Assembly: GCF_001577775.1 (NCBI RefSeq)
Contig: NZ_CP010835.1
Span: forward strand, 248,001 to 312,000
Source of the DNA: Pyrococcus kukulkanii
GTDB taxonomy: Archaea; Methanobacteriota_B; Thermococci; Thermococcales; Thermococcaceae
Length of the DNA: 64,000 nucleotides
Direction of reading: 5' to 3'
Shown here: positions 1 through 64,000 of the stretch, piece by piece
Layout: each line of letters opens with the position of its first letter
Numbering within the stretch: the first letter of the stretch is position 1
Position numbers and translations under genes: made by a program
Notes under the pieces: generated by a model
Told to the model about the DNA's origin: nothing
What the model saw: only the letters and a program-made list of their open reading frames with translations
Databases searched by the model: none

Positions 1-220
1 AAACCTTCTTAGCTCCAAGTAACAGGGCGCCGAGGGTTAAAACTCCAGTTCCGGCTCCTAAGTCAGCAACAACCTTGCCTTCAATATCCCCCAGGGAATA
101 TGCAAGCCATAGGAGTTCTGATGCCGCATTCCCTGGAGTTCTGTACTGCTCCAGCCAGGGCTTAGGGTTTCTGAAGCCCTTCAGCTTTGATAGCATAATT
201 GCAAGTTCTTTTTTCCTCAT
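1..220 (-). CDS. METTL5/HemK-like RNA or protein methyltransferase, partial
   Basis: This is the N-terminal part of a SAM-dependent methyltransferase; the C-terminus lies beyond base 1. The translation starts at the ATG read from 220-218 and contains a QYRTPGNAASELLW block, then the SAM-binding motif I VADLGAGTGVLTLGALLLGA. The pairing of a Q-T-P/G-N-A-A substrate-side segment with this class I Rossmann motif is typical of the small archaeal METTL5-like adenine methyltransferases. The catalytic NPPF-type motif would lie outside the window, so substrate (rRNA base or protein glutamine) cannot be decided. It is divergent from the radical SAM gene, with about 140 bases of AT-rich promoter DNA between them. 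Confidence 0.75.
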   Translation of the reverse strand, partial: MRKKELAIMLSKLKGFRNPKPWLEQYRTPGNAASELLWLAYSLGDIEGKVVADLGAGTGVLTLGALLLGAKKV

Positions 221-359
221 CACCACGCAATAATTTTTAATCATTTAAGCCTTTTCCTGAATTATTTCGCTAAATTAACATAAATTTTGTTATTATTACT
301 GTTTTGACGGCGTAATTTTCTTAAGTGTGAAGCTTTCTTTTCATAGGTGGGGTGGTTGG

Positions 360-1964
360 ATGGCGAGGATAGTCCTCAGCACTGATGAGACTTTAACGAG
401 TACTTACCACGACGTTCCGCTCTTGGACTTCCTTGGCTGTGCACCGTACGATAAGCTACCGAAGTGGGTGTTCAGGTTATTAGACAGCCAGTTGCCAGAT
501 AACAATGGAGTACTAACCCAAGCTCCCTACGGACTCAGGAAAATTGAAGCCGCTTTGCTGAGGTGTTTTTCAAGGGATGATGTAGTGGTAGCCCATCCCA
601 GGAAGATAGAGCAGTTCATTGATGAAAACACCGAGATAGTGGCCCTCTATGAGATGGATCCCCTCGGCCTAGGGCCAGTAACGATGATGTTCACGAATGG
701 AGGACAGTGGAGGAGTTACACAAGTGTTAAGTTCAAGGAGCTCGTGACCAGAATAAATTCGCTCAGGGATAAGAAGAACCTCAAGTTCAAGTTGGTTGTT
801 GGGGGGCCAGGATCATGGCAACTTGAAACTAGAAGGGATGAGAGGGAGAGACTAAGAGTAGACCACGTGGTCATTGGGGAGGCAGAGCACGTAATATGTG
901 ATATAATTGAAGGGATAATTGAAGATTCCGCCGATGAAACGATATTTGTTAGAGGATGGCCAAAAGTTGAGGAGATACCAACTATAGTTGGTCCTTCTTA
1001 TAAGGGGTTGGTTGAGGTAATGAGAGGATGCGGAAGAGGATGCAGGTTCTGTGAGCCTAATCTTAGGGTTGCACGCTTCATTCCGTTGGAAAAGATAGAG
1101 GAAGAGGTAAGATTAAACATAAACGCAGGAATAGATCATGCATGGTTGCATAGTGAGGATATCTTTCTATACAAGGTCGAAGACAGGAAAAACTTCTATC
1201 CAAATGCCGAAGCAGTAATCGAGCTGTTTGAGATGGCAAGAAAGTACACTAAGCACGTTAATCCAACGCACGGAACTGTAGCTGGAGCCTTAGCTGTTCC
1301 CGGAATGATAGAGGAGATATCAAGGATAGTTGAAGCCAACGATAACCACTGGATTGGCATACAGGTCGGAATGGAAACCGCCGATCCAGAGGTTATTGGA
1401 AAGCTCATGAACAACAAGATGAAGCCCTTCTCACCTGAGGAGTGGCCGTGGGTTCTGCTTAATGGAACGTATGTTTTCAACAAGAACTATTGGTTCCCGG
1501 CATACACCACCATTCTAGGGCTTCCTGGGGACAATGATGATGCCGAGATCATGACCGCTCAGCTGATAATTACAATGGAGAAAGAGTTGGAGGAAAAGTT
1601 AGGAAACAAAGCTCACTTCACGGTTACACCCCTAGCCTTCGTTCCCATGGGCGTTCTGAAGGGCGAAGAATTTTACAGAGTAGATGAAATGATAACCTAT
1701 GGTCAGTTCCTTCACCTCTACTATGCATGGAAGCACATGGCTAGGGAGATAGTGAAGGGCCTGCCCAAGGTCATGAGGGGTAACCCATTCCTAATTCCAT
1801 TCTTCCCACTAGCGAGACTCGGGGTTAGGATAGTCCTCAGGCAGATAGAGAAGTGGGGAAGAAAGAGGGGGTTTGAAGTCAAAGAGCTCGAGCCCTTGGA
1901 TATAAAAATAGAAGTTGAAGAACACAGATGGAGTTACAAGCCAAGCTTAGCTGAAGCATATTAG
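360..1964 (+). CDS. Radical SAM protein with B12-binding-like N-terminal region
   Basis: The protein (534 residues) carries the radical SAM iron-sulfur motif C-x3-C-x2-C at Cys224, Cys228 and Cys231 (GCGRGCRFCEP). Upstream lies a Rossmann-like segment, VVGGPGSW followed by HVVIGEAEHVI, of the kind found in cobalamin-binding radical SAM enzymes. I place the start at the ATG at 360 because GGTGGTTGG sits just upstream; an earlier in-frame GTG at 327 has no ribosome binding site. The family predicts SAM cleavage to a 5-prime-deoxyadenosyl radical, probably in a methylation or thiolation reaction; the substrate is unknown. It is a single gene convergent with the ferritin-like gene at 1995. Confidence 0.8.
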   Translation: MARIVLSTDETLTSTYHDVPLLDFLGCAPYDKLPKWVFRLLDSQLPDNNGVLTQAPYGLRKIEAALLRCFSRDDVVVAHPRKIEQFIDENTEIVALYEMDPLGLGPVTMMFTNGGQWRSYTSVKFKELVTRINSLRDKKNLKFKLVVGGPGSWQLETRRDERERLRVDHVVIGEAEHVICDIIEGIIEDSADETIFVRGWPKVEEIPTIVGPSYKGLVEVMRGCGRGCRFCEPNLRVARFIPLEKIEEEVRLNINAGIDHAWLHSEDIFLYKVEDRKNFYPNAEAVIELFEMARKYTKHVNPTHGTVAGALAVPGMIEEISRIVEANDNHWIGIQVGMETADPEVIGKLMNNKMKPFSPEEWPWVLLNGTYVFNKNYWFPAYTTILGLPGDNDDAEIMTAQLIITMEKELEEKLGNKAHFTVTPLAFVPMGVLKGEEFYRVDEMITYGQFLHLYYAWKHMAREIVKGLPKVMRGNPFLIPFFPLARLGVRIVLRQIEKWGRKRGFEVKELEPLDIKIEVEEHRWSYKPSLAEAY

Positions 1965-1994
1965 GATCTCGAATAAGGGAATATAACATTGCAA

Positions 1995-2567
1995 TTATCT
2001 TTTTCTAAGTTCTTTTATAAGCTCTTTTAGTGCTTTTTCTGCCTCTATTTTTGAGTAAAACTCGTGCTCTTGCTTTAGGAACTCGTAGTGATATCTTTCG
2101 TCTTCGGCAAGCTTGAGAAACATCTTTTTATGCTTAGGATCATCTAAGAGGTCGTGTAGCATTAGGTAAACTCCTTCTGATAGTTGCTCTGCGTCCATTC
2201 CTATGGAGAGAATATCTAGGTAATCTTTTACGGTCTCTAACCGATAATCTCTCTCCTTGAACACTTGGGACCACGTTTTGAAGTGAACCTCGGAAGGTTC
2301 TTCTCCGGGGAATAAGGCATTAAATATCTCCATGACTTTCCTGTCATGGTTCTCTTCCATTTTCATAAACTCCTGGAATTTTTCCCTGGGATATCCTTCA
2401 GGAAGCTTCTCATAGAGAAAGCGATAAAGCTCTGTGGAATCAATTTCTCCCTTAAGGGCATAGCTGAGGATGTCTTTTAAGGAATACTCGGCAAGCTTTT
2501 TCAGTATCTCTCTAACTTCATCTTTAATACCTGCTCTCTTCATGAAAAGCTCTAACGCAGAGCTCAC
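1995..2567 (-). CDS. Ferritin-like diiron protein (rubrerythrin-like)
   Basis: The product has about 190 residues, is mostly helical, and shows two E-x-x-H metal motifs, EENH near the middle and ERYH near the C-terminus. This is the arrangement expected of a four-helix ferritin-like diiron centre. No rubredoxin C-x2-C domain is visible, so it is an erythrin-type protein rather than a full rubrerythrin. The likely start is a GTG at 2567-2565, since AGGTGGT lies three bases upstream; the longer ORF to 2618 has no such site. The DUF59 gene is immediately upstream on the same strand (47 bases), so both may share a transcript. The expected role is oxidative stress or iron handling in the cytoplasm, which is inference. 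Confidence 0.7.
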   Translation of the reverse strand: MSSALELFMKRAGIKDEVREILKKLAEYSLKDILSYALKGEIDSTELYRFLYEKLPEGYPREKFQEFMKMEENHDRKVMEIFNALFPGEEPSEVHFKTWSQVFKERDYRLETVKDYLDILSIGMDAEQLSEGVYLMLHDLLDDPKHKKMFLKLAEDERYHYEFLKQEHEFYSKIEAEKALKELIKELRKR

Positions 2568-2614
2568 GGAACCACCTGTTATAAGTATAGGAGTAATAGT
2601 TGAAAAATGTTTGG

Positions 2615-3139
2615 TCAAATCATGCCAAGCCTTCTCTTAGCTTCATCACTCATCCTGTCTGGTGTCCAAGGTGGGTCAAAAGTAAGCTCAACTTCAACAT
2701 CCTTTACCCCCGGAATCTCTAGGACTTTCTCCTCGACTGCCCTTAAGATCCAAAGGGTAAGGGGACATCCTGGGGTAGTCATCGTCATCTTGATATAAAC
2801 AGTATTGTCGGGGTTTATCCTTAGTTCATATATCAACCCTAAATTAACAACGTCAATTCCGATCTCAGGGTCAATGACTTCTTTTAACTTTTCCAAAACC
2901 ATATCTTCAGTTAGCTTAGCATTTTCTCCACTTTTCTGCTGCCTTACAAACCCAATCTCAACCTGCTTAACACCTTCAAGCTCTTTTATCCTGTTGTAAA
3001 CTTTCAAAAGTGTTGCATCATCTATTTTTTCTTTAAAGGTTATTTTAACTGTTCCATTTTCAACTTCTAAGCTTTCGATTATCTCATTCTTTCCAGTTAT
3101 TTCTTCAATGGCCTTTTCGACTACCTCTTTCGTTACCAA
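2615..3139 (-). CDS. MIP18/DUF59 family iron-sulfur assembly-like protein
   Basis: The C-terminal hundred residues match the MIP18/PaaD/SufT domain: DPEIGIDVVNLGLIYEL, then MTTPGCP, then a FDPPWTPDRMSDEAK tail. The conserved Cys of the TPGCP loop is the residue thought to bind or transfer Fe-S components in this family. The N-terminal 65 residues resemble a degenerate second copy of the same alpha/beta fold (ITGKNEIIESLEVENGTVK, then ELEGVKQVEI), so the protein may be a tandem domain. The start is a TTG at 3139-3137 preceded by GGTGTGGAGAT; the assignment is less certain than others. It probably acts in Fe-S cluster maturation. Confidence 0.72.
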   Translation of the reverse strand: MVTKEVVEKAIEEITGKNEIIESLEVENGTVKITFKEKIDDATLLKVYNRIKELEGVKQVEIGFVRQQKSGENAKLTEDMVLEKLKEVIDPEIGIDVVNLGLIYELRINPDNTVYIKMTMTTPGCPLTLWILRAVEEKVLEIPGVKDVEVELTFDPPWTPDRMSDEAKRRLGMI

Positions 3140-3249
3140 ATCTCCACACCCGGTGGTAGTTCCAATAACCAGATTTAAACCTTTTGGGTCAAAAATGTCC
3201 CATTAGTTTTCCCTTATAGTGGCAAAATGATTATGGGGAATATGGATTT

Positions 3250-3272
3250 TAAGTCAATAAAATTTAATAATG
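3250..3272 (+). promoter_or_regulatory. Probable promoter of pckG
   Basis: An AT-rich TATA-like segment, AATAAAATTTAATAATG, lies about 40 to 50 bases upstream of the pckG start, with AAGGGTGGG as ribosome binding site at 3293-3301. This is a by-eye assignment of an archaeal TATA element. Confidence 0.4.
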
Positions 3273-3306
3273 TCAAAATGCACACGTTTAAGCAAGGGTG
3301 GGAACA

Positions 3307-5181
3307 ATGAAGAACGCTCTTGAAAGGCTTGAAAATCTTCTTGAGAAAGAGCAGTTTGAGAAAATCAAGGAGATAGACAACCCTTATCTTCACGAGTTCT
3401 TGGCGGAATGGATCGAGTGGCTTCAGCCAAGCAAAGTCTTTGTCTGTACTGATTCACCCGAAGATGAAGAATATGTCCGCTGGAAAGCCCTCTATTATGG
3501 AGAGGAAAAGATGCTTGAAATGCCCCGACATACCGTCCATTACGACAACTACTATGACCAAGCAAGAGACAAAGCAAACACTAAGCTCTTGGTTCCTAAA
3601 GGAGTTACATTACCATTCCTTAACACGATGGATAGAGAGGAAGGGCTCAGAGAAATCAGGGAGATAATGAAAGGGATAATGAGAGGCAAAGAACTGTTTA
3701 TATGCTTCTTCGTGCTCGGTCCAAAGAATTCGGTCTTTACAATTCCCGCAGTTCAGTTAACAGACTCAGCTTACGTTGCTCACTCTGAATTCCTGCTGTA
3801 CAGGAAGGGCTATGAAGAGTTCGTGAGGATGGGACCAACGAGGAACTTCTTAAAGTTCGTTCACTCAGCTGGAGAGCTTGATGAGAGAAAGACAAGTAAA
3901 AACCTTGACAAGAGGAGGATATACATAGACCTAGTTGATGAAACAGTATATTCAGCAAACACCCAGTATGGTGGGAACACCATAGGCTTGAAAAAGTTAG
4001 CATTTAGACTTACAATTCAAAGGGCAGTCAGGGAAGGATGGCTAAGCGAGCACATGTTCCTGATGAGGGTGAACGGCCCGAACGGTAGAAAGACTTACTT
4101 CACAGGAGCTTATCCAAGCATGTGTGGAAAGACATCAACGGCAATGATACCTTGGGAGAACATAGTCGGTGACGATCTTGTCTTTATAAAGAATCTCGAT
4201 GGAAAGGCTAGGGCAGTAAACGTTGAAATTGGAGTCTTTGGAATAATAGAAGGAATAAATGAGAAAGATGATCCAATTATATGGAAAGTTCTCCACTCTC
4301 CAGTTGAGATAATATTCTCTAATGTTCTCGTTAAGGACGGAAAGCCTTACTGGAATGGAATGGGCATTCCAATACCTGATGAAGGCGAAAATCACAGCGG
4401 AAAATGGTGGCGTGGAAAGAAAGACAAAGAGGGTAAGGAGATACCGCCAAGCCACAAGAACGCAAGATTTACCGTTAGACTAGAAGCATTTCCGAACCTC
4501 GACAAGGAAGCCTTGGAGAATCCATGCGGAGTTGAGGTCGGCGGAATGATATTCGGCGGTAGGGATCCCGATACATGGCCGCCGGTTAGGGAGGCCTTCA
4601 ACTGGCAGCATGGAGTAATAACGATGGGAGCTTCGCTTGAGAGCGAGACTACAGCGGCAACCCTCGGCAAAGAGGGAGTTAGGGCCTTCAATCCAATGTC
4701 AATCCTTGACTTCTTGAGCGTCCACATAGGAGATTACATTAGGAACTACCTTGAGTTCGGAAGGAAGCTAAAGAAGACTCCAAAGATATTCGCGGTGAAC
4801 TATTTCCTCAGGGAAAACGGTCAATGGCTCAATGAAAAGCTTGACAAGGCAGTGTGGCTCAAGTGGATGGAGCTCAGGGTTCATGATGATGTTGGAGCTA
4901 TTGAAACCCCGATAGGGTACATTCCAAAATACGAGGATCTTAAGACTCTCTTTAAGCAAGTCCTCAACAAAGAGTATACCAAGGAGGATTACGAGAAACA
5001 GTTCAAGATTAGAATTCCAGAATTGCTAGCAAAGATAGACAGGATATGGAAGATCTATGAGCCAATAGATAACATTCCGGAGGAACTCTTTAAGGAGCTT
5101 GAAGCGGAAAAAGAGAGGTTAGTAAAGGCAAGAGAGAAATATGGGGATTACATAAGTCCTTTCACATTACTCAAGAGTTAA
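3307..5181 (+). CDS. pckG: Phosphoenolpyruvate carboxykinase (GTP)
   Basis: This 624-residue cytoplasmic enzyme interconverts oxaloacetate plus GTP with phosphoenolpyruvate, CO2 and GDP, linking the C4 pool to gluconeogenesis or, in Thermococcales, running in the carboxylating direction. The GTP-type P-loop with its active-site cysteine is visible as YPSMCGKTS (Cys273, Lys275). Length fits the GTP-dependent family. Downstream blocks such as NPCGVEVGGMIFGGRDPD and FNWQHGVITMGAS are characteristic. I choose the ATG at 3307 because GGGTGGG is six bases upstream; an in-frame GTG at 3298 is possible. The last 15 bases overlap the convergent membrane gene at 5167. Confidence 0.97.
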   Translation: MKNALERLENLLEKEQFEKIKEIDNPYLHEFLAEWIEWLQPSKVFVCTDSPEDEEYVRWKALYYGEEKMLEMPRHTVHYDNYYDQARDKANTKLLVPKGVTLPFLNTMDREEGLREIREIMKGIMRGKELFICFFVLGPKNSVFTIPAVQLTDSAYVAHSEFLLYRKGYEEFVRMGPTRNFLKFVHSAGELDERKTSKNLDKRRIYIDLVDETVYSANTQYGGNTIGLKKLAFRLTIQRAVREGWLSEHMFLMRVNGPNGRKTYFTGAYPSMCGKTSTAMIPWENIVGDDLVFIKNLDGKARAVNVEIGVFGIIEGINEKDDPIIWKVLHSPVEIIFSNVLVKDGKPYWNGMGIPIPDEGENHSGKWWRGKKDKEGKEIPPSHKNARFTVRLEAFPNLDKEALENPCGVEVGGMIFGGRDPDTWPPVREAFNWQHGVITMGASLESETTAATLGKEGVRAFNPMSILDFLSVHIGDYIRNYLEFGRKLKKTPKIFAVNYFLRENGQWLNEKLDKAVWLKWMELRVHDDVGAIETPIGYIPKYEDLKTLFKQVLNKEYTKEDYEKQFKIRIPELLAKIDRIWKIYEPIDNIPEELFKELEAEKERLVKAREKYGDYISPFTLLKS

Positions 5182-5664
5182 AAATCTTGAGCTTGCAATG
5201 AGTACCCCCAAACTGATGACTATCGGGGTGATGTTCCTAAGGCTTGCTCCTAGGGCGACAGATATCCCGAGTATTGCCCCTATGGCAAGGGATATAATCC
5301 CTATCTCGATAAAGGCTTTTCTTTCTCTTATTCTTATCCAAGCCCCTAATCCCACCAATATCCCAGAATAATAAAGTGGTCTGTAAATAATCCCCGCAAT
5401 TAGCAGGCCTATTATAATTACATCCTTGCGAGATGGTCTATACCCTGTGAGTATTTCGTATAAAGCAAAAATTGATGGTATGACAAACATAAAAATCCCT
5501 TCAATTATTCCAGTGCTTACTGTTCCTATCATAATTATAGAGTATATTACATACACGAGTAGTCTGATATCCTTGCTCTTAATGAGGTAACCAGGGATTA
5601 GAATTAGGGGGGCAGGATTCTTTAGTAGAAGACCCGTCACTAATAGGGCTGCAAGGCCTATCAT
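5167..5664 (-). CDS. Small multi-pass membrane protein at the end of the MoxR/DUF58 operon
   Basis: The 165-residue product is almost entirely hydrophobic, with about five or six predicted membrane segments (for example IYSIIMIGTVSTGIIEGIFM and SLAIGAILGISVALGA). I do not recognise a family. Its start overlaps the DUF58 stop by four bases (ATGA-type coupling), which makes it the last gene of a translationally coupled operon with DUF58, MoxR, DUF4350 and DUF4129 proteins. Its 3-prime end overlaps the end of pckG on the other strand. A membrane partner for the MoxR/DUF58 machine is a reasonable inference from the coupling. Confidence 0.75.
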   Translation of the reverse strand: MIGLAALLVTGLLLKNPAPLILIPGYLIKSKDIRLLVYVIYSIIMIGTVSTGIIEGIFMFVIPSIFALYEILTGYRPSRKDVIIIGLLIAGIIYRPLYYSGILVGLGAWIRIRERKAFIEIGIISLAIGAILGISVALGASLRNITPIVISLGVLIASSRFLTLE

Positions 5665-6911
5665 TCTATCACCCTGAGAACTTCTTTTCCATAGTCACTT
5701 GGTCCTAGATCTATCGTTGGGGCAAGGGAATTAAACTTCCTAATTATCTTTTCTCTCTCTTTCATTCTCTTGTAGAGCTTTCTTAGTGTTTCTTCATTAA
5801 GATCTCCTTGGTAAAATAGAACGGGGTTTGGGGATAGTATTATTATTCTATGCTTCTTTCTAATCATGGATAGTAGAGCATAAAGTCGCGATGTTTGACT
5901 CGTTAGGTCGGAAATTATAACTATGTATGAGGGTGTTTTTATTTCAAGAAGAGCTTCCCATATGCCTTTCTTTTTTCTAAAGGATTTTCTAAGGAAATTT
6001 AGGGCTCTTGTACTTACCTTTCCTATCTCCGCTCTCAAACTAAGGATACCTCTTTCTCTCTTGTATTTTATCTCCATTCTTATCTTGTTAAGATGACCTT
6101 CCCCCCTTCCTGGAGGGATTCTCTTATATCCACCTTCCCAGTATTTTATTAGGCCAACATAGTATCCGTTCCGAATTAACATCGTTGCTATGTACAGGGC
6201 TAGCGCTGATGCATAGTCAATTTTTCCTTTTCTCATTTCTCTACTTTGATCTAAGACTATGTAAACTTCACTATCTTTTTCCTTTAAGAATTCTCTTATT
6301 ATGAGCTTCTTTAGCCTAGCTGAAGCCTTCCAGTCAATTTTCTTAATATCGTCTCCTGGAATATATTCCCTAAGACCGTGGAAGTCAAGACTCTCGGTTC
6401 CTACGATTCCTTTTTTATACCTCTCCTTTAGTCTAAGTCTGTACTCCTCTTTTGCAGCTTCTCTTATTGAGTCTACAGAAGGAACTACTTCAATTCTAAC
6501 TCCAGGAAATATCTTTTCTTGAATTTGTAAACCCAGGAAATCCTCTATTTTTACCTTAAGGCGGAGATCATATATACCTTTTTTTATTGGTTTGACTTTA
6601 ATTTTTGCATTTCTCTGTCCTTCTACTCTTAGTCGAACTTTTTCGCTGATTATATAATCTCCCTTAAATTCCGCATTTATTATTCCTCTTCCCATGAAGA
6701 GAACGGGAATCTCAATTTCTTTCCCTTCCTCTGTAGATACTAGATTATTATTATTGATCCTAACCGTAACATTTGGGTTGAACGTTACCTTTGAGTAGTA
6801 CATGTATAGAAACAATGTAAATGCAAAAATTGCAGGCAATACATCTCCTATGAGGTATGAATGGAGGATTCCAAGGAACACGAGTGTCCAGATATAAAGT
6901 TCCCTTTTCAT
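5661..6911 (-). CDS. DUF58 domain protein (vWA-like, MoxR partner)
   Basis: The 416-residue protein starts with two short hydrophobic segments (residues about 7-40), continues with a beta-rich region, and then contains the DUF58 signature REYIPGDDIKKIDWKASAR followed by a von Willebrand A-like fold (VYIVLDQSREM as degenerate MIDAS). DUF58 proteins usually pair with MoxR AAA ATPases in membrane or envelope protein maturation. Here the gene overlaps moxR by four bases at its start and the small membrane gene by four bases at its end. The MIDAS reads D-Q-S-R-E rather than D-x-S-x-S, so metal binding is doubtful. Confidence 0.88.
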   Translation of the reverse strand: MKRELYIWTLVFLGILHSYLIGDVLPAIFAFTLFLYMYYSKVTFNPNVTVRINNNNLVSTEEGKEIEIPVLFMGRGIINAEFKGDYIISEKVRLRVEGQRNAKIKVKPIKKGIYDLRLKVKIEDFLGLQIQEKIFPGVRIEVVPSVDSIREAAKEEYRLRLKERYKKGIVGTESLDFHGLREYIPGDDIKKIDWKASARLKKLIIREFLKEKDSEVYIVLDQSREMRKGKIDYASALALYIATMLIRNGYYVGLIKYWEGGYKRIPPGRGEGHLNKIRMEIKYKRERGILSLRAEIGKVSTRALNFLRKSFRKKKGIWEALLEIKTPSYIVIISDLTSQTSRLYALLSMIRKKHRIIILSPNPVLFYQGDLNEETLRKLYKRMKEREKIIRKFNSLAPTIDLGPSDYGKEVLRVIE

Positions 6912-7837
6912 ATGGGCACCTCTACCTCTTCTATTATCTCCCTTACAACAGTTTCTCCTTTCACTCCCTCAACCTCATATTCTGCTTTAACCATCAACCT
7001 GTGGGCGAGAATGGGAACTGCTAAGCTCTTAACGTCATCTGGGATAACATAGTCTCTTCCTTCAAGGAATGCTTTCGCCTTTGATGCGTAGAGGAGATGC
7101 TCTGATGCTCTAGGGGATGCTCCAATTAGAAGTCTTTCATCTGTTCTCGTTCTTGTAACTATCTCGTAGAGATACCTTAACACTTCCTCACTAACCTTTA
7201 CTTTTTTTGTCTCTTCCATGGCTGTTAATATCTGAGCCTTTGTAAATACTGTTTTAACCTCGCTGAATTCTCCTCTATCCTTCCTCCTAAGCATCTCAAG
7301 CTCTTCCTCTTTATCTGGATATCCTACCTTAATTTCCATCATAAACCTATCAATTTGGGCCTCAGGTAAATTATACACTCCTTCAAACTCTAGGGGGTTC
7401 TTTGTCGCTATAACCAAGAAAGGTCTGTCAAGCTTGTATGTTTTTCCTTCAATTGTAACTTGTCTCTCTTGCATTGCCTCTAAGAGCGCGGACTGTGTCT
7501 TTGGTTGGGCCCTATTTATCTCATCTGCTAACACAATATTTGCAAAAATTGGGCCCTTCTTTATTTTCCAAAGTCCATCTGTCTGGTCATAATATACTGT
7601 TCCCAATATGTCAGCCGGTAACAAATCAGGTGTCAACTGGATCCTTGAGAATTTTAAACCAAGGGCTTGTGCAAAGCTCTTGGCTATTGTAGTTTTTGCA
7701 ACCCCAGGGATCCCTTCGATTATTACATGCCCTTCCGCTAATAATGCTATTGTTAATAGCTCTATGACTTCATCTTTTCCAACGACAGCTTTGTGTATTT
7801 CCTTTTTAAGGATACTCAGGAGCTTTCTTCCGTCCAT
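6908..7837 (-). CDS. MoxR-type AAA+ ATPase
   Basis: The 309-residue protein is a compact AAA+ ATPase. Walker A is EGIPGVAKTT (residues 41-50), Walker B is IVLADEINRA (Asp105, Glu106), and sensor 1 is the NPLEFEGVYNLPEAQ segment, typical of MoxR. MoxR proteins act as chaperone-like ATPases for metal insertion or complex assembly, often with DUF58/vWA partners, which is the gene directly downstream. I choose the ATG at 7837 since AGGTGGTC is just upstream; a GTG three codons earlier overlaps that site. The 5-prime end overlaps the DUF4350 gene by about 20 bases. Confidence 0.92.
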   Translation of the reverse strand: MDGRKLLSILKKEIHKAVVGKDEVIELLTIALLAEGHVIIEGIPGVAKTTIAKSFAQALGLKFSRIQLTPDLLPADILGTVYYDQTDGLWKIKKGPIFANIVLADEINRAQPKTQSALLEAMQERQVTIEGKTYKLDRPFLVIATKNPLEFEGVYNLPEAQIDRFMMEIKVGYPDKEEELEMLRRKDRGEFSEVKTVFTKAQILTAMEETKKVKVSEEVLRYLYEIVTRTRTDERLLIGASPRASEHLLYASKAKAFLEGRDYVIPDDVKSLAVPILAHRLMVKAEYEVEGVKGETVVREIIEEVEVPI

Positions 7838-8844
7838 TTTGACCACCTATTAATTTCGCTTACTATTCTGTTTAGCACCCTACCATCGTATCCTTCTTCT
7901 TCAAGCCTCTTTATAATATCCTGAATGCTTTCTTTTTCCTCTCCAAACAGTCTCTCTGACACTTTTAGCGTAATTCTAAGGATGCCTTCAAGCGTTCTGA
8001 AGACGAGTCCGCTTTCTATAAACAAAATGATAACTCCAACAAAGGCCGTAACATAGAAAGCCTTTTCTCTATCTAGAGATCTCCTAATTACTAAGGTTCC
8101 TGTTTGATAGAAATTCATATTAGAATGGTGGGCCTCATCTATATACACAGGGTACCTTACATAAAGGGACACAAAAACATTCACGAAGCCCGTGTTAAAT
8201 TTCATCATATCATTTATAAAGACGCTGGGATCTGAGAACAAGATTATCTTTCCTTTTCCATATTTAAGCTCTGTCATTATCGGGTATTCTCTGAAGTTTC
8301 TCCCAAGAAGAGTTATTTTACTTGTAAACATAGATCCATTAGCTCCAATAATCACGGAGGGCATATTTAGCACAACTTTACTTACGTTGGCACTTATCTT
8401 TGGGTCTTTGATCCTCACTATCACGGGAAAGTAAGGACTTTTGATATAGAACACTTCTTTTGGCATTTTTGATGAGAATCTTGCGGAGAGATTAAGTCCC
8501 TTCAATATCTGATTACCTGTACCAAAATCATCAATCAATATAAGGGTTCCGCCGTTATCCAGGAACTTCTTGATTTCTCTTATCTCTAGCTGGGAATAAC
8601 TCATATCAGGGCCTATAATGATCAGTGTTCCTTTCTTATCCCCAAGATTGTAGGAGTTAAATGGGGAAAAAACGGGTATAATATCTCCATTTTTGTGTAA
8701 AAGTTTAGCAAATTCGGAACATCCATTCCATCCGACATTAAATACGCTAAACTCCGCATTTGTAAGGAATACGGGAATAGAGATTGGCATTATTAACATT
8801 GCTATTCCAATTGCTAGTAGGGTAAAGTAAAACGCCCTCTTCAT
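7816..8844 (-). CDS. DUF4350-type membrane-anchored protein
   Basis: The 342-residue product has a membrane segment near the N-terminus (about residues 8-28), an extracytoplasmic Rossmann-like region with GTLIIIGPDMSYSQ and GGTLILIDDFGTGN, and a second membrane segment near residue 270 (VTAFVGVIILFIESGLVF), followed by a basic/acidic cytoplasmic tail. This organisation and the IDDFGTGN loop fit the DUF4350 family, which is regularly found next to MoxR, DUF58 and DUF4129 genes. It starts four bases inside the upstream gene and overlaps moxR. The biochemical role of the family is not established. Confidence 0.78.
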   Translation of the reverse strand: MKRAFYFTLLAIGIAMLIMPISIPVFLTNAEFSVFNVGWNGCSEFAKLLHKNGDIIPVFSPFNSYNLGDKKGTLIIIGPDMSYSQLEIREIKKFLDNGGTLILIDDFGTGNQILKGLNLSARFSSKMPKEVFYIKSPYFPVIVRIKDPKISANVSKVVLNMPSVIIGANGSMFTSKITLLGRNFREYPIMTELKYGKGKIILFSDPSVFINDMMKFNTGFVNVFVSLYVRYPVYIDEAHHSNMNFYQTGTLVIRRSLDREKAFYVTAFVGVIILFIESGLVFRTLEGILRITLKVSERLFGEEKESIQDIIKRLEEEGYDGRVLNRIVSEINRWSKWTEESS

Positions 8845-10568
8845 AGCTTTTCACCTATTATGATCGTCAATATTGTCCTGGCTATCGATCTAAAGAACTT
8901 TGTAATATCGAGGCTTGTGGGGATTTTCATGCCGTAAACTGTTTTTTCATGAACTTCGGTAGCGTCTTTGAACTCTCTTCTAACTTCATCGTCAATTTTA
9001 GCTAGTAACTCTCTTGGAGTAGTGCTCCTCTTTAATCCATACATCCCTATAAGTCTGAGATAAGTTTTCTTATACCAATCTCTAAGCCCCTTCCTTTCCT
9101 CCTTTCCTCTTCTTTTTATTATTTCTGGTATCTCATGCTCCTTAACAACTATTCCCCTCTTCTTTTTGCTTCTCCACGGCTTTAGATATAGGAGAAATCC
9201 GAGGAGAGATACTATTGCCATACCTGCTATCTCCTCATACTTTACAACGTAAACGCTAACAGTTAAAACGTTACTTTCGGCGGGAGCATAGAGGGAATTT
9301 CCTGAGGATTTTGCCACTATCTCATGTTTCCCTGGGGAAGATAGCCGTAGCGTGATCTTAAACCTTTGTAAGGCTATAAAGTCCTTAATCTCCTTTCCAT
9401 CGACAATTATTGAGATGTTAATTCCCGAAACACTGGTGCTCCCCACTATCTCAATTGGCATCCCAACCCTAACTTTGCTTGGTCCCTCTATCTTTATTTG
9501 GACTGGTATCTTGAGAACATTAATTGTGACGTTCTTGGAGCATTTTTCATGGATATCATCTCCCGGATAAAAAATACTTACAGGATAAGTTCCAGGATAC
9601 GGAAAGGTATAATTGACTGAGAAATCTCCCTTTGCATTCGTTTTTATTGCACTATTGTTTACGTATACTGTTGCGTTAGAAATTGGAAATCCAAGGGCAT
9701 CTTTTAGCGATCCATTAAGTGTTATCGTTGAATTGGGGTAACCTGAGGGAGAACTTATAGTGATCAAACATGGTACCTTAGATACATTGACCAATATAAC
9801 GTTTGACTTTTTGCCTTTTGCAGTTAAATAAACCTTGTAAGAACCAATTTTAGTGAACCTATACGGTATAGAGAAGTTTCCAGGTACCTGAATGGAGTGA
9901 TTTCCAATGTGAAGAGTTACTTCTGGGAAAACGGAGTATCCATATATGGTCACGTTTTCAAATATGTAGGGATTCTTCTTAGAAACATATACGACAAGGG
10001 TTGCGTTGCTCTTTATTATTTTGTTTGACGTTATTTTTAGGTAATACTCAAGTAGTCTCTCAATATCGTTAAGGGCATCTTCAACTTTCGATGTATCTAA
10101 GGCTTTAGTACTGTTGTTTACTATAAACTCCATGTCCTTAATAGTTTCAACTGTCCTTCTGGCATCCTTTAAATTATTAAGTGCAAATTCCGCAGACAAC
10201 TTAGCCTTAACGTACATCTTAAGCTCATAAAATTTTCTGAAATCATTAACTCCTTTGATTATGTTTCCTATCTCCTTTGAGAGCTGTATGAAGGGAGGAA
10301 GATACCTAGTTAGTGTTACGTTAACTCCTCTTGCTCTGTAAAATTCTTCCTCTTCCCTTGTCCAGTTCATTATTAGTTGAAGTTTCTTATACTGTGTCAG
10401 ATTCAAGTCTTTGAGAGCTGAAGCTGAGATGTCTAAGACCGTAGAAAAGAACTCGTACAATGCTGAATCATCTCTGGGAGCACTTTCGAATTTCACTTGT
10501 CTAATTTGAGCTAGTGTTGGAGTTATTAGTAGTAGGATTATCGTTAATGAAACAAGGATCTTCTTCAT
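8841..10568 (-). CDS. Secreted/membrane protein with Ig-like repeats and C-terminal DUF4129 domain
   Basis: The 575-residue protein begins with a signal peptide (MKKILVSLTIILLLITPTLA), has a helical region to about residue 200, then at least three Ig-like or carboxypeptidase-regulatory-like beta domains, a membrane segment near residue 450 (IAGMAIVSLLGFLLYL) and a cytoplasmic DUF4129-type tail with STTPRELL. The extracellular part holds about fifteen N-x-S/T sequons, so it should be heavily N-glycosylated. It is the first gene of the MoxR operon. I take the ATG at 10568 because GTGGGAG is directly upstream. No transglutaminase catalytic triad is visible, although the family context often includes one. 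Confidence 0.8.
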   Translation of the reverse strand: MKKILVSLTIILLLITPTLAQIRQVKFESAPRDDSALYEFFSTVLDISASALKDLNLTQYKKLQLIMNWTREEEEFYRARGVNVTLTRYLPPFIQLSKEIGNIIKGVNDFRKFYELKMYVKAKLSAEFALNNLKDARRTVETIKDMEFIVNNSTKALDTSKVEDALNDIERLLEYYLKITSNKIIKSNATLVVYVSKKNPYIFENVTIYGYSVFPEVTLHIGNHSIQVPGNFSIPYRFTKIGSYKVYLTAKGKKSNVILVNVSKVPCLITISSPSGYPNSTITLNGSLKDALGFPISNATVYVNNSAIKTNAKGDFSVNYTFPYPGTYPVSIFYPGDDIHEKCSKNVTINVLKIPVQIKIEGPSKVRVGMPIEIVGSTSVSGINISIIVDGKEIKDFIALQRFKITLRLSSPGKHEIVAKSSGNSLYAPAESNVLTVSVYVVKYEEIAGMAIVSLLGFLLYLKPWRSKKKRGIVVKEHEIPEIIKRRGKEERKGLRDWYKKTYLRLIGMYGLKRSTTPRELLAKIDDEVRREFKDATEVHEKTVYGMKIPTSLDITKFFRSIARTILTIIIGEKL

Positions 10569-10630
10569 CGCTCCCACTAAGATATAACTCTTTTAAATAT
10601 TTAGGATGTTAGGGGTTTTGGGTTTAAGCT

Positions 10631-11380
10631 ATGGAAAGGGCGTTGATATCTGGATTGGCAATCCTTGGAATTGGTGCATTTATCTCAACAACATCAGTGA
10701 TTATGGGTACAGATACACTTAACATTGGATTAGCCGCTTTAATAATTGGAGCTGTAGTTCTAGCCTTTAAATCTGAGGAATATGTTCGAAGAGACACTCT
10801 AGATCTTGTCGTTACGTCGGTTCAGGAGAGCCTGGAAAAAATGGTTAAAGATCTTGGATTAGAAGGAAATGCTGTCTATCTTCCACCTTATGAGAATTTA
10901 CCGGAAGGTGGCGTTTTTATCCCATTAGTTAAGGATTATAGAATAGATTTGGGTAAGTTAAGTGAGGATTCTGTGTTCTTGACTGAAGTGAGTAGTGAAC
11001 GTGAGATGGGTCTATTAATAAGGCCCCCTGGGGGCAAAATTGTTGAAAAATTTGAGGAACACCTAGAGGGAGAAATAACTAGCGTTCCAGAAGTTGAAAG
11101 TGTCAGCACTGCGGTTCTTAAATTTCTAGAACTAGCTGAAAGTGTCTATATAGAAGATGCAGGCAACACGTTTTACGTCTATGTGAAGCCCAGGAATATA
11201 GAATTTTGCAAGAGGCGAATTAAAAACTGCAATCAAGTTGCATGCCCAATATGCTCTTCAATCCTCCTTGGCTTGGCAAAGGGAAGTGGACAACTACTTG
11301 AAAGTGAGAAGTTTGAGATTGATGGTGAGAGAGTTAAAATTACCGTGAAAAAACTTGGAGGGATTAGCGAATGGATGTGA
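10631..11380 (+). CDS. Conserved archaeal membrane-anchored protein, function unknown
   Basis: The 249-residue protein has two N-terminal membrane segments (residues about 5-23 and 28-46, GLAALIIGAVVLAF), followed by a soluble domain. The C-terminal part has a cysteine pair region, CKRRIKNCNQVACPICSS, reminiscent of archaeal signal-relay or metal-binding domains. I do not recognise the family. The gene diverges from the MoxR operon with about 60 bases between them and overlaps the next gene by ten bases, so it probably heads an operon with the 80-residue membrane protein and aglB. Confidence 0.65.
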   Translation: MERALISGLAILGIGAFISTTSVIMGTDTLNIGLAALIIGAVVLAFKSEEYVRRDTLDLVVTSVQESLEKMVKDLGLEGNAVYLPPYENLPEGGVFIPLVKDYRIDLGKLSEDSVFLTEVSSEREMGLLIRPPGGKIVEKFEEHLEGEITSVPEVESVSTAVLKFLELAESVYIEDAGNTFYVYVKPRNIEFCKRRIKNCNQVACPICSSILLGLAKGSGQLLESEKFEIDGERVKITVKKLGGISEWM

Positions 11381-11613
11381 GTGACTACATTTTGTCCTTT
11401 ATCTCGATCTGGATTGTTCTATCTGCTCTCTTGACATCCAAGATGGATGTTTTTCTAACACTATCCCTAATAGGCATCTTAATTGCAATAACTGTTGGCG
11501 GGGAATACATTTCAAAAAAACAAAAGGATAATATCACCCCAATAGTGGAAGTTCTCCTTGCAATATTCGTCGTGATCGTGCTAAAGAAAGTGTACGAGGT
11601 ACTCAGTGGGTGA
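11371..11613 (+). CDS. Small membrane protein upstream of aglB
   Basis: The 80-residue product has three hydrophobic segments (about residues 5-22, 27-44 and 58-75) and no recognisable domain. It starts inside the preceding gene (ATGGATGTGAGTGAC from 11371) and its stop is five bases before the aglB start, so the three genes are coupled. A role as a small subunit or regulator near the oligosaccharyltransferase is only suggested by position. Confidence 0.6.
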   Translation: MDVSDYILSFISIWIVLSALLTSKMDVFLTLSLIGILIAITVGGEYISKKQKDNITPIVEVLLAIFVVIVLKKVYEVLSG

Positions 11614-11617
11614 GACT

Positions 11618-13846
11618 ATGAAGGTTAAATATAAGTATATGGTGATACTAGGGATTGTTTCAGCCTTAATAGTGAGGCTAATTCCCCTAAGGATGAAATA
11701 TATGTACGGTTACGATCCCTACTTCCACCTTAAGTACATTTTATATTGTGTTGAAAAAGAGCAGTGGGTGGACTTCTTTCCTTATGCTCTTGGTCCCTGG
11801 GGAATGAAGGTTAAGCTTTTCCATCCCCTTGGTCTTTGGGCAACTCCAGCTTACCTTTCTAAAATACTTCCGGGTTCAATTGACTTTATTTTTAAAATAA
11901 CTCCTGTGATATTTGGGGTTCTGACGATTATATTCTTCACGTATGCCCTAAGCAGAGTCTATGGGTATAGAACGGCAGCTCTGTTTTCACTTCTCTTGGC
12001 CTTTAACTTTGGACACATTATGCGATCAATGGCCAACTACTACAGGGGAGATAATTATATGCTGTTTTGGTATTCACTAGCATTTTTTGGCTTCTCCCTT
12101 TTAGTATCACCTAGAAACACATTGGAAAGAATCACTGCTTATTTCTTAATTTTCCTATCTCCTGCCTTGGCTTCAGTTTTTTGGCAGGCATATTATCCAA
12201 TTTTTGTTTTAGTATTGGCGAACGCTGTGTTCTTGCTAATAGGCGCGTTTTTACTGTCGAAGGATGAGGTGATACCTCAGGCTCTTATTGCAATAGCCCT
12301 AATGTTGCCCTCTACAGTTTTGGCAAGTGTTCTGGGTGAGAAAGTTGGCTTCGGAATGCTTGGAGAAAACAAGGGGATGGGAAATTATCTATCAAAGAAG
12401 TTTGGGCTAGAATTTGGATTCTTACATGACATATTCCTTTATTATCTCTTCAAAATTATCCTTTTGGTAGTCCTTCTGGCTGTGATCATACTCATTGTCT
12501 CGAAGCTACTCAGGGACATAAAGACGAGGGCAATAACCCTAACAATTTTGGTCATAGCTGGTAGTTTAATACTATATTCCAAGTACTACCCTATATTTTC
12601 AACTCTTTTAAACAGGATATTCCTAACTCCTCCAATTTCTGAGACCCAGAGGAGCACGTTAAGAGATTTTTGGATAGCATATGGCCCTCAGTTCCTTTTG
12701 GCTTTCCTATACCCACTTAGATTCAGGAGACTAAACGTATTTACTCTGTTGACATTAGGAACGGTATTAGTACTACTCCCTATGGCTATTATTTGGACTA
12801 GATTCCTTTTCCTTGCTTCAGTAGCAATATCCTTAATGGCTACCCTTGGTCTCTCTTCTTTTAAGTTAAGTAAAAGGAAAATTGTTGCTTCAACATTAGT
12901 GGTTGCAATTTTGATATCTTCGGTTCACGGAACTTATGAAACACTTAACCTTAAGCCGGAAATGAATGAATATTGGGAGAACGCTCTTGTATGGCTTGGA
13001 AGGAATTCTAACATAAATGACATAGTTCTAGTGTGGTGGGATTATGGCCATTGGGTAACCTATTACTCTACGAGAGCTCCTGTAGCCCAGGGAAGCCCAA
13101 GCAAGTTTGTTGCAAGGTATTACCTAGGACTTGTGAACAATAGAAGCCTAATGAACATTGGTGTGGATTACGTGATAGTGTCGTATAACCTCCTTTATAA
13201 GTTCCAAGCTGTGGTTAAAACGGCAAATGTAACAGGCTACAGGCTTCTTCTCCTATATAAGTCGAAGGAGTATACTTTTACTAATGGAGATATAGCCATT
13301 GTTGCAGTACCAACTCGTAATAGTTGGGACGTCCGCATTATTGCGAATGGAATAGTGGGACGGCCAAGGGAAGCATATGTTGAAGTTGGAGACAGGATTT
13401 ACAAGGTAAAGTACAATTCTAATGCTGACTTGTACGTTTATGTGAATTTTAACTATGGTTACGCCGTGTTGACTGATTCAAAGACTTTTAATACCCCTAT
13501 GGTCAGGATGATGGCCACTAACTCATATCCTGGATATGAACTGGTTTATTCCGATGGTGGTATTGTTAAGATATTCAAATTCAACCATCCAAATGTTGTC
13601 GTTAAAGGCTCTAATGGACGTATTGTACTTAGGTTCTCTAACCCGGTAGGAACTAAATTAAGACTATATGGTTACTTGGACAATGGGACCTTAGTTTACA
13701 AAGAGACGTTTGACGTTAAGGGTAAAGACAGCTTTTTCATCCCCCAGGATCTTAATAATAGCGTCGTGATAAGATATGTCTACTTTGGAAAGTATGTTTT
13801 TGATAGAGGATTGTTTAGGGTGGATGACATAATAACTAAGAGGTGA
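11618..13846 (+). CDS. aglB: Oligosaccharyltransferase, STT3/AglB family (short form)
   Basis: This membrane enzyme transfers a lipid-linked oligosaccharide to Asn in N-x-S/T sequons on the outer face of the membrane. The WWDYG catalytic-domain motif is present at residues 473-477. The first acidic motif is YDPYFH near residue 32 and a second, RGDNYM, lies in an external loop. About eleven to thirteen hydrophobic segments precede the soluble C-terminal domain. At 742 residues it fits the short paralogue group of Thermococcales AglB rather than the long one of about 950 residues. The ATG at 11618 is chosen because GGTGAG precedes it by five bases. The product probably acts on envelope proteins such as the sequon-rich DUF4129 protein encoded divergently upstream. 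Confidence 0.95.
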   Translation: MKVKYKYMVILGIVSALIVRLIPLRMKYMYGYDPYFHLKYILYCVEKEQWVDFFPYALGPWGMKVKLFHPLGLWATPAYLSKILPGSIDFIFKITPVIFGVLTIIFFTYALSRVYGYRTAALFSLLLAFNFGHIMRSMANYYRGDNYMLFWYSLAFFGFSLLVSPRNTLERITAYFLIFLSPALASVFWQAYYPIFVLVLANAVFLLIGAFLLSKDEVIPQALIAIALMLPSTVLASVLGEKVGFGMLGENKGMGNYLSKKFGLEFGFLHDIFLYYLFKIILLVVLLAVIILIVSKLLRDIKTRAITLTILVIAGSLILYSKYYPIFSTLLNRIFLTPPISETQRSTLRDFWIAYGPQFLLAFLYPLRFRRLNVFTLLTLGTVLVLLPMAIIWTRFLFLASVAISLMATLGLSSFKLSKRKIVASTLVVAILISSVHGTYETLNLKPEMNEYWENALVWLGRNSNINDIVLVWWDYGHWVTYYSTRAPVAQGSPSKFVARYYLGLVNNRSLMNIGVDYVIVSYNLLYKFQAVVKTANVTGYRLLLLYKSKEYTFTNGDIAIVAVPTRNSWDVRIIANGIVGRPREAYVEVGDRIYKVKYNSNADLYVYVNFNYGYAVLTDSKTFNTPMVRMMATNSYPGYELVYSDGGIVKIFKFNHPNVVVKGSNGRIVLRFSNPVGTKLRLYGYLDNGTLVYKETFDVKGKDSFFIPQDLNNSVVIRYVYFGKYVFDRGLFRVDDIITKR

Positions 13847-13898
13847 GTTATCTCTAAATCCTCTTGGATATTTTTCAAGTTTTGAATAGGACGGGAAA

Positions 13899-14008
13899 AT
13901 GAAGAACACAAGAAGGATGTTGGTAATATTGTTCGTTTTTTATTGAGCAATATGGTTTCAGTGGGGACGTCATTAGCCTATAACTTTGACGATATTTGTC
14001 TGGAGTGA
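13899..14008 (+). pseudogene. Broken fragment of a secreted-protein gene
   Basis: An ATG at 13899 begins a basic-hydrophobic stretch, MKNTRRMLVILFVF, that stops at once (TGA at 13944). Shifting one base in the T-run at about 13935-13942 lets it continue as LLSNMVSVGTSLAYNFDDIC to a stop at 14006-14008. Read together the two parts look like a signal peptide and the first mature residues of an exported protein. The reading frame ends where the mobile-element-like scar begins. The alternative is chance; the reading is short. Confidence 0.35.
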
Positions 14009-14135
14009 CAAGGGAGGTCACTTTGGAGGATGTTAACTCTAACTCAGTGGAATCCTTGCCCTTCAGGGCGGGGAGGAGGTCAGTTGAGGACTGTATACAT
14101 ATACATGAAGAAAGCCACCGATACTCTCCTTGGCC
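14009..14135 (+). mobile_element. Scar resembling the right end of an IS200/IS605-type element
   Basis: The segment contains the hairpin GCCCTTCAGGGC (14058-14069) followed by GGGGAGGAGGTCAG, a pattern typical of the 3-prime end of archaeal tnpB-bearing elements. In one frame it reads GVTREVTLEDVNSNSVE then SLPFRAGRRSVED to a TAA near 14142, resembling the degenerate tail of TnpB. No tnpA, no rest of tnpB and no matching left end were found nearby, so this is at most a decayed remnant or a solo end. It lies directly after the broken signal-peptide fragment, suggesting that insertion or excision disrupted that gene. Confidence 0.5.
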
Positions 14136-18149
<4,014 letters not shown>

Positions 18150-18175
18150 TCCTCTTCTTCTTTTTTCTCTTCAAC
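18150..18175 (+). terminator. Pyrimidine-rich terminator after nrdJ
   Basis: A run of T and C (CTTCTTCTTTTTTCTCTTC) directly follows the nrdJ stop codon. T-rich tracts of this kind terminate archaeal RNA polymerase without a hairpin. Confidence 0.5.
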
Positions 18176-18207
18176 ATATTTTTAAGGCCCAAACTTAATG
18201 AACCAAC

Positions 18208-19084
18208 ATGAACATTCTAGAGATGCTCTCTTTAATACTCTTAGGTTACATGCTTAAACGGATAATAAAGAGCGAGAGGTTCTTCTACATCCTGAGGAGG
18301 CTTGTAAACGAAGTTTTGTTCGCTTTATTCGTCTTTGGAAACGTTGCTAGTAAAGACCTTTCCTACCTGTTAAAAATAAAATAGTTTCCTATACGTGTTC
18401 TTGGTTATAGGAATAAGCCTCTCCGCTTCATTTTTGTACTCGAAGCTGTTTGTAAAGGATAGAAAGTGGAAAGGGGCTTTAATGGTTCTCTCCTCTTACC
18501 CAAATACTGCCGCATTGGGGTTCCCAATAGCGAGCCTTTTCTTGGACGATATAACCCCTGCAATCCTATACTCCACAACGAACTCCCTGATAATCCTCCC
18601 CATAGTCACTTTTGTAGCGGCACATTACTCTACCGGTGGCGCCTCAATAAGGAAGAGCTTCAAGAAAGCCTTGAGGTTTCCCCCAACGGTCGCTAACTTA
18701 TTGGCTCTAACTTTGGTAATAGCCGGAATCAGGTTGCCGGACTGGTTTATTAATCCAATAAAGACCATTGGATGGACTAACATCCCCCTCCTCCTCGTGT
18801 ACTTTGGCTCTAGGATATCCCTGGGTAAGTTCTCCGTGAGGAGATTAATAGAGGTTGCAACTTTTAGGAGCTTGATCCCCTTTGCATTCGTCTATGCAAC
18901 CCTGCACGGTTATCCCGGGGAAATATTCTATGCAATATTGGTTGAAGCCTCGATGCCACCGGCAATAGCCGCCAATGCAATCTTAGCCCAGTACGATCTT
19001 AAGGCTGAAGAAGCGATAAGTGTAACCTTTGTGTGGACGCTAATAGTTATAGCCTTTTTCTCTATACTGGCCTGGAGGTGGTGA
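18208..19084 (+). pseudogene. AEC-family (auxin efflux carrier-like) permease, frameshifted
   Basis: Reading starts at the ATG at 18208 with hydrophobic MNILEMLSLILLGYMLKRI and runs to a TAG at 18382-18384. From about 18380 a second frame continues with FLVIGISLSASFLYSKLF, SSYPNTAALGFPIASLF and the C-terminal helices to the TGA at 19084. Together they make one complete AEC permease of roughly 290 residues, with the conserved N-T-A-A-L-G-F-P motif present. The break lies at the A-rich run TAAAAATAAAATAG (18371-18384). It may be a real frameshift or a sequencing error in the homopolymer. If intact it would be a small-solute exporter in the cytoplasmic membrane. Confidence 0.8.
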
Positions 19085-19085
19085 G

Positions 19086-19262
19086 ATGGAGAGAAAGAAG
19101 GTTTACAGACTGCTCCTCGTTTTGGTTTTGATCCTTACCGTTGTATACACCTTAAGCATCCTGGGATACCTTCCCTACTTTCTAGCTTACTACATCGTGG
19201 TGTTCTTCATAGTCCTGTTCCTGGCCTTAAGGTGGCATGAGAGGCTTAGGGGCTGGAGGTAA
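19086..19262 (+). CDS. Small two-helix membrane protein
   Basis: A 58-residue ORF starts at the ATG two bases after the permease stop, with GGAGGTGGTGAG as ribosome binding site. It contains two hydrophobic helices (LLLVLVLILTVVYTLSILGY and FLAYYIVVFFIVLFLAL) between basic ends, ending RLRGWR. The tight spacing suggests co-transcription with the AEC permease. I do not recognise the family. Confidence 0.6.
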   Translation: MERKKVYRLLLVLVLILTVVYTLSILGYLPYFLAYYIVVFFIVLFLALRWHERLRGWR

Positions 19263-19264
19263 GA

Positions 19265-19396
19265 ATGTGCCGTTTCCGCTACCTGTTGCAGTGCAACAGG
19301 TGCGGTTGGCCTCGTACTCCCGTCCACATTGGGGCCACCGGCCACCTCAGACGGGAGGTCATGGGCCTTAAGGCCGAACGGAAACGGCCCACCTAG
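19265..19396 (+). ncRNA. GC-rich, highly folded RNA candidate (overlapping a 43-codon ORF)
   Basis: A sharply GC-rich island can fold into a closed multibranch structure. The outer stem is GCCGTTTCCG (19269-19278) with CGGAAACGGC (19379-19388). Inside are ACCTGTTGCA/TGCAACAGGT (19281-19301), CTCCCGTC/GACGGGAG (19317-19324 with 19350-19357) enclosing GGCC/GGCC, and the palindrome GGCCTTAAGGCC (19364-19375). GC-rich islands in AT-rich hyperthermophile genomes are usually structured RNAs. Against a pure RNA, an ATG at 19265 follows GGAGGT by four bases and opens a 43-codon ORF with a C-x2-C pair (CNRC) that ends just outside the outer stem. Either product, or both, is possible. Confidence 0.6.
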
Positions 19397-19648
19397 AGAG
19401 ATTACACTAAAACCTCAAAAAACTTACGGTCACAAAAACAACAAAATCAAAAAGACACCAACTAGAGAACAGCCTAAACTGCACAAACCTTTGTAGTTTT
19501 GTGCACTATACTTTCTTAAGCCAACACCTTAACGGAGAGCTGAGCTCGAGCGTTAAAGATTTCACTGTGGATTCTCTTAAGAGCTGCCTTGGGTAGTTTA
19601 AAACTTCGAAGATAACTTAACAGATTTCTTTCTGCTTTAAGGCTCTAA
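19397..19648. other. Decayed intergenic region with an imperfect hairpin and a possible coding remnant
   Basis: A stem TGCACAAA with TTTGTGCA lies at about 19478-19504. On the minus strand the frame ending at 19516 is open for about 41 codons without a start codon and reads like real protein (for example RSFKLPKAALKRIHSEIFNA), so it may be the tail of a lost gene. I cannot assign it. Confidence 0.3.
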
Positions 19649-20735
19649 CTATAGAGCTTTAGAAATGACTTCCCTTACAACTGGGTCAATTATTCTATAC
19701 CTTCCCTTCTCCTTCCTTATCCATCCCATCTTCTCGAGGTTCTTGAGTAGATTGGCGAGCCGTGAGTTTGGAACTTCTCCAGCTCTCACCTCAATATATT
19801 CCTTTATTAGTTTCCATCTGTCTAGGCCCAGGGATATTGCCTTAAGGATTAAGGAGTATCTTGGGCTCTTCTTTTCCAGCTCTTTTACCTCCCCCAGGAT
19901 CATTGCCTCTGCCTTCTTGAGCACTTTCTCCATAGCCTCTTCGAAGCTTTTAGTGTGAATGTAGCTGTAGCCGAATTCAACGAGCCAACCGGGGATTCCA
20001 TCAAGGAAGTTAACTGCTTTTTCTATTTCTTCTTCACTGATCTTTACTCCTGCTTCCTTAAATCCCCTCCTCAAGAACTCCTTAGACAAATCCCTCGAGA
20101 AGGGCTCAACTGTGATCTCCTCGTAAGCCCTTCCGTAAAGTGGGGAGTTGTAGTCACCAGTTCCCAGGAAATCGTGTAGCAAACCAACTTCTGAACCTGA
20201 GAGTATGAAGGAGAGGTTCTCAAGGTTGTCGTAGGCATATGCCACTAACGCTAGAAACTCTTTACCACCTCTCGCTCCGTAGAATCTCAGGTATTGAGCT
20301 TCATCTATTGCAATTACTGCCCCTATTTCATTAAGGCTCAGAAGTACATCGGTGAGATACGATTCTCTGCTCAACTTTATCTCTACTCCCGATACTTTAA
20401 CTCCCTCTATTCTTCCGAGGGTGTTTGCAAGCTCTCTCCTCCATTTGGGCTTTGTTGCATTTAAACTCCTCTCTATGGCCTTTTTTAATGAACTGCTGCT
20501 TATCCAGCCTCCCGACTCGAAGTAAAGCTCTCTTGCATCTATATAAATACCATTTAGTTCGTCTAGGGCAACCCTGAGGATCGACGATTTTCCAATTCTC
20601 CTGATCCCTAAAAGCAGAGTTAGTGGATATCTTTTAGTTGCCTTAATTAACTCTTCCAGCTCTTTCCCCTGTCAAACAACTCTTCTCTTCTTGTTTTTGG
20701 CCTTGGATCAAACAGTATGTAATGCCCCCGTAACC
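19649..20735 (-). pseudogene. Archaeal AAA ATPase (PF01637 type), frameshifted near the N-terminus
   Basis: The main frame carries Walker A LLLGIRRIGKSS, a Walker B-like GAVIAIDEAQYLRFYG, LSFILSGSEVGLLHD as sensor 1 and a C-terminal winged helix (VPNSRLANLLKNLEKMGWIR). These are the hallmarks of the archaeal STAND-like ATPases of unknown role. The N-terminal segment LFDPRPKTRREELFDR is in another frame, and the two join at the run of C at about 20665-20670 (one base missing relative to FDR-x-KELEEL). No good start codon precedes it. The remaining in-frame start would be a TTG at 20374, which removes Walker A, so the gene is probably dead unless the shift is a sequence error. Confidence 0.78.
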
Positions 20736-20773
20736 TAGTAACGGTACCATTACTTAAATAAATTTTGTGAAAG

Positions 20774-21409
20774 CTAGATCACATCAAACCTCAGCCAATA
20801 GTACCTCTCGTCTTCCTCGATGCTTATTGGCTTCAGCTCGAAGCTCCTCGTGTATAGTGGAGACTTAGTAACCACCGTATGGAACTCTCCATACTCCCCC
20901 AGCGGATCTATTCCTGGGTTCTTAGCTAAGAACTCTTCGAGATCTCTTTCACTTCTGAATGTGTAACCCAGGAGTTCCCTTGGAAGTTTGCTCTTATCTA
21001 CGGCTATTATCGAGTATTCAAACCCCTCCCTCAAAATTTCTCTGGCCAGCTCGAGGGTGTCCATTCCAAAAAGTGGCTCCACCAGCTTTAACCCAGCCTC
21101 CCTCGCTATCCCTTCAAGCCACCTGTAGTGATCCTCTATCTTCACGTCTCCCGCTATTATCGCCTCCACGGAGAGGGCCCTAAGGTTCTCGATGAGCTTT
21201 TCCGTCCCTTGGCTTATGTCAAATGTGAGCATGGCCTTCCCCATTGAGTTAGCTATCCTCCTAAGAGAGCGTAGGTTCTCATAATGGGGGGAGAGTCCGA
21301 TGCTGGTCTTCAATGCTAGTAGGTAAGTGACATCGTATCCAAGCTTTTGTGCCAGGTAAACGGCATATAGGCCGTCCTTTCCTCCCGAGAATAGGGCTAT
21401 TGCCTTCAT
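20774..21409 (-). CDS. Diphthine-ammonia ligase-like PP-loop ATPase (DUF71/Dph6 family)
   Basis: The 211-residue protein has the PP-loop SGGKDGLYA at residues 8-16, where ATP pyrophosphate binds, and the family motif GEYGEFHT near residue 175. This architecture belongs to Dph6, which amidates diphthine on elongation factor 2. Pyrococci carry more than one DUF71 paralogue, so this copy may have another substrate. It diverges from the Cmr operon, with about 180 bases of AT-rich DNA between them. Confidence 0.82.
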   Translation of the reverse strand: MKAIALFSGGKDGLYAVYLAQKLGYDVTYLLALKTSIGLSPHYENLRSLRRIANSMGKAMLTFDISQGTEKLIENLRALSVEAIIAGDVKIEDHYRWLEGIAREAGLKLVEPLFGMDTLELAREILREGFEYSIIAVDKSKLPRELLGYTFRSERDLEEFLAKNPGIDPLGEYGEFHTVVTKSPLYTRSFELKPISIEEDERYYWLRFDVI

Positions 21410-21504
21410 GCTTGCACGTTATATGTTTCTGCTTATAGCGGTTTTCCCGGGATTTGCTACACTATTAAATGTTCTCCAATATTCAAATAATTTTAATCTT
21501 TTCG

Positions 21505-21522
21505 CAGAAAAATTTTTAATAC
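21505..21522 (+). promoter_or_regulatory. cmr1: Probable promoter of the Cmr operon
   Basis: A BRE/TATA-like element, GCAGAAAAATTTTTAATAC, sits about 75 bases upstream of cmr1, and GGGGGATGA at 21579-21587 provides the ribosome binding site. By-eye assignment. Confidence 0.45.
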
Positions 21523-21590
21523 TTTAATCTACAGTATTAGTGGACACTCTTTCCTGTTATCCACACCCTCAAATTTATGGGGGATGATTA

Positions 21591-22919
21591 ATGTACGAGG
21601 TTACGTTTGAATTGGAGAATATTACTCCTCTTTTCATGCACGGTGCCGATCAGGGCACGGCAGAATTTCGAGCTGCCAGCGTGAAGGGAGTAATGAGATG
21701 GTGGTTCAGGGCCTTGGCTGGAAATTACTTTGGAGATAACATCCCTGGGCTGAAGAAAGCTGAGTGCAGAATTTTTGGGTGTGCGGGGAGTGGAGAGGCT
21801 AAGAGGAGTTCGGTTATTATTGAATGCTCGCACAGGACATCTAATAAGCAGGAAAAGCCGAAATCTGGATATGAGAGATATTTCTGGTTTTCTCAAATCG
21901 GCAAATTTGCGAAAGGTGCAATTCCTCGCGGAAGAGTATTAAAATTACGGCTTAAAAGCCATGATGAGGTAGCACTTAGGTTGGCTGTCCTTTCCTTGTG
22001 GCCAGCTCTCCACCTTGGAGGCTTTGGTTCTAGGGCTAGAAGACTTGGTGGTTCTTTATTCCCCGTTAGTGAACCCGAAGGAAATATTAAAATTGATATA
22101 AATTTTCTTCCGCCGGAAAATGGGAATATCGCTGGCTTTTATAGAGATATTTTAGGAAACAAACTGCTTTCAAAGTTTGAGGCTGCGCTTAAGGAGCTGG
22201 GATTTGATTTGGAGGAGGCTGATTTTGAGGGCTTACCAAAATATCCTGTGCTGAGTAGGAGGTATTCAGGAGTTTTTGTTGGGAAACTACATGATAGTGC
22301 TGACGAGGCAATATCTGAGGTTGGTGAGTGGTACCTTGGTGAGCACAGGAGGAACAAATTTGAAGGAGGTTTCAGATTCAAAGAGGCTGATAGGGGGCTT
22401 CTCTCTAGAATCTATAGGAAGTATAATGACATCCGGGAGAGCGGCAGAAGAAATGAGAATATAACAATTAGTGTCCCCGTAAGGAGAGAGTGGAGACCGT
22501 TTTTTGGACTTCCGATTCAGATGTATAAGGAGTTTTCATATGGTGAATTCGTTCAGCTAACTATTAATTATACTGGCTATAATAGCAATAGTAATAGCAA
22601 CATTAACAAAGTTAGTAGGCGGGCCTCGGGAGTATTACTCACAATAAATAAAGTTAGGCAACAAGGATTTACTAAATATTACCACGTAATTACCGTTTTT
22701 GCCTCTGAATATCTCCCTGAATACAGGGGATACATTGGGTATAATGGAGGTATAAAGAAAAGAGTACGCAGAGGATCAATACCTCTTGCTGGGGTACAAG
22801 GTTCAATACTACAGGATGGTATGATCCGGAGTAAGTATATTTCCTTCTTAAATGAGCTCTTTTCAAGTCTGCAGAAGGAATTCAAGCTCGTTTATGGCTC
22901 TTTGGAGGGATTAAAATGA
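21591..22919 (+). CDS. cmr1: Type III-B CRISPR effector subunit Cmr1 (Cas7 group RAMP)
   Basis: The 442-residue RAMP protein begins with a ferredoxin-like beta strand, FELENITPLFMHGADQGTAE, followed by FRAASVKGVMRWWFRAL, the signature of Cmr1, and a glycine-rich LHLGGFGSRARRLGGS loop typical of the RAMP G-rich motif. Cmr1 caps one end of the Cmr ribonucleoprotein and helps bind target RNA. It is the first gene of an eight-gene operon whose members overlap or abut; its stop overlaps the cmr2 start (AATGAA). Its codon use is more AT-rich than that of cmr2. Confidence 0.93.
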   Translation: MYEVTFELENITPLFMHGADQGTAEFRAASVKGVMRWWFRALAGNYFGDNIPGLKKAECRIFGCAGSGEAKRSSVIIECSHRTSNKQEKPKSGYERYFWFSQIGKFAKGAIPRGRVLKLRLKSHDEVALRLAVLSLWPALHLGGFGSRARRLGGSLFPVSEPEGNIKIDINFLPPENGNIAGFYRDILGNKLLSKFEAALKELGFDLEEADFEGLPKYPVLSRRYSGVFVGKLHDSADEAISEVGEWYLGEHRRNKFEGGFRFKEADRGLLSRIYRKYNDIRESGRRNENITISVPVRREWRPFFGLPIQMYKEFSYGEFVQLTINYTGYNSNSNSNINKVSRRASGVLLTINKVRQQGFTKYYHVITVFASEYLPEYRGYIGYNGGIKKRVRRGSIPLAGVQGSILQDGMIRSKYISFLNELFSSLQKEFKLVYGSLEGLK

Positions 22920-25783
22920 ATTGGAAAAGTTACTCACGTGCATTCCTAGAAGTTGCTCCTTCAAGGATCCTTGGCTCTCTATTGGGCCTCAATGACCTGC
23001 CGGAGGAGTGGAAGAAGCTTTCGAGCTATTCCCCTAAGGATTCTCGCACTTTAACTAAGTTCGTTCTCAAGCACCCAATAAGTGCCAAAGAAAAGGAATT
23101 GGTGCACCTATCTAAGTTCTGGAGAAATTCCTTACAAAATGAAAAAGAGAAACTTTTGAATGCACTTAGGAAAGCTGAAGAGGATGTTGCCAATAAGCTG
23201 AAAAACGCTGGTTCTATAGAGGAGTTCGCGAGATTATGGAATAATTTGCCCAAGATGCTTAAAGATGCCTACGAGAAAGAACTGAAGCAACTAAACCTAA
23301 ATCTCGAAATTGCAGAGGAACTAGTTAATCTCCCGGCAGACCCCTTTGTTCCAGATCATGACTGGCTCAGCAGACTTGACATCTACACCCAGCTAAAGGC
23401 CGGAAATGGGGAAGTAACCCTGGTAAGGTTTAAACTCTCCCCCGTTCAGGGATTCATAGGCAACGCGAGAACCGAGAGGGATCTGTGGGCGGGCAGTCAC
23501 ATACTAAGCTTCCTCACGTACCTAGCTATATCCAGGCTCTGGAGGAAGTTTGGCCCAAATGCCATTATAGTTCCCCACCTTAGAGGCCAGCCGTTCTTTG
23601 AGCATGAGCTTAAGATACTGAAAGAGAGGGACAAGCTGGACATAGCTAACATGCCCAACAAAGTCCTTGCAATAGTCCCGGGAACTGTCGATGTAAAGGC
23701 ACTGGAAGAAGACATCAGGTGCGACATTAAGGGGTTCCTTGAGAAGTTGTTCCAGGCAGCTTGGAGCTTTTATGATCTTGGCGACATTTTCGAGGATGAT
23801 CCAGTTTATAATGAAATCGTTCGCAATTACTTCTCAATAACGGTTGAAGCGTTTCCGCTTTCTAAGACTCCCGGCATTGAAAGTGCCCTAAGGAAGTACC
23901 TGAGCATTATTGAGGAAAAGGATGAGGTTCACTACTACTCTGAGGTTTTTGCAGTTCTCGATCAGCTGACTGATTTTAAGTCCGCAGAGCACTTCCCGCC
24001 TGAACAGCCTAAGGGCTTTAAGTGCACGCTCTGTGGGGAGAACTTGGCGATAGGAGGTAGGGATAAAGATAAAGTCAAACACGGCTGGAGTACCCTGCGA
24101 AACAAGCTCAGGGAGGGGAGAATATATGACATCAAAGAAAGCGAGAGGTTATGTCCCCTATGCCTCGTTAAGAGGTTCTATCCTAGGTTCTATTCCCTCT
24201 GGAAGGTAGATTACTCGTGGGTTGAACAAGTAGCAAAAGTGATATCTCAGGAAGCAAAGATGAAGCGGAGCGGCCAGCAGGGGCCAAAAGGCTTCATGTC
24301 AGTGAGCGAAGTTGCAATGAGGAGGGTTACGGAGGAATCTCTAGACAGGTTTAATAAAGACGAGCTGTTCGTGATAAATGACTCCGGATCAAAGGACAGA
24401 CCTGTAACGTGGTATGATATTTTCCTCCACCAGCTCTTTTACACGGGTGCTAGAAGCGAGTGGAGGGGAGAAGTGAGGCCTCCGAAGTTTGGTGGGAGTA
24501 GGAAACAAGAGTTCGAGGGCACTCTTGGTCAGCTTGCAGGCTACTTAAGGCCCCTGTTCCAGGGGCTTGAGCCGGACTGTGAGGTTTTATACAAGGATAA
24601 CTTAAGGAGTGAAGATGCTGTTGCGAAGGTCTTTGGCGTTGACAGGTACTCGTTGCCATCTGGAATTAACCTTGAGGGCCTGAAAACTGGGGTATCTAAA
24701 CTCGAAGATCTGGTAGGTGAGCCCCCTAAGTACCATTCCCTGCTTAAGATGGATGGAGACAACATGGGCAAACTCCTGAGCGGTACAAAGAGCGTTAAAG
24801 ACGTTGGCGAGTACATGATTAATGGTAACAGGTTGGGTGTTAGGAGGCCCTCGACGCCAACCGTTCACGTGGCAATAACCCGCTCCCTCAGCAACTTCGC
24901 GGTGAACCACGTTCCGAAGATCTCAAAGGATTATGGTGCTGAGTTGCTGTATGCTGGTGGCGATGATGTCTTTGCCGTCGCTCCGACGGATACGGTGTTC
25001 TCACTAGCTTATGAAATCCAGAAGAAGTTCCGTGAGGACTGGAATGGATTTGAGTACCTCCAAGGAAGCACTAGGAGCATGAGCGCTGGGATTTTGATAA
25101 CCTACTATAAGGAGCCCCTCTATATAGCGGTGAGAAGGGTTGCAGAGCTTGAGCATTTTGCAAAGGAAAGCGGTAGAAACGCGGTTGCAATAGGATACAG
25201 GAAGCACAGCGGCACTTACTATTGGGTTGTAGCAAACTGGAGCGTCTTCTCTGGGGAACACCTGAGGAATTTCCTTAGAGAAATGAGAAGTGGCAAGATA
25301 AGCAGGAAGTTGCTTTATGAGCTGGATACTAAGCTATGGCCGAACGATCCCCTGGCGGTTCTGAATTTAGTCAAATACGAACTGTCGAGGCATTCAAGTT
25401 ATGGGGAGAATGAAAAAGAAGCCTTAGTTGATAGGTTTGCTGAGTTCCTGTGGGTCGTGAGGAACATAAGGGTGAAAGTTTCAGATGGGGATGTTCCTGG
25501 GGTAAATGTAGGGGTAGTTAACGATCTCGTGGCTGAGGTTATAGTGGATGACCCTGAGAACCCCAACACCGATTCCTTTGAGAAAATAAAACAGGTAGCA
25601 GAAGCCGTATGGCATGGACATGATATTAAAAATTCATGGTTCATCGAGTTGCAGAACAAATTGATCCAGAAATTTGGTGAAGAATGGGCCAAGATGATAA
25701 CTGGACTTGTTCTCAAGAAGCAGGTTTGGGGAGCTTCGGTTCTCCTCAAGATTCTCTTGGAGGCGGGGTGGGCCCTATGGTAA
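22916..25783 (+). CDS. cmr2: Type III-B Cas10 (Cmr2) without a recognisable HD nuclease domain
   Basis: The 955-residue large subunit contains the Cmr2 landmarks LPADPFVPDHDWLSRL and KLSPVQGFIGNARTERDLW, a zinc ribbon (Cys370, Cys373, Cys413, Cys416), a first palm segment LLKMDGDNMGKLLSG, and the second palm with GGDD at residues 681-684. The intact GGDD site predicts cyclic oligoadenylate synthesis. The N-terminus lacks the H-D-P-P-D-K segment and other HD residues usual in Cmr2; only about 50 residues precede the HPIS block that normally follows the HD domain. It should therefore lack target-activated DNase activity. It ends inside cmr3. Confidence 0.93.
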   Translation: MNWKSYSRAFLEVAPSRILGSLLGLNDLPEEWKKLSSYSPKDSRTLTKFVLKHPISAKEKELVHLSKFWRNSLQNEKEKLLNALRKAEEDVANKLKNAGSIEEFARLWNNLPKMLKDAYEKELKQLNLNLEIAEELVNLPADPFVPDHDWLSRLDIYTQLKAGNGEVTLVRFKLSPVQGFIGNARTERDLWAGSHILSFLTYLAISRLWRKFGPNAIIVPHLRGQPFFEHELKILKERDKLDIANMPNKVLAIVPGTVDVKALEEDIRCDIKGFLEKLFQAAWSFYDLGDIFEDDPVYNEIVRNYFSITVEAFPLSKTPGIESALRKYLSIIEEKDEVHYYSEVFAVLDQLTDFKSAEHFPPEQPKGFKCTLCGENLAIGGRDKDKVKHGWSTLRNKLREGRIYDIKESERLCPLCLVKRFYPRFYSLWKVDYSWVEQVAKVISQEAKMKRSGQQGPKGFMSVSEVAMRRVTEESLDRFNKDELFVINDSGSKDRPVTWYDIFLHQLFYTGARSEWRGEVRPPKFGGSRKQEFEGTLGQLAGYLRPLFQGLEPDCEVLYKDNLRSEDAVAKVFGVDRYSLPSGINLEGLKTGVSKLEDLVGEPPKYHSLLKMDGDNMGKLLSGTKSVKDVGEYMINGNRLGVRRPSTPTVHVAITRSLSNFAVNHVPKISKDYGAELLYAGGDDVFAVAPTDTVFSLAYEIQKKFREDWNGFEYLQGSTRSMSAGILITYYKEPLYIAVRRVAELEHFAKESGRNAVAIGYRKHSGTYYWVVANWSVFSGEHLRNFLREMRSGKISRKLLYELDTKLWPNDPLAVLNLVKYELSRHSSYGENEKEALVDRFAEFLWVVRNIRVKVSDGDVPGVNVGVVNDLVAEVIVDDPENPNTDSFEKIKQVAEAVWHGHDIKNSWFIELQNKLIQKFGEEWAKMITGLVLKKQVWGASVLLKILLEAGWALW

Positions 25784-26784
25784 TGGAGATCCTCCCAAAT
25801 GACGTTCTAATGTTTAGGGAAAGCAGGGAGTTTTCCGCCGGCGAGTACCATATTGCCGTGACTAGGGAACCACTACCTCACACGATAGCGGGGGCAATAA
25901 TGGCAAACCTCTACCTAAAAGGAGGAGTGGACTTAATAAACTACAACAGTGATTTAAAGCGGTGGAAGCCTGGTTTCTCGATTCTCGGTGTTTTCTTCGC
26001 TAAAGGCGGTAAACCGCTATTTCCCCTTCCCAAAGATCTTGTAGCTATTGATAACGGCGTAGTTTATCCCCTCAAGCCCAGGGAAGTTTTTGGGAGAGTT
26101 ATAGTAGTTGCGGGAAGTGAAGGTAATGAAACCCTCAGATTTAAGCCCGCTGGAGGCTTTCTTACATTGGATGATCTCAACAACTATTTAACTGGAAAGG
26201 GTGGCCCATTCACTCCTGTGCCTTCAGGAGATGTATACGTATTGGAGGAGCGAATAGGGATTGGCATCGATAGGGACAGGAGGGTTGTGGTGGAGGGCCT
26301 GCTGTACCGTACTGTAAACTTGAGGGTCAGGGAGGGAGTTTCGCTCAAAGTGTACTTTGAAAGGGGTGAAGACAAAGTTAAGGAGATCATCGGGGAGAAA
26401 GGCATGCTTAGGCTGGGAGGTGAGTCTAGGTTTGCCACGTACAGGTTCAATGGGGATGAGTTTCCAGTAAGGCTGAATGATGAGAAGAGTTCTCTTATCC
26501 GTCTGTACTTTGCGACGCCCCTAATACCTAGGGGCGGAATTGAGGGAGTTTTAAATGAATTAAAAATCGAGGGAAGAATTCTAAAGGTATTTACGGGAAG
26601 GAAAATTGCCGTAACTGGCTGGGACATGAAGGCTAAAATGCCCAAGGAGACTCTCTACGCGTATCCAGCTGGAACCGTGGTCTGGGTTGAGGCTGATGGG
26701 CCCGTGGAGATTGGGGAGCCCCTGAAGGCGGGCTTAATGAAGGAGTTTGGTTACGGACTAGTTCTTCCTGGGGTGATGGGTTAA
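25777..26784 (+). CDS. cmr3: Type III-B CRISPR effector subunit Cmr3 (Cas5 group RAMP)
   Basis: The 335-residue protein opens with ILPNDVLMFRESREFSAGE followed by a PLPHTIAGAIMANLY segment, matching the Cmr3 family pattern (D-x3-F-R-x5-F-x-A-G, then P-x-T-I-x-G-A). A C-terminal LVLPG block ends the protein. Cmr3 binds Cas10 and the 5-prime handle of the crRNA. The start at 25777 overlaps the cmr2 stop and follows GGGGTGGG; an ATG two codons later is a near alternative. An upstream open frame to 25684 is only overlap with cmr2. Confidence 0.9.
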   Translation: MVMEILPNDVLMFRESREFSAGEYHIAVTREPLPHTIAGAIMANLYLKGGVDLINYNSDLKRWKPGFSILGVFFAKGGKPLFPLPKDLVAIDNGVVYPLKPREVFGRVIVVAGSEGNETLRFKPAGGFLTLDDLNNYLTGKGGPFTPVPSGDVYVLEERIGIGIDRDRRVVVEGLLYRTVNLRVREGVSLKVYFERGEDKVKEIIGEKGMLRLGGESRFATYRFNGDEFPVRLNDEKSSLIRLYFATPLIPRGGIEGVLNELKIEGRILKVFTGRKIAVTGWDMKAKMPKETLYAYPAGTVVWVEADGPVEIGEPLKAGLMKEFGYGLVLPGVMG

Positions 26785-27773
26785 TGGGCGTGTATCATGT
26801 TTCTGGCCTGGGTCTTAGCCCAGGAGCCCTAACAATGCCCCTTACGTGTGTGTACATCCTCCAGGCGGCGGCAAGGTTTGGACATGAGGAGGCAAGAAAG
26901 TTCTTTGAGCTCTCCGGAGAGGCCCCCAGAAAGGGAAGCTATGAGAAGCACAAGGGTGAGCCTGAGGCTATAATAGTTCTGGACTCTAAGGAAGCTATAC
27001 AAGGTGGGCTACACCTTAGGTACGAATCTCGCTGGTTCAAGATGCAGTCTAATGGTAAGGAGCCGATTGAAAAGCCTATCGTGAAGTACATATGTAAGCT
27101 TCTCTCGCACCTAAACGGCATCCTGGAGAGGCAGGGACTCGATGGTATAAGTCCCCCTAAGTACCTATATTTAGTTACCGTTGACTATCAGGACTTTGAA
27201 AATGCTTTAGATACTGCTGGAGCTCTACTCCTTGGGTTTGAGAGGAAAGAGGTGTGGGTTAACCTGATCGGAGGCTCTAACCAGCTAAACTTAGCGTTGA
27301 TGATAGCCGGTGATTACACGATGATTCCAGCCAGATACTATTACGTCTTTCAGAATTCGATGAGGTTGGAACCAGAGTGGCTAGAGAAGCTCCCCAGGAA
27401 AAGGGAAGACTTCATGAGGTCTGCTGATGTAATACTGAATCGTTGGTACGATCTGCCTCCTCTAAACCTGGGCTACGGGGATATTCTGAGGAGGTTAATT
27501 GATGAATTTAGCTACAGGCAAGTAATTTCAAGAAGTGAGCTGGAGCAGATAATAGCGGACGCTGGTTATGGGAGGCCCAGCGACTTCATTCCAAAGCTCA
27601 TCAGCACCAGATACATCGTCCCCCTCGGAAAAGACGTCTTCGGTTCAGGAGGAATGCTTGAACGCGTGAAGACGCTGTTTGAAAAAATCGAGGAGCACAG
27701 GGAGAATCTGAGGAATATGGACATCAAGAGGTACCTCGGAGATAAAATGAAGGAGGTCGAGTTTTCATGCTGA
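26784..27773 (+). CDS. CARF-domain protein with C-terminal winged helix, inside the Cmr operon
   Basis: The 329-residue protein shows both conserved CARF ligand-binding patches: GLGLSPGALTMPLT after the first strand, and VWVNLIGGSNQLNLAL near residue 155, equivalent to the G-G-T-K loop. After the CARF fold a winged-helix-like segment follows (VISRSELEQIIADAGYG, then LISTRYIVPLG) and a charged helix. I find no R-x4-6-H HEPN motif and no PD-D/E-x-K nuclease pattern. It would sense cyclic oligoadenylate made by the neighbouring Cas10. The absence of a nuclease suggests a regulatory or adaptor output. Its end overlaps csx3 by seven bases. Confidence 0.75.
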   Translation: MGVYHVSGLGLSPGALTMPLTCVYILQAAARFGHEEARKFFELSGEAPRKGSYEKHKGEPEAIIVLDSKEAIQGGLHLRYESRWFKMQSNGKEPIEKPIVKYICKLLSHLNGILERQGLDGISPPKYLYLVTVDYQDFENALDTAGALLLGFERKEVWVNLIGGSNQLNLALMIAGDYTMIPARYYYVFQNSMRLEPEWLEKLPRKREDFMRSADVILNRWYDLPPLNLGYGDILRRLIDEFSYRQVISRSELEQIIADAGYGRPSDFIPKLISTRYIVPLGKDVFGSGGMLERVKTLFEKIEEHRENLRNMDIKRYLGDKMKEVEFSC

Positions 27774-28066
27774 AATTTAAAACAGTTGAGCTCGAAGAAT
27801 TCACGGTAGTTCATTTCGAAATAGATGAAGTTCTTGAGCCTAAGGAGCTGAAGTCTCTTAATCCGCCGAAAGTTAAGGCAAATAAGGGGGTAGTTCTCAG
27901 CGGAAGGGGCCCAATATGGCTCTACGCCTTTCTCGTTCACCACTATCACCCAGTCGCTTGGATCGGCACTTATGATCCTAGGATTGGAGTTGTAGTTGTT
28001 GAATCACATGTTCTTGGGGTTGAGCCTGGTGACGTTTACCAACTCAACATAGAGGAGGTGCTCTAG
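27767..28066 (+). CDS. csx3: Csx3 (Crn3-type ring nuclease candidate)
   Basis: The 99-residue protein matches Csx3 in length and signature: VVLSGRGPIWLYAFLVHHYH, then WIGTYDPR and VVVVESH. Csx3 proteins degrade cyclic tetra-adenylate and so switch off the type III signal. His61, Asp70 and Arg72 align, offset by one, with the catalytic or binding residues described for the Archaeoglobus protein. The gene overlaps the CARF gene at its start and abuts cmr4 at its end (TAGATG), so it is made together with the effector complex. This places synthesis, sensing and removal of the messenger in one operon. Confidence 0.9.
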   Translation: MLKFKTVELEEFTVVHFEIDEVLEPKELKSLNPPKVKANKGVVLSGRGPIWLYAFLVHHYHPVAWIGTYDPRIGVVVVESHVLGVEPGDVYQLNIEEVL

Positions 28067-28948
28067 ATGTATGAGAAGACATTAGTTCTCGGGTTGTATT
28101 CCATAACTCCTGTCCACGCTGGAAGCGGGGCTGAACTGAGTGTTGTTGATCTGCCAATTCAGAGGGAACGCCACACCGGCTTCCCAACGATCTGGGGCCA
28201 GAGCCTTAAGGGAGCATTGAGGAGTGCATTTGAGAGGGAGGGCAAGAATAAAGGAGTGATATACTCTATTTTTGGGCCAGATACGGATAAGGCAAGCGAA
28301 CACGCAGGTGCAATTTCAGTAGGAGATGCGAGGATATTGCTATTTCCGGTGAGGAGTGCCAGGGGCGTCTTTGCCTACGTCACGTGTCCCATGGTTCTGA
28401 AGAGGTTTAGGAGGGATATGGAATTCGCTGGAAGGAATGATATTGCAAACTTTGAGGTTCCCAGCGTTAAAGATAAAGAAGCAGTTGTGCCTCAAGGCTC
28501 GATACTTACGATAAACAGGAACAATGAAACTCTGGTTGTGCTGGAAGATCTCCTCTTAACGGCTAAAGAGAATGAGCTCTCACAGATTATCAATGCGATA
28601 GAGAAAATTATTCCAGACGGCGTAGATGATCTAGGGAAGAGGCTTGTAGTAGTCAGCGACAACGTATTCACGGCCTTCGTCAAGTTCTCCACGGAAATAC
28701 TCGCTAGAATAGCTATAGACCAAAGCAGGGGCACAGTTAAGGAGGGCGGTCTTTGGTACGAGGAATTCCTACCGGCGGATACCCTGCTGTACTCGATAAT
28801 AGCGATATCAAAGCCCAAAGGCGGTTCATTAAATGATGCTGAGGTGGTTAAGAGTGAACTTCAGGGCTTCTTGGAGAGCAAGACTTACCTCCAAGTTGGT
28901 GGAGATGAGACTGTTGGAAAGGGCTTCATGAAAATAAAGGTTCTCTGA
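28067..28948 (+). CDS. cmr4: Type III-B CRISPR backbone subunit Cmr4 (Cas7, target RNase)
   Basis: The 293-residue protein starts YSITPVHAGSGAELSVVDLP followed by IQRERHTGFPTIWGQSLKGA, the diagnostic Cmr4 block. Asp28 of the VVDLPIQRE loop corresponds to the catalytic aspartate that cuts target RNA every six nucleotides. A VGGDETVGKGFMKI G-rich loop closes the RAMP fold. Several copies form the filament along the crRNA. With the loop and Asp intact, target RNA cleavage should be active even though Cas10 lacks HD. It abuts csx3, and cmr5 follows after ten bases. Confidence 0.95.
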   Translation: MYEKTLVLGLYSITPVHAGSGAELSVVDLPIQRERHTGFPTIWGQSLKGALRSAFEREGKNKGVIYSIFGPDTDKASEHAGAISVGDARILLFPVRSARGVFAYVTCPMVLKRFRRDMEFAGRNDIANFEVPSVKDKEAVVPQGSILTINRNNETLVVLEDLLLTAKENELSQIINAIEKIIPDGVDDLGKRLVVVSDNVFTAFVKFSTEILARIAIDQSRGTVKEGGLWYEEFLPADTLLYSIIAISKPKGGSLNDAEVVKSELQGFLESKTYLQVGGDETVGKGFMKIKVL

Positions 28949-28958
28949 GGTGGTGTCA

Positions 28959-29396
28959 ATGGACATCAGGACGCTCGAGCAGCAGAGGGCAGGGTTTGCT
29001 TACAATAAAGTCCTGGAGGTAAGCAAAGAGAGCGAAGATATTCAGAAGAAGTATAGATCATACGTTAGAAGCGCGCCTACCCTGATATTAACCAATGGTC
29101 TGGGTCAAACCTTGGCCTTTTACCTTTCAAAAATCGGAAACTCCGATGGCAACTACGAAAAGATAGATCCTGGCAACCTAGAAAAGGCTGACCAGAAGGC
29201 TCACGCCTACCTCTACAGGCACATAGCGGAGTGGCTTGATAAGAAAATAATTCACAGCGAGAATCCCATTGAATACTACATTAGGGCAAGCTCGACAGAA
29301 GTCTTGATGATGACTGAAGAGGTCATTGCCCTCCTCAAGTGGATGAGGCGTTTTGCCGATGCTATGCTTAAAGGGGACGAGCGAGGTGAAGGATAG
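28959..29396 (+). CDS. cmr5: Type III-B CRISPR small subunit Cmr5
   Basis: The 145-residue helical protein matches the Cmr5 small subunit: LEQQRAGFAYNKVLEVS at the N-terminus and RSAPTLILTNGLGQTLAFYL, the characteristic P-x-L-I-x-x-N-G-L block. Cmr5 lines the inner side of the filament and helps bind the target strand. The ATG at 28959 follows GAGGTGG by five bases; an upstream GTG at 28950 lies inside that site. The last base overlaps the GTG start of cmr6. Confidence 0.93.
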   Translation: MDIRTLEQQRAGFAYNKVLEVSKESEDIQKKYRSYVRSAPTLILTNGLGQTLAFYLSKIGNSDGNYEKIDPGNLEKADQKAHAYLYRHIAEWLDKKIIHSENPIEYYIRASSTEVLMMTEEVIALLKWMRRFADAMLKGDERGEG

Positions 29397-30409
29397 TGAC
29401 TCCAATTTACTTCCTTCCTAGGGACCTTCTTTCAGTCCTTAGGGATAGGAAGGGCAGAATTACTCCGCAAACTGTAGACAATCTTTCCCTCCTTCTCGAT
29501 AGATTTGCCCCTTTTGTAAAGGGAGGTAAAGAGGAAACTGCAAAAACTGGTGGAAAGGTTCTAAAGGATGTGCTTGGGGAGATAGAAATTCCGGAATCCC
29601 TGGTCAGAACTTACAGAGTTTTTTACAACAGATACAAAGAAGGGCTTTTGAAGTCGATTAAGGCTGAATGGGTAGTTTTAACAACTAAGTCAAGGCTGGT
29701 CGTTGGCCTTGGGGATGAGAGCATCTACGAAACGAGCATAAGGCTTCTGAGAAACTATGGCGTTCCATATATCCCTGGGTCTGCAATAAAAGGCGTAACA
29801 AGAGCTTGGTCAATTGAAATGCTTTCAGAATTGCTTGAAGGTGCTGATGGATTTAGTAAGGATTTCTTTGAGAGGGCAGGTGAAGTTCAAGAATTGCTCT
29901 CTAAGGGGGACGCAGATGGATTTCCAGATAAAGCCAAAGTTCCCAGTCACGCAAGTGAAGAACTTAATGAATTTCTTAGTGCTTTTGGTGTTCGTGCTGA
30001 TCCTGGGAGCGATGTTAATCTTAGGGGAATAGTTAGTGATATCATTGATGTATTTGGAACCCAGGACAAGGAAGGCAGTATCGTGTTCTTTGATGCCCTA
30101 CCAGACCCAGATAACTTAAAAAGCATATTTGAATGGGACATAATGAATCCCCACTATGGGCCATATTATCAGCAGAATGACAAGCCTCCAGGGGATTGGT
30201 ATGATCCTGTTCCTGTGATATTCCTTACAGTGAAGAGTGGAGTTGAGTTCCTGTTTGCTGTTGCACAGTTATCAACAGCCAAGAAGGATCTCAAGAGAGT
30301 TGCACAGGAGTTAATGGTTGGAGCATTAAAGTACCATGGTGTTGGTGCAAAAACTAGCCTTGGATACGGTCGTTTTAAATTTAAGAATACCGCTAGGAGA
30401 GGACAGTGA
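29396..30409 (+). CDS. cmr6: Type III-B CRISPR effector subunit Cmr6 (Cas7 group RAMP)
   Basis: The 337-residue protein has the RAMP pattern LVVGLGDESIYETSIRLL followed by NYGVPYIPGSAIKGVTRAW, a central VFGTQDKEGSIVFFDALP segment and a C-terminal GVGAKTSLGYGRF G-rich loop, which together identify Cmr6. It sits at the far end of the Cmr filament. It starts with GTG and GGTGAAGG upstream, and closes the operon. About 100 bases separate it from the convergent tRNA gene; no CRISPR repeats follow. Confidence 0.93.
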   Translation: MTPIYFLPRDLLSVLRDRKGRITPQTVDNLSLLLDRFAPFVKGGKEETAKTGGKVLKDVLGEIEIPESLVRTYRVFYNRYKEGLLKSIKAEWVVLTTKSRLVVGLGDESIYETSIRLLRNYGVPYIPGSAIKGVTRAWSIEMLSELLEGADGFSKDFFERAGEVQELLSKGDADGFPDKAKVPSHASEELNEFLSAFGVRADPGSDVNLRGIVSDIIDVFGTQDKEGSIVFFDALPDPDNLKSIFEWDIMNPHYGPYYQQNDKPPGDWYDPVPVIFLTVKSGVEFLFAVAQLSTAKKDLKRVAQELMVGALKYHGVGAKTSLGYGRFKFKNTARRGQ

Positions 30410-30507
30410 ATCTTGGTATGACACTTAGCTAAGCCCTTTGTTAAGTATTTTATCAAGAAGTACGAGAAAGTTTGATGATCTCTCTGTCTAATGAAGAAGA
30501 ATATTGA

Positions 30508-30583
30508 TGGTAGCCCCGCCGGGATTCGAACCCGGGTCGCGGGATCCAAAGTCCCGCATGCTTGGCCGCTACACCACGGGGCT
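30508..30583 (-). tRNA. tRNA-Gln (anticodon TTG), CCA encoded
   Basis: Read on the minus strand the sequence folds into a full cloverleaf. The acceptor stem AGCCCCG pairs with CGGGGCT. The anticodon arm is CGGGA-CTTTGGA-TCCCG with TTG at 30549-30547, and the T arm contains GGTTCGAATCC. Discriminator A is followed by an encoded CCA (30510-30508). No intron is present. A TATA-like AATTTAAAAG lies at 30620-30611, about 30 bases upstream of the 5-prime end. It decodes CAA and probably CAG. Confidence 0.95.
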
Positions 30584-30610
30584 ACTCCCAATTTAAACCT
30601 CCCACATTGC

Positions 30611-30620
30611 CTTTTAAATT
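30611..30620 (-). promoter_or_regulatory. TATA-like element of the tRNA-Gln gene
   Basis: The minus-strand sequence AATTTAAAAG lies 28 to 37 bases before the mature tRNA 5-prime end, the spacing expected for an archaeal TATA box. Confidence 0.55.
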
Positions 30621-30730
30621 TAATCTTTTCCATATTGGGATAATTATCGTCAATAAATGATATAATGGTATTTAATTAACCACAATAAATTTAAATTCTC
30701 ATTGAGGATACTTTGATTGGTGAATCCTCT

Positions 30731-31639
30731 ATGATAGGTGCAGGTGGTATTGCCCTCATAATCCTGGGGATTTTCTTGCTGATAATGCTCTTGCTGAGCG
30801 TTAAGGTGATAAGACCTTACCAGAAAGGCCTAGTAGAAAGGCTAGGAAAGTTCAACAGGATCCTTGACCCTGGAATACACTTCATAATTCCCTTCATGGA
30901 GAGGGTAAAGATTGTGGATATGAGGGAGCACGTTATCGATGTTCCTCCCCAAGAAGTCATATGTAAGGACAACGTTGTAGTGACAGTAGATGCCGTTGTT
31001 TACTATCAGATCCTTGACCCCGTTAAGGCAGTTTACAACGTTAGCGACTTCTTAATGGCAATAGTTAAGCTTGCCCAGACAAATCTGAGGGCGATTATAG
31101 GTGAGATGGAGCTCGATGAAACCTTAAGCGGTAGGGATATAATCAACGCTCGTCTTCGCGAGGAGCTTGATAAAATAACGGATCGTTGGGGCGTTAAGAT
31201 CACGAGGGTTGAGATACAGAGGATAGATCCACCAAAGGACATTCAGGAGGCAATGGCAAAACAGATGACTGCCGAGAGAGAAAAGAGGGCAATGATTTTA
31301 CTTGCGGAAGGTAAGAAGGAAGCTGCCATTAGGGAGGCCGAAGGGCAGAAGCAGGCCGCAATATTAAAGGCCGAGGGTGAGAAGCAGAGGCAGATACTCA
31401 TTGCAGAGGGTCAAGCCGAGGCCATAAGGAAAGTCTTAGAGGCCTTGAAGCTTGCCGATGAGAAGTACCTAGCTTTACAATACATAGAAAAGCTTCCAGA
31501 GCTTGCTAAGTATGGAAACTTGATAGTTCCATATGAAACTGAAGCCTTAATAGGCCTTCTAAGGATACTTCAAAAGCTAAAGGAGGAACCTCCGAAATTA
31601 CCTCAAAAAGAGTCTGAAAAAGGGAGACAGAAAGAATGA
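30731..31639 (+). CDS. Stomatin/prohibitin (SPFH) family membrane protein
   Basis: The 302-residue protein has one N-terminal membrane segment (IALIILGIFLLIMLLLSVKV), the SPFH domain beginning IRPYQKGLVERLGKF, with VDMREHVIDVPPQEVI and TRVEIQRIDPP, and an alanine/glutamate-rich coiled coil of AEGKKEAA repeats. Such stomatins form membrane oligomers and are substrates or partners of NfeD proteases. The short NfeD gene follows after 37 bases, giving the standard pair. I take the ATG at 30731 (GGTGA seven bases upstream) over a TTG at 30713. Confidence 0.92.
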   Translation: MIGAGGIALIILGIFLLIMLLLSVKVIRPYQKGLVERLGKFNRILDPGIHFIIPFMERVKIVDMREHVIDVPPQEVICKDNVVVTVDAVVYYQILDPVKAVYNVSDFLMAIVKLAQTNLRAIIGEMELDETLSGRDIINARLREELDKITDRWGVKITRVEIQRIDPPKDIQEAMAKQMTAEREKRAMILLAEGKKEAAIREAEGQKQAAILKAEGEKQRQILIAEGQAEAIRKVLEALKLADEKYLALQYIEKLPELAKYGNLIVPYETEALIGLLRILQKLKEEPPKLPQKESEKGRQKE

Positions 31640-31676
31640 AGGTGTCGAGAACTTAAGAAGCTGATGGGGTGATGCT

Positions 31677-32102
31677 ATGCCGATCTTTCCAATTTTACTT
31701 TTAGTCCTTGGCTTGCTGGTCATAATCCTAGATATGATGGTTGCAGCGTTTATAACTCCCATAGGAATAGCGTTCGCCGTCCTTGGCCTGCTGCTAATGT
31801 TTGGAGTTAACTTTTACGTGTCGTTTATAATATCGCTGATATCGGCAGTAGTCTCTTATATGCTCTTTGCCCGCTTCATTAAAAAGGAAACCAAGGACTT
31901 AGGGAAGGAGAAGTACACTTTTGAGCTTAGGGGCAAGGTGGGTAAGGTCGTTAAGGTGGCAAAGGATCACTACCTTGTCGAGCTTGAGGGTGACACCTGG
32001 ATCGCATATAGCGACGACAATTTGACGGTTGGAGATGAAGTTGAGGTGGTTGAAGTTGACGGCCTAAAGCTTAAGGTCAGAAAGAGAACTCCTCAGCGGT
32101 AA
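31677..32102 (+). CDS. Short NfeD-like membrane protein (no protease domain)
   Basis: The 141-residue protein has three or four N-terminal membrane helices and a C-terminal OB-fold domain ([20 protein letters not shown], then [18 protein letters not shown]). This is the short NfeD form without the ClpP-like serine protease domain. In Pyrococcus the short form is paired with one of the stomatins, as here. It likely binds the stomatin C-terminal region. The 3-prime end overlaps the convergent zinc-ribbon gene by 26 bases. ATG at 31677 follows GGGGTGAT. Confidence 0.88.
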
Positions 32103-32754
32103 ACTCTTCCACCACCCTCTCGAACTCATTTACTGGAGCAAACTTAAATCCGCATTTATCGCACACTAAAATGCCTCTCTCTTCTCTCAGGGGAGAGAAG
32201 CAGATAGGACACCTGTATTCTTCCCTATAAAGCTTATCAAAAATTTCATCGACCATTATCAACAATTTTAAGTCTTCCTGCCACTCTTCATAGAGGCTTC
32301 CCCAGTATGGTATCGAGATTGGTACTTTGTCCTCTATTATAAGGGGATTTATGCCTAAGCTCCTTACCCCCTTGGGTAGCCTTTGCGCTGGCTCTATTGA
32401 AACTACCTCTTGGTCATAAACTTCTATTCCCTCAACCCTGATTGTAACTCCCTTACTTATCCTACCTCTCAAGGGAAACACTTGGAGGAAGATCCTATCT
32501 TCCTCTATGTCCCAGCTCGCCGTAATTCCCGTATTGCCTTTAATGTAAAACATTGTGAAGTACCTCTCGTCTTCTTCCTCGGAGGAAAAAGAAAAGCCAA
32601 GCTTGCTAAGGGCTCTTCTTATGAAGTTTGGTTTGGGGAACTTGTCGTAGTGTAAGATATACTCACCAATCCACCCTGCAAGGGCCATGGAGTAACCTAC
32701 ATAAACCTGCCTCTGAACTCTCAAGTATGCTATCCCAGGGATGAGCTTCATCAC
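32077..32754 (-). CDS. Zinc-ribbon protein of unknown function
   Basis: The 225-residue protein ends with a clear zinc ribbon, CPICFSPL then CDKCGFKF (two C-x2-C knuckles 15 residues apart), preceded by a beta-rich region of about 170 residues without a recognised domain. I do not know the family. It is encoded just upstream of nothing else on its strand, and 9 bases separate its start from the end of the exchanger gene, which reads in the same direction, so the two may form an operon. Start GTG at 32754 or ATG at 32751; GGTGAG lies 8 bases before the GTG. Confidence 0.65.
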
Positions 32755-32763
32755 TTGGAGTTC

Positions 32764-33696
32764 TCACCCAGGTATATACACTTTTCCCTGAATCAGTAGG
32801 TAAAGGAAGTAGGTGTATATCCCTAATAGTACTGTAGCGGTTTTCCTTCCGACTTTGTGATTTCTAAATAAGGAAACCGTTAGGACGAGCATTACAATTA
32901 ACGTTATTGGCATTACAACCCTTGTTATTGATTTATCGACAATTATAGGCCTTATAACTGAGGCTATCCCAATAACCATGAGTATATCAAGGATGTTTGC
33001 ACCGATTATGTTGCCGACGCTCACGTTGGGTATCTTTTTAAGGGTCGCCGTAAGTGAGTTCGCCAACTCAGGAAGTGATGTCCCTATGGAAACCAAAGTC
33101 ACACCTATTACGACTTCGGGAATTCCCATAGCCCTTGCAATTTTCACTGCACTATCCACAACTAATTCAGCCCCAGCTATTACCATTCCTCCTGAGAGGA
33201 ATAGGATAAGTATCTCCTTAGCTACACTACCATTATTTCCCTCTATCTCTTCTAAGGTAACATGCTTCTTGTACAGGTATCCCAGGAAGATGAAGTACAG
33301 AATTATTAGGGTCATGCCATCAATCCTAGATATTACCCCATCCGCCATTAGGAGCCAGGCGTAGAGTGAAACGCCTAGCATTATAAGGGAGTTTTCACTG
33401 GCAATTTTATCTACTTTAAGAGGCATTATCATTGCTGAAACTGCAAGGATTAAGGCTATGTTTGCTAGGGCACTTCCTACGGCGTTTCCCAGGGCTATTC
33501 CACTGTTGCCCTTGTATGAAGATATGGCCGAAACAGTGACTTCCGGTAGCGTGGTAGCTATGCTAGCCAAGACTAAAGCTATTAAAAACTCGCTAACTCC
33601 AAATGCTTTAGCTATTCTTGTTGCGGCCTCAACAAATATGTCACTCCCCTTTATGAGAAGGATAAGCCCGGCTACAAATATCACTATCTCGATCAT
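32764..33696 (-). CDS. CaCA-family Na+/Ca2+ (cation) exchanger
   Basis: The 310-residue protein has about ten membrane helices in two inverted halves. The alpha-repeat ion-binding motifs are present in both: LASIATTLPEVTVS with GNAVGSALANIALI in the first half, and VSIGTSLPELANS with GNIIGANILDILMVIG in the second. These identify a YrbG-type exchanger that moves calcium or another cation against sodium or protons in the cytoplasmic membrane. The ATG at 33696 is preceded by GGGAGGT; eight extra codons to 33720 have no such site. Confidence 0.93.
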   Translation of the reverse strand: MIEIVIFVAGLILLIKGSDIFVEAATRIAKAFGVSEFLIALVLASIATTLPEVTVSAISSYKGNSGIALGNAVGSALANIALILAVSAMIMPLKVDKIASENSLIMLGVSLYAWLLMADGVISRIDGMTLIILYFIFLGYLYKKHVTLEEIEGNNGSVAKEILILFLSGGMVIAGAELVVDSAVKIARAMGIPEVVIGVTLVSIGTSLPELANSLTATLKKIPNVSVGNIIGANILDILMVIGIASVIRPIIVDKSITRVVMPITLIVMLVLTVSLFRNHKVGRKTATVLLGIYTYFLYLLIQGKVYIPG

Positions 33697-33781
33697 TTTA
33701 CCTCCCACTTTCGGTTCCATGGTGGAATTTTAAAGATTAATACCTTCCTTGGAAGTTGTAATGAACGAGAAAATGTCTTCT

Positions 33782-34855
33782 CTAGACTCCCAAGTCTTTC
33801 AGTATCTTTTCTATATCTTTTAGTTTATCTTCTTCCTTCTCTTCTTCAACTTCAATGTTTCCAAGGGTGGTTATAAGCTCCTGCACTTGCTTTTCAAGCC
33901 TTTTAAGTTCTTCGAATTGTTGTCTTAATTTCTCATAGAACTCTTTCTCTATTGGCGTAACTGGGATTGGGCTCTCTATTTTCTCTGCTATCTTGTCCAA
34001 TTGACCTGTAAGCTCATATATAGCTCTATGCACCCTTATAAAGCTCTTCTCTGGGCTTAATTCCTTTCCATCTTCGTTCATTGGTAACTTTAACCTCTTT
34101 ATTCCAACTATGACGGATGTTATAGTGGAGTATACTTCATCTTCCGGAACCGAAATTACTGCAAGCTTTCTTAGTTCCTTAAGTAGCTCTATTAGGGTTT
34201 CTTTCAGCTTTTCAAACTCTTCAACACCCTTTCCAGTTAGCACATAGACTTTAGCTAGGTCTCTTAGGGATAAAAGAGCTCTTTTTGCCTGTAATAGACC
34301 TTCTTGGATTCTTTCAGGTGGAAGGTCTATAGTTAGGGTGAGGAGATCAAGGAACTCTTTGAGTTCCTGCTCTTTTCTTTCTTCAAGCGTCTGCTCAAAC
34401 TTCTCGATTTCCTCCTGTAGCTCTTTGAGAACCTCTTCTTTGAGGGAGTCTTTAACTTGTTCTCTCAATATTTCTGGATCTAGCTCCTTCAACTTTTCCA
34501 TGATCTCATCAAACTTAGAAGGGAGGGGCTCTAAGGCAAGGACTTTTGATCTTAATTCCCTATATTCTTTTTCAAGGGAAGAAATTCTTTCTTGCACACT
34601 TTTGAGCTTCCATGATATTAATTCATCGACAGATTTCTCTTCTTTTTTGCTTTCTTCAATTATCTTATCCTTGAACTTTTTTAACTCATCCTGAACCCAG
34701 GATTTTATCTTGCTAATTTCGTTTTCCTGCTCATTTATTAAGTCTTTGAGCTCAAAGTACTTAGAAGTGACCTTATTTGCAATACTGTTAACGTAATAAA
34801 TAAGGAATCCAGAGATGCCAATGAAAAGTATAGCTAAAGCTATGTACCCTAGCAT
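33782..34855 (-). CDS. Membrane-anchored coiled-coil protein flanking the chemotaxis island
   Basis: One N-terminal membrane helix (YIALAILFIGISGFLIYYV) is followed by about 330 residues rich in Glu, Lys and Leu with strong heptad character, much of it probably coiled coil. No known domain. Its C-terminal third resembles that of the gene at 45419: compare LKLPMNEDGKELSPEKSFIR and PVTPIEKEF here with KIKLSPDEALIR and AVTPLEIQL there. It lies 47 bases downstream of cheW on the same strand, so it is probably transcribed with cheW and the soluble MCP gene. A structural or adaptor role at the chemoreceptor array is inference only. Confidence 0.72.
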   Translation of the reverse strand: MLGYIALAILFIGISGFLIYYVNSIANKVTSKYFELKDLINEQENEISKIKSWVQDELKKFKDKIIEESKKEEKSVDELISWKLKSVQERISSLEKEYRELRSKVLALEPLPSKFDEIMEKLKELDPEILREQVKDSLKEEVLKELQEEIEKFEQTLEERKEQELKEFLDLLTLTIDLPPERIQEGLLQAKRALLSLRDLAKVYVLTGKGVEEFEKLKETLIELLKELRKLAVISVPEDEVYSTITSVIVGIKRLKLPMNEDGKELSPEKSFIRVHRAIYELTGQLDKIAEKIESPIPVTPIEKEFYEKLRQQFEELKRLEKQVQELITTLGNIEVEEEKEEDKLKDIEKILKDLGV

Positions 34856-34902
34856 TTTAGTCCTCCAAGCTCTATAGTTGGTGCACTTAAATTAAAATTT
34901 TG

Positions 34903-35340
34903 CTAAATGCTCTCTCCAAGTAACTTGTCTAAGTCAAGCATTATGAGGAGTCTCTCACCGTTGTTTATCTTTGCGATTCCCTTAATGAACCTCATATCAA
35001 CCTTGGATGCTAGCGTTTTTGGTGGTTGTTCTATCTGATCCTCAGTTAGCGTTAGTACATCAGAAACCGCGTCAACAATTATCCCTACAATTTCCCCGTT
35101 AACTTCAGCGATTATTATCTTCTTGTTACTTAGATCCCCTTCGTCGTAGTAGCCTAGGAGCTTCTTGAGATTTATCACAGTTGTTATCTGTCCTCTGAGG
35201 TTAATTACTCCCTCAACGAAGTCTGGAGCGTTTGGAACTCTGGTTATGGGCATCATTTCTTTTATTTCTCTGACTTTGGAAATTTCCAAGCAGAACTCTT
35301 CGTTCCCTAATCTAAATGCAACAACTTGAATTTCGGTCAC
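34903..35340 (-). CDS. cheW: Chemotaxis coupling protein CheW
   Basis: The 145-residue protein is a single CheW domain: [22 protein letters not shown] at the start, [20 protein letters not shown] in the middle, and [20 protein letters not shown] later. It bridges receptors to CheA. Its start overlaps the stop of the MCP gene by four bases (ATGA), so the two proteins are translated together. The three-gene group MCP-cheW-coiled coil reads away from the main che operon. Confidence 0.95.
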
Positions 35341-36488
35341 TTTCCACCACCCCTTAATACTTCTATCTCCTCAATAGCCTTATCAAGCTCTTCCTTTAGC
35401 TTTTCTGCTCTATCTCTTATTGTATCTAAGGATTGTAGGGAGGATTTTATTGTCTCAACAAGCTGAGTTGCAAAGTTCAGGTTATCGGAAACGTCCTTTG
35501 ATATCGAATCTATTTTCTCAACGAGCATCTGGACTGAATTGGCTTGTTCGTCTATTCCCTCAGACAATTCCTTGACCATGTTTGCGGTTTCGTTGGCTCT
35601 TCTAGCTATATCGTCAAAGGCTGCTATTAGCTCTTGAATTGCGTCTTTAACTTCCTGGGTTACCCTTGCGTTTTCTTGGATGGACTCTATGACCCTGTTT
35701 ATGTTTTCTTGCATTTCCCTTATGAGATCTCTAATCTGCTCTGCTGACTTCTTTGATCTATCTGCAAGTTCTCTTATATTTTCAGCAACTACTGCGAATC
35801 CTTTTCCAGCTTCTCCAGCTCTTGCAGCTTCTATTGCTGCGTTCAATGCTAAAAGGTTTGTTTGCCCTGCTATAGACGTTATCACGTAGACTATTTCATC
35901 TATTTTCTTTGAATAATCAGCAAGGATGTTGACTGCCTGTCCCATTTCCTCGCTTACCTCACTTATCCTTGCAACCTTTAAGGCTGCATTATCCGATATT
36001 TCCTTACCTTTTTCGGCCATTGATGCTGATTCTAGTGCGAACTCTGAAAGTTGTTGAGCTTGAACGTTCATCTCCTCTATTCCTGCAGAAAGTGTTTGGA
36101 TGTAATCGTTTACCTCCGCAATCTTCATGCTCTCATTCTCAAGCCTTGAGACTAGCTCGTTGGTGGTCTCGAGATCTCCCACTTGGATTGATTCAAGATC
36201 TTTCTCAAGATCTTCTGCAGTTCTTTTTGCCTCCATTACATGTTTTTCAATTCTTTCTATTGTCTCTGCAGTTTTTCTTGGGACATATACTGGTTTTCTA
36301 ACCTTTCGTTTGATCTCTTCAAGAACTCTTATGTCCTCGTCTAGCAATCCGATGGGAGGTTTTGGATCTTTTCCTTCAAGGACTTGTTTCAGATATTCTA
36401 TAATTTCCCTGGCTAAGTATCCTTCCCTATTCTTTTTCCCCGAGTTGACTAGGAAGATCCCAGTAAGTGGGATAAAAAATAATCTCAA
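35337..36488 (-). CDS. Soluble methyl-accepting chemotaxis protein
   Basis: The 383-residue protein has no membrane segment beyond a short hydrophobic N-terminus and consists mainly of an MA signalling domain. The hairpin tip is [20 protein letters not shown] followed by [20 protein letters not shown], where CheA and CheW bind. Residues 25-90 form a small charged domain of unknown type that could be the sensor. It starts with TTG, supported by AAGGAGG six bases upstream. It would report an intracellular cue, since no outside domain exists. Confidence 0.9.
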
Positions 36489-36782
36489 CTCTCTCGCCTC
36501 CTTGGAAAGTTTTTAATTGAGCATCACTAATATTGGAGCAAGTGTAATTCCAGCAACTACGACTATAATTTGGCCAAAATCTGATAAAAAGTTTTCGTTA
36601 TGCTACATTCCTAAATCTGTGTAGTTTTCTGCCTTCATTTAGCAGTTAGAAAGACCTACAAGGGTACCTACACAACTACGTGCATAAAAATATTTTTATT
36701 AAAGGTCAACGAGTATTGTATAAGGAACGAGAACCTCTTTAAACCCTTGGATATCTCTCAACAACTCGGAGAGGGGCTGGTG
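36489..36782. promoter_or_regulatory. Divergent control region between the two chemotaxis transcripts
   Basis: About 290 bases separate the MCP and cheR starts. A TATA-like run ATAAAAATATTTTTATTAAA (36684-36703) should drive cheR. An inverted repeat TGTGTAG (36618-36624) with CTACACA (36668-36674) could be an operator. On the minus strand 36603-36513 is an open stretch with no start codon encoding a hydrophobic tail, FGQIIVVVAGITLAPILVML, which may be the remnant of a membrane-protein gene. Confidence 0.45.
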
Positions 36783-37622
36783 ATGCAATCTCAGAAAGGA
36801 TATGAGCTGATTAAAGCTGAAATTTTCAAGCGGTTAGGAGTTAGTATGGATGCTTATAAAGATTCCTACCTCCAAAGAAGGATTAGGGCTAGGATGAGGA
36901 AGCTTGGCATTACTGACTATATGGAATACTACCGCTTGCTCAAGACGAATAAAGATGAATTCGAGGAGCTCCTGTTCACTATAGCGATAAACGTCACTGA
37001 ATTTTTCAGAGATCCGATCGTTTGGAAAACCTTCCAAAATAAGATACTTCCAGAGCTAATAGATTTCAAGAAAAAGCGTGGATCAAGATCAATAAAGATA
37101 TGGAGTGCTGCCTGCTCGACTGGTCAAGAGCCCTACTCTATTGCCATGACGTTGTATGAGGTCCTGGGTCAGAACCTTAGCGGGTTCAGAGTTTCAATAC
37201 TTGCAACCGATATAGATAAGGAAGCACTTCAGGCTGCTATGCGGGGGGAGTACCCTGTGGATGCCGTTGAGAAGCAGGTTCCCAAGCACATGATTCCAAA
37301 GTACTTCGATAGAGTAAGTGAGGAGAGGTATAGGATAAAACCATTTGTTAAGAGGCTTGTAACTTTCAGATGGCTCAACTTACTCTCATCTCCATACCCT
37401 AAGGGTTTCGATGTGATATTCATTCGGAATGTGCTAATTTATATGAACAGGGAGGCTCAGGAGGAGATATTTAAAAAGTTATATGACTCTCTTGAGGATC
37501 ACGGTTACCTTATCCTTGGCAAAACCGAAACTATCTTGGGAAATGCTGCAAAGTTGTTTAAGCTTTACGATCTCGTTGCTAGGGTGTATAAGAAGAATTT
37601 GGAGGTGAAAGGACATGGCTAG
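36783..37622 (+). CDS. cheR: Chemotaxis protein methyltransferase CheR
   Basis: The 279-residue enzyme methylates glutamates on receptors using SAM. The N-terminal helical domain ends at NVTEFFRDP, and the SAM-binding domain shows IKIWSAACSTGQEPYSIAM and VIFIRNVLIYMNREAQ, both diagnostic of CheR. An ATG at 36783 is preferred; a TTG at 36747 would add 12 residues. The stop overlaps the start of cheY by eight bases. It is the first gene of the main chemotaxis operon. Confidence 0.95.
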   Translation: MQSQKGYELIKAEIFKRLGVSMDAYKDSYLQRRIRARMRKLGITDYMEYYRLLKTNKDEFEELLFTIAINVTEFFRDPIVWKTFQNKILPELIDFKKKRGSRSIKIWSAACSTGQEPYSIAMTLYEVLGQNLSGFRVSILATDIDKEALQAAMRGEYPVDAVEKQVPKHMIPKYFDRVSEERYRIKPFVKRLVTFRWLNLLSSPYPKGFDVIFIRNVLIYMNREAQEEIFKKLYDSLEDHGYLILGKTETILGNAAKLFKLYDLVARVYKKNLEVKGHG

Positions 37623-37977
37623 GATATTGATAGTTGACGATGCAGCCTTTATGAGAATGCTCCTAAAGAAGATACTGACCCAGGCAGGACATGAAGTTGT
37701 GGGAGAAGCAAGCAATGGAAAGGAAGCTGTAGAGAAATACAAGCAGTTAAAGCCTGATCTAGTGACTATGGACATAGTTATGCCTGAAATGGATGGAATA
37801 ACGGCAGTAAAGGAGATCATGAAGATCGATCCAAACGCGAAGATAATCATGATCACCGCAGTTGGACAGGAAGCTAAGGTCATGGAGGCCCTGAAGAGCG
37901 GGGCTAAGGGATATATCGTCAAGCCCTTCCAGGCTCAGAAGGTTATAGAGGAAGTTAACAGGGTGTTATCATCGTAA
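37615..37977 (+). CDS. cheY: Chemotaxis response regulator CheY
   Basis: A single receiver domain of 120 residues with Asp8, Asp9, the phosphoacceptor Asp53 ([12 protein letters not shown]), Thr81 and Lys103 (YIVKPF) all present. Phosphorylated CheY signals to the archaellum motor; in archaea this needs CheF, which is encoded later in this operon. It lies between cheR and cheB with an overlap on one side and 13 bases on the other. Confidence 0.96.
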
Positions 37978-37990
37978 TAACGGTGGTAGT

Positions 37991-39097
37991 ATGCCCCTGC
38001 TTAACAAGAAAATCAGGGTGTTAGTCGTAGATGACTCAGCGTTCATGAGAAAGATACTCAAGGACATCATAAACTCCGACCCAGAGCTTGAAGTTTGCTG
38101 TGAAGCAAGGGATGGCGTTGAGGCAATTGAGATGGTTCAGAAGCACAGGCCTGACGTAATAACCTTGGACATCGAAATGCCCAGGATGAACGGTCTCGAT
38201 GCCCTCAGGATAATCATGAAGAAGTACCCCACTCCTGTGATCATGATAAGTGCATTAACCCAGGAAGGTGCTGAGGCAACAATTAAAGCCCTGGAATATG
38301 GGGCGATTGATTTCATCCCCAAGCCTTCCTCCTCAATATCCATAAACATGCGTGAAATGAAAGATGAGATCATAGCAAAGATCAAAGAGGCAGCAAAGGT
38401 TCCAAGGAGGTTCCTTGAGCTTAAGAGGATAAGATTGCTGAGGGCCCAGAAAGCCAAGAAAGTTAGACCTTCAGTTCCGGCAAGAATAGCTGTTGCGATA
38501 GCTGCATCAACAGGGGGTCCTCAGTCCCTCTTAAGGATCTTCCCTAAGTTCCCTGAAGACTTGAAGGCTGGAATACTGGTTGTGCAACACATGCCCCCAG
38601 GGTTCACCAGATCTTTCGCGAAGAGGCTTGATAATGTTTCTAAGATTGACGTCAAGGAGGCTGAGGAGGGAGATGTGGTTGAGGAGGGGAAGGCTTACGT
38701 AGCTCCTGGAGATTACCACATGGAGGTAACTTTGCGAAATGGAAAGCCCGTAATTACCCTGAACAAGAAGCCCAAGATTCATGGTGTCAGGCCGGCAGCG
38801 GATCCGATGATGATTACCGCAGCTCAAGTGTTTGGCAGAAGAACCGTTGGAGTTGTCATGACTGGAATGGGAAGGGATGGGGCTCAAGGAATTGTGGAAA
38901 TAAAGAAGAGGGGTGGAATAACGATAGCTCAAGATGAGGAGACTTCGATAATCTTTGGAATGCCCAAGGCTGCCATCGAAACCGGGATGGTCGATTACGT
39001 GGTTCCCCTAGATAAAATCCCTGAAACAGTGGTTATGGCTGTGAACAAGATACGAGGGGGTGGTGTCATTGGAAGACCTTTCACAGTATCTAGATGA
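37991..39097 (+). CDS. cheB: Chemotaxis methylesterase CheB
   Basis: The 368-residue protein has a receiver domain (phosphoacceptor Asp60 in [13 protein letters not shown]) and a C-terminal methylesterase domain with the catalytic Ser-His-Asp triad in [22 protein letters not shown] and [11 protein letters not shown]. It removes methyl groups added by CheR to the receptors. The 3-prime end overlaps the start of cheA by about 30 bases, and GGTGGT before its ATG gives a strong site. Confidence 0.97.
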
Positions 39098-41390
39098 ATT
39101 CCTGGCAGATGCGAGAGATAGGATTGATAGTCTTAGTAATGCAATCCTCACCTTGGAAAAGATAGTAAAGGAGGGGGGTAGTGAAGAGGAGAAAATGGAG
39201 CTAATAAATCAGATATTCAGGGATGCCCATACGCTTAAGGGTACTGCCGCCACTATGGGCTTTATGAAGCTGAGTGAGACAGCTCACAAAATGGAGAACC
39301 TTTTTGACGCAATAAGAAATGGTCAGGTTGAGCTAACCCCCGAGTTAGTTGATCTCGTTCTTGAGTTCCTTGATGCAATTGAGGCAATGGTTGACAATAT
39401 TGAGGAGACAGGTAGCGAGGGAGATGTTGACGTTTCAGATTTGTTTGCGAGAGCTGACGAGTTTATGAGTAGTGGGGTTACCGGTGAGAAAGTAGAAAAG
39501 AAGGAAGAGACACAAAAAGAGAGAGAGGAGAAGAGTGTTAAAGAGGTCGAGGAGGAACGTGAGGAAAAGCCCCCTACAGGAGGGAGGATATACCACATCA
39601 AGGTTTACTTCCAGAAGGATGCCCCACTCAAGGGAGTGAGAGCATTTCTGATACTCTCTGACCTAGAGGAGAGAGGGGAAGTTCTTTGGACGAACCCTGA
39701 AAGGAAGGTCATCGAGGATGGTAATGCAAATCAAGATGTCATAGAATTTAAGGTCTCAACAGAAGTTCCTAAGGAAGAGCTTGAGAAAGTAATAAAGAGA
39801 CATCCAGAAGTTGAGAAAGTTGAGATATTTGAGGAAGGCGGAGAAGGGGTTGAGCAAGGGGTTGAGAAGGAATACATAATTAGAGTTTACTTCCAACCTG
39901 ATGCTCCCCTTAAGGGCCCAAGAGGATTCTTGATTCTCCAGGACCTTGAGAAAATAGGAACTATAATTGAAACTAACCCAAGTAGGCAGGATATAGAGAA
40001 TGGTAACCTTATTGAAAACAAGTACTTCGAAGTGAAACTTAGAACCCAAGAGAGCGTTGAGAGGATAAGGGAAATCTTGAAGAAACATCCTGATGTCGTG
40101 AACTTTGATATATCTTCTGAGAAAGAAAAAGTGGAGGAGAAGAAAGAAAAAGAAGAAAAGAAACCTGCAGCAGCTCCTCAACCACCTAAACAACCGAAGA
40201 GGCCCCAGAAAATAGAGACTCCTAAGGTTAAGGTCTCGAGGATAATTAAAATTGATGTGAGTCACTTAGATAAGCTGATGAACTTGGTTGGAGAGCTCGT
40301 AATCACGAAGGGTAGGCTGGAACAGATAGCTGAAAGGCTTGGGGATAGGGAGCTTCTTGAGACTCTCTCAACACTGTCAAGGCTTCTCACCGAGTTGCAA
40401 GATGAGATAATGGAGATGAGACTAACGCCAATAGCAGAAGTCTTCAACAAATTCCCCAGGATGGTCCGTGAGTTAGCAAGAAAGATGGGCAAGGAAGTTG
40501 AGTTCATAATGGAAGGTGCCGATATAGAAGTCGATAGGACGATTCTGGAAAAGCTTGGAGATGCTTTAGTTCACCTACTTAGGAATGCCATCGATCACGG
40601 AATAGAGCCTCCTGAGGAGAGAGTTGCCAAAGGCAAGCCAAGAACTGGTAAGGTTGAGTTGATAGCGAAAAGAGAAAGGAATCACGTTGTAATAATCGTA
40701 AGAGATGATGGTAGGGGTATAGATCCTGAGAAGGTCAAGAAAAAGGCTATAGAAAGGGGCTTGATTTCTCCAGAAGAGGCGGCAAGCTTAAGCGACGAAG
40801 AAGCAATCAACTTAATCTTCCTTCCTGGGTTCAGTACAGCTGATAAAGTTACGGACGTCTCCGGAAGAGGAGTCGGAATGGACGTCGTTAAGGAAGTTGT
40901 GAAGTCAATGAATGGTACAATTAGCGTTCAAACGGAAGTTGGAAAGGGGACAACGTTCATCCTTAAGTTGCCAATAAGCATGGCGATAATTCAGGCCCTC
41001 CTAATTAGGGTACAAAATGAGGTTTATGCAATACCAATCAATAACATCCTTGAGACAATTGAGGTCGATCCCTCAATTCTCAAGACAATTGGGGGTAGGC
41101 ACGTTATAGTCCTGAGAGGTGAGATAATTCCAGTTGTAATGCTGCATGAACTCTTCGGCCTTCCGATACCTGAAGTTGAGAGATTCCCGGCTATAATAGT
41201 TGACTATGGGGCACAAAAGGTTGCAATAGGGGTCGATGAGTTGCTCCACAAGAGGGACATCGTAATCAAGAACTTAGGAAAGTTCCTGTCCAACATTAGG
41301 GGCTTTGCAGGGGCTACAATACTTGGAGATGGAAGCGTAGTTCTCATCATAGACATTGGTGGCCTCCTTGGAGGTGGATATCATGGCTGA
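39069..41390 (+). CDS. cheA: Chemotaxis histidine kinase CheA with tandem P2-like domains
   Basis: The 773-residue kinase has an HPt domain with phosphorylated His54 ([14 protein letters not shown]), two similar P2-like domains (each opening with VYFQ-x-DAPLKG, near residues 180 and 275), a proline/lysine-rich linker, a dimerisation helix pair from ISHLDKLMN-like [15 protein letters not shown], the ATPase domain ([29 protein letters not shown]) and a CheW-like tail. The start is uncertain: TTG at 39069 has GGGGTGG five bases upstream, and GTG at 39060 or 39063 would add two or three residues. It autophosphorylates in response to receptors and passes phosphate to CheY and CheB. Confidence 0.96.
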
Positions 41391-42012
41391 AAACTTTGAG
41401 GATTACATTAAGAATTTAGACGAATTCGCAAAAAGTGCATTGGTTGAGACTTTCAACATAGGGGCCTCCCACGCTGCAACTGCATTAAGTCAAATGACTG
41501 GGAAAGAAGTCAATATCTCAGTTCCGAACCTAAGAATTATGGCCATAAAAAACGTTCCGGAGGTAGTAGGTGAGGACGTTAAGGTTGCGGTGTATATAGA
41601 ACTTGGCAAGGACTTCAGTAGCCACGCCTTCTTCATAGCTGACTATGATGATGCCCTAAAGATGTTTGATATTATGATAGGTAATCCCCCAGGCACTACA
41701 AAGGAAATGGATGAAATGGTAAAATCTTCATTCATGGAGATGGGGAATATCTTAATCTCAGCTTTTGCCAATGCCCTTAGTGAATTCTTAGGGATTACGA
41801 TTGAACAAAGCCCCCCTAACTTGGCAATAGACTTCCTCCCCGCTATTTTGGACGTTGCCTTGGCAGACATAGGGAAGTATTGCGACTACACGATAATCCT
41901 CGAAACTAAGATCACGATAAGTGGTGTGGAATTTGAGGAACATTTTCTCCTTTTCCCGAAGCCTGAGGATATGAAGAAGATCCTTGAGAAGCTGATGGGG
42001 GGATTGGCATGA
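41383..42012 (+). CDS. cheC: CheC-family protein (CheY phosphatase/adaptation), copy 1
   Basis: The 209-residue protein has the CheC repeats ALVETFNIGASHAATALSQM and SFMEMGNILISAFANALSEF, with the Glu and Asn of E-x2-N that form the phosphatase sites. It likely dephosphorylates CheY-P and pairs with CheD. The ATG at 41383, eight bases before the cheA stop, follows GGAGGTGG. It is followed by a second CheC paralogue with ATGA overlap. Confidence 0.93.
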   Translation: MAENFEDYIKNLDEFAKSALVETFNIGASHAATALSQMTGKEVNISVPNLRIMAIKNVPEVVGEDVKVAVYIELGKDFSSHAFFIADYDDALKMFDIMIGNPPGTTKEMDEMVKSSFMEMGNILISAFANALSEFLGITIEQSPPNLAIDFLPAILDVALADIGKYCDYTIILETKITISGVEFEEHFLLFPKPEDMKKILEKLMGGLA

Positions 42013-42635
42013 AGAAGAGCGAGTGGTATAAGGACATATTCAGGGAGGCCTCAAACATAGCGATCTCCCATGCCCTAACGGCATTATCACAGATGATTGG
42101 CGGGCCTATAGAAATGGAGCCTCCTGAAGTGGAGATAGTGTCAAGAGTTGAATTTCTCAAGAGATTAGCCGAGAGAGGTGTTTCAAACGGCTTCACAGTC
42201 ATGTTCGATATTACTGAAGGTCTTTCAGGTTTAACAATCCTCCAATTCCCCAAGCAGAGTGCGCTAAACATAAGTGCCGTCCTATTGGGCATGGAACCTG
42301 GGAGTGTTACTGAGCTTGACGATATGGGCAAATCAGCAATAATGGAAGTTGGGAATATTTTGATATCTGTGTATACGGATATTCTTTCAAACCTTATGGG
42401 TGAACCAGTCTCCTTAAGCCCTCCAAAGCCTGCTGAGTCTCTTTATGATATAGAGAAGGAGTTGGGTAGGCCTGACCTTAGGGATGTTGAGAGTATTATA
42501 GTCTTCAAATCTAGCTTTCACAAGCAGGATATTGGCGTTGAGAGCTACTTCTACATTGTACCAACTCCAGAATCTTTCACTAAGCTCGTGAAAAAACTGG
42601 AAAGCCAAGTAATTGAAGAGGTTGAGAAACAATGA
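42009..42635 (+). CDS. CheC-family protein, copy 2
   Basis: The 208-residue paralogue of CheC has DIFREASNIAISHALTALSQ and SAIMEVGNILISVYTDILSN. The E-x2-N signature is present in both halves (E-A-S-N and E-V-G-N), so both phosphatase sites could be active. Two CheC-type proteins are common in Thermococcales and Haloarchaea and may divide phosphatase and CheD-binding duties. It overlaps copy 1 and cheD by four bases each. Confidence 0.9.
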   Translation: MKKSEWYKDIFREASNIAISHALTALSQMIGGPIEMEPPEVEIVSRVEFLKRLAERGVSNGFTVMFDITEGLSGLTILQFPKQSALNISAVLLGMEPGSVTELDDMGKSAIMEVGNILISVYTDILSNLMGEPVSLSPPKPAESLYDIEKELGRPDLRDVESIIVFKSSFHKQDIGVESYFYIVPTPESFTKLVKKLESQVIEEVEKQ

Positions 42636-43126
42636 TGGTGCAGGAGATCAAAGTGGGAATTGGGGATTATGCAGTAGGAAAAGGTAGAGGGGTAATAAGC
42701 ACGTATGGGTTAGGCAGCTGTGTAGGTATTACCCTGTACGATAGAGTAACCAAGGTTGGTGGGTTGCTTCATGCTCTCCTTCCCAAGGCCTCCAGATATG
42801 GAGGGAGAGGTAATCCAGCGAAGTACGTCGATACAGGGTTACAATTGTTGTTAAAAGATGTCCTTAAGCTTGGGGCCTCAAAATTCAGACTTGAAGCCAA
42901 GCTCTTTGGAGGAGCTCATATGTTTGAGAACGTTAGGAGCGAGGAATTAAAGATCGGACAAAAGAACGTTGAAGTAGCAAAAAGAGAGATTAAGAGGCTT
43001 GGAATAAGACTTGTGGCTGAAGACACAGGAGGGAGGGGGGGTAGAACAATATTTCTTGATTTATCCACAGGAAAAGTTCGAATGAGAAAAGTTTTGGAGG
43101 GTAAAGTTATCGAGAAAGTCTACTAG
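42632..43126 (+). CDS. cheD: Chemoreceptor glutamine deamidase CheD
   Basis: The 164-residue enzyme deamidates receptor glutamines and is regulated by CheC. The catalytic triad is visible as Cys30 (TYGLGSCVGITLYD), His47 (GGLLHALLP) and Thr68 (KYVDTGL). It starts in an ATGATG overlapping the second cheC gene and is followed after 12 bases by the transmembrane receptor, one of its probable substrates. Confidence 0.96.
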   Translation: MMVQEIKVGIGDYAVGKGRGVISTYGLGSCVGITLYDRVTKVGGLLHALLPKASRYGGRGNPAKYVDTGLQLLLKDVLKLGASKFRLEAKLFGGAHMFENVRSEELKIGQKNVEVAKREIKRLGIRLVAEDTGGRGGRTIFLDLSTGKVRMRKVLEGKVIEKVY

Positions 43127-43138
43127 GGGGTAGGAAAA

Positions 43139-45385
43139 ATGGAATTCAAGAAGAAAATTATAGGAACCGTTGTTATAGGAATGCTTCTTTTAGCTGTGAT
43201 ATCGGGAATCTTGATGGTGTATAACTCAAAGAAGGCAGTGAAGAGCGCAGCTGAGGATATACTTCCAATAATGCAGGGGTTTGCACAAAAGGAAGTTATT
43301 GCGCAGGCTAACAGCGTTAGTGGACAGTTTGATGCATTCTTTGAGGAGATCATGGCCTTGGGCAGGGTGGCTCAGGGGGCAGTAATAAGCTCGATTGATG
43401 AGATGTACTCAATATATAGGGTGAAGTTCGGTGACCCAGGATATGAGCGCTTTCTCAAAGCGTTTCTACTAAAAAAGTTTGAAGTAATTCAGAAGGCTGA
43501 GCCTAGGGTGTACTATGTGTACTTTGGGGACATTAACGGCAACATGTATATGTATCCGGAGGAAGAGCTTCCTGAAGGGTATGACCCGAGGGTTAGACCT
43601 TGGTATAAGCAGGCAAGCGAGGAGGGACACGCTGTATTCACTGATCCTTATCCAGATGCAACAACTGGGAAATGGGTTATAACGTATGCTATTCCAATAT
43701 ACCAAGATGGCAAATTGATTGGAGTAGTTGGTCTAGATGTTTTCATCGACACCTTGGTAGAGGCAATAAAACAGTCTAAAGTTGGTAAGACTGGATACGC
43801 ATTTATTCTTAATGAGGATGGTCTTACAATAGCGCATCCAAATGAAGATTACATAATGAAACTAAACGTAAACGATAACCCTCAACTGAAGCCAATAGCA
43901 GAGTTTCTTAAGAGTGGGAAGGAAGAAGGTCTTGTAACATACGAGTGGCAAGGAGTAAAAGTAATAGCAGCGGCTAGAAAAATAAAAGGGCCGGGCTGGT
44001 ATGTATTTGTTAGAGTCCCGGAGGCAGAAATCACAGGGCCTATCATTGAGGCAATCTCTCTAATGGAGAAGGACTTGGAGAGGAGTTCGTTTACGACTGT
44101 TATAATATCAGTGATCCTTGCAGTAGCGTTTGTAGTGGTAATTTATAGGATCATTTCATCATCCCTAGGACCCTTAGTGAGCTTAGCTTATGTAGCTCAG
44201 GCATTGGCTGAGGGTAGGCTGAGTGAAGTCAGAGAAAGACTTGCCAAGATAAGGTATTTAGAGAATGACGAGATAGGGGCACTCATAAGGGCGTTTGAGG
44301 CCGTAGGTAAGGATATGATCGGTGCTTTGCAGGCGATAAGTAAGAGGCTTGAGAGATTAGCTGAGGGTGACTTGAGCAACGGTCTAAGTGTTGAAGTCAA
44401 GGGTGAACTGAGAGAGGTAATAGAGGACGTTAAGACTGTAACCAAGAAGCTCAAGGAGACCGTGGGTACTCTCGTTGAAATGACGAACGAGCTTGAGAAG
44501 AAGGCCAACGTTCTTGCCCAGGTAGCTAATGACGTTACCGAGGCTATTAGCCAAGTCACGGAGGCTATTCAGCAGGTCAGCACAGAGGCCCAGAGGCAAC
44601 AGGAGACGATCAACGAGATTACAGAAGGTGTTAGGTTAATGTCCCAAGTTAGCGAAGAAAATGTCAGGGCAATGGATGAGTTCGAGGCAGCGGTTAATGA
44701 AGTTGTTAACATAGCCAACGAAGGAAGTAAGAAGGGTGATGAGGCATTACAGAGAATCACGGACATCCAGGAAATGATGAACGCCATAGAGGAATCAGTA
44801 AGTAAGGTTGCTGAGATGAGCAGGAACATTGAGGAGATCACTAACGTCATCACGAATATAGCAGAGCAGACTAACCTACTTGCATTGAACGCAGCAATTG
44901 AAGCTGCAAGAGCAGGAGAAGCTGGAAGGGGATTTGCAGTTGTTGCTCAAGAAATTAGAAAGCTTGCTGAGGAGAGCAAGCAGGCTGCTGATAACATTAA
45001 GAGCATAATTGACCAGATAACCGACGAAATAAGAGAGGCCGTTGAAACTACTAAGAAGGGAGTGCAGGTTATCGGAGAGTCATCCGATACTCTCAGGGAT
45101 TCAATAAGCTATCTTGGAAACATAGCTGAGTTGCTTCAGGAGACGAGTGAAAGAATGGGTAACGTCAAGTCTCAGGTCCTCAGAACTCAAGAAGAAATTG
45201 AGAAGGCCCTTAGAGCGCTTGAGAACCTTGCTGCGAGTGCTGAAGAGACTACAGCTAGTGCTGAAGAAGTTAGTTCCGCAATGGAGGAGCAGACGGCTGC
45301 CATTGAAGAGCTGAGGAGGGCATCCCAGGATCTCAAGGATATCGTCGAGAGGTTAAGGACTGTTATATCTAAGTTTAAGCTTTAA
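43139..45385 (+). CDS. Transmembrane methyl-accepting chemotaxis protein with dCache sensor
   Basis: The 748-residue receptor has membrane helix 1 at about residues 10-28, an extracytoplasmic double Cache domain, helix 2 at about 320-339, a HAMP domain and an MA signalling domain with tip [19 protein letters not shown]. In the membrane-distal Cache module the series Y-D-P-R-V-R-P-W-Y followed by TDPY and GLDV (residues about 147-202) matches the amino-acid-binding pattern known for dCache_1 domains. It therefore probably detects an amino acid or related amine. It sits at the end of the che operon after cheD. Confidence 0.93.
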
Positions 45386-45418
45386 TCTCCCTTTATTAGA
45401 TTTTAGGAGGTGAGAGCC

Positions 45419-46171
45419 ATGGATGTCCTAACAATAATCCTCATGGTGATTGTAGTTATAGTAGCAGTGCTACTTTCCTCAATGATAGTGTCCAACATGC
45501 TTTCAAAACAGATGAGGGCAATTCAGGCAATGATAGCCACCAGCACTTTAGAAACTCCCACAAAAGAAGTAACGCAGGTTAAAACCTCCGAGGGTAAGAA
45601 AGCCGAGGAAAGCTTTGAAAAAGAGAGGAAGAAAGTATTCCAGGGAGTTAACGAGGAGGAGATACTCAAGAAGCTTAAGCAGGTGATAGATGAAAAAGTT
45701 CAGAACGTCCTCAATGAAGCTAAGAAGAAAAAAGAGAGATTACTTATGCTACTTGACGTGGCAAGAGGTTACGCCTTAGGGTTCATTAGTGAGGATGAGT
45801 ATAATGCTTTCCTTATGAAGGTTCTCTCTGAGCTGGATGAGTTTAAGAGGCTATGGCTAGCAAGATTTCCATCCCAAAATGATAGGGATAAGTTGAATCA
45901 GATGATAGGGTACGTTGCCAGAACGAAGTTGCCAATTGAAGTTAGAGAGAAAGGCAAAGAGGGAAAAATAAAACTTTCTCCTGATGAGGCTCTCATAAGG
46001 ATAACCTCAAACATCAATAGTGCCCTCTCTATATTGGATGACCTTATAAGGAAGAGGGGTGAGAACCCAGCCGTGACGCCACTTGAGATTCAGTTAAGCC
46101 AGGAGGTTGAGAAGTTAAGAAAGAAAGTTGAACAGTTAGAAGCGAGGCTCCAAGAGCTAGAGGCCCTCTAA
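45419..46171 (+). CDS. Membrane-anchored coiled-coil protein, paralogue of the 33782 gene
   Basis: The 250-residue protein has an N-terminal membrane helix (VLTIILMVIVVIVAVLLSSM), a charged helical body and a C-terminal coiled coil (VEKLRKKVEQLEARLQELEA). Its C-terminal half resembles the longer protein at 33782-34855 (LSPDEALIRI/LSPEKSFIRV and VTPLE/VTPIE). GGAGGTGAG precedes the ATG at 45419 by five bases. It lies between the MCP and cheF genes, so it is part of the chemotaxis operon, but no chemotaxis family known to me fits it. Confidence 0.72.
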   Translation: MDVLTIILMVIVVIVAVLLSSMIVSNMLSKQMRAIQAMIATSTLETPTKEVTQVKTSEGKKAEESFEKERKKVFQGVNEEEILKKLKQVIDEKVQNVLNEAKKKKERLLMLLDVARGYALGFISEDEYNAFLMKVLSELDEFKRLWLARFPSQNDRDKLNQMIGYVARTKLPIEVREKGKEGKIKLSPDEALIRITSNINSALSILDDLIRKRGENPAVTPLEIQLSQEVEKLRKKVEQLEARLQELEAL

Positions 46172-46184
46172 TGGGGGCACACCA

Positions 46185-47210
46185 ATGGCGATAGCAGAAA
46201 CTAGAGTTAAAGTGGCTATTCAGTCATCTTGGAAGAGTTTGAGAGGGGTTAGTTGGAGAGATGCTATTGCTCAGCTGGACTCGGATAGATTAGTTATTAA
46301 GTACTTAAGGATGGGAGAGGTAGTTGGTGAGGATAGCTTTCCATTTTCGGCCCTAAGTGATATTAGCGTGAGAATTCCAGATGAAGTTAAACTGAACCCT
46401 GAGAAGGAGCATTTTGGAATAAAATTTTACATCCCAACGAGGGGTGAGATACTCCTCATACTGACGATAGAGGAGAATCTCCTGATATATGATGAGAAAA
46501 AGTTCCTTGACTTTATTCACAAGATATTTGAGAGTTTAATCAATGGAAAGCCCGCCATGATACAACTTGCGAGAATCGTTGGTGGAGCTATAAACATGGA
46601 ATCTAAGTGGCAGAAAGGTTGGTTGAGGGTAGTTAAGGTAAAATCCGCGAGAACTCAAAAGACTGAGAGGAGTGTAGTAGTAATAACCGAGGATAAAAAA
46701 CCTGTTTCAATATTCTCGGATATTGAAGACATAGAAGTAGAGGAAGTTGATATGGATGGTAGAAAGGTCAAGGCCTGGAAAATAAGGCACTACTATATAA
46801 ATCAGAGTGTTACCTCCTACCTATATATCCCAGAAAAGCAGACCCAACTCTTCGTCCTGAGGTATTTATTAAAGTATAACCCAGGAACAATGGAGTTCAT
46901 AATGAAAATAGCTGATGACTTCCCAGCTTTAAAAGCGGAGTTTCAGGAGTTCATGGAGAGGGAGTTAAGGGAGTTAGAGGCCCTGGACGAAATGGAGAAG
47001 CAGATACTTGTTGCATTGTACTCTGGTATAGATCCCCTTGAGCTACATCAATTCCTGGGTGTTAGTGAGAAGGAGATTGAGGAAATATATGACAGGATGA
47101 TAGATAAGGGGCTCCTGAAAATTGTGATGATAAGGAAAGTGGTTGATTTAACTAATGAGGGAAGGAGGCTTGTGAATAAGTTGCTTAAGTACGGACTTGT
47201 TTCAATGTGA
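46185..47210 (+). CDS. cheF: Archaeal taxis protein CheF (DUF439)
   Basis: The 341-residue protein matches the CheF family in length and layout: a beta-rich N-terminal part (WRDAIAQLDSDRLVIKYL, then FPFSALSDISVRIPDEV) and a C-terminal winged-helix segment (MEKQILVALYSGIDPLELH, then MIDKGLLKI). CheF is the archaeal-specific link between phosphorylated CheY and the archaellum switch complex. It closes the che operon, and its 3-prime end overlaps the convergent DUF257 gene by 26 bases. Confidence 0.85.
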   Translation: MAIAETRVKVAIQSSWKSLRGVSWRDAIAQLDSDRLVIKYLRMGEVVGEDSFPFSALSDISVRIPDEVKLNPEKEHFGIKFYIPTRGEILLILTIEENLLIYDEKKFLDFIHKIFESLINGKPAMIQLARIVGGAINMESKWQKGWLRVVKVKSARTQKTERSVVVITEDKKPVSIFSDIEDIEVEEVDMDGRKVKAWKIRHYYINQSVTSYLYIPEKQTQLFVLRYLLKYNPGTMEFIMKIADDFPALKAEFQEFMERELRELEALDEMEKQILVALYSGIDPLELHQFLGVSEKEIEEIYDRMIDKGLLKIVMIRKVVDLTNEGRRLVNKLLKYGLVSM

Positions 47211-47889
47211 GGAGTAGGTTCATTATCGTGGGCGTTGTTATTTCTATAGTCCTCTTTATTATCCCCACTATAGGCATTTTCTCAACCCTAAAGATACCCG
47301 CCCCTTCCCTGGGCTCTGCTTTAACGACGGTTGTTGCTATTCTCTCTAGTTCTGGGAGTGGATCCAACGGTAGCCTTTTCGTTACACTAGTGTCCATAAT
47401 ATATATCACAATAGTATTTTCGTGTCCTAATGACTTCTGAATTTCCACAATTATTTGATAAAAGTCATTATACTTCGAGAGGAGAGCCATTAACCTTTCG
47501 CATCCCACGACTAAGACGATAATTTCCTTTTTCTTCTCCCTTAGATAATCTTCAAGAACTTCCCTATATCTCTTCACGTAGAGTATATGTTCTCCTGCTA
47601 TGCCAACCCTTTTTATTACCTTTCCAATGTTAATCGTTCCTCCAACTTTTACAACTGGGATATCACTAAATGCATCCTTAAATCCAAATATCCTAAGGTG
47701 CTCCGACAGCACGTGTAGCGTGTCAAGCATGTCGACTATAACCAGTTCCTTCCCTCTGAGCTCCGAATATTTCTTTAGCAATATTGCAAAGAATTCTGGG
47801 CCATAGGAGCTTGATTCTGCTTTCATAACCACTACTTCTCCCGGATTAAGGTTATCAAGTAAATTAAAGAGCTCATTCATTGACTCCAT
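47185..47889 (-). CDS. DUF257 family protein (KaiC/RecA-like fold, inactive)
   Basis: The 234-residue protein has an alternating alpha/beta pattern like RecA-type ATPases: NPGEVVVMKAESSSYGPEF at the Walker A position but with no G-K-T/S, then KELVIVDMLDTLHVL as a Walker B-like strand. This fits the DUF257 family, largely confined to Thermococcales. Loss of the P-loop Lys suggests a binding rather than ATPase function. It may be linked to CheF or signal relay by position only; convergent overlap argues against co-transcription. Confidence 0.75.
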   Translation of the reverse strand: MESMNELFNLLDNLNPGEVVVMKAESSSYGPEFFAILLKKYSELRGKELVIVDMLDTLHVLSEHLRIFGFKDAFSDIPVVKVGGTINIGKVIKRVGIAGEHILYVKRYREVLEDYLREKKKEIIVLVVGCERLMALLSKYNDFYQIIVEIQKSLGHENTIVIYIMDTSVTKRLPLDPLPELERIATTVVKAEPREGAGIFRVEKMPIVGIIKRTIEITTPTIMNLLLTLKQVRT

Positions 47890-47925
47890 AAGAATCCCCG
47901 AAAAACCTAAAGGTAAAAGATATAT

Positions 47926-49221
47926 TTAAGTTTTCTCAATAATTGCAATAACTATTGAATTCACATTCGTTCCCGTGGGTCCAGTGAATAACAGAGCTCC
48001 AACTCTCTTGAGGGCTTCATACGCATTATGAGAGAATAAATATTCTTCAACGTCAATTCCTTCGCTTCTTAGCTTTTCATAAGTTTTTCCATCCACTATT
48101 CCCCCAGCGGCGTCCGTCGGTCCGTCGGTTCCATCCGTATCGAAGGCAACCAACGTGACATTGAGCCTCCTTATTTTTCTTGATGCACTAAGTGCTATCT
48201 CCTGGTTTGGGCCCCCCTTACCGCTTTCTCCCTTAATTGTCACTGTCGTCTCTCCTCCGAATACCAAAACTACTGGTGGCCTAAATGGCCTTCCTCTCTC
48301 GGCTATCTCCTTCGCTATTGAAGCTACGAAAATACCTACCTCCCTAGCTTCACCTTCTAGAACAGTGGTTAGTATGTAGGCATCAAAACCTTTCTCCCTG
48401 GCTTTCTTGACTATTGCCTCGCAGGATTTAGAATTACTAGCTATTAGGAAGTTATAAATATTTGGAAGATCTTCTTTTAGTGTTTCATCAATCTCCCCCT
48501 TTATGCCTTTTTCTATAACAGCTCTGACGCTCTCTGGCACTTTCTCCCATATTCCATATAGATCAAGAATTCTCTTCGCATCTTTGAAAGTTGTTGGATC
48601 TTTAACCGTTGGTCCAGATGCTATTGCCTCCAGGTTATCTCCCACGACATCCGATATTATCAGGGCGATCCCTATTCCTTTAATTCTCTTTGCAAGCTTT
48701 CCACCTTTAACTTTGGAGATATGCTTCCTAACCGTGTTTATCTCATGTATTGTTGCCCCACTCGTTATTAAGAGCTCATTTGTTCTCTTTAGGTCTTCAA
48801 GCGTTATTCCATCTTCTGGAAGCTCGAATAGGGCCGAACCTCCTCCTGAGATTAATACAAAAACAATGTCATCTTCGCTTGTCTTCTCTAAGATTCTTAA
48901 TGCTTCTTCTGCTCCCTTAATTGAGTTCTCATCAGGGATGGGATGGCCGGCTTCTATCACCCTAATTTTCTTTAAGGGCTTTCCATAGCCATACTTAGTT
49001 ACAGCTACGCCATCTTCAACTTCAACGATTTCCTCTATGGCCCTTGCCATCTCACAAGCTGCTTTTCCAAAGGCTATAACGTAAACGCCCCCTTTAATCA
49101 GGAATCCTTTTCCATCTACTATTATTTTATTCCCCTGAACTTTTACGACCCTTTTCACGGCTTTGTATGGATCTGCCGCATTTATTGCTTCTTTGACAAG
49201 CTCTAGGGCAAATTCCTTCAT
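47926..49221 (-). CDS. Glycerate 2-kinase (MOFRL family)
   Basis: The 431-residue enzyme phosphorylates glycerate, feeding the lower part of the modified Entner-Doudoroff or serine pathway. The MOFRL family signatures are present: GHPIPDENSIKGAEEAL, VLISGGGSALFE and the C-terminal FDTDGTDGPTDAAGGIVD with LFTGPTGTNVN. An ATG at 49221 is preceded by GGAGGTGACATT; the open frame continues to 49317 inside the upstream RNA ligase gene but has no site. It is 11 bases from the ligase stop, so they form an operon. Confidence 0.95.
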   Translation of the reverse strand: MKEFALELVKEAINAADPYKAVKRVVKVQGNKIIVDGKGFLIKGGVYVIAFGKAACEMARAIEEIVEVEDGVAVTKYGYGKPLKKIRVIEAGHPIPDENSIKGAEEALRILEKTSEDDIVFVLISGGGSALFELPEDGITLEDLKRTNELLITSGATIHEINTVRKHISKVKGGKLAKRIKGIGIALIISDVVGDNLEAIASGPTVKDPTTFKDAKRILDLYGIWEKVPESVRAVIEKGIKGEIDETLKEDLPNIYNFLIASNSKSCEAIVKKAREKGFDAYILTTVLEGEAREVGIFVASIAKEIAERGRPFRPPVVLVFGGETTVTIKGESGKGGPNQEIALSASRKIRRLNVTLVAFDTDGTDGPTDAAGGIVDGKTYEKLRSEGIDVEEYLFSHNAYEALKRVGALLFTGPTGTNVNSIVIAIIEKT

Positions 49222-49232
49222 AATGTCACCTC

Positions 49233-50375
49233 CTAATCTACGAACGCTTTTCCTCCAATTAACTCTCTTATTTCGCTCGTTGCATCTGAGTAAACCCTCT
49301 TGAAAGTGACCCTCCACATACCATTGTTTAGTTCTTCTATATCAACGATCTCTATGTTTAATCCAAGTTTCTCAAAGTGAGTGACCATTTTATAGGCCGT
49401 TTCAATTTTCTTAACCCTAATTTTGAATATTTCTGCGATATCATCCCCCTGTTCTACATCTAATATGCTTTCAACCAGAGGCTGAAGTAGAGCCATTCCC
49501 AAGTCTTCGGCGAGCTTTCTCAGTCCTTCTCCTTTGATTCTCTTTTCTGCCACATAGAAGGCGAGCCTAGAAATCCTACTTGTGAAGTATCCTGGAGGTA
49601 GTTCGTAAAAGACCCTAGCTCCAATCCTTATGTCGTTAATATTTGCAAACGGTGTAACGTATTTGACTATCTTCTTCATATCCGGGCTTTTCATAACTAT
49701 ACCTTCTCTCCCTTCCCGGCTTAGCTTTTCTATTAGCTCATATAACTCCTTCAGATCATTTCGTGTAAACTTTCCAAATACTTCCACATGGGGAATTCCA
49801 TATTCCTGGGCAATCTTCAATCTTTCCTCTACAGGTAAACTCTTTCCGGTTATCTTCTCCTGAATATCAAATAGGAAAAATTCTATGTCTTCCTTAACAT
49901 AGGGAGGTCCCTCAACGAGATATGGGCTCTCTGGCCCGGCCATTTCTCCAACAAGAACTAGGTTCGGATGATCCTTGAAGAACTCTTGAGGTATAAAGTC
50001 CGTAATTCTCTCGGTCGTAAAAGGACAGACAAAACCACCTCGAGTTATTGCGATTATCCTATCCTCTACCTTGGCAACCCTTACATTGTAACCATCGACC
50101 TTCTCTTCTACGTAGAATTCCCTATTTCTAAACGCTCTCCTTATTCCTTCCTCCAAGTTTACAACTCTCTTTATGTGTGGAAACCCAGGAATTATATCCT
50201 CTTCATCGAAAACAACGGTACCTCTCCTTAGTTTTCCCGCTGAATCTTTAAACCTTAGATACCTAATCCCTTCGAACTCATCTTCGACTATACCCCCCTT
50301 CGTTTCTAAGGTCTCTATCCTATCCTGAGACACCCCAAGCTTCAGAAGAATTTCCTTAAATTTGCTGCTAACCAC
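49233..50375 (-). CDS. ATP-dependent RNA ligase, Rnl3 family
   Basis: The 380-residue enzyme seals RNA ends through a covalent Lys-AMP. Motif I is EEKVDGYNVR (Lys92), motif III lies in EFFLFDIQEK, motif IV is REGIVMKSP and motif V is KIVKYV, and the C-terminal dimerisation domain of archaeal Rnl3 follows. In Pyrococcus the homologue circularises single-stranded RNA. The start is GTG at 50375, with GGTGGGG just upstream. It is encoded in front of glycerate kinase, an association without obvious metabolic sense. Confidence 0.93.
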   Translation of the reverse strand: MVSSKFKEILLKLGVSQDRIETLETKGGIVEDEFEGIRYLRFKDSAGKLRRGTVVFDEEDIIPGFPHIKRVVNLEEGIRRAFRNREFYVEEKVDGYNVRVAKVEDRIIAITRGGFVCPFTTERITDFIPQEFFKDHPNLVLVGEMAGPESPYLVEGPPYVKEDIEFFLFDIQEKITGKSLPVEERLKIAQEYGIPHVEVFGKFTRNDLKELYELIEKLSREGREGIVMKSPDMKKIVKYVTPFANINDIRIGARVFYELPPGYFTSRISRLAFYVAEKRIKGEGLRKLAEDLGMALLQPLVESILDVEQGDDIAEIFKIRVKKIETAYKMVTHFEKLGLNIEIVDIEELNNGMWRVTFKRVYSDATSEIRELIGGKAFVD

Positions 50376-50422
50376 ATATCCCCACCAAGAGAGATTTGCC
50401 CCAGGAGGTATTTTAAGTTAAG

Positions 50423-50470
50423 TTATAAACTACAAAAATTTTATTAATGTGGCCAAGTTTATAAATAGGG
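50423..50470 (+). promoter_or_regulatory. Promoter region of the deacetylase gene
   Basis: TATA-like segments occur at 50423-50430 (GTTATAAA) and at 50457-50468 (GTTTATAAATAG). GGAGGTG at 50481-50487 is the ribosome binding site. The second TATA element is only about 30 bases from the ATG, so if it is used the leader is almost absent and the first is the better candidate for an RBS-containing transcript. Confidence 0.4.
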
Positions 50471-50492
50471 GGAATTTGCAGGAGGTGTTAAA

Positions 50493-51296
50493 ATGTTTGA
50501 GGAGATAAACGATTTTGAAACGGCGTTTAAGAAGTTGCTTGATGATGTTCTTGAATTTGACATTCAAAATCCTCTAAAGGATGTAAAAAAGGTTCTCTGT
50601 ATAGAGCCCCATCCGGACGACTGTGCCATAGGAATGGGTGGAACAATCAAGAGGTTAACAGAGAGGGGAGTTAAGGTAATTTACCTCTGCATGACCGATG
50701 GTTACATGGGGACTACCGATGAAACAATTACAGGACACGAGCTGGCTCAAATTAGGAGAAAGGAGGAAGAAGAGAGTGCTAAAATATTGGGTGTGAAAAA
50801 GATTTATTGGCTAAACTACAGGGATACTGAACTTCCATATACGAGGGAGGTTAGAAAGGATATAGTTAGAATCATTAGGAAAGAGAAACCTGATGGGGTG
50901 TTCCTTCCAGATCCCTGGTTACCATATGAGGCTCATCCTGATCATAGAACAACTGGTTTCTTGGCTTTAGATGCAGTGGCTTTCTCTCAGCTCCCGAACT
51001 TCTCAAATATAGATCTTGACATGGGACTAAAGCCTCACTTAGTGTCATTTGTAGCCCTTTACTACACCCACAAACCCAATTACTTCGTTGATATTACCGA
51101 CCTAATGGATCTAAAGCTCAAGGCCATTAGGGTTCATAGAAGTCAGTTCCCCGAGGATATTTGGGAAATTTGGGAGCCCTTCCTTAGAACGGTGGCCCTC
51201 TATTATGGACAAAAGGCAGGTGTCAAGTATGCAGAAGGGTTCAGAATAATGCCCAGCCTATTCTATCACATCACACCCTTCGCTGAGCTCATATGA
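50493..51296 (+). CDS. dac: N,N-diacetylchitobiose deacetylase
   Basis: The 267-residue LmbE/PIG-L family enzyme removes the acetyl group from the non-reducing GlcNAc of diacetylchitobiose, the first cytoplasmic step of chitin breakdown in Thermococcales. The metal-binding P-H-P-D-D motif is at residues 39-43 (His40, Asp43), and the second metal ligand region is [10 protein letters not shown] near residue 150. Length and sequence fit the characterised Pyrococcus/Thermococcus enzyme. Its 3-prime end overlaps the convergent vapC by eight bases. Downstream on the same strand the transporter and glmA-glmD genes complete the pathway. Confidence 0.95.
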
Positions 51297-51738
51297 GCTC
51301 CTTTTCTACCATTAACTCTACCTCTTTTAGGAATTTTTCCAGTGGCATTGTGTCAAGCCCGAACCTCCTTATTGGGTCATACCTCTTGGCGTCATCCGCT
51401 ATTAAAAGGCTGCCAGTTTGGATCGCAGTTGCCGCTGTTAATATATCCTCGATATCTATGATTATTCCTTTTCTGAGTAAGTTTGCCTCGATTTGGGCCG
51501 CTTTAATTATTATGTCCTCAGTTAGTGGGATTATTGTGTATATATCCTTTAATATGTCAAATTCAAGCTCGATGTTCTTCTTAAGGTATGCCCTAGCTGT
51601 TAGATACCTGTATATTGTGATTATTGAAATGTTGACGTTGAACTTTGCTAAGGTTATCTCAAGCAATCTTTTCCTGCTCTTTGAGTGCATCTTCAGGAGA
51701 GCGGCACTATCGAAAGTAATCTCAGGGGGCAATGGCAT
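51289..51738 (-). CDS. PIN-domain toxin, VapC family
   Basis: The 149-residue PIN domain protein has the acidic residues of the active site: Asp10 (ITFDSAALL), Asp95, Glu97 and Asp98 (IDIEDIL), and Asp115/Asp116 (LIADDAKRY). VapC toxins are Mg-dependent RNases. It starts three bases after the vapB stop and shares an operon with vapB and the GH1 glycosidase. It overlaps the end of dac. The start is ATG at 51738. Confidence 0.88.
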
Positions 51739-51741
51739 GTT

Positions 51742-51951
51742 TCAACTCTCCTTCTTCTTTTTAATGATATTAATTAAGGTTTCAGCTTCCTCATCACTCA
51801 TTACGACCTTGTCAACCTTTTTATCGAGTTCAACTAAGTGCCATGTTTCTATTAGCTTTTGTAGTACCTCATCGTATGACCTTGCTTCCAGCTTGTCCTT
51901 GAGCATTTTAATCTTCTTCCAGGTACTTTCGTCAACGGCTATCGTCTTCAT
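51742..51951 (-). CDS. VapB-type antitoxin
   Basis: The 69-residue protein begins with a ribbon-helix-helix-like segment (TIAVDESTWKKIKMLKDKL, then SYDEVLQKLIETW) and ends with an acidic-basic tail that could wrap the toxin. It is directly upstream of the PIN gene. Its start overlaps the GH1 stop in ATGA, so VapB translation is coupled to the glycosidase. Confidence 0.85.
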   Translation of the reverse strand: MKTIAVDESTWKKIKMLKDKLEARSYDEVLQKLIETWHLVELDKKVDKVVMSDEEAETLINIIKKKKES

Positions 51952-53399
51952 TCTATCCCCTCCTCGACAACTTTCCTATAAGTTTCAACGCTCTTTCTCC
52001 TTGGTATTCTTTCCTTTGTTATCAAGTCAACTTCATAAAGCCCGAATCTTATCTTAAATCCCATTGCCCACTCGTAATTATCCGTCAAGGCCCAATGGAA
52101 GTATCCGCCGACTTTTATTCCGTTCTCGATGAGGTTTTTGACTTCTCTAATATGATCCACTATATATCTTGGCCTCAGGATGTCCTTAGAGTCGGCAATT
52201 CCATTTTCAGTTATGAAGACGTTTTTGCTGTATTCGTATGCCTCTGCCGTGGAGTCGTATAGGCCTTGAGGAAATACTTCCCATCCAAAGTCGCTTGTTG
52301 GGTTATTATCCGGGGAGAGGCTGTTGGGATTTCCCGAGTATCCGTAACCTTCGACTCCAACGAACGTAATAAGTGGCAGTTCTTCGTACTTAGGTTCCAC
52401 GTACCTCACAACTTCCCTTGTGTAATAGTTGTTCCCTATCCAATCGTTCCTCCTTAGGTGTGTCACCTTGACGTATTCTCCAGATATCTCAATGTCGAGC
52501 TTTCCTCTGTTCACGGCCTCCAAGAATATCCTATTGTGAAAGAGATCATAATTTTCAGCGGCCTTCTGGTCTTTCGGGTTATTTGGATCAAGGGGGTAAG
52601 CTGGTATTATGTTTAGTATTATTCCCACAGGCTTGTTAGAGAACTTCTTAATAGAATCATAGGCTCTCGCATGCGCTATTACCTGATTCAGGATCACCTT
52701 TTTTGCTGCCGTTGGGTTGAGTATTCCTGGGGGCCATCCGACGTATGGAGCCAAATATCCTAGCTCCGCCGTTACCATGGGTTCGTCAAAAGTTGCCCAA
52801 TAATCTACGTACTCATCGAACTTCCAAGCAATATAAGCGACGAACTTAGCGAACTCTATTATTGCCCTCTCATCGACCCATCCCTTGGCCTTGGCTTTCT
52901 CTATATTCATCCTAACCTCGATGGGATCGTGAAGCCATATGGGATTAGTCTGATGGTTCAAAGTCACGAATGTCGTGAATCCTAACTTCTTTAGGTTTTT
53001 AAGGACATCCAAATAGTGTTGAACTTCCCTCTTATTTGCTAATTCATCAAGTTGTTGCAGATGCTCTCTCTTTATCTTAACTTTCTTTATGAATCCATAG
53101 CCATCTTGTTCAACACTTACATCAACGTTAAAGGTGGGGCAAGGGAATATTCTGCTCCATTCTATCGTCAATTGATAGGCATTTAAGCCAAGATCCTTGG
53201 CAAGCCTATGATCGATTTCGTACAAATCGTAATTGTTAATTCCCTCTTCGGGTAGATCCCCACTAACTAATTCATTTTTAACGTTGTAAGGATCACGAAC
53301 CCACGCCCACCAGTCACTTCTTGAGTCTATGTTCCTCCTATATGGATCTCCCATCTCAAATTGAAATGCCGATTGGACTACGCCCCAATAGAATTCCAT
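51948..53399 (-). CDS. GH1 beta-glycosidase, probable cytoplasmic chitosan-oligomer/alkyl glycosidase
   Basis: The protein (483 residues from the ATG at 53399, or 484 from 53402) is a family 1 glycoside hydrolase: AFQFEMGDPYRRN at the start, YQLTIEWSRIFP, and VTLNHQTNPIWLHDP. The catalytic nucleophile is Glu398 in FITENGIAD. The acid/base motif reads TFDEP instead of the usual T-x-N-E-P, with Glu206 kept but Asn replaced by Asp205. It lies between dac and the ABC transporter, divergently from the latter. A substrate with an amine at C2 would fit both the location and the altered residue. Confidence 0.92.
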   Translation of the reverse strand: MEFYWGVVQSAFQFEMGDPYRRNIDSRSDWWAWVRDPYNVKNELVSGDLPEEGINNYDLYEIDHRLAKDLGLNAYQLTIEWSRIFPCPTFNVDVSVEQDGYGFIKKVKIKREHLQQLDELANKREVQHYLDVLKNLKKLGFTTFVTLNHQTNPIWLHDPIEVRMNIEKAKAKGWVDERAIIEFAKFVAYIAWKFDEYVDYWATFDEPMVTAELGYLAPYVGWPPGILNPTAAKKVILNQVIAHARAYDSIKKFSNKPVGIILNIIPAYPLDPNNPKDQKAAENYDLFHNRIFLEAVNRGKLDIEISGEYVKVTHLRRNDWIGNNYYTREVVRYVEPKYEELPLITFVGVEGYGYSGNPNSLSPDNNPTSDFGWEVFPQGLYDSTAEAYEYSKNVFITENGIADSKDILRPRYIVDHIREVKNLIENGIKVGGYFHWALTDNYEWAMGFKIRFGLYEVDLITKERIPRRKSVETYRKVVEEGIE

Positions 53400-53558
53400 C
53401 ATCTCTCCCCAAGTCCATTTTATAGATTCTTTAGTTTTTATAATTTTTCCACATATGGAACCTCATTAATGGTCTCTGTCTTTTAATAATAAGGAGCGAT
53501 TATATCAGAGCAAATGTAAAAATGAGTTCATTACTGCTTTAAATTTTTCACCAAAAAC

Positions 53559-53570
53559 CTTATATATATC
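53559..53570 (+). promoter_or_regulatory. TATA box of the sugar/oligosaccharide ABC transporter operon
   Basis: CTTATATATATC lies about 50 bases before the ATG of the binding-protein gene and is preceded by CAAAAAC, a plausible BRE. GAGGTGG at 53604-53610 provides the ribosome binding site. Confidence 0.6.
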
Positions 53571-53617
53571 GGCCATATTTTACAAATTTGAAACGAATTA
53601 TAATGAGGTGGTCTGCT

Positions 53618-55498
53618 ATGAAAAAGTACATAGCCACAATATTGATTGCCCTGTTCTTCTTCAGTACCATTGGAGTAGTTGCTGCCCAGGAGGAGCTTCC
53701 AAGGGAACAAACCCTATACACTGCCAATTCCGCTCCACCAACAAATGCAAATCCAATTCAGGGAAGCAACATAATTCCAATAGCTGGTTTGGTCTTTGAG
53801 CCATTATTCATGCTTAACTTCATGAAGACCGAACTCGTTCCATGGCTCGCTGAATACGGAAAGTGGGTCAAGCCAAACGTCTTTGAGGTCAAACTTAGGG
53901 AGGGCACTAAGTGGCAGGACGGAAAGCCACTTACAGCTGAAGACGTCAAGTTCTCATTTGAGTACTACCAAAAGGTAGGTCTTAAAGACTGGTCAAAATA
54001 TGGTCTCCAGGAAATAAAGGTTCTTGACATGAGAACCGTTCAGTTCATATTTAAGAGCACTCCAAACGTCTGGGCTTGGAGAAACGAACTCTACAGCGTC
54101 CTAATTCTCCCAGAACACATCTTCAAGAATATCGACCCACAGAAGGTTAAGACGATGACATTCCTTGGTAATGAGCAGGAGTACCTCGTCGGTTCAGGTG
54201 CCTACAAGCTCTATAAGGTTGTACAGCAACAGAAAGCAATTTTCGTTAGGAACGATGACTGGTGGGGTGCAAAGTACTTTGGCCTTCCAGCTCCAAAGTA
54301 CATCGTCCAGCTCTACGTTGGTTCAAACGACCAGGCTGCAAACATGTTCCTCAAGGGTGACCTTGACGTAGGTACTTATTACGTCGACATAGTCGAGCTC
54401 AAGAAGAAGAACCCGAACATAGTTAGTTGGCTCGATAGGCCCCCGTACTTCCCACCTGTCGTTCCCGTTATAATGTACTTCAACACCAAGCACAAACCCC
54501 TTGACAACCCACTCATCAGGAAGGCCATAGCTGAGGCTATCTGTCCAGCACAGATCGTCAAGCAGGGACCAATAAGCGACCTTCCAGACCAGACCCCACT
54601 CGGTAAGGTCATGCAACCCTGGAAGGAGAAGATCGGCGTTGACCAGCTAATCAAGGAGTACGGATGGAAGTACTGTGACCCAGTTGATGCAGCAAAGCTC
54701 CTCGATGAGGCTGGAATCAAGGACACAGACGGAGATGGCTGGAGGGAGTACAATGGTAAGGATCTCATTCTAACGTTCGCTGCATGTGGTCCATGTAGCG
54801 ACTGGATGCAGGCAGTTGAGATCGTTGTCAACCAGCTCAAGGCCATTGGAATTAAGGTTGACGTTAAGAAGTATGACTGGGGTACGATGGTCAGCAAGCA
54901 GCAGGCTGGAGAGTTCGACTTAACAATGCACTGGGCTGGAACATTCAAACCAGATCCATACAGCGTCTACTACGACCTGATGTACTATAAGGATGAGAAT
55001 AACAAGGGTGGGGCAAACTTCGGTAACTATTACAACCCAGAGGCTAATAAGCTACTGGACGAACTTGCAAAGACATCTGATGAGGCCAAGCAGGTCGAGC
55101 TACTTAGAGAGCTAACTAAGATCTGGCTCAAGGACGTTCCGGCAGTTCCACTATACATGGGTACCTTATTCTATGAGGCAAACACCCAGTACTGGGCCAA
55201 CTGGCCAAACGAGAAGAATCCATACGGTGTCCCAATATTCTGGCCAGGCTTTGGTACCTGGGGTACGGCATTGGCGTTCCTTGGTGTCAGACCAGCTAAG
55301 GCAGTTGGCCCAGAGACAACCACTGTAGTTCAGACTCAGACCGTTGAGAAGACTCAGACAGTAGAAAAGACCCAGACCGTTGAGAAGACCGTTACAGTTA
55401 CAGCATCACCAACTGAGACCAAGGGCAGCATCTGTGGTCCAGCGGCTATCCTTGCCTTAGTGGCAGTTCCACTAATCTTGAGAAGGAGGAGACTCTGA
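53618..55498 (+). CDS. ABC transporter substrate-binding protein (Dpp/Opp family) with CGP-CTERM-type tail
   Basis: The 626-residue protein has a signal peptide (KKYIATILIALFFFSTIGVV), a family 5 binding domain (WLAEYGKWVKPNVFEVKL, then GTKWQDGKPLTAEDVKFSFE) and a threonine-rich stalk made of QTVEKT repeats. It ends with ICGPAAILALVAVPLILRRR, the CGP-CTERM-type sorting signal of Thermococcaceae, so it should be anchored to the cell surface and probably modified. It heads a five-gene import operon; family and position suggest chitooligosaccharide uptake. ATG at 53618 follows GAGGTGG. Confidence 0.94.
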   Translation: MKKYIATILIALFFFSTIGVVAAQEELPREQTLYTANSAPPTNANPIQGSNIIPIAGLVFEPLFMLNFMKTELVPWLAEYGKWVKPNVFEVKLREGTKWQDGKPLTAEDVKFSFEYYQKVGLKDWSKYGLQEIKVLDMRTVQFIFKSTPNVWAWRNELYSVLILPEHIFKNIDPQKVKTMTFLGNEQEYLVGSGAYKLYKVVQQQKAIFVRNDDWWGAKYFGLPAPKYIVQLYVGSNDQAANMFLKGDLDVGTYYVDIVELKKKNPNIVSWLDRPPYFPPVVPVIMYFNTKHKPLDNPLIRKAIAEAICPAQIVKQGPISDLPDQTPLGKVMQPWKEKIGVDQLIKEYGWKYCDPVDAAKLLDEAGIKDTDGDGWREYNGKDLILTFAACGPCSDWMQAVEIVVNQLKAIGIKVDVKKYDWGTMVSKQQAGEFDLTMHWAGTFKPDPYSVYYDLMYYKDENNKGGANFGNYYNPEANKLLDELAKTSDEAKQVELLRELTKIWLKDVPAVPLYMGTLFYEANTQYWANWPNEKNPYGVPIFWPGFGTWGTALAFLGVRPAKAVGPETTTVVQTQTVEKTQTVEKTQTVEKTVTVTASPTETKGSICGPAAILALVAVPLILRRRRL

Positions 55499-55520
55499 GC
55501 TTTCTCCTTATTTTTATTGA
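55499..55520 (+). terminator. Possible partial terminator after the binding-protein gene
   Basis: A T-rich run (TTTCTCCTTATTTTTATTG) directly after the binding-protein stop could reduce read-through, giving more binding protein than permease. By-eye assignment. Confidence 0.35.
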
Positions 55521-55541
55521 TAAAATCGAGGAGGGGGAGAA

Positions 55542-56534
55542 ATGGGATTTAAGCAGTACCTAAAGAGGAAAATTGTTGTTTATTTTTTAACGTTCATATT
55601 TGCCGTAACCCTGAACTGGTTGTTGCCTAGGTTAATGCCCGGTAACCCTATAGAGATCATGATAAACTCCGCTTTGGGTTTATCTCCCCAGGAGAGAGAA
55701 ACCCTGTTACAATTCTATGAAGAGCTGTACGGATTAAATAAGCCACTTTACGTTCAGTTCATAAGCTTTTGGAAATCCCTGCTAACTGGTAATCTTGGGT
55801 ATAGCATACTTTACAGAGCCCCGGTTTCGGATTTAATCAAGCATGCACTTCCATATGACATAGCGATCCTATTCCCCGCCATAGTTCTGAGCTGGATCAT
55901 AGGCAATTGGCTCGGTGCATTGGCAGGGAAGAACAAGAAGTACGACAGGTACGTGATGCCCCTCTTTTATTTCCTGGCGAGCATACCGTACTTTTGGTTT
56001 GCAATGCTTCTCGTGTACGTAATCGGAGTTAAGCTAGGCTGGTTGCCATATCAAGGTGCCTACAGTCCAGACTTAGTTCCGAGCTTTTCTTTAATGTTCG
56101 TTGTTGATTTCTTGAAGCACTGGATACTTCCGTTCCTAAGCTTGTTCATAGTTATGATCGGTAGCTGGGCCATAGGAATGAGGAACATGATAATCTACGA
56201 GCTTGAGGCTGACTACGTCAGGTACCTTGAGGCCCTAGGTGCAAGTGAAAAACTGATGACTAAGCACGCCTACAGGAACGCAATCCTCCCCCAGATAACT
56301 GGGCTCGCCTTGCAGTTGGGTCTAATGGTTGCAGGGGCAATTGCAACTGAAATAGTCTTCAACTATCCTGGAGTTGGAGTTCTGCTGATGCGTGCGGCCT
56401 TAAGTCAGGACTACTTCCTCTTGCAGGGCGGATTTCTGATGATCGTCATTGCCGTCCTAGTGGCTAACTTCGTGATAGATATAGTCTACGCCCTCATCGA
56501 TCCGCGTGTTAGGGTTAGCTACACGGAGGGATGA
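55542..56534 (+). CDS. ABC transporter permease, DppB type
   Basis: The 330-residue membrane protein has about six helices. The coupling (EAA) loop is YVRYLEALGASEKLMTKHAY then RNAILPQITGLALQLG, and an ATEIVFNYPGVGVLL block follows, as in DppB/OppB permeases. It forms the membrane channel with the next gene product. GGAGGGGGAG precedes the ATG. Confidence 0.94.
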   Translation: MGFKQYLKRKIVVYFLTFIFAVTLNWLLPRLMPGNPIEIMINSALGLSPQERETLLQFYEELYGLNKPLYVQFISFWKSLLTGNLGYSILYRAPVSDLIKHALPYDIAILFPAIVLSWIIGNWLGALAGKNKKYDRYVMPLFYFLASIPYFWFAMLLVYVIGVKLGWLPYQGAYSPDLVPSFSLMFVVDFLKHWILPFLSLFIVMIGSWAIGMRNMIIYELEADYVRYLEALGASEKLMTKHAYRNAILPQITGLALQLGLMVAGAIATEIVFNYPGVGVLLMRAALSQDYFLLQGGFLMIVIAVLVANFVIDIVYALIDPRVRVSYTEG

Positions 56535-57451
56535 AGATGGAACTCATAAAGCTCGCATTCAAGAACAACAAGTTCAAATTTGGAGTCGGCCTTATCGTGT
56601 TTTTCATACTCTTCGGCTTAATTGGGCCTCTGTTCACGCCTTTTGCTAGCGATGGCCTGTACTATGAGCAGGTGGGTAAAATCAAGCTTGCATCGTACTC
56701 GACAAAGACCCTCCCTCCCATGACCAGGGAGAACATAACAACGTACACTGGGAAGACCGTTGAAGTCCTCCACATCCTGGGAACGGATAAGGAAGGGAGG
56801 GACGTCTATACGGAGCTCGTTTATGGCTTAAGGACTTCACTGTGGATAGCATTCCTTGCGGCAATAATAGGGACGACACTGGGAATAACGATAGGTTTCG
56901 TTTCCGGTTACAAGGGTGGACTCGTAGATGAGCTATTGATGATGTTCGTCAACATAATGCTAGTCATTCCTTCAATCGTTCTGCTGATCTTGGTTGCAGC
57001 GTACCTTGAGGCGAGAAGCCCAGCGGTTCAGGCCCTGATTATAGGTCTAACGAACTGGCCCTGGGTAGCGAGGTCAGTAAGAGCTCAAACCCTCTCCCTG
57101 AAAAACAGGGAATTCGTGAATCTCTCAAAGCTTGCAGGTCTCTCAGATCTCAGGATAATCTTTGAAGAGATAATGCCCAACATGATATCGTACATAGTCA
57201 TGGTTGGTATCCTCCAGATCAGTGGAGCTATCCTAGCCTCTGCAACTCTTGACTTCATAGGCCTGGGCCCAACGACAATGATATCCCTGGGAACAATTCT
57301 GCAGAAGGCAATAATGCACAACGCCCTCCAGTTCGGCTGGTGGTGGTGGTTCATTCCACCAGGGCTCATAATAACCCTGATAATCACGGCATTGTTCTTC
57401 ATCAACCTCGGAATGGAAGAAGTGTTTAATCCTCGTTTGAGGGGTGGGTGA
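56531..57451 (+). CDS. ABC transporter permease, DppC type
   Basis: The 306-residue partner permease has an N-terminal helix (VGLIVFFILFGLIGPLFTPF), a GTDKEGRDVYTELVYGLRTS block diagnostic of DppC/OppC, and a coupling loop LAGLSDLRIIFEEIMPN. It overlaps dppB by four bases (ATGA) and the first ATPase gene at its end. Confidence 0.94.
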   Translation: MKMELIKLAFKNNKFKFGVGLIVFFILFGLIGPLFTPFASDGLYYEQVGKIKLASYSTKTLPPMTRENITTYTGKTVEVLHILGTDKEGRDVYTELVYGLRTSLWIAFLAAIIGTTLGITIGFVSGYKGGLVDELLMMFVNIMLVIPSIVLLILVAAYLEARSPAVQALIIGLTNWPWVARSVRAQTLSLKNREFVNLSKLAGLSDLRIIFEEIMPNMISYIVMVGILQISGAILASATLDFIGLGPTTMISLGTILQKAIMHNALQFGWWWWFIPPGLIITLIITALFFINLGMEEVFNPRLRGG

Positions 57452-57452
57452 G

Positions 57453-58418
57453 ATGGTTTTGCTTAAGGTGGATGATCTCAGGGTTTATTATTCTACTCCT
57501 GTGGGGTTTGTTAAGGCTGTTGATGGTGTTTCGTTTGAGGTTAAAGAGGGTGAAGTCTTTGGAATTGCTGGTGAAAGTGGTTGTGGTAAATCCACTTTAG
57601 TCCACTCCCTAATCCTGAGAAAACCACCAATGAGGCACATTTCAGGGGAGGCAATATTCAAGGGTAGGGATTTAATGAAACTTTCTAGAGAGGAAGCAAG
57701 AAAAATCCAGTATACCGAACTCTCCATCATCCCACAGTATGCTATGAACGCGTTAAACCCCACGAAGAAGATCAAGGATATTGTCTGGGATCTTGCTAGG
57801 GAGCATGGGTATACTGACAGGGGGGAGGTTGAGAAACTCTTGAGGGAGAGGCTTGCCATGGTTAAACTCTCGCCTAGGGTTGCTGACATGTATCCTGTCG
57901 AACTCTCGGGTGGGATGAGGCAGAGGGCGACAATGGTGGTTTCAACACTATTAAACCCGGACTTACTAATTGCCGATGAAATAACCTCAGCCTTGGACGT
58001 TACAACACAAAGAGTAGTAATCGAACTCTTGCATTACTTCATGCAAGAAGGCATTGTGAAGTCGATAATTTTTGTCACTCACGATCTTGCATTGTTAAAG
58101 CAGATTGCTGATACTGTGATGATAATGTACGCTGGGAAGGTCGTGGAGATTGGGCCGATGGAGGAGGTGATTAATGACCCAGCCCATCCATACACGCAAA
58201 TGCTGCTAAACTCTCTGCCAAGGATGGGTGTTCACTACAAGAGGCAAAAACTCTATGGAATTAGTGGTTATCCAATAAGTCTACTCAACCCACCAAAAGG
58301 GTGTAGGTTCTATACAAGGTGCCCTTATGCTATGGATATCTGTCCAGAGAGGGAGCCTGAGTTAGTGAGGGTTGGTGAGGATCATTATGCTGCTTGTCAC
58401 ATGCTTGGGGGTGAGTGA
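57453..58418 (+). CDS. ABC transporter ATPase, DppD type
   Basis: The 321-residue ATPase has Walker A GESGCGKST near residue 40, the signature LSGGMRQR, Walker B LLIADEIT and the C-terminal cysteine-rich CRFYTRCPYAMDICP segment typical of oligopeptide-type ATPases with an iron-sulfur or zinc site. The start at 57453 follows GGTGAG; a GTG at 57444 overlaps that site. Its codons are richer in T at third positions than those of the upstream permease genes. Confidence 0.94.
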   Translation: MVLLKVDDLRVYYSTPVGFVKAVDGVSFEVKEGEVFGIAGESGCGKSTLVHSLILRKPPMRHISGEAIFKGRDLMKLSREEARKIQYTELSIIPQYAMNALNPTKKIKDIVWDLAREHGYTDRGEVEKLLRERLAMVKLSPRVADMYPVELSGGMRQRATMVVSTLLNPDLLIADEITSALDVTTQRVVIELLHYFMQEGIVKSIIFVTHDLALLKQIADTVMIMYAGKVVEIGPMEEVINDPAHPYTQMLLNSLPRMGVHYKRQKLYGISGYPISLLNPPKGCRFYTRCPYAMDICPEREPELVRVGEDHYAACHMLGGE

Positions 58419-58420
58419 TT

Positions 58421-59392
58421 ATGAGTAATGAAGAACTTGTCAAAGTAGAACACTTGACTAAAATCTTCACGTCAGGCTTTATAGGGGGGTTTGAAATTAG
58501 AGCAGTGGATGACGTCTCGTTTACCATTAATGAGGGTGAAATTGTCGCATTAGTGGGGGAGAGTGGTAGTGGTAAGACTACTATAGGAAAACTTATCTTG
58601 AGGTTGATACAGCCAACCTCTGGCAGGATTTACTTTAAGGGTGAAGACATCCTAGAGTTCGACAAGCATAAACTCAAGACTTACTACTACAAGCAGGTAC
58701 AAGCAGTCTTCCAGGACCCCTTTGCCTCGTTTAATCCATTGCATAAGGTTGATCGTGCCTTCGACCTAGTCTTTAGAACTTTTTTGAGGGATGTTTCGGG
58801 GGATGAGCGGAAAGAACTGGTAGAGAAGGCTTTGGAGGGTGTTGGTCTTAATCCTGGGGAGGTTTTGGGTAAGTATCCTCATCAGTTGAGTGGGGGTCAA
58901 TTGCAGAGGATCTTAATTGCTAGAGCGCTTTTGGTTAGGCCTTCCCTGTTGATTGCTGATGAGGCTGTGTCAATGCTTGATGCCTCAACTAGGATTGATA
59001 TTCTGAACCTCTTAGGGGAATTTAGGGATAAGTATGGGACTTCAGTCTTGTTTGTCACGCACGACCTTGCTTTGGGTTATTACATTAGTGATAAGACTAT
59101 CATCATGTATAGGGGTACGGTTGTGGAGTGGGGGGATACTGAGAGGGTGTTTCACAATCCACTCCACCCGTACACGCAAATGCTTTTGGAGAGTGTTCCT
59201 GATTTGAGTGTGAAGTGGGAGTTCAAGGGGATTGAGCCTGAAAGAGAAGAGGGAAAAGTGTATGAGATCAAGGGTTGTAGGTATGCGCCAAGGTGTTCTA
59301 AGGTTATGGATAAGTGCTTCAAGCTAAGACCCCCAATGGTTGAAGTTGAAAAGAATCACTGGGTAGCATGCTGGCTCTATGCAAAGGCTTGA
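58421..59392 (+). CDS. ABC transporter ATPase, DppF type
   Basis: The 323-residue ATPase has Walker [13 protein letters not shown], the signature LSGGQLQRI, Walker [13 protein letters not shown] and the C-terminal [14 protein letters not shown] cluster. It is coupled to the preceding ATPase gene, whose stop overlaps its ribosome binding site region. It completes the importer with the binding protein, both permeases and the first ATPase. Its codon use also differs from that of the permeases. Confidence 0.94.
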
Positions 59393-59409
59393 ATCAGGAG
59401 GTGGTTAAA

Positions 59410-60384
59410 ATGCATGCCACGTTAAAGGAAATTAGAAAGACTCCTGAAGGAATACTCAAGGCCCAGGAAGCATTTGAAAGAATAAAAGAGGAAGTAACAC
59501 TGCCTAGAAACATCCTCTACACTGGCTGTGGCTCCTCTCACTTCCTCTCTCAATTGCTGGCAATGGCAACGAACGCCTTGGGGGGCAAGGGGATAGCCCT
59601 TCCGTGCTCTGAGTTGGTGTACTCAAGGAATTACTATGCAATAAACTCCCCAGAGCTGATCGTCGCGATATCAAGGTCTGGGGAAACAACGGAAGTGCTA
59701 AAGGCTATGGATGTCCTCAACGTTAAAAAACTGGGTCTAACGGCCTACGAGAGCGCTCTCTCCAAGAAAGCTGACTATGCTTTGATCGTGGACACGCCTG
59801 AAGACAGCGTTGTCATGACTCACTCATTCACCGCTTTTTACTTTTCGTACCTCCAGCTGTTAAGGGAATCTTACGGCCTTCAGGCGTTCAATGCTGAGGA
59901 AGTCTCGAGGTTAACTAGAGATGTCTTGAAGAATGAGGGGTACATTAGGGAGCTCGTTGATGAATTTGAATTCTCCAATGTTATATTCCTGGGTTCGGGA
60001 ATTCTTTACCCCGTGGCCCTTGAGGCAATGCTGAAGATGAAGGAGATGGCAATATTCTGGAGTGAAGCCTACCCAATGTTCGAGGTTCGGCATGGATTCA
60101 AGTCCATAGCCGATGACAACTCCCTTGTCGTCATGCTCGTTAGCGATCCATTTGAGTGGCACGAAAAACTCGTGCGGGAATTCCAGGGTCAAGGAGCCAA
60201 GGTCATGGTGGTAGGCGAGAAAGAGCTGGGCTCGGAATACTATCTCCAAGTGGCTAAGGTGGATGAACTCTTAATGCCTGTGGTTACCCTGCCGATAATT
60301 CAGCTTTTGGCCTATTATAAGGCCGTTAAGAGGGGGATGAACCCCGATAATCCAAGGTTTTTGGAGAAAGTTGTTAGGTGGTGA
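59410..60384 (+). CDS. glmD: Glucosamine-6-phosphate deaminase, SIS-domain type
   Basis: The 324-residue protein has two SIS domains: [33 protein letters not shown] in the first and [17 protein letters not shown] in the second, and no glutaminase domain. In Thermococcales this type deaminates glucosamine 6-phosphate to fructose 6-phosphate, the exit step of chitin catabolism. The ATG at 59410 is preceded by GGAGGTGG. The preceding ATPase ends 17 bases before, and glmA overlaps its start, so it belongs to the chitin operon. Confidence 0.92.
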
Positions 60385-60389
60385 TTCGT

Positions 60390-62735
60390 ATGCAGGTTAC
60401 CCATAACGGTAAGCTATACCTCTTAGATGGGGAGGAAATAGTGATTTATGGTGGAACGCTCCAGTTCTTTAGGGTCCCCAGGGACGCCTGGCGAGACAGG
60501 CTTGAGAAGATGAAGAGGCATGGCCTTAATACCGTCGACACGTATGTTGCTTGGAACTGGCACGAGCCGGAAGAGGGCAAATTTGACTTCACTGGGGAGA
60601 CGCATCCCCAGAGAGATCTGGTTGGCTTCCTCGAGCTTGCCCAAGATCTTGGTTTTTATGTCATTATAAGGCCTGGCCCCTATATCTGCGCTGAATGGAA
60701 GAACGGTGGTATTCCACAGTGGCTCATTAACAAACATCCTGAAATACTTGCTAGAAGCCCGAACGGTCCCTTACCCAGGGACATTTACTATCCGCCGATC
60801 ACCTACCTTCATCCAACGTACCTGGAGTATGTGATGAAGTGGTACGAGCATGTGTTTCCAATAATAAGGGATTATTTATACACGAGAGGAGGGCCAATAA
60901 TTAACGTCACGATAGATGATGAGCCCTCGTACTGGGAGACGATATTCCAGGCGTTCCTCACGGATTACAACGATATAGTAGTTAAGGAAAACGGTCTCTG
61001 GCATAGGTGGCTTAAGGAGAATTTCACCCTGGATCAGCTTGAGGAGAGGTACAAGGTTAAGCTTTCGGACTATGTAGAGATAGCTCCACCTAAGGCCTTC
61101 TCTGAGCCCCTGCCGAAGGTACTGGACTGGCACCACTTCAAGATATGGATGGTCAACGAGTACGTAAAAACACTGTATCATAAGATTAAGGGGTATGTCG
61201 ACGTTCCGATTAGCATACTTGATCCCTACCTTCTTTTAGCCGCTTGGAGGCACTTCTACAACTACGTAAAGAAGAATAAGCTTGATATCCACCTCTGGAC
61301 AGAGTTCTGGTATTCATTCTACAGGAGTTTCGACTTCAAGGAAGACAAGCTTGGGCACCTCTACTACAAGGTTGGAATCTACAGGTACTACGTTGACAAG
61401 CTAGGTACCCCCCCATTGAGCATAGAGACCCAATCTTCATTGGCAAACGTTATAGAGAGGGACGAGGCCGAGCTCCTCTACGGCCTGTTGCCTTCCCTGG
61501 GGATCCACAACATAAACTACTACCTCTACGTTGGCGGTGAGAATCCAAGGGGTTATGAATCTCACAACGGAGTTACCTGGGACGTTTACTCTCCAATTAG
61601 CTTGGATGGAAGTGAGAGGCAGCACGTAGAGCCAATAAAGTGGATTGGAAAGTTTCTTAAGGCCAACAAGGACTTTGCATATTCACCATTCCATGCAAAG
61701 GTTGCCTTCGCAATGTACGAGCCTTATGAGGCCCTGAACCTCTGGGGCTATAGGCCTGAAAACTTTAAGGAGAGCGTTAACCTAAATGAGTATCTCTTTG
61801 GCGAGAGAGGCCTCCTCACGTTACTGGCAATGAGCAACGTCCCCTTTGACGTGATCGACTTGGAGAACACCACAGTTGAGGAGATGCTCAAGTACGAGCA
61901 GATCTGGGTTTACAGCCTCGACTTCATGGCCAGGGAAGCCCAGGACAAGCTTGCGGAGTACGTTGAGAAGGGCGGGAACTTGGTCATCTTACCAATGCTC
62001 CCGTACTTGGACGAGAACATGAACGAGTACAGGAAGCTTGAGGAGTTCCTGGGGGTTAAGGTTGGAGAGGAAATTGCAAGGGACAACTACAGATTGATTC
62101 CCTTCGTAAGCGTTGATGCTGAAGGGATAGACAGGATGATCACCAGGAACGTCGTTAGGGAGGTCAAGGGAGGAGAGCCAATAGCCTGGGTTGGAGAGAA
62201 GGTTGTTGGTGCCCTCGTCAAGAAGGGGAAAGGTTCTGCTGTGATCCTGGGTTTCAGGCTTCAGTACTACTCAAGCTATCATGACATGCACAGGAAGTTC
62301 GTTGACAAGATCCTAGAGTTGCAGGGAGTTGAGAGGGACTTTAAAGTTACGGATAGGGATATCATCGTTATACCAAGGGGTAACTACCTTGCGGTTATCA
62401 ATCCGAGGGGCCACACCGTCAAGGGCAGGATAAGCTACAACGGCATCGAGTTTCCCAAGCTTGCGGAGCTTGAGATGAGGAATAGGGGCGTGCTCTTTCT
62501 GCCTGTGAACGTTAAGTACGGTAATTACGAGATCGTCTACTCAACCGCTACGGTCGTTGGTTACGAAGATGGCAAGATAACGTTCAGGAACCACCTAAGC
62601 GACACTTCCGAAGTTGCCATTAAGGGGGACGTTAGGGGTGTTGAGAACGGTGAAATTATAGAGGAGAAGCAGGAGGGCGAAGTTACAACGTTGATTGTCA
62701 GACACTCCAGCGAATTTACTCTTCTCCTTCGCTAA
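60390..62735 (+). CDS. glmA: Exo-beta-D-glucosaminidase (GH35)
   Basis: The 781-residue enzyme cleaves glucosamine from the non-reducing end of deacetylated chitobiose and chitosan oligomers. GH35 features are the TIM barrel start YGGTLQFFRVPRDAWRDRL and GPYICAEWKNGG. The acid/base is Glu178 in VTIDDEPSYW and the nucleophile Glu346 in LSIETQSS, both one residue off the positions reported for the Thermococcus enzyme. The ATG at 60390 follows AGGTGGTGA. It is the last gene of the uptake and breakdown operon and its end overlaps rio2 by 20 bases. Confidence 0.95.
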   Translation: MQVTHNGKLYLLDGEEIVIYGGTLQFFRVPRDAWRDRLEKMKRHGLNTVDTYVAWNWHEPEEGKFDFTGETHPQRDLVGFLELAQDLGFYVIIRPGPYICAEWKNGGIPQWLINKHPEILARSPNGPLPRDIYYPPITYLHPTYLEYVMKWYEHVFPIIRDYLYTRGGPIINVTIDDEPSYWETIFQAFLTDYNDIVVKENGLWHRWLKENFTLDQLEERYKVKLSDYVEIAPPKAFSEPLPKVLDWHHFKIWMVNEYVKTLYHKIKGYVDVPISILDPYLLLAAWRHFYNYVKKNKLDIHLWTEFWYSFYRSFDFKEDKLGHLYYKVGIYRYYVDKLGTPPLSIETQSSLANVIERDEAELLYGLLPSLGIHNINYYLYVGGENPRGYESHNGVTWDVYSPISLDGSERQHVEPIKWIGKFLKANKDFAYSPFHAKVAFAMYEPYEALNLWGYRPENFKESVNLNEYLFGERGLLTLLAMSNVPFDVIDLENTTVEEMLKYEQIWVYSLDFMAREAQDKLAEYVEKGGNLVILPMLPYLDENMNEYRKLEEFLGVKVGEEIARDNYRLIPFVSVDAEGIDRMITRNVVREVKGGEPIAWVGEKVVGALVKKGKGSAVILGFRLQYYSSYHDMHRKFVDKILELQGVERDFKVTDRDIIVIPRGNYLAVINPRGHTVKGRISYNGIEFPKLAELEMRNRGVLFLPVNVKYGNYEIVYSTATVVGYEDGKITFRNHLSDTSEVAIKGDVRGVENGEIIEEKQEGEVTTLIVRHSSEFTLLLR

Positions 62736-63657
62736 CCTCTTTCCTTCCAACCAGCCATGCATCATAGAACCTTTTCCATTCTTCCTCAAAGTCCCTCTTT
62801 ACTCCCCATCTTCTCCTGAAGGCATTTAGCAGGACGGTTATGTCCCTCTTCAGTAGGTTTAGGCTTTCGGGATTTGCGCAACTTGAGTATTGGGCCCAAT
62901 CTATTATCAGAATATCATTATCGTCGGTTAGGACTATATTGAACTCGCTCATATCCCCGTGAACTATCCCGAACCTGACTATCTTTTCATACTCATCAAG
63001 AACTTTCCCCAGGATTTCACCTGCTTCCTCCCTCGTAAGATCGGTATCCCTTAGATCCGCAAGTTCAACTCCGCTGATGAACTCCATAACTATTGCATGT
63101 CTGTTCCAAGCTATCGGCTTTGGAACCTTTGCGAATGGGCTTAATAGAACGAGGGCCTCATGCTCCTTTTTCGCTATCAACCTTGAAACGTACAGCCAGC
63201 TCTTATGATGCTTATCCGCGAATACATCACTGTGGTAACCTGCCTTTCTCGCACTCGTCCTCTCCCCTATCCTATTGAACTTAACAGCAACCTTCTCTCC
63301 GGAGGGAGTTAGGGCAACGTATACGTCTGCATCCTTTCCAACCCCTATTTGAGTGGTCGATATCGCCTCGATGACACCCTTCTTTGCGAAGGCCCTAATG
63401 GCGAGTGCATCGTATCCATGTATCGTTAGTTGGTAACCTATGTATCCCATATCACTCCTCCTAATTACCAAGCCCCAGTTGTCTAATCTCCCAAGTCTGT
63501 GACTTGCGCTTTCTGCATCCATCCTGGCAAACTTGGCAATTTCCTCTAGGGGAACCCATTTATAATACCTCATCTTAAGCTCTACACCCCTGAGTAACCT
63601 GAAGTCTATGTCCTTAAGCTTGGGATAAGCTTCAAGGGCTAAGAGTTTGCTGACCAT
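62716..63657 (-). CDS. rio2: RIO2 atypical protein kinase
   Basis: The 313-residue protein starts with a winged-helix domain (ELKMRYYKWVPLEEIAKFAR, then LGRLDNWGLV) and has the RIO kinase core: IGVGKDADVYVAL as the P-loop, VAVKFNRIG, VHGDMSEFNIVL as catalytic loop and LIIDWAQ as metal-binding loop. RIO2 acts in late maturation of the small ribosomal subunit. It is convergent with glmA. Start ATG at 63657. Confidence 0.96.
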   Translation of the reverse strand: MVSKLLALEAYPKLKDIDFRLLRGVELKMRYYKWVPLEEIAKFARMDAESASHRLGRLDNWGLVIRRSDMGYIGYQLTIHGYDALAIRAFAKKGVIEAISTTQIGVGKDADVYVALTPSGEKVAVKFNRIGERTSARKAGYHSDVFADKHHKSWLYVSRLIAKKEHEALVLLSPFAKVPKPIAWNRHAIVMEFISGVELADLRDTDLTREEAGEILGKVLDEYEKIVRFGIVHGDMSEFNIVLTDDNDILIIDWAQYSSCANPESLNLLKRDITVLLNAFRRRWGVKRDFEEEWKRFYDAWLVGRKEVSEGEE

Positions 63658-63771
63658 CGGTACTACCTCTGCTAAGTTTTTTTAAACCTCTCCCTTTGTC
63701 CAGAAATATTTATTAGTTTAAAATGTTACAGTTTCCCTTTGACTTGGGAGGAACACGTAAGGTGGGTAGAT

Positions 63772-64000
63772 ATGGACGTGTTAACCATTGTTAGAATAAT
63801 AACGATATTGGTAAGGGTGGCCGGTGCATTTTGGTTGATACGCTTATACCACCAAGTTGGAAGGAAATCAGCTGTTGTTCTTGCTCTTGGGTTGCTTGCG
63901 TATTCTTTCCACACCCTAAGCGACATACTTGAGGCCACTTTAATGAATGAGATATCCATAGCCATGACATCTACCTTATTTATGCTGATGGCAAGCGTAA
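63772..64000 (+). CDS. Membrane protein, N-terminal part only
   Basis: The reading frame starts at the ATG at 63772 (GGTGGGTAGA upstream) and is open to the window end. The visible 76 residues contain two or three hydrophobic segments (for example VVLALGLLAYSFHTL and a further helix at the edge) and basic turns (RLYHQVGRKS). I do not recognise a family from this part. It diverges from rio2. Confidence 0.55.
   Translation, partial: MDVLTIVRIITILVRVAGAFWLIRLYHQVGRKSAVVLALGLLAYSFHTLSDILEATLMNEISIAMTSTLFMLMASV

Follow-up and report, generated by a model that had tools for sequence, protein, structure and literature searches.

Guide scaffolds or transposon ends without a nuclease gene occur in stand-alone omegaRNA loci and in TnpB-less miniature elements. 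IS607, ISXfa1 and ISFba1 have a serine TnpA, GG-containing ends and a G-rich target and make no target duplication, and in IS607 elements tnpB comes with an RNA at the right end that continues into the flank (PMC6188088, PMC10711439, PMC11061315). IS607 inserts into GG, prefers (G)GG and forms no duplications (PMC6188088), and the target motifs described for IS607 TnpBs are GGG for ISXfa1 (PMC10711439) and AGGAG or GAGGG for others (PMC11061315). The ISXfa1 reRNA has three stem-loops, and TnpB activity requires a pseudoknot in which an apical loop pairs with the five nucleotides flanking the guide (PMC10711439). In P. abyssi, the ncRNAs sRkB and sRkC were seen on Northern blots, bind L7Ae (Phok et al. 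2011, PMC3124441) and start at BRE/TATA promoters (PMC3124441). Phok et al. thought the family P. abyssi-specific and suggested cis-regulation rather than a guide-RNA role; they noted a similarity to an orphan OrfB and that one of the P. abyssi loci forms the 3′ end of an OrfB gene, PAB1452 (PMC3124441).

The window analysed here is a stretch of 64,000 nucleotides of Pyrococcus kukulkanii DNA, and its minus strand at 19270–19474 is very probably a protein-less miniature IS607 transposon whose TnpB guide-RNA scaffold would be bound in trans by a TnpB made elsewhere. Neither IS607 elements nor TnpB guide RNAs nor miniature derivatives are new as kinds. Our literature search, which covered mostly open-access papers, found no description of a guide-RNA-only IS607 miniature family in Thermococcales, nor of the identity of sRkB and sRkC with such elements. 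The element is a dispersed repeat, with nine copies in its own 1.98-Mb genome and matches in 5 of 60 other genomes searched; plasmid and phage records gave no match. Alignment of the copies with their flanks gave sharp borders at 19270 (CCGTTTCC, plus strand) and 19474 (GAACAGCC). The unit of 205 bp comprises a 121-bp folded part and an 84-bp part, A-rich on the plus strand, which an earlier note on this DNA had left out; the span given there, 19265–19396, misses the real unit, whose sense is on the minus strand. The features are collected in Table 1. Two copies in the same genome, in opposite orientations (L004, G000:C1 501,041–501,161, and L007, 514,543–514,663), have one flank each in common with a single copy in G006/G008 (L018/L016), a pattern that reads as an inversion of ~13.5 kb by recombination between copies.

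Table 1. Features of the miniature element and its immediate surroundings (window coordinates)
Feature	Coordinates	Strand	Basis
Whole element, 205-bp non-autonomous IS607 derivative; left end at 19474, right end at 19270	19270–19474	−	Same borders in >20 copies whose flanks are unrelated
Conserved A preceding the left end, first base of the native target AGGG	19475	−	
Left end GGCTGTTC, the same as in the autonomous parent	19467–19474	−	
Left-end region, T-rich, ~84 nt, homologous to the parent's left end/tnpA promoter region	19391–19474	−	
Decayed BRE/TATA-like box CGTAAGTTTTTTGAGG (parent L079: CGTAAGTTTTAAATATT)	19413–19428	−	Sequence comparison
Omega/reRNA-like scaffold, hairpins 1–3, homologous to tnpB 3′ end plus right end	19270–19390	−	Model R1, covariation
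Hairpin 1, GGGCCG/CGGCCU, near-invariant loop UUUCCGUU	19371–19390	−	
Pseudoknot 5′ arm UUUCC in the hairpin-1 loop (predicted)	19380–19384	−	Complementarity; PMC10711439
Hairpin 2; its internal loop, AUGA facing CGA, is K-turn-like	19308–19367	−	K-turn by analogy with sRkB (PMC3124441)
Hairpin 3, CGCACCUGUUGC/GCAACAGGUAGCG; parent's tnpB stop codon at the 3′ arm	19276–19305	−	
Pseudoknot 3′ arm GGAAA at the right end (predicted)	19273–19277	−	
Right terminus CGG	19270–19272	−	
Predicted guide: CACATTCTTACCTCCAGCCC, the host DNA adjoining the right end	19250–19269	−	Inferred from position
43-codon ORF, chance frame	19265–19396	+	Comparison of copies
Upstream host gene of 58 aa, whose 3′ end accounts for the apparent RBS GGAGGT	19086–19262	+	

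The parent came to light when TnpB loci were sought in congeneric genomes and the repeat was aligned to them. On the minus strand, the folded part matches the 3′ end of one tnpB gene together with a short stretch after its stop codon. A complete parent is present in a congener (G002, L079, 1418–3440, 2,023 bp), with the order left end GGCTGTTC, tnpA, tnpB and right end GGAAACGG. As in IS607, ISXfa1 and ISFba1, its TnpA is a serine transposase, of 209 aa, scoring 205.6 bits against NF033518 (IS607 transposase; cut-off 110), and its TnpB of 437 aa passes NF040570 (RNA-guided TnpB). The window element keeps both of these ends and ~84 nt of left-end DNA, but unlike a full IS607 element it has neither tnpA nor tnpB, and we call it a derivative because it has no tnpA of its own. 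Elements with the same ends form a size series of 2,023, 1,427, 328–366, 265–282, 205 and 119 bp. The 1,427-bp class is represented in the same genome by a tnpB-only copy with an intact-looking, matching TnpB (L076, minus strand 3375–4801), a candidate for the TnpB that would serve the miniature scaffolds in trans. The derivatives of 265–282 bp (L167, from the same genome, and L168, L169 and L170) have the same ends and remnants of the TnpB C-terminus, and so are intermediate between the tnpB-only and 205-bp classes. A cognate TnpA was not found in the genome of the window, whose TnpAs are only ~51% identical to the cognate one, suggesting that movement of the element may have stopped there; close TnpAs (~87%) are present in G006 and G008, near contig ends. 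Assignment to IS200/IS605, with its Y1 transposase, was considered and rejected: Y1_Tnp is absent from the window's genome and the parent carries a serine TnpA.

Unoccupied sites in relatives were recovered for five other insertions (L030, L008, L015, L013 and L017). The native target, read in transposon orientation, was A-GGG in all five, so that a GG-containing target without target-site duplication, as in IS607, was found at each of them; occupied sites have the form A/GG...GG/, with slashes at the element borders, and L017 has a mutated left end but an A-GGG native site all the same. These targets fit both the published insertion preference of IS607 and the TnpB target motifs. An A precedes the left end in 23 of the 24 insertions tabulated and in four further ones. 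The base after the right end is never G in the insertions listed. The A-GGG targets and the presence of one G fewer after insertion set the family apart from IS607 elements, as a strict GG crossover into GGG predicts five Gs and four (2 + 2) are seen. For the missing G, the predicted joint of a circular intermediate would be AAACGCTG if it held one G and AAACGGCTG if it held two. The one-G deficit is seen at the empty sites L113, L114, L116, L120 and L121. No empty site was recovered for the window copy: in both G006 and G003 the left flank aligns, and the right flank is absent (G003) or different (G006). The DNA concerned covers ~170 bp to the right of the element in window numbering (19475–19645).

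Folding supports part of what had been noticed in the letters. The GC-rich island (60–62% GC against a background of 35–50%) and the 10-bp ‘outer stem’ CCGTTTCCG...CGGAAACGG with three hairpins inside it are both present. The plus strand at 19255–19410 folds at −70.9 kcal/mol (z = −4.55) and the minus strand at 19270–19391 at −63.7 kcal/mol (z = −3.99), with 0 of 200 shuffles as good in either case. The idea of a structured RNA was right in kind, as homologues with abundant compensatory changes were found and relatives are published transcripts (PMC3124441), but the sense strand is the opposite one. An RNA of the Hgc type, also proposed, was not borne out, since Rfam gave no structured-RNA family at either gathering or lenient thresholds, and HgcE scored only 15.1 bits (E = 1.3) in the lenient scan. 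HgcE and the other Hgc RNAs are likewise GC-rich RNAs of a Pyrococcus-type genome, but the window RNA has no Rfam match above threshold.

On the sense strand the fold consists of three hairpins, as it does in a P. abyssi relative and in the parent. It resembles the ISXfa1 reRNA (PMC10711439) in its three stem-loops and the motif GGG and, if the predicted pairing forms, in an apical-loop pseudoknot, and differs in lying on a tnpB-less transposon and in having a K-turn-like loop; the AUGA/CGA internal loop is conserved and is a candidate K-turn. By analogy, the outer stem of the earlier note is most likely the pseudoknot on the sense strand, formed by the hairpin-1 loop and the nucleotides beside the guide. 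The UUUCC/GGAAA pairing is kept in 96.6% of cells, but it varies so little that covariation speaks neither for nor against it. From 12 miniature copies and no other sequences we built a covariance model (R1), which finds the tnpB 3′ ends and right ends of the parents at full length (E = 8e-18 to 5e-16) and has hits in 29 of 94 Thermococcaceae genomes. Within the miniature set, both sides vary in 10 of 34 pairs, with 93.5% of cells paired. With parents and more distant relatives added, the figures are 25 of 37 pairs and 94.8% of cells, in an alignment (A4) fitted to the structure of the model, which favours pair counts; the covariation score in the alignment with these relatives was 0.438, against 0.207 when shuffled and at most 0.123 when slid. 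The region combines homology to the RNA region at the tnpB 3′ end with a covarying multi-stem structure, as an omega/reRNA does, and it keeps the same three-hairpin fold in miniatures and parents through extensive compensatory change.

These data bear on the strongest alternative, that the copies are transposon debris, mobilised for their DNA ends alone, with a fold that is a functionless relic of tnpB. This we consider rather unlikely. Many copies do have deletions within the fold (L005, L011, L020, L022 and L029), the 119-bp copies L032 and L033 have lost most of the fold and kept both ends, and of six related P. abyssi loci only two are transcribed (PMC3124441). However, compensatory changes within the miniatures, on the scale given above, are not expected of relics, and published relatives are transcribed (PMC3124441). 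Nor would the wholesale re-pairing of the miniature scaffold relative to the parent be expected if the DNA ends alone mattered.

The published relatives can be placed directly. Two P. abyssi elements, L080 (809889–810254, 366 bp) and L081 (1612988–1613345, 358 bp), coincide with sRkB (809887–810256) and sRkC (1612986–1613347), and R1 matches both at about 2e-15, demonstrating their homology to the scaffold. They have the same transposon ends as the window element and differ from it in their greater length and strong BRE/TATA boxes. Their promoters lie inside the element, and the RNAs run from the left to the right end and stop a few bases beyond it. From published 5′ ends and lengths (PMC3124441), we calculate that the 209–218-nt species of sRkB have 3′ ends 2–11 nt past the right end and that sRkC is similar; a guide RNA would be expected to stop at such a distance outside the transposon. 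A guide-RNA reading would unify these facts and explain two orphan P. abyssi ncRNAs as IS607 guide RNAs; the family is not P. abyssi-specific.

Given these transcripts, one may ask whether the RNA is instead domesticated, with a host role via L7Ae or in the regulation in cis of the gene that follows, a role proposed for sRkB in P. abyssi. Binding of L7Ae by sRkB and sRkC goes through K-turns, sRkB overlaps the start of PAB0571 (PMC3124441), and the conserved AUGA/CGA internal loop is present in the window element. In contrast, the copies sit beside unrelated flanks and share no neighbour gene, the parents carry the same fold at the tnpB 3′ end, and K-turns can belong to a guide-RNA scaffold. 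Domestication therefore appears improbable.

We return to the guide-RNA reading for an element with IS607 ends, both genes lost, a covarying scaffold retained and insertion at AGGG. What survived the loss of tnpA and tnpB includes the folded region that, in the parent, overlaps the tnpB 3′ end and continues beyond it; according to this model, that region would be an omega/reRNA scaffold. The transcript would run from left to right end and cross the right end, and adjacent host DNA would become the guide. TnpB made elsewhere in the genome would bind the scaffold in trans and cut the unoccupied copy of the site beside AGGG, which would favour retention or spread of the insertion, and an IS607 TnpA would move the element in trans. 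For the window copy we infer both transcription and guide function. Its BRE/TATA-like box, if active as a promoter, would start a transcript near 19391–19400; the box is decayed compared with that of the parent, which makes transcription of this copy uncertain. A search for the window guide beside AGGG in nine congeneric genomes found its own donor (ACGG) and no second close target, and guide matches with 2–3 mismatches in these genomes were only slightly above the reversed-pattern control.

More tentatively, and with a probability somewhat short of even, the miniatures may be a family of guide-RNA-only transposons, in which the flank of each new insertion supplies a further guide, widening the targets of one trans-acting TnpB genome-wide. 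Under this extension, a single base would tell the occupied from the empty site (ACGG where the element ends on the right, AGGG in the target), the scaffold would have diverged from the parent under selection for its trans role, and sRkB and sRkC would be expressed family members. The elements offer a natural test case, in genetically tractable hyperthermophiles, of whether protein-less transposons hijack TnpB made elsewhere, and also of how TnpB spares its own donor.

A classical MITE moved by a DDE transposase, suggested by the resemblance of CCGTTTCCG...CGGAAACGG to a TIR, has a negligible probability and is refuted by the true far edge at 19474 rather than 19391, by empty sites without target duplication and by the IS607 TnpA of the parent.

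A plus-strand gene for a small zinc-finger protein, or a dual-function RNA, is almost certainly not present either. The 43-codon frame, its CNRC motif and the nearby GGAGGT do exist, but their meaning as a gene and a ribosome-binding site is accidental. The ATG (19265–19267) is flanking DNA, five bases ahead of the repeat start at 19270, and GGAGGT is the Trp-Arg-stop terminus (GGC TGG AGG TAA) of the upstream gene. When 22 copies were translated in the ORF frame, the start codon was present in the window copy and in 0 of the 21 others; the ninth codon is TAG in most other copies, and the remainder are frameshifted or altered. With the ATG in the flank and the start codon missing from the 21 other copies compared, the ORF is best regarded as a chance frame. 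It has no match in Pfam, and the same comparison, in which a conserved open frame with a start codon was not found, gave no evidence for a dual function; both readings are refuted.

Three genes near the element can be mentioned in their own right. An archaeal ATPase gene lies at 19649–20374 (minus strand), and its match to Pfam ATPase_2 starts at profile position 96; the Walker A part seems to be missing, and the gene is possibly truncated. The ribonucleotide reductase gene at 14295–18149 (plus strand) is split by an intein that contains a LAGLIDADG endonuclease domain. Finally, a gene of the RAMP superfamily (PF03787) at 21591–22919 (plus strand) probably belongs to a CRISPR-Cas effector module.

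Follow-up and report, generated by a model that had tools for sequence, protein, structure and literature searches.

The type III-B operon of Pyrococcus kukulkanii raises the question of what a CARF protein that ends in a predicted winged helix (wHTH), and carries no recognisable nuclease, does beside the putative ring nuclease Csx3 in the middle of the cmr genes. The locus lies within a stretch of 64,000 nucleotides, hereafter the window, and is encoded on its plus strand. The operon is complete, with the order cmr1-cas10-cmr3-CARF-csx3-cmr4-cmr5-cmr6. Its six cmr genes all score above the NCBIfam cut-offs in profile searches: cmr1 (21591–22919; TIGR01894, E 2.1e-18), cas10/cmr2 (22916–25783; TIGR02577, E 4.4e-84), cmr3 (25777–26784; TIGR01888, E 1.5e-50), cmr4 (28067–28948; TIGR02580, E 1.5e-83), cmr5 (28950–29396; TIGR01881, E 7.4e-34) and cmr6 (29396–30409; TIGR01898, E 1.1e-60). 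An earlier note on this DNA placed a CARF gene and an overlapping csx3 between cmr3 and cmr4, and its coordinates and gene names are correct. The CARF-wHTH gene (26784–27773) codes for 329 residues and csx3/crn3 (27767–28066; TIGR02579, E 1.6e-32; PF09620, E 1.1e-31) for 99. The csx3 start overlaps the CARF stop by 7 nt (ATGCTGA), and the Shine-Dalgarno-like AGGAGGT that would serve csx3 (27751–27757, plus strand) lies within the C-terminal CARF codons.

Cas10 keeps the GGDD of the cyclase palm that the same note had read, intact at residue 681. Its N-terminus reads FLEVAPSRIL, which aligns EV at the HD position, whereas the HD-bearing proteins of loci L086 and L087, the only ones with this type of motif, have FLHDPPDK or FHDPPDK. 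The loss of HD is common to most Thermococcaceae Cmr2 proteins, whether Csx1 or the CARF protein fills the slot downstream of cmr3. The HD nuclease motif of Cas10 is common in type III-B operons, not obligatory. Judged from its genes, the window system would be able to cleave target RNA and to signal, and probably does so without DNA cutting by HD. Window Cas10 is the sole cyclase palm detected in its genome, so any cyclic oligoadenylate (cOA) in this genome derives from it. As far as the genome was searched, family by family, two proteins would read this signal, the CARF-wHTH protein and a CARF-PIN protein whose gene lies elsewhere; other sensors may have escaped a search of this kind.

The CARF protein matches the PADLOC profile CARF3--CARF (PDLC01864) with E 1.1e-137 (residues 1–329 over profile positions 1–298), as do all 10 members of set A2. 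It also matches PDLC01427, a profile labelled Csx1, over its full length (E 3e-110). The family is thus already catalogued, though no output is assigned to it. The profile search gave no NCBIfam match, and the Pfam matches are weak (HFX_2341_N 8.5e-4, Csa3_N 0.17); the Csa3_N score of 12.3 bits stands against a curated cut-off of 27, and the best value in the family, 0.017, is also below the Pfam cut-off. This weak profile similarity relates the CARF core to Csa3 and HFX_2341. Searches of PDB sequences with phmmer and profiles returned chance matches only. The AlphaFold2 model (mean pLDDT 72.5) has an N-terminal half of Rossmann type, with alternating helices and strands, and a winged helix predicted at residues 230–304 (helix-strand-helix-helix-strand-strand-helix) whose 10-residue blocks reach pLDDT 78–93. 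A second model, of the homologue at locus L020, was built like the first on an alignment of four sequences; it was poor (pLDDT 59.6) and was left out of the analysis. The best PDB match of the CARF model in Foldseek is Sis0811 (E 2e-3, prob 0.99, TM 0.26), and Csa3 comes at rank 30.

The earlier note had described this protein as a winged-helix CARF protein with neither a HEPN nor a PD-(D/E)xK nuclease site, and the description holds. R-x4-6-H is absent from the C-terminal half of all eight non-redundant members tested, no PD-(D/E)xK site occurs in the 329 residues, and no nuclease family of Pfam, NCBIfam or PADLOC is matched, HEPN over the C-terminal half included. Structure prediction likewise gave no nuclease fold in that half, the feature named beforehand as speaking against the proposal. 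The claim that both ligand-binding patches are present fared less evenly. Among 12 members the most conserved regions are motif I (GLGxSPGAxTxPL) and the motif II region (KEVWxNLIGGSNQxNLAL...RYYYVFQ). Motif I of the window protein (GLGxSPGA) is canonical, but motif II reads GG[S/T]NQ in the family, with Asn where Lys is usual in 12/12 members; the sequences compared from CARF-PIN and from CARF5 neighbours have GRK at this place. Residues 1–16, which hold motif I, and 45–55 have pLDDT below 50, and the pocket itself is therefore not captured by the model. A conserved C-terminal tail, E-V-x-F-x-C, was considered as a protein motif and rejected, being explained by the csx3 ribosome site and the ATGCTGA overlap.

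Csx3 poses fewer difficulties. With H57, H60, D69, R71 and H80 of AF_1864 taken as the catalytic residues for the comparison, the window protein keeps every catalytic and ligand residue (S45, G46, R47, H58, H61, D70, R72 and H81). AF_1864 has been shown biochemically to be a ring nuclease that cleaves cA4 (PMC7371418). Window Csx3 is by this likeness a putative Crn3-type ring nuclease that differs from AF_1864 in nothing of kind, its cA4 cleavage being carried over from that protein. The view that predicted synthesis, sensing and removal of the messenger are encoded together in one operon stands, with the GGDD-bearing Cas10, the CARF-wHTH protein and Csx3 as its parts.

The two genes also stay together in other genomes. 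The CARF gene is present in 9 of 94 Thermococcaceae genomes, with csx3 directly downstream in every case. The overlap measures 7 nt at six of these loci and 1, 11 and 17 nt at the others, and the eight pairs outside the window have purine-rich sites like the ribosome-binding site described above. Counting A. fulgidus and one further archaeon with the nine, an overlap between csx3 and the CARF stop is seen in 11 of 12 carriers. Among 36 Cas10-positive genomes, Csx3 occurs in 9/9 with the CARF protein and in 2/27 without it (Fisher p 6e-7, an optimistic value since close relatives are included). The two Thermococcaceae genomes with csx3 and no CARF-wHTH gene are G011, where csx3 stands alone between cmr3 and cmr4 with Csx1 and CARF-PIN genes alongside, and G015, where it is the last gene of a III-A-like operon and adjoins CARF-PIN. 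The order cmr3-CARF-csx3-cmr4, whose conservation the earlier note had asked about, is found beyond the window genome and identically in G232, taken to be A. fulgidus because its csx3 is 100% identical to AF_1864. The prototype Crn3 is thus itself encoded in this arrangement, and its natural CARF partner has been overlooked. G332, an archaeon outside Thermococcaceae, has CARF-csx3 after cmr6. The only carrier without csx3 is the Methanomicrobia MAG JdFR-19 (L020), in which a PF09623/CARF5-type CARF protein is encoded directly upstream. In this MAG the cas10 beside the divergent CARF homologue is split into three frames (L020:188-2572), by sequencing error or by decay.

The pair closes a III-A-like operon in G016. 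The CARF protein of this genome is 50–58% identical to the copies of III-B loci, the Cas10 proteins are at most 32% identical, and the pair accordingly moves between operon types. The identity profiles of CARF and csx3, whose values are not independent, correlate at rho 0.96 against 0.74–0.89 with the cmr genes, which suggests that these two track each other best. CARF and csx3 form one portable cassette, found on III-B operons and once on a III-A-like one. Relatives of the CARF protein were found neither by tblastn in phages and plasmids nor in a scan of IMG/VR, and nothing therefore points to carriage by viruses or plasmids; a viral structure library likewise gave no match to the CARF model.

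The position of the cassette is informative as well. The cmr3-cmr4 interval is empty in two loci and holds a Csx1 of 476–523 residues in eight III-B loci (L078, L079, L080, L082, L084, L085, L086 and L087); one of the eight was tested directly (PfuCsx1, 4EOG, E 1.5e-107), and the others are identified by where they lie, by their size, and by a start or HEPN segment in common. CARF-csx3 thus lies where these loci have Csx1. The two CARF proteins share this slot and, through PDLC01427, a label, but that of the window has a predicted wHTH in place of the HEPN domain of Csx1 (CARF-HEPN). PfuCsx1 degrades its own cA4 activator (PMC7192623), whereas in the window sensing and removal would fall to two overlapping genes, with removal by Csx3.

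The note further held that the window has no nuclease output. This is true of the window and not of its genome, which encodes a full CARF-PIN protein (PADLOC CARF_m1--CARF_PIN), a predicted type III signalling effector. Its gene is separate, at G000:C1:1218427-1219878 on the same chromosome 0.94 Mb away, and its product carries a PIN nuclease domain and is 58% identical to the G015 copy. Full CARF-PIN genes occur in 18 of the 94 Thermococcaceae genomes, all of them Cas10-positive, and in 7 of the 9 carriers of CARF-wHTH; the two others, G058 and G068, are drafts. Among Cas10-positive genomes the two proteins show no significant association (7/9 against 11/27, p 0.12). No intact Csx1 was found in the window genome with two queries. 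The Csx1_HEPN match that was considered as one belongs to a fusion remnant, a 373-residue ORF (G000:C1:1229348-1230469; L025:7849-8970, minus strand) in which the N-terminal HD part of Csm1/Cas10 is joined in frame to the HEPN end of Csx1. The fusion corresponds to a 5.7-kb deletion relative to G010, with about 6 nt shared at its ends, that removed csm2-csm5; it lies directly before cas8b-cas7-cas5, and the region is intact in G010 and G005.

Taken together, the cassette suggests that the alarm is here read by gene regulation rather than by cutting, CARF-csx3 standing in place of an RNA-cutting enzyme. On this reading, binding of target RNA would lead the HD-less Cas10 to make cyclic oligoadenylate, most likely cA4, which would be bound in the CARF groove of a CARF-wHTH dimer. 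A shift driven by the ligand could then make the winged helices engage nucleic acid differently, most simply DNA, and so alter transcription of the cmr operon and perhaps of other defence genes, as has been proposed for Csa3. Translation of csx3 would keep step with that of the CARF gene it overlaps, its product would cleave cA4 and reset the state, and the CARF-PIN protein encoded elsewhere would probably carry out the destruction that this alarm calls for. That the CARF-wHTH protein senses cA4 and acts on nucleic acid, with Csx3 resetting the signal, we regard as evenly balanced between true and false. Held more tentatively, and somewhat below an even chance, is the fuller proposal that cOA is read by a dedicated non-nuclease CARF-wHTH protein which replaces Csx1 and whose translation is coupled to that of a ring nuclease of its own, as a self-resetting switch of transcription or at the RNA level, with nuclease action delegated to CARF-PIN or absent.

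By analogy, Csa3 supports the reading as a regulator. This transcription factor associated with type I-A is also a CARF-wHTH protein without a nuclease domain, and it binds cA4 and is not active as a ring nuclease (PMC8844856, PMC8699464); the window protein is probably inactive in the same way. It differs in that the window gene lies inside a III-B effector operon (once III-A-like), nearly always with a ring nuclease, and in that its product has 329 residues against the 194 positions of the PADLOC Csa3 model and a motif II without Arg or Lys. The invariant Asn of motif II could mean a different ligand. Two features of the wHTH count against the regulator: its residues vary more among members than those of the CARF pocket (mean majority frequency 0.57 against 0.85–0.93), and with charges of +22/−21 it is not net basic.

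It is conceivable, if rather unlikely, that the CARF-wHTH protein acts instead as a direct effector of unrecognised activity, whose wHTH or linker would, once cA4 is bound, engage RNA, the ribosome or a protein partner and so halt the cell in place of Csx1. The positional exchange with csx1 agrees with this, and an HD-less Cas10 leads one to expect an effector; new effectors have in fact been sought in loci with an active cyclase and neither HD nor a known effector (PMC11229360). Near-invariant residues to which no role is assigned (W84-F85, K155-E156-x-W158 and YYY) could serve such an activity. The protein shows, however, no catalytic motif of a known kind, the part of effector may already be filled by CARF-PIN in trans, and the reading of nucleic acids is the usual role of wHTH domains.

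Less probable still is that the CARF-wHTH protein itself cleaves or buffers cA4 in the manner of Crn1/Sis0811, by which the operon would have two layers of removal and all output would pass through CARF-PIN in trans. Sis0811/Sso1393 (Crn1), the best PDB match of the CARF model though at a low TM, is a CARF-wHTH ring nuclease with the same domain order; the GxS of motif I is kept in 10/12 members, and CARF-PIN is present in the same genome and in most Thermococcaceae carriers. Positions in motifs I and II matter for cA4 cleavage in Crn1 (PMC10018336), and they are changed in this family, which argues against a ring nuclease. The Lys important in Crn1 (Lys106 of Sis0455/Sso2081; PMC10018336) is the invariant Asn, and in place of the Ser of motif I A. 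fulgidus has Arg and L020 has His. These substitutions fit a sensor that needs a separate off-switch. A dedicated ring nuclease moreover adjoins in 11/12 carriers, unlike in Crn1, while a second ring nuclease was present in only about 4% of the ring-nuclease loci of one survey (PMC12409355), and the draft genomes G058 and G068 have no full CARF-PIN through which output could pass. That CARF-csx3 is a chance or decaying insertion without function is barely credible, since nothing was found in its favour beyond the absent function assignment, and 39 aligned positions are invariant in 12 members and the intact overlapping pair is kept in several genera and two operon types.

Proximity of csx3 to Csx1 and to other uncharacterised CARF family proteins was stated in 2020 (PMC7371418), and the family is modelled in PADLOC; the suggestion of an undescribed variant of type III signalling therefore holds for function and not for the family or its neighbourhood. 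No paper on the function of this CARF protein was found in a partial literature search. The components are of known kinds, while the recognition of the cassette and of its exchange with csx1, the coupling of its genes in translation, the connection to AF_1864 and a corrected reading of the Csx1 label appear to be new. The last of these concerns automatic annotation, as the protein matches a profile called Csx1 and has no HEPN nuclease. Predicted transcription factors were left out of the census of type III effectors (PMC11229360), and 31 ring-nuclease loci have no known effector (PMC12409355); for such loci CARF-csx3 is a concrete candidate. If the reading is true, the effector operon of type III immunity includes an output that regulates and does not destroy, and the pair offers a small two-protein system for the joint study of signal sensing and removal.

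The inverted repeat TAATACT-N9-AGTATTA in the cmr promoter (21517–21539, no strand assigned) is a speculative candidate operator, offered as a lead. Three Pyrococcus genomes share both arms letter for letter, while 3 of the 9 spacer bases differ. A search for the exact pattern gave one copy in each of these three and none in the remaining 91 Thermococcaceae, but the three copies go back to a single site. A repeat with 7-nt arms arises in 5–16% of shuffled spacers. The repeat falls after a TATA-like stretch, which its left arm overlaps, and before the expected start site, and its conservation may be due in part to the TATA box. A shared operator was sought in the Thermococcus carriers, and none was found. 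Downstream of this conserved promoter, the cmr1 of the window (21591–22919) is 41% identical to the copy of G010, the closest relative, against 94–99% for the adjacent cas10, cmr3 and CARF, an apparent replacement of a single gene.

Several observations were made in passing. Note that a weak Csa3-like frame (26.9 bits, in an open frame of 216 residues) lies at G000:C1:723229-723579. Hydrophobic proteins of about 400–430 residues are encoded repeatedly near CARF-PIN (L012:13161-14459, L076:7369-8583, L082:15497-16711, L077:5311-6561, L080:13823-14920 and L073:2562-3770); one copy, searched against Pfam and PADLOC, matched neither, and the protein is a possible unrecognised partner of CARF-PIN. 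Short CARF-like frames (about 160–175 residues) adjoin a separate PIN-half frame in many Thermococcaceae (for example G002:C1:1028900-1030269). These split pairs are widespread, also in genomes without Cas10, and perhaps act outside CRISPR. Within the window, a tRNA-Gln gene (30508–30583, minus strand) lies directly 3' of cmr6 and may mark an integration hot spot; the 154-residue frame antisense over it (30169–30633) is probably spurious. The ribonucleotide reductase ORF (14295–18149), with 1284 residues, appears from its sequence to contain an intein.
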